Positions 1-37,380 of a stretch of 37,380 nucleotides of DNA are shown here, piece by piece. The notes under the pieces are model-generated. The model did not search any database, was not told where the DNA came from, and worked only from the letters and a program-made list of their open reading frames with translations. The stretch spans positions 1 to 37,380 of IMG/VR virus record IMGVR_UViG_3300025085_000077. The stretch is one strand, 5' to 3'. The stretch's first letter is position 1, and each line of letters starts with the position of its first letter. The DNA is from a virus. The translations under genes were made by a program, and so were the position numbers.

Positions 1-66
1 TGAGGGCCCTTTCTGGTTACAGGAACTTTTAGGTATGGTACGCCTATTTTATCGTGTTCCTTTTTT
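1..66 (-). other. Open frame running off the window edge, no start codon seen
   Basis: Downstream of the amidase stop the minus strand stays open to the window edge in one frame, reading KKEHDKIGVPYLKVPVTRKG. The composition looks protein-like, but no ATG, GTG or TTG lies between the upstream in-frame stop and the first lysines; the first codon available is ATA. It could be the beginning of a gene with a non-standard start, or chance. The same stretch holds a weak inverted repeat, AGGAAC (21-26) with GTTCCT (56-61). Confidence 0.2.
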
Positions 67-490
67 ATATATTACAATATTCTTTATTAGCATCAAAGCA
101 CGGACAGCTTTTCGCTGCGAACTCATTGTGACCATGTATTGTAGCGCTTGTATGCATCTTCTTTAGCGTTTTAAGCAACAGTAACAAGCTTTCTTTTTGT
201 TCTGGTGTTCTAGTATCCTTAGCAATCCATTTGCCGTTAGAACCACGTTCTGATTCAACGCCCCCAATGTAACAAATTCCTATAGAACCTTCATTTTCGC
301 CCTTAACATGGGCTCCTTGCTTGTATATACTACGGCCATATTCTATGGTGCCGTCTAGCAAAACTACATAATGGTAACCTATACCATTCCATCCTCTTTT
401 TAAATGCCACCGATTTATTTCAGCCGCATCAAAATCTCTGCCTTCTTGTGTTGCAGAACAATGTACTATTATTTTATTTATCTTACGCAT
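65..490 (-). CDS. N-acetylmuramoyl-L-alanine amidase, T7 lysozyme type (endolysin)
   Basis: This is a zinc-dependent amidase expected to cleave the bond between N-acetylmuramate and L-alanine in peptidoglycan at the end of infection. It matches T7 lysozyme along its length: IIVHCSAT contains the first zinc ligand (H10 counted from the chosen start), GIGYHY holds the catalytic tyrosine (Y39), and the C-terminal HNEFAAKSCPCFD supplies the second histidine (H121), the lysine (K127) and the cysteine ligand (C129). At about 141 residues it is a bare catalytic domain, with no wall-binding domain and no signal peptide, so it needs a holin to reach its substrate. An upstream in-frame ATG at 505 would add five residues; I prefer 490 because MRKINKIIVHCSAT fits the usual family start and because GGAG and A-rich sequence precede it. 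It overlaps the preceding gene by 8 bases. Confidence 0.93.
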   Translation of the reverse strand: MRKINKIIVHCSATQEGRDFDAAEINRWHLKRGWNGIGYHYVVLLDGTIEYGRSIYKQGAHVKGENEGSIGICYIGGVESERGSNGKWIAKDTRTPEQKESLLLLLKTLKKMHTSATIHGHNEFAAKSCPCFDANKEYCNI

Positions 491-908
491 TTTTAGATTC
501 TCCACATTTTAATTCAGGATTTGCAACTTGTCTCCAATCTTGCTTAACCCAATCTTCAAGACTATTTGCAGAAGTTCCGCTAACATTACTTTTGCTAGAT
601 CTTACTCTTTCACCTTTACTTCCTGCAGATCTTTTAGCGCTAATAACTTTTTGCTTTTCCTCTGCACTCATACTAGCTATTTTTGCTTTCGGTAAACAGG
701 CTTTTGTTGTTCCTCCACCTTTTGCTTTAGTTTTTTGAGCAAATGGGCTTTCACGTTTTTCATTTGCTTTAGCCAAACTAATATCATTGCCTGTACCTCT
801 ACCGGCTGCAGCTGCTGTTCTTCCTCGCATTTTATTCCAAGGCTGTGTATGCATGACTCCAGACCAACAATGAGCTAAAGGAGTGTCTGTTTTTTGGTTA
901 TATCCCAT
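483..908 (-). CDS. Conserved small basic phage protein, function unknown
   Basis: This 141-residue protein is rich in lysine, serine and glycine. The first third, MGYNQKTDTPLAHCWSG and on to GRGTGNDISLA, looks disordered and is followed by a short SPFAQK motif (about residues 54-59). The rest has a pattern I recognise from unannotated proteins of aquatic phages: a TTKACLPKAKIASMS stretch, a serine/lysine linker, then SLEDWVKQDWRQV and a CGES near the end. The three cysteines (C14, the CLP cysteine, the CGE cysteine) could bind metal or be incidental. No enzymatic motif is visible. It lies between a block of similar small basic proteins and the amidase, so a minor virion or DNA-associated role is possible, but I cannot assign one. 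Confidence 0.75.
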   Translation of the reverse strand: MGYNQKTDTPLAHCWSGVMHTQPWNKMRGRTAAAAGRGTGNDISLAKANEKRESPFAQKTKAKGGGTTKACLPKAKIASMSAEEKQKVISAKRSAGSKGERVRSSKSNVSGTSANSLEDWVKQDWRQVANPELKCGESKNA

Positions 909-926
909 TATTTAATTTTTATATGT

Positions 927-1088
927 TTAGCATTTCCCTTGCCCCTGTTGTTTAGAAGCCCACATATTTGCATATGCGCTAGGGTATACTTTAAATTTTC
1001 GTTTAGCCGCTGCTTTACAGCTAGCGCTTAATTTTCTTTTTCTTGTTTTAGCACAAGGTGAACCTTGGCTTCTTATTTTAAATCCCAT
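927..1088 (-). CDS. Small basic protein with KVYPSAYAN motif
   Basis: Translating the gap between neighbouring genes gives a 53-residue protein from ATG at 1088 to TAA at 927-929. It begins MGFKIRSQGSPCAKTRKRK, has an alanine/lysine-rich middle, and carries KFKVYPSAYANMWASKQQ near its C-terminus. The YPSAYAN motif is one I recognise from small basic proteins of aquatic phages and large DNA viruses of unknown function. Lysine and arginine make up roughly a quarter of the residues, so nucleic acid binding is plausible. The start lies 2 bases after the stop of the upstream gene, and the frame fills the gap almost exactly, which supports its reality. Confidence 0.7.
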   Translation of the reverse strand: MGFKIRSQGSPCAKTRKRKLSASCKAAAKRKFKVYPSAYANMWASKQQGQGKC

Positions 1089-1090
1089 AA

Positions 1091-1348
1091 TTAGTCTGGT
1101 ATTAATGCTTGAAGTGAATAAGATTTACCGTTGTATTTAATAGTAGGAGTTACAAGGCTATCTTGAAAAAATTTTTGTGCTTCTGGCCCATCTTCCATAC
1201 CACTAAATTTATCTATACGTTGCATTGCTAATTTAGCTTTAGGGTGTTTTACTTTATCCTCTTCAGGTATTGGGTTATCACTCCAGTTAACTCTCGTATC
1301 TTTATCTTCTTTTCTACCTATATATTTTTGATATAATCCTGATTTCAT
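1091..1348 (-). CDS. Hypothetical small protein ending in an NGKSY motif
   Basis: An 85-residue charged protein that I do not recognise as a named family. The N-terminus (MKSGLYQKYIGRKEDKDTR) is basic, the middle is rich in lysine, glutamate and proline, and the C-terminus reads PTIKYNGKSYSLQALIPD. The NGKSY ending resembles NGKTYPVK at the end of the 82-residue protein encoded at 34858-35106, so the two may share a short C-terminal element. No membrane segment or catalytic motif is visible. It belongs to the cluster of small genes between the giant protein and the amidase. Confidence 0.7.
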   Translation of the reverse strand: MKSGLYQKYIGRKEDKDTRVNWSDNPIPEEDKVKHPKAKLAMQRIDKFSGMEDGPEAQKFFQDSLVTPTIKYNGKSYSLQALIPD

Positions 1349-1366
1349 ATTGTTTTTTTTATAAGA

Positions 1367-1654
1367 TTAAAATCCTTTATACTCTTTATTTACTTTCGTG
1401 ATTGAATCTTTGGACTTATTAAATTGATCGTAATTTTTTTTAGTTTTGTTTAATCTGAATTTTTTAGCTAATTGAGCCATCAACTCCTTTTGGGTTCTTC
1501 CTTTTTCATCTAATAATGCATCGTCATCGCCACCGTCTTCTCTAAGGCCTGTAGCTTTTGATGACCTTGATTCTTGGAAAAGAGGGCTTGTGTGTTTTGA
1601 CATCCATGTTCCCGCGCGGTCGTCGATTGGCATGTACTTAAGATCTTTATTCAT
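1367..1654 (-). CDS. Hypothetical charged small protein
   Basis: A 95-residue protein with high lysine and aspartate content. It begins MNKDLKYMPIDDRAGTWMSK, has HTSPLFQES at about residues 21-29, a run of acidic residues in the middle (EDGGDDDALLDEKG), and a basic, probably helical C-terminal half. The SPLF motif recurs in the next gene upstream in the operon. An A-rich leader (AAAACTAAAATTATG) supports the start. Its role is unknown. Confidence 0.7.
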   Translation of the reverse strand: MNKDLKYMPIDDRAGTWMSKHTSPLFQESRSSKATGLREDGGDDDALLDEKGRTQKELMAQLAKKFRLNKTKKNYDQFNKSKDSITKVNKEYKGF

Positions 1655-1672
1655 AATTTTAGTTTTTATTTA

Positions 1673-1960
1673 TTATTTTTTTGATTTGTTTTTATTACAA
1701 AAGTTTCTAGCAGCTTCTACACTACCAAATCCCCATTTTTTCAAAGCCATAGCTTTTCTTGTTGGCTCTCCCTTAGCGTCTTTCATAGCGCCTGCCATAC
1801 CGGCAAATCTACACGCAAATGACACTCTTCGTTTACCTGTTCCCGATGTTTGTCTCGACCCTAAAGATTTACCTGTTTCTTTTTTGTACTTAGATCGCAT
1901 CTTGCGATTAGACTTCTCATAAGCTTGTTCCTTTATGAAAAGTGGTGAGTTGTTTTCCAT
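1673..1960 (-). CDS. Conserved basic small phage protein
   Basis: This 95-residue, strongly basic protein starts MENNSPLFIKEQAYEKSNRK. Its C-terminal half contains KRRVSFACRFAGMAGAMKD followed by GEPTRKAMALKKWGFGSVEAA, a block I recognise from small proteins of marine phages assigned to a domain of unknown function (I cannot give the accession with certainty). Two cysteines are present, in SFACRF and in the final NFCNK. The start codon overlaps the stop of the holin-like gene by one base (TAATG), suggesting coupled translation. A DNA-binding or virion role is possible but unproven. Confidence 0.8.
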   Translation of the reverse strand: MENNSPLFIKEQAYEKSNRKMRSKYKKETGKSLGSRQTSGTGKRRVSFACRFAGMAGAMKDAKGEPTRKAMALKKWGFGSVEAARNFCNKNKSKK

Positions 1961-2115
1961 TACTTTTCTTTTTTAAGTTTAATCCATTTTGTTAAAGTGT
2001 ACCCTATAGTTACTAAGAGTAAAAAAATTTTTAATCCATCTTCTATTTGTGTAAAAGTGGTTATACTTAATGCTCCTGCATTAATAGCGTATAATTTCAT
2101 GTCTGATATGCTCAT
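1960..2115 (-). CDS. Small holin-like membrane protein
   Basis: Translation of the gap upstream of 1960 gives a 51-residue protein from ATG at 2115 to TAA at 1960-1962. It starts MSISDMKLYAINAGALSITT, has one hydrophobic segment at about residues 28-43 (LKIFLLLVTIGYTLTKW lies across it), and ends in the lysine-rich tail IKLKKEK. Size, a single membrane helix, an amphipathic N-terminus and a positive C-terminus fit small phage holins of the T7 gp17.5 kind, and I recognise the MKLYAIN and VTIGYTL patterns from such proteins in aquatic phages. It would let the amidase encoded about 1.5 kb downstream reach the cell wall. It starts 3 bases beyond the stop of the giant gene and overlaps the next start by one base. 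Confidence 0.75.
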   Translation of the reverse strand: MSISDMKLYAINAGALSITTFTQIEDGLKIFLLLVTIGYTLTKWIKLKKEK

Positions 2116-2118
2116 TGG

Positions 2119-5100
2119 TTATTTTTTCTTGTTTTTATACATAAGTTCTAATATTTTTTCTACTCTATTTTTTTCGTATTGTAAAGCTCTTATTTCTTTT
2201 TTGCTTAAACCATAATCTAATAAAGTTTTTACTTGTTCTGGTTTATTCTCACCTTTAATAGAATCAAATTGTCTTCTAAGCCTTCTTTCTGCAGTTTCTT
2301 TTTTAGGTTTTGTTTCTTGCTTAACTTCAGGTTTAGGCTCCTCTTTAACGTCTTCGGTCTTAACTTCAGGTTTAGTTTCTGATTTTTGAAGTTCTATTAT
2401 TTTTTCAACTCTTGCTTGTTCTTTACCTAAAGCTTTTATTTCTTTTTTAGTAAGTCCTAAATCTAGAAGCATATCAACTTGCTCTTGAGTTTTAGTTTCT
2501 TTTTTCATTGTAATAACATCTTCGATTGCTTGCTCTTCAGGAGTTAATACTTTTGCAGCGTCAAAACCACCATAATAACCAAGTCCTACATCCCATGTTG
2601 ACCAACCTAATCCTAATGCAACTTTTTGCCAGAGAGAAGATTGTTCACTTACGATGCCACGCATGCTGTTTAGCTTTTTCATAACTCTATCAAGAGGTAT
2701 GTTAGTAAGCCCAGTTACTATTTGAGCACCTGCTAAATAAGCTGGATTATCTAAGCTAAATCCTTTATCCTTTATGTCTTTCATATTCCAGCTAAAGCTT
2801 CTAAGCCCACTATTTATTTTTTGTATCTTAGAGCCAAGCGGTGGTGAGAATCCTAATAAATCAAATACAGCTTCTTCATATTTAGATCGGTCTGCCGCAT
2901 GCTGCTTACCTAGCTCCATCAAAGCGCTCTTTAATGCAACTACTGCAGCACCACCAATACCTAATCCTTTAAGTTGTGAATCAATCATACCGTTTGCTAT
3001 TCTTGAAATCTTTTCACTTTTCTTAGCATCCATTTCTTCTTCATCATCTTCTCCAAAGCCTAACGCGAATACAGCTTGTTGCAATGCATTGAATATTAAA
3101 TTTTGTATAGCACCATAATAAACAATTTTAGATACGTTTGTTTTCCAATCTCCTCTGCCGTTTATAAGGTCTTGAGCTGATCTTTTTTGAATACGAGCAT
3201 ACTGCATAGGTGTGTTTGCCCAAGCTAATATTACACGACCAGCACCTGATGCTTGCTGTGCGCTAATCCTGTTTGGATTACTTGATTGTTGACTTTCTTC
3301 TGCTATTTGTCTAAAGTCTTCAAATGCTTGCTTTTCTGCAGCTTTTTGATCCATACCTTTAGCAACTAAAGCTTTTATCCTATTTCTATAAAATGTAGCT
3401 CCTCCTGTTGCGATAGCAAAACTATCTGCAAATCTAGTCATAACAAAACCTTTACTTAATAAAAGCGCTATAGCGGACTTTACTTTGTTTTTAGAATCTC
3501 TTACAGCATCTGCTATTTCAGATTCACTTACATTTATTTTAAGTCCATTTCTACGTTCAACTAAGTAATCAGAATTCATAAGTGCCATAAAGTCACTCCA
3601 GAATTGTTTTTGATTTGCAAATGCTAAACCAGCTTTAACAATATTATTATCACCCCAGTTTATAAAGTTTACCGATGATATAGTTTGAAGCAATGCCGAC
3701 CTCGTGTTTAAAAACATTACAGCACCTACAGAATTGTTTAACCAATCCAATAGTCCATCAGTAACTCTGTTACCACCTGGCGGTCTGTTGCTACCAGATT
3801 TCATTCTACGTAAAGAATCTTCCATAGCTTCACGCCACCTAGTTCCGTATGCAGCCTCCATTTTGTTCATGTTAGCTTCTGAAAATATAATGTCTACGTT
3901 TTCTCTCCACTCTTGTTGGTACTCTGCTCTGTTTACTTTATTGATGCCATTTATAATATCACTAGTTATATTGCCCCCGAGCCAATTAGTTCCGGGTTTA
4001 GGATAAGGTTTGCCTTTTTGTATAACTATTAATTCATTTGTAAAAGTGTTTAGCTCGTCGTTGTTTTTTACAAAATCATTTAGTTCTTTTATATCTTTTT
4101 TAGATAGCCCTGGAATTGACATACCTTGCTTGGTCCACGCAGCAACTCGAACAGCATGTGAAAAAGTAAACCCTGCAATACCCGTTGGCTTGCTTAAGCT
4201 TTTCGGTAATGTTTTTAATTGGTTTTTTAATTCTTTAAAATCATTAGCCGCAGCTATTTTAGCCTGTGTTACAGCTGACTCAGCTTTATCATAAGGATCA
4301 AGTAAGTTTGTTTTAAGAAACGCCATTTGAGCATCACCTCTTTTACCTTTGCCTAGCATCTTATATAATAATCCTGTAAAATCTTCTGCCGACGCTGGAA
4401 TAAAGAAATTAAACTTACCTTTGTTGGCGCCAACTGTTTTAGCCCTTGCCGCAGAATATTGCTTGTAAGTTTCAATTCCTGAAGAATCTTCAATCATATC
4501 ATTTACAATAGTATCAAAAGTTTTAGTTTTGCTAAACTTAGCTATTTGAACTTTCGACTTAACATCTACTTGACTTAAAACATCTTCAACAGCTTTAACG
4601 TTTTTAACTGCATCATCTGCAAAATAAAAATCATTGTACCCTTCTGCCGCTTTACCCATCATCCATCCAGCTTTAGCTTGAGGTGTGCCGTCACTTAATC
4701 CTGTTATATTTTTTAAAGGTATATCTATACCGTTTGCTTTCATAAAAGCTTTTATAGGTCCTGCTGCTTCTTGAGGTCTTGCTGTAAGTATAAAAACATC
4801 TTCAGTGCCTCTTGCATCTGCTATTTTTTGGGCTACGCTAAACAACGGCCCTTTTTTGCCTTTAACAACTTTACTAAATTCAGTAAAATCAAACTTAGCA
4901 CCATTAGCTTCTAAATCAGCAGCTTGCTTTGCAAATTGTGTTGCATTTATTTTTTTGCTAGAACCGTTAGGCATGTTAACGATAACCATGCTTTTAGATG
5001 TTGCTAAAGTATCATCAAAATCAAATACTCTTATTTTTTTAATGCGAGGATTTAATCTCCTTGCTTTGTCTAAAGCTTCGTCTGTTTTAGCTAAAGCATT

Positions 5101-8100
5101 TATTAATGTTTGCGTAGTTACAGGTTTGTCATATGCTATAGCATCTGGCACTAAATCACTATCTAAATCATTTGCCTTTGCTCTAGAAGATTTTGAATAT
5201 GAATCAACCTTGACTCCGGTAGAAGTTATATTGTGAACGTCATAAACAGATTTACCACCAGCTAATATTAAATCACTAGGATTTATACCTCCAGCATTTA
5301 ACCCTACATTTATATTAAAATACCTTGCCCAAATGTTATCGGACATATTCCAGTTTTCTGGCGTTTGTTCTACATAGTTAAAAGCTTCTCCATTTAGTTT
5401 TGTACCTTTAAGTTTATTGTCATTAGAAACTGACAATGGTCCTTGAAAATAATTTTTCTTAACATTTTTAAAAGAATCTTTTACGGTACCATCTAATGCT
5501 TTTTTAAATAAATACTTTCCAACAATAGTAGCGGGTAAAGTATGCTCTAACCTGTTTCCGCTAGAACCGGTTTCCATGTATCCCTTTTGATAAAACCTAA
5601 AAGGCGCAGCCGATCTAAGAAAATGCCCTTGTCCATAAGAACTAGAAGAAAGCAATGCTCCAACAAACAAAATACCTTCGTAGTTTACATCACCATTAGC
5701 ATCTTTCATTATATCATTTTGAAACATTTCAAAAAGTTTGCCTAATTGATCAATAGAATCATCTTGTCTTTTTATAAAAGCAGGGTCATTTAAGTTATTT
5801 TCTAAATTGCCTTTTGCAGAGTATACACCTTCATAAGTAAGCATGCTTTTCATTGCTGGAAAATCACTATCTTTAGGAAAAATATCTTTTCCATTTTCAC
5901 TTCTAGTTTTAGCAATCCATTCGTTAGCTTCTATAACATTTTTAAAAGGTAAATTTCCTGTGTATTCTCTTAAATCACCTAAATTACCATCTGCAGAAAC
6001 AATAGTTGACACTTCAATTCCTTCTTCTTTAAACTCTTTAAGTTGAGCTTTAGTAAAAGCATTTTCACTTGTAAAAGCAAGTTTTCTCCAAAACATAGGA
6101 GGAAGCTTTTTTGTCAATCCGCTGCTAATTGCAAAATCTAAAAATCTTTTTCTGCCCGCATCTGTCTTCATGTCGATACGTTTTATTGGCTTTCCTTCTG
6201 AGTCTTTTACTCCTTCTAAAAGCTTATTAAGAGTTTTAGTATAATCATAATTATAATCTCTAAAATCGGGAGCAAAATCAACATCTTCGTCTAATCCTAG
6301 TTTTTGAAAAGTATTTTCTACTGTTTTACTAAACTTGGCATTTTGTGAAACTTGTAATTTTTCTGCGGTTTTAGCTCGAACATCTTGTGGCTTAGCTTTA
6401 AAAGCTTCTGTACTTGGAGCTGCTTCTGCTATAAACTTATTTGCAATTGCTTTTGCTATAGCTCTCTTTCTATTACTATTATTTTGCGGTGTGCTGCCAA
6501 AGAAATTATTTACTACAGCTGCTACTTTAGGCGTTAATCTATTATAAAGATTAGCTCCAGCTTTTTGCTGTGTAGTTGTAAGATATGGCACACGACCCTG
6601 CATCATAAACTTCTCTATATCCTTTTGCTTTGTTAATCTTCTATTAACTTCTGTAAAAAGCCGAGGTTGTCCCTTTTTAACTCTACCATCGTCAATTGCA
6701 ATTAGCTCAGTTATATTTAATCCTTTATAAAAAGTAGGATTTTCATTTAAAAATTCTCTAAACTTTTTTGGGCTACCTATTATGTCTTTAGCTATTAAAT
6801 CTACGAAAGCTTTGCTTGGTTTAAAAGCTTGCTTTCTGAACTTTTCACTTTTAGGATCTAATCCTTCTAATTGTTTAGTTACAAAACCTCTTACTTTATC
6901 TTTAAACTCAACGCTTAATGGTTGTTTGTTGATTTTAATATTATCAACAAGCTTTACATCTGTATCTATTTCTGTAGCTGTAGCTTTAGAAGTGTCCTGT
7001 ATATTTTCTAGTTCTTTTTGTTTATCGTTTGATATACTTTGTGTAGATTGCTGCTTAGCATAATCTTCTACTAGCTTAGGACCAACTCTTCTTCCTAAAA
7101 TATTACCTATGTAAGTACTAAGCTTTTGGGGTTGGCCTGTTGCTTTGTTAATAGGAGTATAATTTTTCATTATACTTGGAAACTGGTTTAATACATCGCT
7201 TTCTATACTTTTAAAAGTATCTGGGTTACTTAACAAGTTGTTAATTGGTACGTTTCTTTTACCGCTCCATTGTTTTAATGCATCAATACCTAGCTTAGTA
7301 TATTGCTCTTTTAAATTTTGAGTTTCATTAGCGGACAAACTATTTGGATCTGTTTTGTACTTACCTGCTAAATTATCTACATTAGTTGTTTTGGATTCTT
7401 GCGCTTCGTTTGTTGTGATACCTTCACTCTGTGCACTGAGAGCTTCAGCCCTTGCGCTTTGTGTTCCTTGTTGTATGTTTTTTTGATAATCTTTTATAAA
7501 TTCATAAACATCTCTTCCAGTTCTAAATTCTAATTTACCGTATCCTTTAGCTCTAAAAATATCCAATATAGGCTTAGCCAGCATCATAAAAGTTTCGGTA
7601 AGATTGTCAGCCCATGTTAATTCACCTTTTCCAATAGCGTCTGAAAAAGCAGTTAGATATTCCTCAGCTTGCTTTAAAGGGCTAGCGTCAGCATAGTTTT
7701 CATCAATACGTTTTTGAACTATAGCAAGTTCTCTAGGCTTTAATATTTTTTTAAACTGCTCGACTAGTTTTAAAGCATTTTCAGGATTTGCAAATGTAGA
7801 TCTTAGTATTTGGTGTAATCTTTCGTGAGAGGCTGCTGTTATAGCCCCTACCTCAGCTGCTCTTTGTTTGTTTATATATATTTTACCGTCTTTTGCAATA
7901 AAAGCATCTGCGTCTGCATCTGCTCCTGTTGCTTCTACAAACTCTTTAGTTGTATCATAGCTAAATACACTTCCTTCTGGTGCAAATTGCTCTATTGTTT
8001 CAATTTCACCTTCTATTTTTTGTGTTCTTGAAGCAATTACTAAATCAGATAATGTTGTATTTATTTCATCTAATCTAATAGTCTCTGCTTTTGTTAAGCT

Positions 8101-10320
8101 AGGATTGTCAACTTCTTTAATTTTATTTTTTAATGTTTTTTGTTCAATCATTAAATCTATAAAAGATGATTGATTTTCTTGGCTTACATCTATACGGCTT
8201 AATGCTGTAGAAGAGTTTTGAACATCTCTAGCTCTTTGTTTAATATTATTACCCTGAGCTTCTGTTATAGTTCCTGCTTCTACTTGTTTGTTAATACGAC
8301 TATCTATAACCTGTAAAGAATTTTTTACATTTAATATATCTATTTCACCTTCAGTTGTTAGTGTTTCAGTATTAAATGCTTCGTTTAAATTATTTAAACC
8401 GTATTTTAATAAAACGTTATCAACTTTTCTATTTGCAATTCCATTTTTAACATAATTATTTGCCTGTATAATATTAGTTGGAGAAGAATATAAACCACCA
8501 CCACTCATTCCTAATATAAAAGCATCGGGAACTCCTTGCATAGGGTCTAATCCTTTAAGCAGGTTTTGTGTTATTTGTGTTGCAACTTCTTCAATACCTT
8601 CTCCTACAATACCCGCAGCAGCTCCATATTTTCTTAAAGCAGTTTCGTACATTTCTATAATGCCTTTCCTAAATATTTTAGCCCCTTCTTCTTTACCTTC
8701 TCTTGCGATTATTGTTCTATAACTTTTACCAATAGTTCCTTTACCTATAAGCCCAAACACAGTTTCAGCGCCTGCGACACCTAAAGAAGTAGTCATTATT
8801 TGAAACTCGCTCATAGCAGGATGTTCATCCCTCATTTCTCTTATTTCTTTCCCTGCAAATCCTATAGTACCTGCAGCTAAAAATTGCCCAGTTTTCATAT
8901 AAGCACCACCTACCATCATGGACATAGAAACAGGCATGCTATTAAAAAGCCCTAGTCCAATCTGTTGAAATCCATCCATATAATTCCCAGCGCTAAAGCT
9001 GTCAGATATGCCTTGATTTTCAAAATTTTGCAAACCAAACTCTTGATTTATCAAACCTAGTTTTTCTTGCTCTTCTATGTAATAGTCTAGTATATAATTT
9101 TTAATTCCAAACTCTTCCTTAAACTCTTCAGAATTAACGCCTATATCCCATCCAGTAGCGTCAGCTAACGCGTTTTGTGGCATTGCTGCAATATCGTATA
9201 ATGTTTCAGGTATACTTGCCATATGCTGACCTAAAGTAGTACTTCCTTCTCTTAAGTTATTAAACAAAGCTCCTAGATAGCTCATTTGACTTGCTATTTT
9301 TTTTGCTTCGTCTTTATCTGCTGTATTATAAGCTGGGTTCATACCTAGTTCATACTGAGCATCGTCTGCTAATTTTTTTCTTATAGCAAGCAATTTTTTA
9401 AAATATTCTTTTCCTTCTTTAGTCTTAATATTTAAAGACTTCTCTTCTTTATATGTTGGAGGGTTATTTAAAAAAATAGAAGGTTCTTCAACTATTTCGG
9501 TTACTGTAAATCCAGCTATAATTTCATCAATTTCACTTATTTTTGTGAAAACATCTTTTAAAGACATATTACCAGTAGAATCAGACATACCTTCTATACT
9601 CTTTATATAAGAGAATTTATATGAATCACTTTTAGTGTCTTTAAACTCGTCAAACTTAGGCAGACTGTTAATTGTTCTTTTTTCTTTTTTTTGCCCTGAC
9701 AATTGCTTATCGTATAGCTTTAAAGATTTTGATTGTTTTTCATCTAAATGATCAAATACCTGCGCAACTTTAGCTATTGCATAATTTCCTGTTTGTAATT
9801 TATAGTCTTCTGAATCTGCGGGTTTAGCATAGTAATCAATTGAGCCTGTTTCTTTATTTATTTCATATTTGTAATCGTACTTACCTCTAGGATTGTAAGT
9901 TTCACCTACATCTGCTTTTGTTTTGTAAGATTCAGGTAAACTAAATACAGGTTCTAATCCTACTTTTTGAAAAAATGTTCTATTTTGAAAATCTTTTATA
10001 TCAAAATCGCTTTCTACAGAGTCTAATAAAGGATTGTCTTCACTCGTACCTGGTGTAGCGTTTAACCTTTGCGACAGAGTCGAGTTTTCTAAGGAATCGA
10101 ATATTCCATCCCCAGATATTGATTTCATAAACTCTTCGTTGGACACCGGTTCCGTTTTCCCTGGTGTAGTTGCATCCGTCTCTACAACAGGGTCTATCTT
10201 TACTTCTTCAACAACGTCTTCTGCTGGTTCATTTTTTTTCTTCCAGTCTTTAGTTAAAGCAATTTTTTCTTCTAAAGATATATCAGAGCCTAATGATTGT
10301 ACGTATTCTAATAAGTTCAT
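2119..10320 (-). CDS. Giant 2733-residue multidomain protein, probable internal/ejected virion protein
   Basis: The largest gene, about a fifth of the window. Seen in sequence: an acidic, variable N-terminus (about 1-130); hydrophobic, glycine-rich segments at about 445-530 and 566-588; a zincin motif ASHERLHQIL with H832, E833 and H836, and a candidate third ligand in EEYLTAF (E886/E887); lysine-rich helical stretches; a HAD phosphatase-like domain with FDFDDT (nucleophile-type D1767 and D1769), ILTARP at about 1842-1849 and FADDAVKNV at about 1898; a conserved C-terminal region with hydrophobic segments between about 2197 and 2425; and a duplicated 32-residue motif at 2613-2644 and 2695-2726. 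Giant multidomain phage proteins ('polyvalent' proteins) and the T7 gp16 and N4 gp50 virion proteins are delivered with the DNA. Its place at the end of the structural operon after ejection-protein candidates suggests a similar fate, but that is inference. No RNA polymerase DFDGD motif was seen. Confidence 0.85.
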   Translation of the reverse strand: MNLLEYVQSLGSDISLEEKIALTKDWKKKNEPAEDVVEEVKIDPVVETDATTPGKTEPVSNEEFMKSISGDGIFDSLENSTLSQRLNATPGTSEDNPLLDSVESDFDIKDFQNRTFFQKVGLEPVFSLPESYKTKADVGETYNPRGKYDYKYEINKETGSIDYYAKPADSEDYKLQTGNYAIAKVAQVFDHLDEKQSKSLKLYDKQLSGQKKEKRTINSLPKFDEFKDTKSDSYKFSYIKSIEGMSDSTGNMSLKDVFTKISEIDEIIAGFTVTEIVEEPSIFLNNPPTYKEEKSLNIKTKEGKEYFKKLLAIRKKLADDAQYELGMNPAYNTADKDEAKKIASQMSYLGALFNNLREGSTTLGQHMASIPETLYDIAAMPQNALADATGWDIGVNSEEFKEEFGIKNYILDYYIEEQEKLGLINQEFGLQNFENQGISDSFSAGNYMDGFQQIGLGLFNSMPVSMSMMVGGAYMKTGQFLAAGTIGFAGKEIREMRDEHPAMSEFQIMTTSLGVAGAETVFGLIGKGTIGKSYRTIIAREGKEEGAKIFRKGIIEMYETALRKYGAAAGIVGEGIEEVATQITQNLLKGLDPMQGVPDAFILGMSGGGLYSSPTNIIQANNYVKNGIANRKVDNVLLKYGLNNLNEAFNTETLTTEGEIDILNVKNSLQVIDSRINKQVEAGTITEAQGNNIKQRARDVQNSSTALSRIDVSQENQSSFIDLMIEQKTLKNKIKEVDNPSLTKAETIRLDEINTTLSDLVIASRTQKIEGEIETIEQFAPEGSVFSYDTTKEFVEATGADADADAFIAKDGKIYINKQRAAEVGAITAASHERLHQILRSTFANPENALKLVEQFKKILKPRELAIVQKRIDENYADASPLKQAEEYLTAFSDAIGKGELTWADNLTETFMMLAKPILDIFRAKGYGKLEFRTGRDVYEFIKDYQKNIQQGTQSARAEALSAQSEGITTNEAQESKTTNVDNLAGKYKTDPNSLSANETQNLKEQYTKLGIDALKQWSGKRNVPINNLLSNPDTFKSIESDVLNQFPSIMKNYTPINKATGQPQKLSTYIGNILGRRVGPKLVEDYAKQQSTQSISNDKQKELENIQDTSKATATEIDTDVKLVDNIKINKQPLSVEFKDKVRGFVTKQLEGLDPKSEKFRKQAFKPSKAFVDLIAKDIIGSPKKFREFLNENPTFYKGLNITELIAIDDGRVKKGQPRLFTEVNRRLTKQKDIEKFMMQGRVPYLTTTQQKAGANLYNRLTPKVAAVVNNFFGSTPQNNSNRKRAIAKAIANKFIAEAAPSTEAFKAKPQDVRAKTAEKLQVSQNAKFSKTVENTFQKLGLDEDVDFAPDFRDYNYDYTKTLNKLLEGVKDSEGKPIKRIDMKTDAGRKRFLDFAISSGLTKKLPPMFWRKLAFTSENAFTKAQLKEFKEEGIEVSTIVSADGNLGDLREYTGNLPFKNVIEANEWIAKTRSENGKDIFPKDSDFPAMKSMLTYEGVYSAKGNLENNLNDPAFIKRQDDSIDQLGKLFEMFQNDIMKDANGDVNYEGILFVGALLSSSSYGQGHFLRSAAPFRFYQKGYMETGSSGNRLEHTLPATIVGKYLFKKALDGTVKDSFKNVKKNYFQGPLSVSNDNKLKGTKLNGEAFNYVEQTPENWNMSDNIWARYFNINVGLNAGGINPSDLILAGGKSVYDVHNITSTGVKVDSYSKSSRAKANDLDSDLVPDAIAYDKPVTTQTLINALAKTDEALDKARRLNPRIKKIRVFDFDDTLATSKSMVIVNMPNGSSKKINATQFAKQAADLEANGAKFDFTEFSKVVKGKKGPLFSVAQKIADARGTEDVFILTARPQEAAGPIKAFMKANGIDIPLKNITGLSDGTPQAKAGWMMGKAAEGYNDFYFADDAVKNVKAVEDVLSQVDVKSKVQIAKFSKTKTFDTIVNDMIEDSSGIETYKQYSAARAKTVGANKGKFNFFIPASAEDFTGLLYKMLGKGKRGDAQMAFLKTNLLDPYDKAESAVTQAKIAAANDFKELKNQLKTLPKSLSKPTGIAGFTFSHAVRVAAWTKQGMSIPGLSKKDIKELNDFVKNNDELNTFTNELIVIQKGKPYPKPGTNWLGGNITSDIINGINKVNRAEYQQEWRENVDIIFSEANMNKMEAAYGTRWREAMEDSLRRMKSGSNRPPGGNRVTDGLLDWLNNSVGAVMFLNTRSALLQTISSVNFINWGDNNIVKAGLAFANQKQFWSDFMALMNSDYLVERRNGLKINVSESEIADAVRDSKNKVKSAIALLLSKGFVMTRFADSFAIATGGATFYRNRIKALVAKGMDQKAAEKQAFEDFRQIAEESQQSSNPNRISAQQASGAGRVILAWANTPMQYARIQKRSAQDLINGRGDWKTNVSKIVYYGAIQNLIFNALQQAVFALGFGEDDEEEMDAKKSEKISRIANGMIDSQLKGLGIGGAAVVALKSALMELGKQHAADRSKYEEAVFDLLGFSPPLGSKIQKINSGLRSFSWNMKDIKDKGFSLDNPAYLAGAQIVTGLTNIPLDRVMKKLNSMRGIVSEQSSLWQKVALGLGWSTWDVGLGYYGGFDAAKVLTPEEQAIEDVITMKKETKTQEQVDMLLDLGLTKKEIKALGKEQARVEKIIELQKSETKPEVKTEDVKEEPKPEVKQETKPKKETAERRLRRQFDSIKGENKPEQVKTLLDYGLSKKEIRALQYEKNRVEKILELMYKNKKK
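2143..2238 (-). repeat. C-terminal duplicated motif, copy 2 (residues 2695-2726)
   Basis: Second copy of a 32-residue motif in the giant protein. Its core is LLDYGLSKKEIRAL followed by RVEKILEL. By direct alignment it matches copy 1 at 22 of 32 positions with no gaps. It ends seven residues before the protein's C-terminus and is separated from copy 1 by a proline/lysine/glutamate linker. Confidence 0.85.
2389..2484 (-). repeat. C-terminal duplicated motif, copy 1 (residues 2613-2644)
   Basis: First copy of the 32-residue motif, with core LLDLGLTKKEIKAL followed by RVEKIIEL. The predicted form is a helix-turn-helix pair. A lysine, glutamate and proline-rich linker of about 50 residues follows it. 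Confidence 0.85.
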
Positions 10321-10325
10321 TTAAT

Positions 10326-11426
10326 TTAATTTAAGTTGTTATCATCTAAGAATTTTTGAGCTTCTGCTTTTTTAGCTTCTGATAAATCAAAAACTGCAGC
10401 ATCTTCTTTTACTGAAGGTATTTGGTTTTTAGTAAATTCATTTAGATAATTATTCATAAAGTATTCTTTATATTTTATTCCAAAAATTTCTTTTTTGTCT
10501 TGAGATAAAGGTAAATCTATTTCGTATAACCAGCTGGAACCTGCTGCATTAGCATTCTGAGCCATTTGAGCATCCTCACTGACACTTGTATCTTTAGATA
10601 TATAAACGTTCCATGCGGCTACTACATCTTGCTCAGAGCTCATTAAACCAGCAACCTCAGCGTTTATAAAAGGCGTTACTTTCTTTTCGATCTTATCCAT
10701 GTCAAACTTAAGTATGTTTCTTCCTTTGCCATTTCCTAAATCAATAACTTCGTAATCAAAACTGCCATCTGCATTTTTCATTACAAATTCTTCGCTTATT
10801 TTAGCATTACCTTTTAGTTCTTTATTTTCATTAATCATTTCTTGCATAAACAATCCAGTTTCTGGCAAAAGCTTTAGCATGTCTTTCCCTATATCCGGTG
10901 TTGGCGCTACTAATGATGTATCTGAATCAATCAATGCTTTTAATGAAGCACTGTTTATAATTAAAGGTGATGCAAAAGCAGGTCCCATAAATGTTATTTG
11001 TTGGGTACCATTAGCCATTAAATCCAAATATGCGCTATAACCATCAGATAAAGAAAAGCCAGGTTTACCAGTCATTAGACTATTAGCTGCAGTATATGCA
11101 TAATTATTGTTAGGATCAAAATTTGATTGCTCGGTTACGCTTAGTTCAGATATAAGAGAAGCTAAAAAATCTAACGAAGCTTGAGGTGCTTCTTGCAAAT
11201 ATTTTAATTGTGCTAATTCAACTTTGCAATCTTCAGACATGCACGCATTTGATTCTATTGCTATTTTTAATTTAGCATAGTGAATACCTGCTCCTCTGTA
11301 TGCGTTGTCAAGCAATTGAAAATTATAATCGCTAGGGTTAGATACAAAGTCTTTATTATAAGCAATAGCATTACTTTGATTAAATTGCCTTAAATATAGA
11401 TTTTTTAATAAATTTTCGTTTTCCAT
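10326..11426 (-). CDS. Probable virion protein, function unknown
   Basis: A 366-residue protein without recognisable enzymatic motifs, signal peptide or membrane segment. It begins MENENLLKNLYLRQFNQSNA. Two cysteines, in ACMSEDCKVE at about residues 61-67, might form a disulfide or be incidental. The middle is rich in serine, alanine and leucine, and the last 30 residues are acidic and helical (EAKKAEAQKFLDDNN). It starts 13 bases after the stop of the ejection-protein candidate and ends 5 bases before the giant gene. Podoviruses commonly encode two or three ejection proteins in this order, so an internal virion role is the best guess, resting on position only. Confidence 0.75.
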   Translation of the reverse strand: MENENLLKNLYLRQFNQSNAIAYNKDFVSNPSDYNFQLLDNAYRGAGIHYAKLKIAIESNACMSEDCKVELAQLKYLQEAPQASLDFLASLISELSVTEQSNFDPNNNYAYTAANSLMTGKPGFSLSDGYSAYLDLMANGTQQITFMGPAFASPLIINSASLKALIDSDTSLVAPTPDIGKDMLKLLPETGLFMQEMINENKELKGNAKISEEFVMKNADGSFDYEVIDLGNGKGRNILKFDMDKIEKKVTPFINAEVAGLMSSEQDVVAAWNVYISKDTSVSEDAQMAQNANAAGSSWLYEIDLPLSQDKKEIFGIKYKEYFMNNYLNEFTKNQIPSVKEDAAVFDLSEAKKAEAQKFLDDNNLN

Positions 11427-11439
11427 TATTTTTTTATTA

Positions 11440-12105
11440 CTATGATTGAGCCGCCATATATCCTCCGGCTATTTGTCCTAAGCTTCCAAAAGCTCCAGTA
11501 ATTGCACCTGTTTTATCTGACGCTGCTTGCGCTTCAGCTTGTCTAGCTTGGCCTAACATTGCAGCTGTTCTATCTAATTGTTGTAATTCTCTACCTTCTC
11601 TAGTACTAAACATAAATTGCTCGCCTGCAACATCTGCTTGCTGCACTCTCTGTGCTTCTGCCATTTTTTGTTGTTGCATAGCTTGCTCGCCTGCTGCCAT
11701 TTTGTCCTGGTTAGATTTTTCTTGAGATTCAATACTAGCTGCAACTCCTTTTTTAGATCTTAATGCTGCTTGAGCCAACGCTGTAGCCCCTCCAGCACTT
11801 GCCCCAGTAGCTCTCATAGTGTCTAAAGTATTTGCTAAGGATATGTCTGCTTCTTCTATTTGCATTTCAGCAGCTCCAGTGGCTACAGATAAATTAGCGA
11901 AAGGGTTACTTATCATGCTACTAAGATCTGTAATGCCTGCATAAGGATTAATTATCTCTTGTCTATTATTTTCTAGCTCTTCTAGCTTTCCTTGTAGTTT
12001 AAGCCTTTCTTTTCTAGCAGCCCTTCTTTTTTTGTCAGCAGCGCTAGCCCCGAAAATTCCTCCAGCTATACTTGCTACACCGCCTATTATTGCAGTTGTT
12101 AACAT
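11440..12105 (-). CDS. Ejection (internal virion) protein candidate, T7 gp14/P22 gp7 type
   Basis: A 221-residue, alanine- and glutamine-rich protein. The N-terminus, MLTTAIIGGVASIAGGIFGA, is a glycine-rich hydrophobic helix followed at once by a basic stretch (KKRRAARKERLK). The middle is a long predicted coiled coil rich in alanine, glutamine and glutamate, and the C-terminus returns to a small-residue hydrophobic segment (ITGAFGSLGQIAGGYMAAQS). This plan resembles internal core proteins that podoviruses inject to form the DNA channel (T7 gp14, P22 gp7). The resemblance is architectural, not a sequence match I can prove. An A-rich leader (AAAAATAAAAACATATG) supports the start. Confidence 0.7.
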   Translation of the reverse strand: MLTTAIIGGVASIAGGIFGASAADKKRRAARKERLKLQGKLEELENNRQEIINPYAGITDLSSMISNPFANLSVATGAAEMQIEEADISLANTLDTMRATGASAGGATALAQAALRSKKGVAASIESQEKSNQDKMAAGEQAMQQQKMAEAQRVQQADVAGEQFMFSTREGRELQQLDRTAAMLGQARQAEAQAASDKTGAITGAFGSLGQIAGGYMAAQS

Positions 12106-12117
12106 ATGTTTTTATTT

Positions 12118-14019
12118 TTAATATCCATTATTCATTATATAAGAACTCTCGACAGAGAACAATTGTTTTTCACCGCCTGGTTCTGTAGTTGTGTCAGTTG
12201 AAAAAGTACCTAATGCATAAAAGCCTTTAATACCACTTATTGATTCTCCCCATATAACTTCGCCGCTAGATGCTGGAGTAAAGTTTCTTAAATTACCAAC
12301 ATATTTGTTTTCTTTACGATCAAACCCAGCATGAAAAGCTGGATATGCAGGATTTTCAGTATTAAAAACACTTAAATAATCCGCTCTACTAGTTGTACTG
12401 CTAAATGTTAAAACTGTATTAACAGCAACATTTGGGGATGCAACACTAGTTGTAAGTACGTAAAAATCATTAAACACAAGTTGATAGCCTGCATTAATTG
12501 AAATAGCATTGTTTGTAACTAACGCCCCTGTTGTGTTATTATAAGACACTACAAATGTGCCTGACGGTATTATTGATTGCGGAGCTAAAACCAATGTTCC
12601 AGGGGGTATTACTTGCGGAACGCCAGAAATAACAGTATTTACTGTATTGCTATTAGTTACAGTTACATAGCCGGCAACTCCAGTAATATTAGATACATTA
12701 GTAGAAATAGGTACATTAACTCCAGAAATATTTGAATTATTTAATGGTTCTTTCAATGCAGTTATTAGAAACTGCGTTGCGCTAATTACTTGACTAACTG
12801 TGCCTACAGATTGAACATCTATATATTCTCCTTCGTAATAGCTGTATAAAGAAGGGAATTGGCTAGTCGCAGTTGTTAAATTCGTTAAATCGTTTTGAGA
12901 GCTCCATGTAATAGCAGGACTTGTGTCAGCTCCTGTTGGATCTGATATTAAAGAACTTAAACCCCACCCGTTCGCACCTTCGTAACTAATAGTTTTAAAT
13001 GTTTTTGAATTAGCAGGAGCTGCATTAAATGCTACAGTTACCGTACTAGGGTAATCACTTCCATAAAAATTACCTCTTTTTGCTGAAGGGTGTTCAAATG
13101 GATCGGCATATTGTTCCCATATTTTTCCGTTTTTTACAGTATAAAAATTATTTTTAATACTAAACATTTGTTCCGGTTCAAAAGAAAAGAAGCTTACCCA
13201 TCCTTTAGCTTGCTCGTCAAAAGATAGCGTATTATATGTTGTAGTTGTGCTATCTTGCAATGAAATTACATATTGATTATTATGTATATCATATGCTCCT
13301 ATTGCTTTTCCACCACTAGTACTTATTCTGTTTAAGTCGTCTCTAAAGAAATCTCTCATGCCATAAATAGAAATTTCTTCAATGCCATTTAAGCTAAGAC
13401 GCAGCATTGCATTATTATTTCGATCTGAAAAGTATTTTTGATAGCCGTATGCAGCAAAGCTTTCTGGGTTTTTACTTATTCCAAACTCTCCAGCATAAGG
13501 TTGTATAACTCCTATTACTAAATTACTAGCAGTAACAGCCCCACCGCCTTCAGCGTTGTATATTGCATCTTTATCTATTAAGGCTCTACTTACTTTTAAT
13601 TCTTGAAATATAATTAAATTAGTATCAGCTGCATATAATTTTTGTATTGATGCATTTGCAGGATCTGCAGTTTTTGTTATATCTTCGCCGACTGAAAATA
13701 CATTTGTTTGATTTACACCTGTTCTTGAATTAAATATACCAGAGTATATAAGAGAGCTTTTTCTATAAGAACCAACTCTTTCGTCTTCTACTATATATGC
13801 TTTTACTCCAAAATCAACTGTTGTATTATTGTAACCGCCTCTTATTCTAGATTCTTCTATAGCATAATTATTGGTGCTGGCAGTACTGCTTACAACGGGA
13901 TAAGCACCTGGTACAGTAGTCGGCACGCCAAACGATCCATTCCATATTGGCTCATCATCGCTAATTGTCTTTTTTAATATAAAAGTGTTAAAGTATTTAA
14001 CTTCAATTACTGCTCCCAT
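12118..14019 (-). CDS. Tail protein, crAss-like tail hub/stabilization type (633 residues)
   Basis: A beta-rich protein low in lysine and cysteine and high in serine, threonine, asparagine and glycine, as expected for a virion tail component. The N-terminal 330 residues look like a beta-propeller or stacked sheets, with repeated hydrophobic/aromatic strands such as NNQYVISLQD and GKIWEQYADPF. Residues about 400-540 contain fibre-like repeats (ISATQFLITALKEP, GTLVLAPQSIIPSGTFVV), and the C-terminus includes FHAGFDRKENKYVGNLRN and ends SSYIMNNGY. crAss-like phages carry related-looking tail hub or stabilization proteins after the ring proteins. It could be a nozzle or tail-hub subunit; the exact role is inferred from order and composition. 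Confidence 0.75.
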   Translation of the reverse strand: MGAVIEVKYFNTFILKKTISDDEPIWNGSFGVPTTVPGAYPVVSSTASTNNYAIEESRIRGGYNNTTVDFGVKAYIVEDERVGSYRKSSLIYSGIFNSRTGVNQTNVFSVGEDITKTADPANASIQKLYAADTNLIIFQELKVSRALIDKDAIYNAEGGGAVTASNLVIGVIQPYAGEFGISKNPESFAAYGYQKYFSDRNNNAMLRLSLNGIEEISIYGMRDFFRDDLNRISTSGGKAIGAYDIHNNQYVISLQDSTTTTYNTLSFDEQAKGWVSFFSFEPEQMFSIKNNFYTVKNGKIWEQYADPFEHPSAKRGNFYGSDYPSTVTVAFNAAPANSKTFKTISYEGANGWGLSSLISDPTGADTSPAITWSSQNDLTNLTTATSQFPSLYSYYEGEYIDVQSVGTVSQVISATQFLITALKEPLNNSNISGVNVPISTNVSNITGVAGYVTVTNSNTVNTVISGVPQVIPPGTLVLAPQSIIPSGTFVVSYNNTTGALVTNNAISINAGYQLVFNDFYVLTTSVASPNVAVNTVLTFSSTTSRADYLSVFNTENPAYPAFHAGFDRKENKYVGNLRNFTPASSGEVIWGESISGIKGFYALGTFSTDTTTEPGGEKQLFSVESSYIMNNGY

Positions 14020-14059
14020 TGTTTAATTATTACTTATTTTTGTATTAAATTACACATGC

Positions 14060-17000
14060 TTAAATAGAAAACACGTAGTTTGAAACAGGTGGATTTAAAG
14101 GCACGCCTGTACCAGTACCTGCTGTAACCGCTATAGAGGTTTGATAATTTTGATTTTGTGCATTAGTTCCTGTGTTTCCATCTAAAGAAGCGCACGGCAT
14201 TGATAAAAGTATAGATCTTGAGCCAGTAGTTACTTCAACGCCAGGGCCATTGTTTATGTCATCCCATAGATACCCAAAATCAAAGCCACCAGAACAATTG
14301 CCTGGTCCTTGTAAAACTATGTTTGTGCCTCCTGCAGCCGATACACAATCTTGCCATGAAGGGAAAGATTCTTCTCCATTTGAATTACCTTTCCAAATCC
14401 AAAAACCGTTTGCTCCATTACCTCCAAAAGTAGGTGATAGCCCGCCTGGGTCTAGAATACTAACAATTATATATTTTCTTATTATAACTTCAAGCCCTGT
14501 GTTTGGTTGAGGAGTAGCAGTTACTGTATATTCTCGTACCCCGTAAGGTGCATCTCCAAACTGAGACGCTGGCGGAGTTGTTCTAATTTTTAATCCAGTG
14601 TTAACAGTTACAGCACAAACCTCGAAATCGGATGGATCATGCAATTTTAAATTGACAGTATAAACATCTGCAGGCATTGCATTGTTTTGATATCCTGTAT
14701 TAAGCAAATTAACTTCACCGTTGCCATGCAGGCCTTGTGTCATTTGTCCATTATTTGATAATTGAAAATATTGATCAGCACTATTTCCTGAGCTATCAGT
14801 AACACTTACTATTTCACAATATAAATCTCTCCATCTTTGTAGATTTTGGCTAGAGCCAAATAAATCGTTTACATTAAAACCAGCTCCGTTTACACCTTGT
14901 ATTGTAGTTATTAATTCTTCATTTGCACTTCCTGTATAGATAGGACCTATAGGACAATTATTCCAATTAGGCGTATCAAATACATATATTAAATCGCCTT
15001 TTGTTACATTTACGCCAGTGCCACTTACTTTTAAATAATTAGGTGTCCAGAATTGAAGAGCGTCTCCAATGCCCTCACCTGTAAAAGCAAATCCAGTACC
15101 TGCGTGAGTTGTAGTTATACTGTTACTAAATGTTGCTGTTTTAGTATTTGATCCTCCTGATCCATTTGCAAATCCTACAACGTAAGTTCCTGCAGGTATA
15201 CTACTGTTAGATTGCGTTGTAAAATCAGGATCAAATGCAACCAAATTAAAGTTTGCTATAGTGTTAGTGGTTCCAATCTGCCAGCTATTAATGCTAAACG
15301 TTATTGTAGTTCCTGTTTGAGTCGAGCCTGTAGGAAAAGGAACTGCAGAAATAGGATTATTTGGAAAGCCTACAACACCTTGCAAGTTTGGAGGAGTGGT
15401 AAACGCTGTTCCGATAGTTGTTAGGTTTGATGGAAAAGCTCCAGGATTTGTGTTGTTATAAACTTTAAATCCAGCAATTATATTGCCAGCGGAAGGTCCT
15501 TCGTCATATACATCTATTTTAGTTACGTTAGATTGAGTACGTAAAGCTTTAAAACTAGTACCTTCCCATGTATAAAAATACGGCTGCACATTACCTAATA
15601 CAACTTCTCTTTCAAATAATGTTTCTAAATTATTTACAGTTGCACTAAACTTAAATGTAAACGTATGTAAAAGAGCATCTTCACCAAAATAAATATTTCT
15701 TACAAATCCATCGGCTATTTTTATATTATAAAGGCCACTACTTCCTACTTCCGCAAAACTAAATACAGGTGTCACAGTGCTTCCGTTTAAATAAATAGTT
15801 TGCACGTCTTCGCCATATCCATTAAGTACAGCGTCTAAAGACAAAGGCCCTACACCGCTTGTAATCGGTTGTTCAAAATTATCAACTAATCCAAAAGGAG
15901 CCACTGTAATGTTAGGGTATACCCCTGAAGTAGGCCTTAAGTCTTCTTTAAAAACACTAGTATTAAAAGGAGCTAAACTTCCTGCCGCTACTCCGCTTGT
16001 GTTTTCATTTAATATTATATTATTAATATCTTGTATAATGCCAGTTGTTGATGATTCCCAAAAAATATCTAAAAGACTTTGTACAGGTTCTGTTTCATAT
16101 ACAGCTAAATATTGTAATCCTGGTTTTAATGAACTTGAAATAGTTATAGCATCGCCTTCGTTAAAAGCAACTGCTTGATCTACAACTAATTGAGCAGGGT
16201 TTGTAAAAGTTACTTGTGTGTTTATAAGTACACTAGCCGCTTGGTTCATGGTGGCTTCATTTCCATCAATATTTGTTATAACAGTTCCAGAAGCTATACC
16301 TGCTCCTGTAAGAACTTGACCTACTATACCCTTGCCAAGCTGAGGCAGCGCGTTTGCAAAAGTTAAAACTAACCCAGTGCTACCCGCGGAGACTTGAAGA
16401 GATCCAGGAGAAGACGCCCCTGTGAAAGGGCTAGTTCCTGAAGTTATTAAATCTTCTGGGAACCCAGGACCAGTTACAGAATCACCTGGCCCAATTCCAG
16501 CAGGATTGCCTGAAACATTATAAAGTCTTATAGTACTTGAAGAGTCATTTAATGCTGCAAAACCACTAACTGCAGTATAATTTAAGTTAGCTGATTGTCC
16601 TATAGTATTAGCTGTACTTATTCTAGCTATATAAGGATTAGAAGTATATGTATAAAATTGAGGAAAATAATTTGGCGTCGGAGGATCTAAAGGATTGTAA
16701 TCGAATAAATCGTTCATAGGTGAAATAGTAATAGCAATATCAAATTCTCTTCCAGGGTAGTATTGTAAATTACTAAGGCCAAAATTATTAGTATTAATTA
16801 GCGTAGGAGAGTTTTCAACTCTACCATATAGTTTAATAGAACTTCTAAATTGATCTTGTGTAGGACCTACTTCGTTTAAATCTCTAGGTATCTTGTTAAT
16901 GTTATCACTTGTTAATACTACGTGAGATGTTTGTCCTATTTCTAAACTTAAATCTTCTGGATAGCCAGACATTATACCCGGTAAGTAAACGTTGTAATAT

Positions 17001-19357
17001 TCTTGCTCTGTTTGTTTTACAACAATTTTATAAGAATACCAACCTAAGGGGTTATATTTTGGACTAGTAACATCTCCAACGTATTCTGTGGCTATTTGAT
17101 TATTAAAAATAAGCTTTATTGAATCTCCTGGCCAGCTATTAGGTGATGTATTTGGTGTGATATAAGGAGAGTATATAGTTGATCCTATAAAAGTTTGAGA
17201 CCCTGAAACAGATACTTCTTTATTGTTAGATAATATAACGCCTGATTGTCTTCCATATCTATCAGATAAAACTATACCTACTTGATAATTTCTATTTGTT
17301 TTTAAACTAGAATTTGGGTATTCAATTCTACTTGTTGTATTCTGTTCAGTACCGCCTGGTTCTAAAACAACTAATTGTAAATTAACTAATACACCAGTTG
17401 TCGGTGTATCTAATGTTATGCTAGAATTGCCGCCTGATGGAGTTATTCCTGTTATTAATGTACCCGGAGCTACACCGTCACATATAACTATCATGCCTAT
17501 TAAAAACTCACCTTTGATGCTCCCTAACGTAATAGTGGTTGATCCAATCGGAAATGTACCAACTATTTGCGCTGTACCTCCATTCAAGCTAAAAGCAGCT
17601 TTATCTGTTATAGCGAGATTGTAATCAATAAATTCAGGTGCGGTATATTTGTTTAAGTAATTTCCGTATATAACTCTGTTGCCAGATATTTCTTGAGCTA
17701 AAGCTTTTACTGGAATTTTATCATATACTCTTATTAAATCTCTTTCAGGTAATGTTCTAAATGGTTTTTTAGACTGATAATCGTACACATGGTAATTTGG
17801 CTCTCCTATTGTTAACTCAACATTTTCTGCCAACGTTTGATTTGAACTTAAAGCTATAGTTCCTGTAGTACTAGGATTTACATTAGGATTATCTGGAGTG
17901 TAAGCAAGAACAGTTACTCTTGTTGTTATACCAAACCCAGTTACAAGGCTACCTACTTGGATTCCTCCAATTATATTATCAACAGTAACAGTGTTTGTAT
18001 TTGTAGTAGCTGATTTAACTTGACAGGTTCCAGATGCATTATAAATATCTGCTTCACTTATTGTATCAATAACCTTAACAGGTATTTGATCTGATTCTTT
18101 ATATAGTATATCAATTTCTGTAACTTTTAAATCATTACGCAGATTGTAATTTTTAAAAGGCAAAGGTATTCTTAATTTTATTTGATCTACTTTGTTTTCT
18201 ACGAAATTAACTATAGTACTTCTCGATGCTTCAGACTCGTTGTTTACTTCTTTTAAATCGGGTTTTTGAACGTACATAAAGTACCCGTCTTGTTTTGGTA
18301 TAAATGCAGCCTGTGTAAATGTTGAAAATAATGAATATTCGTTATCATCAAATTTAAACCTATAAGAAAATCTTACAAATTTATCATCTAAATAAGTTGG
18401 ATCTCCTGCAAATTGTGAATCGTAATAAGGGTTTGCGTTTAATATTATAACAGTATTAGCATCTAAAGCGGCGGGAAAAGTTACAGAGTTATGTAAAGTT
18501 ATTGTCCATAGGTTAGAACTAAAAGCCGCTTGGCCTACTATAGCGTTAGAAATGAGTTGTACATTACCAGATGCGTCAATATAGGATACCGTTGCACCTG
18601 AATCGTAAGTTGTACTATTTTGTACTTGTATATCACCCACGAAATTTTTAACCACCATGGTAGTAGCCCCTGCAGCGACAGGCGCGTTTAATTCTCCGTT
18701 TCCGCCATTTGGCAGATTTTTGCTACTAACATCTTTCATTGTGGATTCATATCCAGGTGTGGTAGCTGTAGATAATGCACTTTCTGCGTACATTTCTATG
18801 CAATCATGCGGATTGTATTTAGCTACTGATATTTGATCCTCAGTTGTATAATATGTTGGATTTTTTTCTAAAGTATTTGTGTTTGCGAAATTTACATTAA
18901 TCTTTCTTGGCTGATTTCTATTGTCTGTCCAAAAAAGTAAATTTTCTATAATGTTAGAAGCATACACTGGACTTAATGTTGAAAAATTAAGAAACGCTCC
19001 TGTTACTAATGTTATTAACTCATTATTACTACTATTAAAAGAAATAATAAAATGCTTAGATCTGCTGCCGGATGGGTGGTAGTCCACTTTATCGTTGTCT
19101 GTAAAAAATAAATAACTAATACCCGAAGACTCATCTTGCAGTGTGCCAATACATTTTAAGTTAGCTGCACCTGTATGAGTTGCTATATTTGCTACGCTTA
19201 CATTACCCCTAACGTTTTCTAAAGAACCTACGTTAGCACCCTCAGACTTATTAACCTGAACATTGACTGCATTTCTATATTCATTATTAGGTAGAATACG
19301 AGCATCAATGTCCTTGTTCATCTTGGACTTTAAAAAAGTATTTTTAGACTTGTTCAT
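14060..19357 (-). CDS. Large tail protein with nozzle/stabilization-type N-terminus and fibre-like repeats (1765 residues)
   Basis: The N-terminus reads NTFLKSKMNKDIDARILPNN and then EYRNAVNVQVNKSEGANVGS, an opening I recognise from 'stabilization' or tail proteins of crAss-like and other Bacteroidetes phages. A probable beta-propeller follows (ISYLFFTDND, NLLFWTDNRNQPRKIN). Further on are diverged copies of a GIxxGTxVxxI tail-fibre motif: near residue 456 (IGGIQVGSLVTGFGI), near 604 (IGMIVICDGVAPGTLITGI) and near 1015 (GQVLTGAGIASGTVITNI). The C-terminal 500 residues are beta-rich with scattered cysteines and may hold the receptor-facing part. The protein probably forms the tail nozzle with attached fibre domains, exposed on the virion. 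It follows the ring protein by 6 bases. Confidence 0.8.
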   Translation of the reverse strand: MNKSKNTFLKSKMNKDIDARILPNNEYRNAVNVQVNKSEGANVGSLENVRGNVSVANIATHTGAANLKCIGTLQDESSGISYLFFTDNDKVDYHPSGSRSKHFIISFNSSNNELITLVTGAFLNFSTLSPVYASNIIENLLFWTDNRNQPRKINVNFANTNTLEKNPTYYTTEDQISVAKYNPHDCIEMYAESALSTATTPGYESTMKDVSSKNLPNGGNGELNAPVAAGATTMVVKNFVGDIQVQNSTTYDSGATVSYIDASGNVQLISNAIVGQAAFSSNLWTITLHNSVTFPAALDANTVIILNANPYYDSQFAGDPTYLDDKFVRFSYRFKFDDNEYSLFSTFTQAAFIPKQDGYFMYVQKPDLKEVNNESEASRSTIVNFVENKVDQIKLRIPLPFKNYNLRNDLKVTEIDILYKESDQIPVKVIDTISEADIYNASGTCQVKSATTNTNTVTVDNIIGGIQVGSLVTGFGITTRVTVLAYTPDNPNVNPSTTGTIALSSNQTLAENVELTIGEPNYHVYDYQSKKPFRTLPERDLIRVYDKIPVKALAQEISGNRVIYGNYLNKYTAPEFIDYNLAITDKAAFSLNGGTAQIVGTFPIGSTTITLGSIKGEFLIGMIVICDGVAPGTLITGITPSGGNSSITLDTPTTGVLVNLQLVVLEPGGTEQNTTSRIEYPNSSLKTNRNYQVGIVLSDRYGRQSGVILSNNKEVSVSGSQTFIGSTIYSPYITPNTSPNSWPGDSIKLIFNNQIATEYVGDVTSPKYNPLGWYSYKIVVKQTEQEYYNVYLPGIMSGYPEDLSLEIGQTSHVVLTSDNINKIPRDLNEVGPTQDQFRSSIKLYGRVENSPTLINTNNFGLSNLQYYPGREFDIAITISPMNDLFDYNPLDPPTPNYFPQFYTYTSNPYIARISTANTIGQSANLNYTAVSGFAALNDSSSTIRLYNVSGNPAGIGPGDSVTGPGFPEDLITSGTSPFTGASSPGSLQVSAGSTGLVLTFANALPQLGKGIVGQVLTGAGIASGTVITNIDGNEATMNQAASVLINTQVTFTNPAQLVVDQAVAFNEGDAITISSSLKPGLQYLAVYETEPVQSLLDIFWESSTTGIIQDINNIILNENTSGVAAGSLAPFNTSVFKEDLRPTSGVYPNITVAPFGLVDNFEQPITSGVGPLSLDAVLNGYGEDVQTIYLNGSTVTPVFSFAEVGSSGLYNIKIADGFVRNIYFGEDALLHTFTFKFSATVNNLETLFEREVVLGNVQPYFYTWEGTSFKALRTQSNVTKIDVYDEGPSAGNIIAGFKVYNNTNPGAFPSNLTTIGTAFTTPPNLQGVVGFPNNPISAVPFPTGSTQTGTTITFSINSWQIGTTNTIANFNLVAFDPDFTTQSNSSIPAGTYVVGFANGSGGSNTKTATFSNSITTTHAGTGFAFTGEGIGDALQFWTPNYLKVSGTGVNVTKGDLIYVFDTPNWNNCPIGPIYTGSANEELITTIQGVNGAGFNVNDLFGSSQNLQRWRDLYCEIVSVTDSSGNSADQYFQLSNNGQMTQGLHGNGEVNLLNTGYQNNAMPADVYTVNLKLHDPSDFEVCAVTVNTGLKIRTTPPASQFGDAPYGVREYTVTATPQPNTGLEVIIRKYIIVSILDPGGLSPTFGGNGANGFWIWKGNSNGEESFPSWQDCVSAAGGTNIVLQGPGNCSGGFDFGYLWDDINNGPGVEVTTGSRSILLSMPCASLDGNTGTNAQNQNYQTSIAVTAGTGTGVPLNPPVSNYVFSI

Positions 19358-19363
19358 TTAATT

Positions 19364-20590
19364 TTAGTGTTTAATCCATTTAGATTTACCTCTCATAACT
19401 TGAACAATTTCATCAAGCTTAATGTTTGATAATCTTATTTTAGCGTTTCTAAGTTTAGCTCTTCTATCTTTTTGAAGACGTTGAACTAAATACTCTTGTT
19501 GTCCAGACCTTGTGGACACTATAGAATACAATATAGACGCGTATAAAGCATCTTCAGCAAGCTTAGGTACTTTAGTATCTAAGTCATAACCTAAGCCGTC
19601 AGAAATGTATTCTAAAACAATTAGCTTTCCAGCTAAATTACTAGAAAAAGACATTAATCCATCTCTTTCATTAATATTAAACCAGCCATTTACTTGAGAT
19701 AACTGCGGGTCTAATCCGTATTGTCTTCCCCAGTTCCAGCTTCCTTCAAATCCATATGCATTTTGAAAGTACATAAGCTCATCTATATTATTAGCAAATT
19801 GTCCGTTTAATAAATTATCATTTGCTTTCTTCCATCGCTCTTCAGTTATAGATGTTCCTTCTATGTTTTCCCCAAAATTATCCTGCGTTGGCATTCCTTC
19901 AGTATCCTGTATAGGTGTGCTATAGGGACTTGTAGTTAAATTGTTTGTAGGGTATATTATTCTTTTAACACCTAATTGATCTATCCAAGAAACTCGTACG
20001 TAATTTACATAGTCTTGAGGGATTATAACACTCAAACTTTCGGGTATTGTTAATTCTTGCGAGTGTATGCTTTTTAAAGTGTCATAACTAAATTCCTGTA
20101 AAGATCTTTTAGCAAAGAATAGTACATCTGATTTTTTAGCTTTTTGTAATAATTTACCATCTCCAACGTATCCAACCATAAAGTTGTCAATAGCGTCAGT
20201 TAGTTTTATGTATTCGTAGCTGCCATAGTTTTCTTCAACTGTATCTCCAAAAGCTTTTTCAATTTGAGTTTGGCCATATTGTCCTCCGTTTAATATTTTT
20301 AATTGAACAGCTACAAATGTGCCTACTGGCAATGCCGCTGTAAAAGTAATAGTATTATTTACAACAGTATAAGCAAGTAAATATTCCGCGTAAGTACCAG
20401 GAAAGCCATTTGCACTAGTATACAGTTTAAAATTATTTAAGCCGTAATCTGCATTAGCTGGATTCCAATCTCCAAAAACTAAATCTGTATCAAATGTAGT
20501 TGAAAAAGACTCTCCAGCGGCTACCTGATTAGATAGAAAACCCTGAGCTCCTTGATAATATTGTTGATTTGTTTCAGTTATTAAACCCAT
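19364..20590 (-). CDS. Tail adaptor/ring protein, P22 gp4-like (crAss-like)
   Basis: A 408-residue protein. The first 110 residues form a beta-rich region (LVFGDWNPANADYGLNNFKL), and a helical core follows with LTDAIDNFMVGYVGDGKLL and LFFAKRSLQEFSYDTLKS, then IPQDYVNYVRVSWID. This helical core is what I associate with head-tail adaptor or accessory proteins of crAss-like phages that relate to P22 gp4. The C-terminus is strongly basic (LQKDRRAKLRNAKIRLSN), suiting contact with the portal or DNA. It lies between a second ring-type protein and the tail nozzle candidate, the expected order for neck components. Confidence 0.78.
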   Translation of the reverse strand: MGLITETNQQYYQGAQGFLSNQVAAGESFSTTFDTDLVFGDWNPANADYGLNNFKLYTSANGFPGTYAEYLLAYTVVNNTITFTAALPVGTFVAVQLKILNGGQYGQTQIEKAFGDTVEENYGSYEYIKLTDAIDNFMVGYVGDGKLLQKAKKSDVLFFAKRSLQEFSYDTLKSIHSQELTIPESLSVIIPQDYVNYVRVSWIDQLGVKRIIYPTNNLTTSPYSTPIQDTEGMPTQDNFGENIEGTSITEERWKKANDNLLNGQFANNIDELMYFQNAYGFEGSWNWGRQYGLDPQLSQVNGWFNINERDGLMSFSSNLAGKLIVLEYISDGLGYDLDTKVPKLAEDALYASILYSIVSTRSGQQEYLVQRLQKDRRAKLRNAKIRLSNIKLDEIVQVMRGKSKWIKH

Positions 20591-20596
20591 TTTTTA

Positions 20597-21370
20597 CTAT
20601 GATTTTACGTTATTTGATGCTTGCTGTGATTCTTGTTCGGCTACTTGTATAACCGTAGGATCATTTATAATGATACCGCAATACTTTAAAATATTTGTTA
20701 CTAAATTATTTTTTTCAGAAATATCTAATTCAAAATCCGTACTGTTTGAGCCTGCGCCTCCAACGGGGTTAAATATAAACTGACCTAATGCTCCAACCGT
20801 AAAATCCCATACAGGGCTACTTGGTTCAAACAAACAATTTATATTTAAAATATTAGGAGTTGGTGAAACTTTTATTAAAAGTTGACTTAAAGTTGCGGGA
20901 GCAATAATCGCATTGGTAGTATAAGCAATAGGATAACTGTAAGTAGGCGAAGTTAATTTTGACCTAGTTATCTCTGAGTAATCGCTTTTACTAGTTAATT
21001 GAGTTATTGAATTGTATGTAGGATTTAAGGTGTTATATGTAGAAATAATTTCACCTAATTTATATATAGTGCCAACTCCGTTGTAGTAAAAGCCGTCACT
21101 AGTAGCGTCATAAGAAAACGCTGCTTCTTTCTCAAAAGGATAAAGCTTGTAAGATATGTCTTTAAACATGTCAAAAAACTCCGTATTGTTTTGAGTATTG
21201 TTTTGATTTAAACGGTTAACTTGATTTCCGTCTGGGAAATAAGTCATAAATATTTCGCTTTGCACTTGCGTTGCTAAACTGCTAAACTCTGAAGGTGTTA
21301 TATAACCTCTTTGCTCTTTGTTTATAATATACAAGACTGTTTGATATACTGTATTTACGCTTACTGCCAT
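20597..21370 (-). CDS. Head-tail connector/ring-type structural protein
   Basis: A 257-residue protein starting MAVSVNTVYQTVLYIINKEQ and continuing RGYITPSEFSSLATQVQSEIF. The YITPSEF element near the N-terminus is one I know from structural ring proteins of crAss-like and other Bacteroidetes phages. The middle is beta-rich (FYYNGVGTIYKLGEIIS) and the C-terminus helical, ending in a glutamine/serine-rich tail. It follows a probable terminator hairpin at 21385-21422, so it may be transcribed at a lower level than the capsid gene. The start has an A-rich leader (AAAAATAAACAAATG). The precise position in the neck is not determinable from sequence. Confidence 0.75.
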   Translation of the reverse strand: MAVSVNTVYQTVLYIINKEQRGYITPSEFSSLATQVQSEIFMTYFPDGNQVNRLNQNNTQNNTEFFDMFKDISYKLYPFEKEAAFSYDATSDGFYYNGVGTIYKLGEIISTYNTLNPTYNSITQLTSKSDYSEITRSKLTSPTYSYPIAYTTNAIIAPATLSQLLIKVSPTPNILNINCLFEPSSPVWDFTVGALGQFIFNPVGGAGSNSTDFELDISEKNNLVTNILKYCGIIINDPTVIQVAEQESQQASNNVKS

Positions 21371-21384
21371 TTGTTTATTTTTAT

Positions 21385-21422
21385 ATACTAAAAAGGCGGC
21401 CTAAACCGCCTATATATAGTAT
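21385..21422 (-). terminator. Probable rho-independent terminator or attenuator
   Basis: Between two genes a GC stem AGGCGG/CCGCCT (21394-21399 with 21406-21411, loop of 6) stands in an otherwise AT-rich gap. An outer arm ATACTA (21385-21390) pairs with TAGTAT (21417-21422). Read on the minus strand the GC stem is followed directly by a run of five T. It separates the gene at 21432-22256 from the downstream tail genes and probably reduces, rather than stops, read-through. Confidence 0.65.
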
Positions 21423-21431
21423 CACTTGTTT

Positions 21432-22256
21432 TTATAGTTTTTTATCTATAGATTTATAGATTTCAACACCTTCGTCTGTTTTTAAGAAAGCCGCAAACGC
21501 TGAGTAAGGGTTTTCATCAAACGGTACGTTCATTAATTTTCTATCATTTGAGCCCCATATAAATGTTCTTTGGTCTTGTGATAATTTAATAACGCCTAAC
21601 TCTTGTGCTCTAATTGCAAAATTTCTAAGCTGAACATTTTCATCATTTGCTAAGTCTATAAATAACGCTGGTTCATTTTTAGCAAACAATAGTAAATCTC
21701 TTCTAAGTTCTTTTGAACTCATAGAGTTTACAGCAGATCCTTTTTCAACTCGCAAGATTGCTTCAGCATGATCTATGTCAATTGACCTAGCGGCATTTAA
21801 AGCATCAATTTGCAAATCTAAAATATCTAATTCATCTTCCGCGCTTTCAACTGCACTAAATTCTGAATATACCTTCCCTTTTAAAGGATGATATAAGGAA
21901 AGTAATTTTTGCAAATTTTGTTTATCTTTTCCTACAGTTAAAGTTCCATCCATAAATCTTATATGCCCCATCGTAACTTCACCTTTTTGTTCATCAACTA
22001 ATGGCGAATCTTGATTAGTAGCATATCTTAATTCTCTTTGTTTCCCAGTTTTTTCATCAAAATATAGCAAAGAATGTTTACGTGTATGTTTGCTAGGTAT
22101 TGTTAATGTTAAAGGAGATTTTTTTCCTGTTAAAAAATATACTCTGTCTTTGATTTCCCACTCTGGTTTAGTAGGTTTTACTGGAGCAGCAACTTTTGTT
22201 ACCACTTCTTTTTGAGGTGCAACCTCAATAGCTTCTGCTTTAGCTTGTTTAGCCAT
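21432..22256 (-). CDS. Conserved phage protein of unknown function, next to the capsid gene
   Basis: A 274-residue protein. The N-terminal 30 residues are alanine-, lysine- and valine-rich and probably disordered. The conserved part begins with VYFLTGKKSPLTLTIPSKHT and continues LLYFDEKTGKQRELRYATNQ, then a HIRFMDGTLTV strand and KQNLQKLLSLYHPLKGKVYS. Helices follow, including LDLQIDALNAARSIDIDHAEA. I recognise this arrangement from unannotated proteins next to capsid genes in aquatic phages, but no function is known to me. Its place after the major capsid protein allows an auxiliary capsid or head-completion role. The ATG is preceded by an ATTATATTATATT leader identical to that of the scaffold gene. 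Confidence 0.75.
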   Translation of the reverse strand: MAKQAKAEAIEVAPQKEVVTKVAAPVKPTKPEWEIKDRVYFLTGKKSPLTLTIPSKHTRKHSLLYFDEKTGKQRELRYATNQDSPLVDEQKGEVTMGHIRFMDGTLTVGKDKQNLQKLLSLYHPLKGKVYSEFSAVESAEDELDILDLQIDALNAARSIDIDHAEAILRVEKGSAVNSMSSKELRRDLLLFAKNEPALFIDLANDENVQLRNFAIRAQELGVIKLSQDQRTFIWGSNDRKLMNVPFDENPYSAFAAFLKTDEGVEIYKSIDKKL

Positions 22257-22269
22257 AATATAATATAAT
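22254..22269 (-). repeat. AT-rich start-site leader, copy 1
   Basis: The 16 bases ATTATATTATATTATG end in the start codon of the gene at 21432-22256. The same 16 bases end in the start codon of the scaffold gene (25021-25036). Such an A/T-only leader without a Shine-Dalgarno sequence suits Bacteroidetes-type initiation and may include a promoter -10-like element. Confidence 0.5.
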
Positions 22270-22293
22270 ATAAATGTTAATAAGAGTAATAAT

Positions 22294-22318
22294 TACCCCC
22301 GTCAGTTCAACGAGGGTA
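22294..22318 (-). terminator. Hairpin after the major capsid gene
   Basis: Just downstream of the capsid stop, TACCCTCG and CGGGGGTA on the minus strand can form an 8-base-pair stem including one G-U pair, with a 9-base loop. No continuous T run follows, so it is either a weak terminator or an RNA-stabilising or processing hairpin at the 3' end of the highly expressed capsid message. Confidence 0.45.
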
Positions 22319-22342
22319 AAAATTACATTAATGTTAAGTCAA

Positions 22343-23821
22343 TTAGACTCCTTTGAATAATACAAAGTTGTTAGCAGCTTGTGTTACTAAACATCTTTCA
22401 GATAGGAAGTTTACTTCCATAGCATCTAAAGTAGATGTAAATGCACCACCAGCAGAACCAGTTAACCAAGATTTCATTCTTCTATCATCAGCTTGTGAAG
22501 CTCTATATCTTACGTGTAAGAAAGGTCTTCTGATGTTAGTTCCTAATACTTGATCGTATACTGTTGAAGTTCCAGCAGGTACTAATACACCTTCAATTGA
22601 ATTGATACCAACAATCGCTCCACGTGTAGAAGCATCGTTTAAGTATTTCCAATCAGTTTTGTAAAAGTCGTAAGAACCTCTTCTAAATCCTGAGAATCCA
22701 AGGTTTAAAGCCATTTCTTCTGAGTTTTCAAATAAACCAAAAGCAGTTCCTCCAGCGAATCCGCCAGAGATGCTAGCTAGCATATCATCAAAATCTAAAG
22801 CAGTTTGGCGATTTAAGAAAAGCATGTTTTCTTCAATAGCTCCTTGAGTATCTAAGTTTTTAAGAATTGCATCAAATTCATCAAGTCCAGCAGCAGCAGT
22901 AAATCCTACTTCTACGTTTCCACGAGTTTCAATAGCAGAAAATAAGCCTTCAGTTCCTGGTACAGCAGTCGCAGCTGGTAGTAACCCACCACCTTGATTG
23001 TATACACCTTCTACCATAGCCATTTCTAAGTGATCTTCAAAACGTAATCTTGTTTCAGATTCAGCTTTTAAATACCATAAGTATCCAGATGTTCCGTCTT
23101 CAGTTGCAACTTCTACCCATCCAATTTGAGCCATATCAGATCCGTTTATTACAAACTGATCTCTAATGATTATTGGTGAATTAGAATATTGTGTGAAAGA
23201 AGGATCTACAGAAACTCTTGATCCGTTAAGGGGCTGTACTCCAGCTCCTCCGCTTGCTCCAATAGTAGAGCCTTTAGCGTAAGCAGATCCGTAAACAAAT
23301 AATTTTACTTCTGTTCCAGCAGCAATTGGTGCAGCCATAAATCCAGCATTTACAAGACCAACAGCACTAGAAAAAGGCACTACATCTAAAGTTCCAGCTC
23401 CAGCAGTTGTATCACTTCCTGTAACTAAACACTTAGCTTCAGCTCCTGTTGCAGGATTTAATAATACAACTGTATCATTTACTGACACTACGTTGTTTAC
23501 GTTAGCAGCTAATGTAATTTTATTTGATGCACCTACTCCAGAACCATCACCTCCAATAGCAAATCCTTGGTATGATATGTGTAATCTATTCTGTTCAGAC
23601 CAAATTACTTGATCAGATGTCATTGGCATTTCAGCGCCAACCATTCTTAAGAAGCCAGATAACGTTCTGTTTCCATAACGCTCTACTTCAGCTTCGTATA
23701 TCTCAGGGAGATATTGTTGAGCAAAATCGTTTTGCCCATTGTTAAATTGTAGGTAGTTGTTTGGAAGCAATTGTTGACTTTGCGACGGTATTAAACTACC
23801 AAATTGAGGAGTTAAACTCAT
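22343..23821 (-). CDS. Major capsid protein, crAss-like (HK97-fold expected)
   Basis: A 492-residue protein, the usual size for crAss-like capsid proteins. It opens with MSLTPQFGSLIPSQSQQLLP, then QQYLPEIYEAEVERYGNRTL and a long loop. A beta-rich insertion (about residues 90-190) precedes a conserved core with NSPIIIRDQFVINGSDMAQI, FEDHLEMAMVEGVYNQ and MLFLNRQTALDFDDMLASIS. The last part contains VLGTNIRRPFLHVRYRASQA, and the chain ends NNFVLFKGV. It is preceded by a scaffold and portal gene, the standard order for head genes. The fold was not computed; the assignment rests on sequence feel, length and position. It should be among the most abundant virion proteins. Confidence 0.85.
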   Translation of the reverse strand: MSLTPQFGSLIPSQSQQLLPNNYLQFNNGQNDFAQQYLPEIYEAEVERYGNRTLSGFLRMVGAEMPMTSDQVIWSEQNRLHISYQGFAIGGDGSGVGASNKITLAANVNNVVSVNDTVVLLNPATGAEAKCLVTGSDTTAGAGTLDVVPFSSAVGLVNAGFMAAPIAAGTEVKLFVYGSAYAKGSTIGASGGAGVQPLNGSRVSVDPSFTQYSNSPIIIRDQFVINGSDMAQIGWVEVATEDGTSGYLWYLKAESETRLRFEDHLEMAMVEGVYNQGGGLLPAATAVPGTEGLFSAIETRGNVEVGFTAAAGLDEFDAILKNLDTQGAIEENMLFLNRQTALDFDDMLASISGGFAGGTAFGLFENSEEMALNLGFSGFRRGSYDFYKTDWKYLNDASTRGAIVGINSIEGVLVPAGTSTVYDQVLGTNIRRPFLHVRYRASQADDRRMKSWLTGSAGGAFTSTLDAMEVNFLSERCLVTQAANNFVLFKGV

Positions 23822-23835
23822 AATTGTTTGTTTTT

Positions 23836-25023
23836 TTAGTTAAATGTTCTTTTTTTAATTTTAAGTTTTGTAGAATCAGCACCTGAAATTGCTTTAACCT
23901 TTAATCCATTTATAAACACTTCTCCTTGAGTGGATCTAGCTTTAGTTTCACTTAAGTTTTTTGAACTGTTTACAACATCTTTTACAGCATCAGCTTTTCC
24001 TTGCTCATAAAAATGAGCGGCAATCTTATCTACATTTTCAGCGGCATACATAGCTTTGTGATAACCTTTCGTATCTGTAACATTGCCATCGGCGTCTAGG
24101 AACTTCCCAACAAGATTATTAATGTTTGATTGGTTTTCTGCAACTTTATCACGATTTTGAATATTGTACTTATAGTTCTTTTCGCCAACTTTAATATCGA
24201 AACCTTCGAAATCATTGCTAAAAAGATTTTTAGTACTTTTTTGAAATTGTGCATGTTGTTGCTCAGCTTGTTCTTGCTGCTTGTTATATCGGTTAAAAAA
24301 GTCCATAGCTTTTTGTTGGTCCTGAGTAGTGTTCGATCTCAACTTGATTTCGTCATAATATTTACTCTTGGTTTCTTCTAAATAGCTTTTGGCTTTTGCA
24401 ACTTCTTCTTTAAACGCAATTTTCTTTTTGCGCATATCTTTTTCCTCATCAATGTCTTCGTCATAAACAAAGTCTTCTAAAATGAGATCTATATCTTCAC
24501 CTTCTAAATAAGGTTTTTCTTTTTTGTAATATTCCTTTAATAGGGTAACATCGTCTACTTTTGAGTAGTCAGCATTCAGTCTTGCATAGTCCTCTATTGT
24601 CCCGCCTGTATCTTCCATAAAAGAAACAAGCTTTTCAATATTTTCTGGCAATTGTTTGCCTAATACTTTCTCATCTCTTATAGCTTCTTTAACTTCTGCC
24701 TCTACTTTTTTTACTTCGACTTCTTTGATTGGAGAAAACCCTTCAGCATCCTCGTTGGACTCTTGTACAGGTTCTCCCACCTTTGCGCTATCTCCGGATG
24801 GTTCTTCCACAGATATCTTCTCTGTTTCTCCGATTTGAATGGCATCTTCTTCTTGTTTAGGTATTACTACTTTAGTTACTTCAGGCTCTACTTTAATTAA
24901 AGGTTCTTTTATGTTAACTTTAATTGGTTCATCGCTTTGCTGAGTTAATTTTTTTGGAGTTTTCTTTTTAATTTTAAACTCACCTTCCTGTTTAACAGGT
25001 TCATTTGTTTTTACTTCTGACAT
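23836..25023 (-). CDS. Putative scaffolding protein
   Basis: A 395-residue, highly charged protein located between portal and capsid genes, where scaffold proteins normally lie. The first 130 residues are rich in lysine, glutamate, proline and valine and look disordered (VNIKEPLIKVEPEVTKVV). A helical middle follows (LLKEYYKKEKPYLEGEDIDL), then a coiled-coil stretch with EEVAKAKSYLEETKSKYYDE and a glutamine-rich part at about 240-260. The basic C-terminus STKLKIKKRTFN could bind the capsid, as known for P22 and phi29 scaffold tails, and a similar basic KIKKKTPKK lies near the N-terminus. No protease motif is visible. Scaffolds diverge fast, so order and composition are the main evidence. Confidence 0.72.
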   Translation of the reverse strand: MSEVKTNEPVKQEGEFKIKKKTPKKLTQQSDEPIKVNIKEPLIKVEPEVTKVVIPKQEEDAIQIGETEKISVEEPSGDSAKVGEPVQESNEDAEGFSPIKEVEVKKVEAEVKEAIRDEKVLGKQLPENIEKLVSFMEDTGGTIEDYARLNADYSKVDDVTLLKEYYKKEKPYLEGEDIDLILEDFVYDEDIDEEKDMRKKKIAFKEEVAKAKSYLEETKSKYYDEIKLRSNTTQDQQKAMDFFNRYNKQQEQAEQQHAQFQKSTKNLFSNDFEGFDIKVGEKNYKYNIQNRDKVAENQSNINNLVGKFLDADGNVTDTKGYHKAMYAAENVDKIAAHFYEQGKADAVKDVVNSSKNLSETKARSTQGEVFINGLKVKAISGADSTKLKIKKRTFN

Positions 25024-25036
25024 AATATAATATAAT
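25021..25036 (-). repeat. AT-rich start-site leader, copy 2
   Basis: The 16 bases ATTATATTATATTATG end in the scaffold start codon and are identical to those at 22254-22269. Beyond these 16 bases the two leaders differ. Confidence 0.5.
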
Positions 25037-25053
25037 TAAATAGTTAATGCTTT

Positions 25054-27441
25054 CTACATGAAAGCTTGCATTCCTTGTTCGGACTGACTTTCAAAATCTA
25101 TTGGCAAACCGTCGTTTTTTCTTTGGCTTATCAATTCACTTTGTTGTGTAGCTTCCATTTTGCTACGATTATCTTTACGATCTTCAATTTCGCTTTCTTT
25201 TTGCTGCACTGTTTGAACATCTAATTGTTTAAGCTGCATATCGTACTGGAATTTTGTTTGCATTTTTTGCGCTTCTAATTGCGCTGCTATTTCCATGCGT
25301 TGTATTTCCATTTGATTTTTTGATTGCTCAAATTGTACATTAGCGCCCATTATAGCTTCTTGCTTTTGCACTTCAGCCATAGCTGTTTTTTCTGCAGTAT
25401 CTGCTTGAGCTTGCCCTTGAGCCGCAATGTTAGCTTGTTGATTAGCTTGATCTTGTTTAGCTTTTGCTTTGCGCTTTATTTTAAGCATTTGATTTGCTAA
25501 CTTAAGATTTTTTATTTGTCTTAAGTCTATAGCATCTTCTAAATTTAAACTACCTTGCTGTAACGATACTTGTATGTTTGCTTCAAGCTGTGCTAACTCT
25601 TCATCATCTGGTTCTAATTCTAAAAATATTCCAAAATCGTGAAGGTTTAAATTACCAACTTCATCTAAAGTTTCAGTATTAAACACCGATATAGATTTTT
25701 CTAATGCACTTCTTGTAAGCGGAAATTCTAAAGCATCTGATATTTTAAGAGCAATGTTTTCAGCTAGTTTAAGCGTTAAATAAAGACTAGACTGATTAAT
25801 ATGTCTAGTAGCAACATTGGATGCGTTAGCGGCCATCTTTTGCAGCCCTACAAGTGAGTTCTTATCCATTGCAGTTCCGTCTCTTGCTTCATTCAACCCG
25901 GTCACATCTCGTATCATTTGTAAATAGTATTGATACGTTTGTATAAGCGCTCCTATTTTTGCCTGACCACTTGAACTATTAAGTTCTTGAATAGGTACTT
26001 TACCGGCATTCATATCACCGTCTTGTGTGAGTGATCTACCTACAATAGAACCTGTTTGAAAATACATGTTAAGTGCTTCTGCGGGATTGTAGTTTGTGCC
26101 ATTACCTAAATCAACTTCTGCAAGTCCGTCCATATCTAAATATACACCGTCTGGTACCATACGAGATAAAACTTGTTGCAGTTTTAAATGAGTTAATTGA
26201 ATCATATCTGCAAAGCCAATACATTTGCTTACAATAGATTCAATTCTTCCTTTATACATTCTAGGCGCACACAAAGCATAATTCATTTCAACCTTGGTTG
26301 TGTCTGCTTTAGGTCTTGACATGTTTTCTGCCAATCCCCATTTTAACATATCATTATTACCTAATACTTTTGCTCCTGTATACAACACTTCAATAGATCT
26401 TGACACTCTTTCAAAATTATCATTTTCAGGTGGATTAAAAGAGTCTGGTTTTTCTAAAGCTTTTTCTAAACCTTGCTCTGTTTGTTTTATTTTAAATACT
26501 TGATTATGATATGTCTTGTATTCAAAGTATAAAACTTGCACAGTGTTCTTATCGTAACCACCCCAGCCTGTTACGTATTGGCTATTGCCTGGCATTTTTT
26601 GAATTCTTTCAAGCTCTTCTGCTGAAATATTAGGAAATTCTTTTTTGAGTTCTGGTATTGTTATAGATTTTACTTCACCTACGTAATATACATCGTCAAA
26701 ATTTGGGTCTTCAGTATAAGAGTAAACAACATAAGCTGGGTCAACATAATCAACAGTCAATCCTTCCGCGGTGTTAAACCCTGTTTTAGCACAAGCAATA
26801 CCTAAAACCGTTAAATCCATATTCAATCTCTTTCTAGTAAGATCGTATTTGTTTTGGGCAAGCACAGATGATATAGCTTCTTCTTCTGCTATTTCAACTG
26901 ATTGCTTATAGCTTAATTGCATATGAAGCTCAAGCTCTTCTTTAGATTCCGGTACTGTATTAATGTTAGGCGTTTGATATAAATCAATTCCTAATGTTTG
27001 CTTTAAGCTGTCTAAATATTCTTTAGCAACCATATCCTCGTAGAGCATAGAAGCATAGCTTGTTCTTTTCTTTATTGATTGAGGGTCTTGTGCATATGCT
27101 TTTATATCATAAGACTTATTTGAAATACCATTAACTACTATATCTACAAATTTAGATAATATAGGTACAGGTTTCCAATCTAAGTTTAAATAAGATAAAT
27201 CGCCATTAATTGACAGTTCATCTTTATACTTTTGTATTGATTGCTCTCCTCGAGCATATAATCTTAATTGGTGAAATTGATTCCAACTAGTTAAATATCT
27301 ATTACCATTAGTTCGACCTTGACCAAACCATTCATATTCAATAGCCTGCCCAACCTGCGTACCATATTCCAAACTTGCTTTCTCTGCGTCACTTACTACC
27401 TGACTTGGGAAAGCGCTGTTTGTGTTAGTATATATACTCAT
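25054..27441 (-). CDS. Portal protein, crAss-like
   Basis: A 795-residue protein directly after the large terminase. It forms the dodecameric channel through which DNA enters and leaves the head. The N-terminal part has WNQFHQLRLYARGEQSIQKY, a region that reads LDWKPVPILSKFVDIVVNGI (membrane-like clip or stem), and GIACAKTGFNTAEGLTVDYV, all consistent with the portal core. The C-terminal 180 residues are an extended glutamine/alanine/lysine-rich helix (about 660-770), a tail typical of crAss-like portals and likely to lie inside the capsid as a barrel. A basic KNLKLANQMLKIKRKAKAKQ patch precedes it. The ATG abuts the terminase stop with no gap, pointing to coupled translation. Confidence 0.88.
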   Translation of the reverse strand: MSIYTNTNSAFPSQVVSDAEKASLEYGTQVGQAIEYEWFGQGRTNGNRYLTSWNQFHQLRLYARGEQSIQKYKDELSINGDLSYLNLDWKPVPILSKFVDIVVNGISNKSYDIKAYAQDPQSIKKRTSYASMLYEDMVAKEYLDSLKQTLGIDLYQTPNINTVPESKEELELHMQLSYKQSVEIAEEEAISSVLAQNKYDLTRKRLNMDLTVLGIACAKTGFNTAEGLTVDYVDPAYVVYSYTEDPNFDDVYYVGEVKSITIPELKKEFPNISAEELERIQKMPGNSQYVTGWGGYDKNTVQVLYFEYKTYHNQVFKIKQTEQGLEKALEKPDSFNPPENDNFERVSRSIEVLYTGAKVLGNNDMLKWGLAENMSRPKADTTKVEMNYALCAPRMYKGRIESIVSKCIGFADMIQLTHLKLQQVLSRMVPDGVYLDMDGLAEVDLGNGTNYNPAEALNMYFQTGSIVGRSLTQDGDMNAGKVPIQELNSSSGQAKIGALIQTYQYYLQMIRDVTGLNEARDGTAMDKNSLVGLQKMAANASNVATRHINQSSLYLTLKLAENIALKISDALEFPLTRSALEKSISVFNTETLDEVGNLNLHDFGIFLELEPDDEELAQLEANIQVSLQQGSLNLEDAIDLRQIKNLKLANQMLKIKRKAKAKQDQANQQANIAAQGQAQADTAEKTAMAEVQKQEAIMGANVQFEQSKNQMEIQRMEIAAQLEAQKMQTKFQYDMQLKQLDVQTVQQKESEIEDRKDNRSKMEATQQSELISQRKNDGLPIDFESQSEQGMQAFM

Positions 27442-29655
27442 TTAACTTATTATTTTTGATATTGAACCTTTGTTGTCGTACTTTTTAATTCCTAAATCAA
27501 CGGGCATTGGCCTTTCTCTTTTAGGACCTGGCGTGTATCGGTGTTTGTTACATGCCATTAATGCTAAGCCTGAACTTATCGATGCATCATGTTTTGTTCT
27601 GTTATTAATATTAAATTTCGCCCAATCTTCCAACGTTCTTTGAAAGTATACGTCCCCGTATCCTGTTTCTTTAAGCCCTACAAATTCATTTACATATGTT
27701 TCTATAGCGGCTGCGTGAGCTTGTTTTATATCTTCACTTGAGTTCGGTATACCACCTAGCTCTTTTTCTGTTACTGATAATTTATTATATTTTCTATCTG
27801 GCCTGTTAATTGAATAACCTCTATAGCCTCTTCTTTTGAAATGATATAATAACCTTGGTTTATTATTTTCAGCTAATATAGGCATTCCGTAAAACACACA
27901 TGCCATTAACACATCTTCAAAAAATATCTCAGCGGTTTGCGGTCTAGCTATATATTCTAAAAAGAAATGATTAGGAGGTACATCCTCCATACTAAACTTA
28001 GTTAACCCGTGAAGAGCACCTTTCGACCCTCTACCGTCCACGGTACCTGATATATCATATGGATCACAACCAAATGCTCCGCAATGCTCATTACCAGGAT
28101 AGTTAGTGCCATTTTTTATATATCTTTTATTTTGCAAATTTGCTGGCGGAACCCAAGTTACTAAGAACCTGCCGTCATTATTTGGTATAAATATTACTTT
28201 AGTATCTTTTTCTGCGTTCTCCCACTGGAAACTTCCTCTTGTTACATTAATTGAATTTTTAAGATCTTCATTAAAATCTATTTGCTGATATATCTTAGTT
28301 AGATTAAATAAAGATTGTTTTGATTCATCTCTAAATGCGTGCTTAGTTGTGCGTGGAAATTGTCTATAAAATTCATTTAAACTATCTTGATCTGATTTTA
28401 AACCTTCTACTTCATTCTCCCAATACTCTATTACGCCTTGTGTTATTTTTGTTCCGTGTGGATCTTCAACTTCTTTTTTTGGTGTGTTGAATACAGGTAA
28501 GCCATAAGAATCAATGTATCCCTCGTAGTTCCATTCCATAGGTATGAACAAAGAATATAATCCTGAGCGAGTCTGTCCATTGGCGTTTCTTTGTGTAACA
28601 TCTGAATCATTGTAAAGCTTTTTAAAATTATCGCCTCCTTTGTCTAATGAGTTTGATGTCGATCCCATCATACATTTACCTATTACTCTACTACCTAATC
28701 GAAGGGTGGTTTTCGTAACACGCCAGTTGTTGAGGATGTTGTTCGGCCTTTCCCATTTGCCGGATTCGTCGTGGACGAGGAGTTTGAGTTTCTCCCCATC
28801 ATAGGCGTTGTCGCCGGTGTTCTTCCAGTCGATTGTGGTGTCCAAGCCGGTAATCTCTTGTATTTTTTCATTGGCTTCGAGTTTTCTACGGGTAAATTTG
28901 GAGGCAGGGACTCTGTAGGCGAGCTCGGTCTTTGGCCTGTCCATACCGTCCTGGATCGGTTTGAAAAAAAAGGGATAGTTGACGGAAATAGGTACGACCT
29001 TATCTGTGAACATCTTTTTAGCATCGGCACCAGATTTGGACAATATGCCGAACCGTGAATCCGTTGATATTGTAGCAAGGTTGACCGATTCAGCTGAGGA
29101 CATAAATGAAAATCCGCTTCGACGGTTTTTAAGATAACACATTCCATATGACCTGGTATCGGATTTACATGCTTCCCAAAATATGTAGAATAATCTATTC
29201 GATTCCCTAAAGTCTGGTTGCCCGACGTCAATCTTACTCCACTGCAAGTACATATAATAAGTGCCAGTAATGTAAGTAGGAACGCCTTTGCTATAAAACC
29301 AAAAGCCTTCTTCGCGTCGTGTAAATTCTTCATCAATATAGTCATACCATTTTTCTTTAAAATCTAACGGGTATTCTTCCCAGTCAAATACAGATTTAAT
29401 TTTTTTTAATTCTTTTGGGTATTCAGAATAAGTCCACTTATCATTTTCAAATTCAACTACATTAACTTCTTTAGGTAAAGCTATTTTTAGATTTTGTATT
29501 TCGTATATCTCTCCTATCTCTCCTGTTTTACTTATAACGACAAAGTCATGCTCTTCGTTATAACCATATTCCCATTTTTTATACCTATTCATTCTTTTAA
29601 GAACTTTAGGTTTTACATGGTCTTTTAATACTTTATATAAAGTTTGCTTGTACAT
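27442..29655 (-). CDS. terL: Large terminase subunit (packaging ATPase and nuclease)
   Basis: This motor pumps DNA into the procapsid and cuts the concatemer. The 737 residues are long for a terminase but match crAss-like TerL. Visible motifs: a Walker A-like LKNRRSGFS (K176-S183), Walker B LKLLVHDES with D296 and E297, a coupling-type MMGSTSN at about 330-336, and the RuvC-like nuclease start FGCDPYD with D531; a later KHDASISSGLAL is a candidate for another nuclease acidic residue. The first 130 residues form an unusual N-terminal extension (GEIYEIQNLKIALPKEV). Bases 28681-29100, right after Walker A, have a GC content near 47% by hand count against about one third around them, with C and G favoured at codon third positions. 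The reading frame is intact. The stop is shared in position with the start of the portal, and the start overlaps the stop of the small gene upstream. Confidence 0.93.
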   Translation of the reverse strand: MYKQTLYKVLKDHVKPKVLKRMNRYKKWEYGYNEEHDFVVISKTGEIGEIYEIQNLKIALPKEVNVVEFENDKWTYSEYPKELKKIKSVFDWEEYPLDFKEKWYDYIDEEFTRREEGFWFYSKGVPTYITGTYYMYLQWSKIDVGQPDFRESNRLFYIFWEACKSDTRSYGMCYLKNRRSGFSFMSSAESVNLATISTDSRFGILSKSGADAKKMFTDKVVPISVNYPFFFKPIQDGMDRPKTELAYRVPASKFTRRKLEANEKIQEITGLDTTIDWKNTGDNAYDGEKLKLLVHDESGKWERPNNILNNWRVTKTTLRLGSRVIGKCMMGSTSNSLDKGGDNFKKLYNDSDVTQRNANGQTRSGLYSLFIPMEWNYEGYIDSYGLPVFNTPKKEVEDPHGTKITQGVIEYWENEVEGLKSDQDSLNEFYRQFPRTTKHAFRDESKQSLFNLTKIYQQIDFNEDLKNSINVTRGSFQWENAEKDTKVIFIPNNDGRFLVTWVPPANLQNKRYIKNGTNYPGNEHCGAFGCDPYDISGTVDGRGSKGALHGLTKFSMEDVPPNHFFLEYIARPQTAEIFFEDVLMACVFYGMPILAENNKPRLLYHFKRRGYRGYSINRPDRKYNKLSVTEKELGGIPNSSEDIKQAHAAAIETYVNEFVGLKETGYGDVYFQRTLEDWAKFNINNRTKHDASISSGLALMACNKHRYTPGPKRERPMPVDLGIKKYDNKGSISKIIS
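28681..29100. other. GC-rich patch inside terL
   Basis: Counting by line, about 199 of 420 bases are G or C, and lines 28741 and 28801 exceed 50%, while neighbouring phage DNA is mostly 27-37%. The patch encodes residues about 186-325 of the terminase, including Walker B. Codons here end in C or G far more often than elsewhere (for example CTC CTC GTC CAC GAC). The frame and motifs are intact, so this is either a recombined segment or a chimeric read assembly. Confidence 0.75.
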
Positions 29656-29930
29656 TACTTAGATCTACCTTCTGCAAAACCTCTAAAAGACTTTTCTTCT
29701 TTTGCTTCTTTAGGTTTCTCATTTAACAAATCTTCTTCAGCTTCAATGCGATTAAGTATTTCAAAACAATCAAATATTGCTAGCTTTTTTGTAGCAGCAG
29801 CATTTTTAAGTCTATCTGCTGATATGTCGTCGTCAGAATCAACAATAGGCTCTTTTGCTACCTTTATTAATTCTTCAACAGCTATTTGCCCAGCTAGGAT
29901 TATACTCTTCTTCGTTTCCTTTGTATTCAT
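29655..29930 (-). CDS. Small acidic protein in the terminase-small-subunit position
   Basis: A 91-residue helical protein starting MNTKETKKSIILAGQIAVEE. It contains VDSDDDISADRLKNAAATKK and LAIFDCFEILNRIEAEEDLL, then a basic end (SFRGFAEGRSK). It directly precedes terL, overlapping its start by one base, and is of a size compatible with a small terminase subunit, although no helix-turn-helix is obvious. I recognise related unannotated proteins before terL in aquatic phages. Its first 56 bases overlap the end of the upstream gene in another frame, and no later ATG would shorten this. The TerS role is inferred from position. Confidence 0.65.
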   Translation of the reverse strand: MNTKETKKSIILAGQIAVEELIKVAKEPIVDSDDDISADRLKNAAATKKLAIFDCFEILNRIEAEEDLLNEKPKEAKEEKSFRGFAEGRSK

Positions 29931-30480
29931 ACTTAATTACAATATCATTTGATTTCATACAATATAAACGCTTACCATCAATTAAAAATTCCCATTCACT
30001 ATTAGGTTTATACCCTACTAGGTCGCCTGGGCTGATATTAAGCGCTTCTAATGAGCTATTGCCATATTTTAATATTCCAATAAGGCTTTGCTCTTTTTCC
30101 AATGTTAAAGACTCTTTATCTTTTATCGGTATTATAAAACATCTATCATTAAATGAATGCCAACCTGTTTTATTCTTATATAAATATATTTGATCTACAG
30201 CACAAAAATACAAATTATCTTTAAACCAGGATCTGCTTTTTTTCTTATCGCCTTTCATATTATAAAATGTTCTAAACACATTTTGATGAATAACAATTGT
30301 ATCGCCTGTTTTAATTCTTGTGCTAAAAGCTTTGGGTGTTTCTAAAACTTTAGCTAGTCTATTTACAAATTTAAAATCTTCTATACCTGTATTTATAACT
30401 AATTGTTTATCCCCAATATTAATTTTATTACTGTATTCTTCACCTAGTGGTTCTACAATAAAATCATATACACTTTTCAA
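29875..30480 (-). CDS. Tandem GroES-like (co-chaperonin-like) protein
   Basis: A 201-residue protein that reads as two GroES-like beta-barrels. Barrel 1 (about 5-102): FIVEPLGE, a loop with NIGDKQLVINTG (23-32) like the GroES mobile loop and its hydrophobic tripeptide, NRLAKVLETP like the GroES VLAVG strand, KTGDTIVIHQ (57-66) like KVGDIVIF, and LYFCAVDQIYLYK. Barrel 2 (about 112-185): CFIIPIKD, LIGILKYG, SPGDLVGYKP (150-159) and LIDGKRLYCMKSNDIVIKY, close in pattern to the GroES ending with its IDNEEVLIMSESDILAI. Fused double GroES domains are known from chloroplast Cpn20. The gene is separated from the phage groEL by about 5 kb. I have seen similar unannotated proteins in aquatic phages; a chaperonin role is inferred. 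Confidence 0.6.
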   Translation of the reverse strand: MKSVYDFIVEPLGEEYSNKINIGDKQLVINTGIEDFKFVNRLAKVLETPKAFSTRIKTGDTIVIHQNVFRTFYNMKGDKKKSRSWFKDNLYFCAVDQIYLYKNKTGWHSFNDRCFIIPIKDKESLTLEKEQSLIGILKYGNSSLEALNISPGDLVGYKPNSEWEFLIDGKRLYCMKSNDIVIKYEYKGNEEEYNPSWANSC

Positions 30481-30704
30481 TACTCTAAATCATACTCAAC
30501 GGATATTGCCATGTTAGAATTAAACTTCTTCCATGGCATAATCTCGTTGCTTTTTTTAATATGAATATTATAAGAACCATCAGATTCATTTAATAAAATA
30601 TGCGATATTTCGTGCCCGCCATAAACTTGTTGGCCAACCGAATAATGCATCGCATCATTTTTATAATCAGAACCTATGCTGATTTTTCTTATATTATTCT
30701 GCAT
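30477..30704 (-). CDS. Conserved small phage protein, function unknown
   Basis: A 75-residue beta-rich protein. It has MQNNIRKISIGSDYKNDAMH, a VGQQVYGGHEISHILL strand pair and SYNIHIKKSNEIMPWKKFN, ending VEYDLEY. The pattern is familiar from unannotated proteins next to GroES-like and terminase genes in aquatic phages. It overlaps the following gene by 4 bases (ATGA) and the preceding by 11, so it is translated as part of one operon. No motif indicates its role. Confidence 0.75.
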   Translation of the reverse strand: MQNNIRKISIGSDYKNDAMHYSVGQQVYGGHEISHILLNESDGSYNIHIKKSNEIMPWKKFNSNMAISVEYDLEY

Positions 30705-30954
30705 CTTCTTTTTCGATTTCAGAATAAGTGCCGTCTTCTAAGTTAATGTTAACTTGTCCGTACTCTTCTTCAAGTTCTGCTTTTGTTCCTTCAATTTCTT
30801 TAGAAACTTCTTCTATTTGATTGCGCAGGTTTTGCTTTTGAACATCTAAAACACCTAAAGTTCTAAGCGCTTCGTTTAATTTTTGTTGTTGATCTCTAAC
30901 TTTAGTTAATTGATCTTCGCTAATTTTATTAGCTACTTTTTTTACTTTTCCCAT
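30694..30954 (-). CDS. Coiled-coil protein, function unknown
   Basis: An 86-residue protein that is nearly all helix. A basic start (MGKVKKVANKISEDQLTKVR) leads into heptad-like repeats (LGVLDVQKQNLRNQIEEVSK and KAELEEEYGQVN), and the tail is acidic (DGTYSEIEKEDAE). It probably forms a dimeric or higher coiled coil, perhaps as an adaptor of another virion or packaging protein. Its start has an A/T-rich leader, and the gap upstream may hold a promoter. I do not know a named family. Confidence 0.75.
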   Translation of the reverse strand: MGKVKKVANKISEDQLTKVRDQQQKLNEALRTLGVLDVQKQNLRNQIEEVSKEIEGTKAELEEEYGQVNINLEDGTYSEIEKEDAE

Positions 30955-30983
30955 AATTGAATTTAATTTAATTGTTTATATTA

Positions 30984-30999
30984 ATATAGTTACCTATAT
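30984..30999 (-). promoter_or_regulatory. AT-rich hairpin in the gap before the coiled-coil gene
   Basis: In a 50-base gap ATATAG (30984-30989) and CTATAT (30994-30999) form a short inverted repeat with a 4-base loop. It may be a weak promoter element, binding site or chance in A/T-rich DNA. Confidence 0.2.
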
Positions 31000-31004
31000 A
31001 TTAG

Positions 31005-31613
31005 TTATTTACATATAACTAATTCTGTAGCGGTAATATTATTAATAGCTGTTATATAGTCTATTGCTATTGGTAATACACCACATCCTTGTACCTTGAA
31101 TTCTACAGCCTCACCCGCAGTAGGTATTCCTCTTTGCACTTTTGTAATTTTTAAAGTACAATCTGTAGAACCTCCTGCTCTACCTGCTTCAACTACTGTA
31201 AGAACATCACCTACTTGTAAGCCCGATCCTCCATCTGTTACTTCTACAGCTGTTACAACACCGCCAGCGCCCACTGTTAATTTAACTTTTACAAGTGTAC
31301 CGCTTCTTGGATTTGAATCTGTTGTTTGTAATTCAATATTGCCGGTGTATCCTGATCCAGCAGTTAATATTGTAAAGTCAGCATTTGTTTTTACTTCTAA
31401 AGAAGCTTTGGAAGTGCCTGCTGGTATAACGCTTATTTGAGCACCAGTTTGAGTTAATGCATTGTACCATACTACAGACCCATTTAAAAGGTTGCCGTAA
31501 GTACCTGTTTGATTTTCAAAAGGCCACGCAGGTATGCCGTTAGGTGTTCCCACTATCCCCGTTGCTGCCATTGCTTTGCCGGCTATACCGGTATCTATTG
31601 GAAATTTACTCAT
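31005..31613 (-). CDS. Probable virion decoration or fibre protein
   Basis: A 202-residue glycine-, threonine- and valine-rich beta protein, low in charged residues. It opens MSKFPIDTGIAGKAMAATGI and repeats a strand-turn pattern: FTILTAGSGYTGNIELQTTD, and VVTAVEVTDGGSGLQVGDVL with another glycine-rich turn between. GSGY...GDVL modules are frequent in tail fibres and capsid decoration proteins of aquatic phages, and the composition suits a trimeric beta structure. No signal peptide is present. It lies apart from the capsid and tail genes, next to a holin candidate, so a head fibre, decoration or tail-tip role cannot be separated. Confidence 0.65.
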   Translation of the reverse strand: MSKFPIDTGIAGKAMAATGIVGTPNGIPAWPFENQTGTYGNLLNGSVVWYNALTQTGAQISVIPAGTSKASLEVKTNADFTILTAGSGYTGNIELQTTDSNPRSGTLVKVKLTVGAGGVVTAVEVTDGGSGLQVGDVLTVVEAGRAGGSTDCTLKITKVQRGIPTAGEAVEFKVQGCGVLPIAIDYITAINNITATELVICK

Positions 31614-31617
31614 TTTT

Positions 31618-32016
31618 TTATTTGTTACTTATTGATTTATACTTTTCAAAACCTCGTGAGCCAAAGTAGGCTACGTATACGGTTGTTAATAATTGTTTTA
31701 ATAATTCTATCCACTCTTGTTCTACCGTAAAAGATAGTGCGTCATGGCTATCAACCCATATAAAAGCTATAGCCATAAACGATAAAAATATAAGTGCCAT
31801 AGGACGCGTATTTTTACTAAGCCAAGAGTCAGATGTCATATCTGATTCCCAACGTTTTGTAATTTGATCTTCTGCTTTCGCAGATGCTTCTTCAACTATG
31901 ACTTTAATTTCTTTTTTAATCTTAAGCTTTTCTTCGTCTGTAGTTGTTAGCTTATCAATAACGTCACCAACATCTTTGATAACGTTACCACTTAGCCATT
32001 CCCAAATTTTTTTCAT
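31618..32016 (-). CDS. Holin, 3TM-superfamily type
   Basis: A 132-residue membrane protein. Residues 1-70 are charged and helical (EEKLKIKKEIKVIVEEASAK). After TSDSWLSKNTRPMALIF come two hydrophobic helices, about 72-89 (PMALIFLSFMAIAFIWVD) and 103-119 (IELLKQLLTTVYVAYFG), ending in a basic GSRGFEKYKSISNK. WLSKNTRP, followed by hydrophobic helices and a YVAYFG-x-R-G/S-x-EK motif, is characteristic of the phage and gene-transfer-agent holin family with this helical arrangement. It should form membrane lesions for the amidase. A second, unrelated holin-like gene lies at 1960-2115. Its stop is 5 bases before the decoration protein start, and its start overlaps the next gene's stop by 4 bases. 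Confidence 0.8.
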   Translation of the reverse strand: MKKIWEWLSGNVIKDVGDVIDKLTTTDEEKLKIKKEIKVIVEEASAKAEDQITKRWESDMTSDSWLSKNTRPMALIFLSFMAIAFIWVDSHDALSFTVEQEWIELLKQLLTTVYVAYFGSRGFEKYKSISNK

Positions 32017-32744
32017 CGTCTTTTACAAGATCTACACTTAGGACGGAAAATACTTCTAGGTCCAAATAAGCTTCCTACTGCATTGCCAAAGCCTCTACCT
32101 AAATCTCCAATCTTTTCCCCAACAAATCTTCCAGCATCTCCTATTGCTTCACCTCCGTCTTCTAGGAAGTCTCCAATACCTTCGCCGGTCTTTTTTATAA
32201 CTTTACCAATTTGTATATTTTTCTTTGGCTTTTTTATTGGTTTTATTTCTTCTGAAGTGGTTGATGGCCTTTTTGGTGTAAATTTAATCTCTTCTGCCGT
32301 TGGCTTTTGAGGTATAAATTTAATTTCTTGTTTTTCAAGTGTACTAACTGGATCTGGAATAAACCTTGTTCTAGTTTCACTTCCTTGTCCTCGTTGAGAC
32401 GCGTTAAACTTTTCATTAGAACCATCGAAATTTTTATCTAAATATGCCTGCCAATCCTTATCAGAAGCAGTACTTCTTTTAGCTGTTCCTTTTCCTGAAG
32501 TTGTATATGGCGTGGTAAATGTTTTTTGTGTTCCCCCTTCAACTCTTTTACTTGTCGTAGTAGTTTCACCATATACCCTGTTAGCATTAGCATTATCTTT
32601 ATTAGCTTTTCTTTGTGCCTCTTGCTGACCAGTTTCACTTTGATATAAAGCTGATGACTTTGGAAAAGCACTTCCTTTTCTCATCATGATTCCGGACTGT
32701 TTATTTTCGCCTCCGGATAGATGGCGCATTTGGAATTTTCCCAT
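32013..32744 (-). CDS. Low-complexity basic protein with glycine-rich amphipathic C-terminus
   Basis: A 243-residue protein with long disordered-looking stretches of lysine, threonine, serine and proline. The first 30 residues (MGKFQMRHLSGGENKQSGIM) are basic. A middle region repeats a KFIPQKPTAEEIKFTPKRP pattern, with IKF(I/T)P(Q/K)(K/R)P occurring twice at about 141-160. The C-terminal 60 residues contain a run of glycine-spaced helix (GDFLEDGGEAIGDAGRFVGE, then KIGDLGRGFGNAVGSLFG) and end with CRSCKRR. That helix could insert at a membrane or pack in a bundle. It overlaps the holin gene by 4 bases, so a lysis or membrane-associated role is possible; no function is known to me. Confidence 0.65.
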   Translation of the reverse strand: MGKFQMRHLSGGENKQSGIMMRKGSAFPKSSALYQSETGQQEAQRKANKDNANANRVYGETTTTSKRVEGGTQKTFTTPYTTSGKGTAKRSTASDKDWQAYLDKNFDGSNEKFNASQRGQGSETRTRFIPDPVSTLEKQEIKFIPQKPTAEEIKFTPKRPSTTSEEIKPIKKPKKNIQIGKVIKKTGEGIGDFLEDGGEAIGDAGRFVGEKIGDLGRGFGNAVGSLFGPRSIFRPKCRSCKRR

Positions 32745-32751
32745 TATATTT

Positions 32752-32961
32752 TTATTTTTTTATTGGTGTTTCTGTTACATATTTAGCTCCTGGAAAATAA
32801 TAATCATATCCTGGATACATTACTTTAGTATAACCTCTGTCATCTGTACCTAAAACTTTAAAGTTAACTCCTTTCATTGTTATATGTCCTCCTTTTATAA
32901 TGTTTTGAGAATTATTAACATCAGGGCTGTTTTGTAAGTAACCTGTTTTAGATGTTTTCAT
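32752..32961 (-). CDS. Conserved small phage protein, function unknown
   Basis: A 69-residue protein starting MKTSKTGYLQNSPDVNNSQN. It holds IIKGGHITMKGVNFKVLGTD and TKVMYPGYDYYFPGAKYVTE. The NSPDVNNSQNIIKGG and MKGVNFKV...YPGYDYYFPGAKYV pattern is a conserved unknown family in my memory of aquatic phages. It is probably a small beta-rich fold. It abuts the small zincin gene (stop at 32962, start at 32961), which suggests they are made together. Confidence 0.75.
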   Translation of the reverse strand: MKTSKTGYLQNSPDVNNSQNIIKGGHITMKGVNFKVLGTDDRGYTKVMYPGYDYYFPGAKYVTETPIKK

Positions 32962-33270
32962 TTAAGCGTTTTTATAAGCTTCTGCTTCCCAAGGCAAATT
33001 TTTTGCTCCTTCTTGCATTGCAGCTCTTGAATATTTTTTACCTTTCCAATATACATTGTCGTTGTCATAATCTAAATCACCGCGCTTCATTTGATTTATA
33101 TGAACCATTTCATGATTAATTACACCCTGGCATTGAGAAGGATCTAAGTCTTTATTTAATATTATAGTACCATTATTGTTAGCTTTTCCCATAACGCCAT
33201 CTTCCATAGGTACATTGTAAATTGGAGTATTGTCTACCTTATAAGGCGCGTTACTAAGTTTAAAAGCCAT
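32962..33270 (-). CDS. Small zincin-like metallopeptidase candidate
   Basis: A 102-residue protein with a clear HExxH motif in GVINHEMVHINQMKRGD: H53, E54 and H57. The NLPWEAEAYKN near the end carries glutamates (E95, E97) that could provide the third zinc ligand, as in compact gluzincin-like domains. The first 40 residues (PYKVDNTPIYNVPMEDGVMG) are beta-rich. There is no signal peptide, so the enzyme would act in the cell or virion. Its substrate is unknown; possible targets are prohead proteins or host proteins. It is followed directly by a conserved small gene. The giant protein also carries an HExxH site, so the phage has two zincin-type motifs. Confidence 0.72.
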   Translation of the reverse strand: MAFKLSNAPYKVDNTPIYNVPMEDGVMGKANNNGTIILNKDLDPSQCQGVINHEMVHINQMKRGDLDYDNDNVYWKGKKYSRAAMQEGAKNLPWEAEAYKNA

Positions 33271-33273
33271 CTG

Positions 33274-33429
33274 TTATTTTTTGTAAGGAAATATTTTATT
33301 TAATGCTCCTTTTCTGGCTTCACAACCGCAAGGGACGTTTAATCCCTTGCTTATTGTGTCAACCATTGTTTTGATACCAGTAGCTTTAGTAAACTTTTCT
33401 ATGCTGTCTCCTAAACCTGTTGATTTCAT
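33274..33429 (-). CDS. Small protein with CGC motif, function unknown
   Basis: Translating the gap gives a 51-residue protein from ATG at 33429 to TAA at 33274-33276. It opens MKSTGLGDSIEKFTKATGIK and contains VPCGCEARKGALNKIFPYKK at its C-terminus. The cysteine pair plus RK...LN.xFPYK is a pattern I recognise from small conserved proteins of aquatic phages. It fits almost exactly between its neighbours (3 bases to each) and shares their codon style. A metal or nucleic-acid contact through the CGC pair is possible. Function unknown. Confidence 0.72.
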   Translation of the reverse strand: MKSTGLGDSIEKFTKATGIKTMVDTISKGLNVPCGCEARKGALNKIFPYKK

Positions 33430-33432
33430 AAA

Positions 33433-33837
33433 TTACACAGCATAAATACAAGTTGTGTACTGAGCCATTACTAAAGGTTTTGTAATTGGCTGTCTTCCTT
33501 GTAGCCCTGTTTGAGCAGCTGGTGCTTGTTTTTGAGCTACTACGTTTCCTAAAGTAGATACTATTCCACCTGGGTTAGCAGTTAAAGCTTTGTTGTACTC
33601 TTTAGCTAAGTCTGCAACTCTTTCTGCAGCTGTAAAACCAGTTGATCCTCCTACTGCTCCAGGTACTTTTATAGTGTAAGTTCCTGCAGTTTTTGGGTTT
33701 CGCATTTGAATTACAAGAGTAGTTACACTACTTGCGTTTGCAATGCTAGTAACTCCACCGATTTCCGCGATGTTAATTAGTGTTTCGATACCATCGTTCG
33801 CTACAGGACCGGCTGGTACTTTTAAAAATTGTGCCAT
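33433..33837 (-). CDS. Hypothetical protein, possible minor structural protein
   Basis: A 134-residue protein rich in alanine, valine, threonine and glycine with low charge. It begins MAQFLKVPAGPVANDGIETL and holds beta-like strands (VTTLVIQMRNPKTAGTYTIK). An alanine/glutamine-rich stretch (VVAQKQAPAAQTGLQGRQPI) lies before the end. The composition fits a virion-surface or decoration protein, but it matches no family I can name. The A-rich leader AAACAAACAATG supports the start. Confidence 0.65.
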   Translation of the reverse strand: MAQFLKVPAGPVANDGIETLINIAEIGGVTSIANASSVTTLVIQMRNPKTAGTYTIKVPGAVGGSTGFTAAERVADLAKEYNKALTANPGGIVSTLGNVVAQKQAPAAQTGLQGRQPITKPLVMAQYTTCIYAV

Positions 33838-33909
33838 TGTTTGTTTTGTTTAAGTTAATGTTAGTGTTAGTGTTTGGCTGAGGTTTGTACAGTCCTCTCT
33901 GTTTTATTT
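33838..33909. other. Short gap with AT-rich leader and weak hairpin
   Basis: Seventy-two bases without a gene. It holds a repetitive GTTAATGTTAGTGTTAGTG stretch, a weak GAGG/CCTC inverted repeat and the A-rich leader of the downstream gene. A promoter here is possible but not shown. Confidence 0.3.
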
Positions 33910-34269
33910 TTATCCTTCGTTATAATCGTAATAGTAAGAATTTTTATTACTTAAATCGTCGTAATATCCTGGCTTAGGTTTAAGCTTTCCTTCTTTTTGG
34001 CTTTTGCCATGTGTATGTGCAATTACGTGTTTTGCCGGTGAGCTATGCTTTTTTTCATCATACTTTAAATCTCCAGCTAATTTAGATATATGTTTTTCAT
34101 CAGCCGTCATATTTTCATCGCTATGGCCATGCTTATTGTCATATTTGATATCTTGCTTAAGATAATCCATATGAGCTTCGTCGTCTTTTTTAGTAGCACC
34201 CATATTTGATGATGTTACTTTTGACCATTTTGCGTTTCCGCTGTATTCTCCGTAATGTCCTTTATGCAT
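33910..34269 (-). CDS. Histidine- and lysine-rich small protein
   Basis: A 119-residue protein with many histidines and lysines. It starts MHKGHYGEYSGNAKWSKVTS and repeats a K(Y/H)D(N/E)K(H/K) pattern (DIKYDNKHGHSDEN; GDLKYDEKKHSSPA; KHVIAHTHGKSQKEG), ending NSYYYDYNEG. The two blocks DIKYDNKHGHSDEN and DLKYDEKKHSSPA look like a degenerate internal repeat. Its histidine content suggests metal or polyanion binding, but that is speculation. It belongs to the group of small low-complexity proteins; function unknown. Confidence 0.65.
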   Translation of the reverse strand: MHKGHYGEYSGNAKWSKVTSSNMGATKKDDEAHMDYLKQDIKYDNKHGHSDENMTADEKHISKLAGDLKYDEKKHSSPAKHVIAHTHGKSQKEGKLKPKPGYYDDLSNKNSYYYDYNEG

Positions 34270-34279
34270 AATTTTATTT

Positions 34280-34642
34280 TTATGGGCAAGTTATTTTATT
34301 CCTGCCTGTTCCAATCGTTGTGCCAGATGTTTGCCCGTCACATTTATTTGTTTTGCCGTATGTTATATTGTATCTAGTTGTAGCTTCTTTTTTAATTGCT
34401 TTTTCGGCTTCTGTACCGATAGGCATTTTATCTAATTCTATTTTAGCCTTGATCTGAGTATCTGTTTTTTTCTTTTTGCCTTGAGCTCCTAAAACTGCCA
34501 GTGTACCACCTAATATATCTTGTTGTAACTTTTGATAATGGGGCAAATCAGAAACAGTGACCATACCGTCGGCTCCTGATGAGTATGCTCCTAATAGAGG
34601 TGATTTTTTAAAAAACGGAGATGAAAATTTTGAGCTGCTCAT
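34280..34642 (-). CDS. Hypothetical small basic protein
   Basis: A 120-residue protein beginning MSSSKFSSPFFKKSPLLGAY, with a second part ADGMVTVSDLPHYQKLQQDI. A basic run (GAQGKKKKTDTQIKAKIELD) precedes a region ending with two cysteines (TNKCDGQT and KITCP), which could form a disulfide. The SPFF/SPLL motifs resemble SPLF/SPFA in the 483-1960 cluster. Its start overlaps the stop of the next gene upstream by one base (TAATG). Confidence 0.65.
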   Translation of the reverse strand: MSSSKFSSPFFKKSPLLGAYSSGADGMVTVSDLPHYQKLQQDILGGTLAVLGAQGKKKKTDTQIKAKIELDKMPIGTEAEKAIKKEATTRYNITYGKTNKCDGQTSGTTIGTGRNKITCP

Positions 34643-34851
34643 TATTTATAAACTTTAGCTCTTTGTGTAATTGGGCCTTCTTGATATCCGTATCCGCATG
34701 GCGCTTTAGATACCTCTAGTCCTGTAATACCAGAACTTGATCCTACTCCCATTGGGAAACCTTCTTTACTTAATGGGCCATCCCATACAGCGTTTTCACC
34801 TACTTGTCCTTCTAGCTTTTGATTAGCTAATGCTTTTATATTTTTTTTCAT
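34642..34851 (-). CDS. Hypothetical small protein
   Basis: A 69-residue protein starting MKKNIKALANQKLEGQVGEN. It includes AVWDGPLSKEGFPMGVGSSS and an end reading YGYQEGPITQRAKVYK. It is glycine-rich, with no motif I can name. Its place in a tight run of small genes supports it. Confidence 0.6.
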   Translation of the reverse strand: MKKNIKALANQKLEGQVGENAVWDGPLSKEGFPMGVGSSSGITGLEVSKAPCGYGYQEGPITQRAKVYK

Positions 34852-34857
34852 AATTTT

Positions 34858-35106
34858 TTATTTTACAGGGTATGTTTTGCCGTTTAAGTCAAAAGATTTA
34901 GCTCCACTTGCTTTAGCTTCTACCACAGCCTCAGAAAATTCATTTCCTTCTAAAGGAGAATCGCCTTCCATTCTAAAAAAAGAACCTGGCGCTTGTACAC
35001 CTCCATATGCCATAGACATTGCCGCTTGATCTTGAGGGCTAAATGGATTTACTAAACTTGATGGCTGTTTAATTGGCAGCCCGGATATTGGATCTATTGT
35101 ATTCAT
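34858..35106 (-). CDS. Hypothetical small protein with NGKTY ending
   Basis: An 82-residue protein starting MNTIDPISGLPIKQPSSLVN. It has FSPQDQAAMSMAYGGVQAPG, then GDSPLEGNEFSEAVVEAKAS, and ends GAKSFDLNGKTYPVK. A helix of the form FSEAVVEAKASGAKSF followed by xLNGKTYxVK is a module I recognise at the C-termini of small aquatic phage proteins. A short NGKSY ending also occurs in the 85-residue protein at 1091-1348. Function unknown. Confidence 0.65.
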   Translation of the reverse strand: MNTIDPISGLPIKQPSSLVNPFSPQDQAAMSMAYGGVQAPGSFFRMEGDSPLEGNEFSEAVVEAKASGAKSFDLNGKTYPVK

Positions 35107-35107
35107 A

Positions 35108-35554
35108 TTATCTATCTTTATCTTTATTTACATTTTTAATTGAAGTAATAAGAACTTTATCTGTATAAGTCTTACCCTTCATAATACTATTTCTATGCGT
35201 ACTTACAGGCAAATCATCTTCTCCTAGTACAATTCTATACATGTACTTTATAAGATGCTTGCATTTAAACGAAGTTTTGTATATGTGGTATTTCTGAGTT
35301 GATCTATTACGTTTTCTCCATACTACAATCCAACCTTCTTTAAGCAATCGATTCCACCTGCGATTATCCCAACTGTAGGAATAACTACCGGCTTCAAAAT
35401 CTTTTTTTGTAAACATATCTACACAATCTAAATAGATAAGTAGCTCTATGTCTGCGTCATTCAGGTTATTGTTTCTACAAGCCCATTTACGTATTATACG
35501 CCAATGTTTAAACAGATTCATTTCTTTGAGATCATCCGCGTTTAGTCTTTTCAT
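35108..35554 (-). CDS. Basic protein with probable winged-helix DNA-binding domain
   Basis: A 148-residue basic, aromatic-rich protein. Residues about 25-90 (NNLNDADIELLIYLDCVDMF, then SYSYSWDNRRWNRLLKEGWI and VVWRKRNRSTQKYHIYK) have the helix-helix-wing order of MarR-like winged helices, with WNRLLKEGWIVVWRK as the second helix and the start of the wing. The C-terminus ends in lysine-rich TDKVLITSIKNVNKDKDR. It overlaps the groES stop by 4 bases (ATGA), so it is co-translated with the chaperonins. A role as late regulator or DNA-binding virion protein is possible; I recognise similar unannotated proteins in aquatic phages. Confidence 0.68.
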   Translation of the reverse strand: MKRLNADDLKEMNLFKHWRIIRKWACRNNNLNDADIELLIYLDCVDMFTKKDFEAGSYSYSWDNRRWNRLLKEGWIVVWRKRNRSTQKYHIYKTSFKCKHLIKYMYRIVLGEDDLPVSTHRNSIMKGKTYTDKVLITSIKNVNKDKDR

Positions 35555-35814
35555 AAAACAACAACTACATCCTGAGCCTTAATTACGTGATATGTCTGTT
35601 TATCTATTTCTATCTTGTGTCCTGCGTGCCGGTCAAAAAAGATTTTATCTTTTTCTTTTAATCCTTCTACTTGTTCACCGAGTGATAACACTGTAGCCTC
35701 TGTATATCTTATATCTTCACGCTGGTTTTCTGCAAGAAGTAAACCACCTTTTGTTTTAGTAGTGCCTTCTTTTAACTTTTCTATTATTATGTTTCTACCT
35801 ATCGCTTTCATCAA
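35551..35814 (-). CDS. groES: GroES co-chaperonin, apparently without roof hairpin
   Basis: The 87-residue lid partner of GroEL. It opens MMKAIGRNIIIEKLKEG, the GroES first strand, followed by a mobile loop TTKTKGGLLLAENQ with hydrophobic tripeptide LLL (IVL in E. coli). After this come ATVLSLGEQVEG, KEKDKIFFDRHAG and IDKQTYHVIKAQDVVVVL, all in register with E. coli GroES (VLAVG, VGDIVIF, EEVLIMSESDILAIV). Between VLSLG and KEKDKI only about six residues remain where E. coli has about fifteen, so the roof hairpin appears shortened or lost, a feature also known from T4 gp31. Its start overlaps the groEL end by 20 bases. The groEL-groES order is reversed relative to bacterial operons. Confidence 0.88.
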   Translation of the reverse strand: MMKAIGRNIIIEKLKEGTTKTKGGLLLAENQREDIRYTEATVLSLGEQVEGLKEKDKIFFDRHAGHKIEIDKQTYHVIKAQDVVVVL

Positions 35815-37348
35815 TTCTTAAATTATTGATTACACAATCAGTTGATAATATTGTTGTTGCTACTGAAGCTGCGTTCTGAAGAGCGCTTTTGGTGACTAAC
35901 AAGGGATCTATAATACCTGTTTTAATCATATTTACCATTTTTCCTGTAACCACATTTAATCCTCGTCCTTTAGCTTTTGGTAATTCCACTTCCGTTATAC
36001 CTGCATTATCTAATATAGTCTTAAAAGGTGCTTTAATAGCTTCTAAGAGTACTTGTTCACCTTTTGATTTACTTACTATACTTGTTGATGCATTTAATAA
36101 AGCAATTCCACCTCCAGGCACTATACCTTCTTTAATCGCAGCTTTTGTAGCACAAATAGCATCTTCAACCCTATCTGTTTTTTCTTTTAATTCGATATCA
36201 GAATTAGCACCTACTTTTACAATAGCTATTCTAGCTGCAAGCATTGCTAATCTTTTTTCTAATTTAATTACTTTATGAGCCGGATTGTCTTTCAACAACT
36301 CTTCTTTTAATTCAGCTATAATGTTTAAAACTTCTTCTGTAGGTTCGTTAAACTGTAATATAGTTTCTTGATGCGTTGTAACGCTTTTTAAACAAAAGCC
36401 TAAATGCTCAACTTGAATCATATCTAAATCATCACCTAAGTCTTCATTTATAATTGTAGCCCCTGTTAACAAAGCTAAATCATCAAGCATTTCTTTTTTG
36501 CTTACCCCAAAAGTAGGAGCATTAATAACATTTACTTTAATGTTTCCTTTCTTCTTATTCATAGCTAAAGCAGATAAAACACCTTGTTCTAAATCGCCGA
36601 TAATCAGCAAAGGCTTATTGTTTTTTATTACATACTCTAGCACTGTTTGAATTTGTCTAATTGTATCGACAGGCGATTCAACTAGCAACACTAATGCGTT
36701 TTCTAATTCAGCTGATTTGTTTTGAGCGTTTGTTATAAAATGTGAATTAGTAAGACCTTTGTCATACTGCACACCGTCTACAACTTCAACTTCTGTTTTG
36801 CCGTCAGCTGCTGTTTCCATCATTACGATCCCTGTGTTATCTACAGATCTAAAAGCGTCAGCTATAATACTTCCTAGCTTCGGATCGTTGTTTGTTGATA
36901 TGGTTGCTATTTGATCAATCATATCACCTTTTACCGGTACTGACACGGATTCTAAGTATTTAATTACTTTTTCAATCGCACTGTTAATACCTCCTTTTAA
37001 CTCTCTTGAGTTTGTTTTGTCCGCTACTTTATAAGCTTCGGTCAATATTGAGTGAGCTAAGACAGTTGCGGTAGTTGTACCATCGCCGGCTTCTCTCACC
37101 GTTTTTCTTGCTGCTTCTTTTAAAAGTGTCGCGCCCATATTCTCAACTGGGTCTCGCAAGATAATCGAGTCTGCTACTGTTACACCGTCTTTTGTTATTA
37201 CTGGATTACCGGTGTGATCTTCCAGCATTACACATTTGCCGCTAGCCCCTAATGTGGAGCTAACAGCTTTTGTGAGTTTTTCTATTCCTTTAAATACATT
37301 AACTCTGGCTTCGTTACCGAAGTTAAGATTTTTGACAATTGCGTCCAT
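35795..37348 (-). CDS. groEL: Chaperonin GroEL
   Basis: A 517-residue phage chaperonin (E. coli: 548). ATP-site motifs are intact: TLGASGKCVML at 32-42 (TLGPKGRNVVL in E. coli, with P replaced by A and K by S), ITKDGVTVA with D54, and AGDGTTTATV with D89 (E. coli D87). The intermediate/equatorial part TDRVEDAICATKAAIKEGIV followed by PGGG is well conserved and includes the catalytic aspartate region. The apical domain is present (NKPLLIIGDLEQG) but diverged: the region matching E. coli FDRGYLSPYF reads YDKGLTNSHF, changing two substrate/GroES-contact tyrosines. The C-terminus ends TDCVINNLRIDESDR without the GGM repeats. It most likely folds phage proteins such as the capsid or giant protein, or replaces host GroEL. 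Confidence 0.93.
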   Translation of the reverse strand: MDAIVKNLNFGNEARVNVFKGIEKLTKAVSSTLGASGKCVMLEDHTGNPVITKDGVTVADSIILRDPVENMGATLLKEAARKTVREAGDGTTTATVLAHSILTEAYKVADKTNSRELKGGINSAIEKVIKYLESVSVPVKGDMIDQIATISTNNDPKLGSIIADAFRSVDNTGIVMMETAADGKTEVEVVDGVQYDKGLTNSHFITNAQNKSAELENALVLLVESPVDTIRQIQTVLEYVIKNNKPLLIIGDLEQGVLSALAMNKKKGNIKVNVINAPTFGVSKKEMLDDLALLTGATIINEDLGDDLDMIQVEHLGFCLKSVTTHQETILQFNEPTEEVLNIIAELKEELLKDNPAHKVIKLEKRLAMLAARIAIVKVGANSDIELKEKTDRVEDAICATKAAIKEGIVPGGGIALLNASTSIVSKSKGEQVLLEAIKAPFKTILDNAGITEVELPKAKGRGLNVVTGKMVNMIKTGIIDPLLVTKSALQNAASVATTILSTDCVINNLRIDESDR

Positions 37349-37380
37349 ATTTGATTTGATTTAATTAAAGTGGTTTGGTT
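37349..37380 (-). promoter_or_regulatory. AT-rich leader of groEL
   Basis: The bases upstream of groEL to the window edge read (minus strand) AAACCACTTTAATTAAATCA and continue to CAAATCAAATATG. There is no Shine-Dalgarno sequence. A promoter may lie here or beyond the edge, since all genes in the window could be one transcription unit starting with groEL. Confidence 0.3.

Follow-up and report, generated by a model that had tools for sequence, protein, structure and literature searches.

A giant protein of uncultured phages with a predicted zinc metallopeptidase and a HAD phosphatase: a candidate ejected polyvalent protein

The giant gene and its neighbours

The window, the whole stretch of DNA analysed here, is a 37,380-base IMG/VR record of a marine bacterial virus, in which all of the long late genes are on the minus strand. 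Positions 2119..10320 of the same strand hold one intact frame with an ATG start and no internal stops, and the preliminary description was right in reading it as the gene of a single giant protein of 2733 residues. The motifs HERLH, DFDDT, TARP and FADD start at residues 832, 1767, 1846 and 1900. A Pfam search with the giant protein found no family above its cut-off, and PADLOC gave no matches. The N-terminal region (residues 1-780; 7981..10320, minus strand) is variable, with a mean column identity of 11% among relatives, and has no Pfam family. A 97-nt repeat is present at the C terminus in two copies (2143..2485, minus strand), which are 71% identical and start 246 nt apart. The protein had also been described as carrying hydrophobic, membrane-like regions. 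This is weakly true of hydrophobicity but not of membrane segments, since the best 19-residue Kyte-Doolittle window (residues 2450-2471) reaches about 1.44, which is below the usual cut of 1.6 for a transmembrane helix.

The relatives of the TerL, portal and MCP of the window are found in Elemovirus, Maribacter phage Panino, the uncultured podovirus MW202828 and Cellulophaga phages (Pervagoviridae, Pachyviridae). Tenacibaculum phage Gundel_1 has a related TerL and portal, and also gives a weak C-terminal signal to the giant protein. None of the 87 TerL and portal matches belongs to Crassvirales, all of them falling into other groups, and the NCBI taxonomy does not place Pervagoviridae and the other closest isolates in Crassvirales. 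The sequences thus lend no support to the crAss-like structural context that had been suggested for the gene.

In elemovirus, phi40:1, phi19:3, MW202828 and Panino, the structural block closes with one giant gene, whose product has 1691-3859 aa. In phi40:1 the final genes are gp099, gp100 and gp101, and their annotation as structural comes from MS/MS proteomics. The window follows the same arrangement: the 221-aa product of 11440..12105 (minus strand) is homologous to gp099 in a profile-level match (E 2.3e-8), and the 366-aa product of 10326..11426 (minus strand) holds the position of gp100, with no sequence match to it. The earlier statement that the giant gene lies after candidate ejection-protein genes has thus gained a neighbour related to a virion protein detected by MS/MS. 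As the giant gene stands in the position of gp101 and one of its neighbours is homologous to gp099, we infer that the giant protein is probably packaged in the virion and enters the cell together with the DNA, its ejection into the host being suggested by synteny and analogy. No sequence match was found between the giant protein and phi40:1 gp101 or elemovirus gp18. Kinship with the giants of elemovirus, phi40:1, phi19:3, Panino and MW202828 was considered and rejected, as sequence comparison found none.

Distribution among viruses

A full-length search with the giant protein retrieved four loci. Searches with the HAD alignment found at least 549 confirmed relatives in viral contigs, of which 80 were kept, and ten relatives in bacterial or archaeal genome assemblies. 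Full-length and C-terminal tblastn searches of 50,697 isolated-phage records gave no convincing relative of the giant protein. The portal of the window was present in all 50 relative records tested, and the carriers of the giant protein thus form a single uncultured virus clade, seen in hundreds of viral contigs but absent from the phage records that were searched. Its hosts are probably flavobacteria (Flavobacteriia).

When the C-terminal region alone was used as the query, 76 of the 79 loci fetched also matched the HAD-region profile. Because this profile reaches beyond the HAD, and L172, L179 and the truncated L178 match just its post-HAD end, the true number of loci with a HAD is slightly lower than 76 of 79. 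The HAD motifs are missing in L100, L172 and L179, which keep HExxH and the C-terminal region, and the HAD thus behaves as a removable and dispensable cassette. In L114 and L116 (and L065), the C-terminal region has an ORF of its own, some 670 aa long, the giant gene being split or frameshifted there.

Enzyme domains and the segments between them

The HERLH motif (H832/E833/H836; 7813..7827, minus strand) had been proposed as a zincin site, and its residues are kept in relatives. From the composition of the protein, 0.0026 HExxH motifs are expected in it; exactly one is present in 71 of the 82 relatives with lengths of 2300 aa and above, compared with 0.23 expected in total, and in those relatives it lies 832-1246 aa ahead of the HAD aspartate. 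The domain alignment of 62 relatives (residues 780-965; 7426..7983, minus strand) has four invariant columns and no others, namely H832, E833, H836 and E887. The first three were the criterion by which the aligned relatives had been selected, whereas E887 (7660..7662, minus strand) had not been selected for. A longer alignment of 69 sequences gave the same outcome, with E887 again invariant. In the predicted structure, the helix with HExxH comes after strands, and E887 is borne by a helix further on, in agreement with the description of the zincins of polyvalent proteins (PMC5512222). By its HExxH and a downstream Glu as the putative third zinc ligand, the domain is classified from sequence as a zincin metallopeptidase of the gluzincin type. 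Pfam M78 matched 6 of the 62 members (best E 8e-4), and a zincin profile search gave a weak match to snapalysin (E 1.8). PDB Foldseek and VIA, run on a long, helix-dominated model of 1063 aa, returned unspecific helical matches and no zincin. At the same site, L112, L132, L140 and L162 read HEKAGH, HEFIGH, HEITGH and HEMVGH, with one extra residue; HEXXXH variants have already been reported for polyvalent proteins (PMC5512222).

Self-processing by the zincin has been proposed for polyvalent proteins (PMC5512222), and by analogy we consider it more likely that the zincin processes the giant protein itself. Its target might instead be a host protein, which would make it an effector, an option kept open in the same paper. 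The surroundings of the active site are highly diverse (mean column identity of 14-25% over the zincin region), as would be expected for such an enzyme. Against this, almost all members have the domain, its distance from the HAD is similar among them, and the domains of such a protein would have to be released from one another; self-processing is also the commoner proposal, and a host-directed peptidase seems rather doubtful to us.

The HAD domain (residues 1756-1935; 4516..5055, minus strand) had been recognized from FDFDDT, ILTARP and FADDAV. The full motif set is present, and D1767/D1769 of motif I (DFDDT; 5008..5022, minus strand), T1846, K1883 and D1902/D1903 are invariant or nearly so in relatives. 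The preliminary description would have given up both enzyme domains had relatives lacked the metal and HAD residues; both sets are conserved, with few relatives excepted. Residues 16-183 of the predicted model (mean pLDDT 74.9) align with many HADs at Z-scores of up to 9.4, and on the strength of its motifs and Rossmann-like fold the domain is a HAD superfamily phosphatase. Its top structural neighbour in VIA, where middling Z-scores are common, was the phosphatase domain of Pnkp1 (4xru_D; Z 9.4, rmsd 3.2, 126 aligned). T4 Pnk (2ia5; Z 8.6, rmsd 2.7, 110 aligned), Nir2, phosphoserine phosphatase and other HADs followed within 1 Z unit. PDB Foldseek gave no match at E ≤ 0.001, and PHROG 415, a polynucleotide kinase family, matched residues 1756-1935 with an E of 0.0035.

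The spacing between motif I and the acidic pair takes three forms among the loci, of about 133, 179 and 335 residues. A third form of the HAD, with some 46 additional residues in this interval, occurs in L025, L027, L028, L030, L053, L065 and L085. The 335-residue form, found in 13 loci, contains a P-loop kinase inside the HAD, inserted shortly after motif I. In one of these loci, L004, the inserted kinase (residues 1905-2075 of P0005) matches Pfam AAA_33 (E 2e-15) and PHROG 505, polynucleotide kinase (E 1.9e-10). Its best PDB entries are 4gp7/4jst (E 0.002), labelled by the search tool only as 'Metallophosphoesterase'; they are the 5′-kinase domain of Clostridium thermocellum Pnkp. The window protein itself has no 5′-kinase domain and thus lacks the kinase part of a PNKP.

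Since a P-loop domain of the 5′-kinase type is inserted in the HAD of 13 relatives, end healing is the likeliest activity, and the HAD looks like a phosphatase of the polynucleotide end-healing type, not a generic host-modifying enzyme. An ejected polyvalent protein could also carry a HAD that acts on a nucleotide second messenger of host defence or another small phosphate, or on a host phosphoprotein. The structural matches form a continuum that takes in class B/C acid phosphatases, phosphoserine phosphatase, Nir2 and the Lem4/Ceg4 effectors, and injected counter-signalling enzymes have been proposed for polyvalent proteins (PMC7824862). We nevertheless place such substrates on the unlikely side, as the two best polynucleotide matches stand at or near the top of the structural list and the kinase inserted in the 13 relatives is of the polynucleotide-kinase type. 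In favour of end healing, 11 of the 16 large records selected (45-77 kb) encode an ATP-dependent ligase, although such ligases are widespread in phages in any case. The search for an RNA ligase in the same 16 records gave one match, which was below the cut-off and in the same place as the DNA-ligase match of that record.

Between the zincin and the HAD, a segment at residues about 990-1100 (7021..7353, minus strand) weakly resembles region 2 of sigma-70. It was first spotted by eye, and the tests on it were not blind. The profile of residues 980-1745 had a sigma factor as its sole PDB match at E ≤ 1 (E 0.077), and the profile of the segment alone placed CBL-B ahead of sigma factors, none being significant. 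Of 50 members, two matched Pfam Sigma70_r2 (best E 0.0019), which came out best among 14 families. With hhalign, the segment gave 0.004 with flavobacterial ECF sigmas in a plausible register, compared with 0.18 or worse for other parts of the giant protein, and 0.16 with group-1 sigmas; none of 200 column-shuffled decoys scored as high as the segment with the ECF sigmas. We regard this as a possible but unproven lead. A divergent sigma-70 region-2-like domain, released by self-cleavage, could bind the RNA polymerase of the host and so set off early transcription with no need for a polymerase from the virion, besides end healing, but we consider this role unlikely.

A compact domain, predicted with high confidence, follows at residues 1490-1712 (5185..5853, minus strand), in which E1592-H1593 is near-invariant and R1666 invariant among 50 relatives with a mean identity of 19%. 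It had no Pfam or PDB match. Its block pLDDT is about 84-96 over much of its length, and its EHxxP pattern recalls HNH nucleases, which is a resemblance only.

The C-terminal half and a proposed role

The conserved C-terminal region (residues 1936-2640; 2401..4515, minus strand) has a mean column identity of 60% in its core among 25 diverse members, and its predicted model is all helical. Foldseek found no PDB match for this model at E ≤ 0.001, and 60 matches among predicted viral structures at E ≤ 1e-3. Four of the 60 are close homologues (29-41% identity), and many, at about 12% identity, are annotated as 'Large polyvalent protein associated domain', ART-PolyVal or MuF. The matches to annotated polyvalent proteins reach an E of 1e-12 with a TM of about 0.45-0.5 at about 12% identity, and this fold similarity between predicted models places the giant protein in the polyvalent class. 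It also combines disparate domains, including a zincin, and is encoded beside virion genes, as is characteristic of that class. LPD38 (PF18857) had no Pfam match in the window at E ≤ 10, and three LPD38 loci, of which one scored under the cut-off of the family, were not matched by hhalign; a remote kinship with LPD38, as hinted by the fold similarity, may exist.

We propose, with a probability of about one half for the reading as a whole, that the giant protein is a virion-packaged and ejected polyvalent protein of an uncultured clade of tailed phages. Synthesized late, it would enter the head and later leave it with the DNA by way of a channel built from the small virion proteins encoded next to it. 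The helical C-terminal half, judging from the shared fold and the parallel with N4, would serve as the module for packaging and ejection. The zinc peptidase would cut its own polypeptide before or after entry and free its parts, as proposed for the class (PMC5512222). The HAD would be a PNKP-type 3′-phosphatase, an identity supported by the tools used, and would be completed in some relatives by the inserted 5′-kinase. It might heal DNA or RNA ends broken by host nucleases at entry, so that a ligase could seal them.

The preliminary description had pictured an injected multi-enzyme that modifies the host cell. The multi-enzyme part of this picture holds, as a polyvalent protein with a zincin and a HAD is encoded in a block of virion and ejection genes; the host-directed part fares less well, given a HAD of end-healing appearance and a zincin that more likely acts on its own chain. 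The few relatives without a recognisable HExxH or HAD might suggest a purely structural virion protein in which the enzyme domains are relics, but the very few positions that are conserved include the catalytic residues, and we find this reading very improbable. If our proposal is true, repair of the genome or of tRNA starts with an injected protein, not with early gene expression, and a nucleic-acid end-repair enzyme joins the activities that phages appear to bring into the cell ready-made.

Multidomain injected proteins with zincins are already a known kind. The polyvalent proteins described by Iyer et al. (2017, PMC5512222) are, like the giant protein, large and multidomain, are encoded beside virion genes, and share with it a zincin-like HExxH with a Glu helix and the C-terminal fold. 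The words phosphatase, haloacid dehalogenase and PNKP are absent from the main text of that paper, and a HAD of the PNKP type, whether or not a kinase is nested in it, therefore appears to be an added domain type for polyvalent proteins. Homologues of the C-terminal half with 29-41% identity are A0A218MMX7, A0A218ML07 and A0A218MLT5 (uncultured virus) and a protein of Virus NIOZ-UU157, all of them public, uncharacterised metagenomic entries.

Pnkp1 (4xru) and T4 PNK/phosphatase (2ia5) have the same HAD phosphatase fold as the giant protein and, like some of its relatives, a P-loop 5′-kinase in the same chain. Unlike in these two enzymes, the HAD of the giant family is embedded in a giant protein. 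Its kinase is nested in the HAD after motif I, whereas the PNK-HADs in a survey of jumbo phages have an N-terminal kinase (PMC7824862).

Among proteins in the same genomic position, phi40:1 gp101 and Elemovirus gp18 are likewise encoded by the last genes of a syntenic structural block, with sizes of 1691-3694 aa, and are annotated as structural (by MS/MS for phi40:1), but they have no detectable sequence homology to the giant protein. A parallel in layout is the virion RNA polymerase gp50 of N4 (PMC12633501), an ejected giant whose HExxH domain precedes a large alpha-helical domain of unknown kinship at the C terminus, and which has small ejection proteins encoded alongside. The giant protein differs in that no RNA polymerase domain was detected by Pfam in the window or in the N-termini of 50 relatives (a sequence-level comparison; the structural models covered residues beyond 682), and in that a HAD is placed between the zincin and the helical region.
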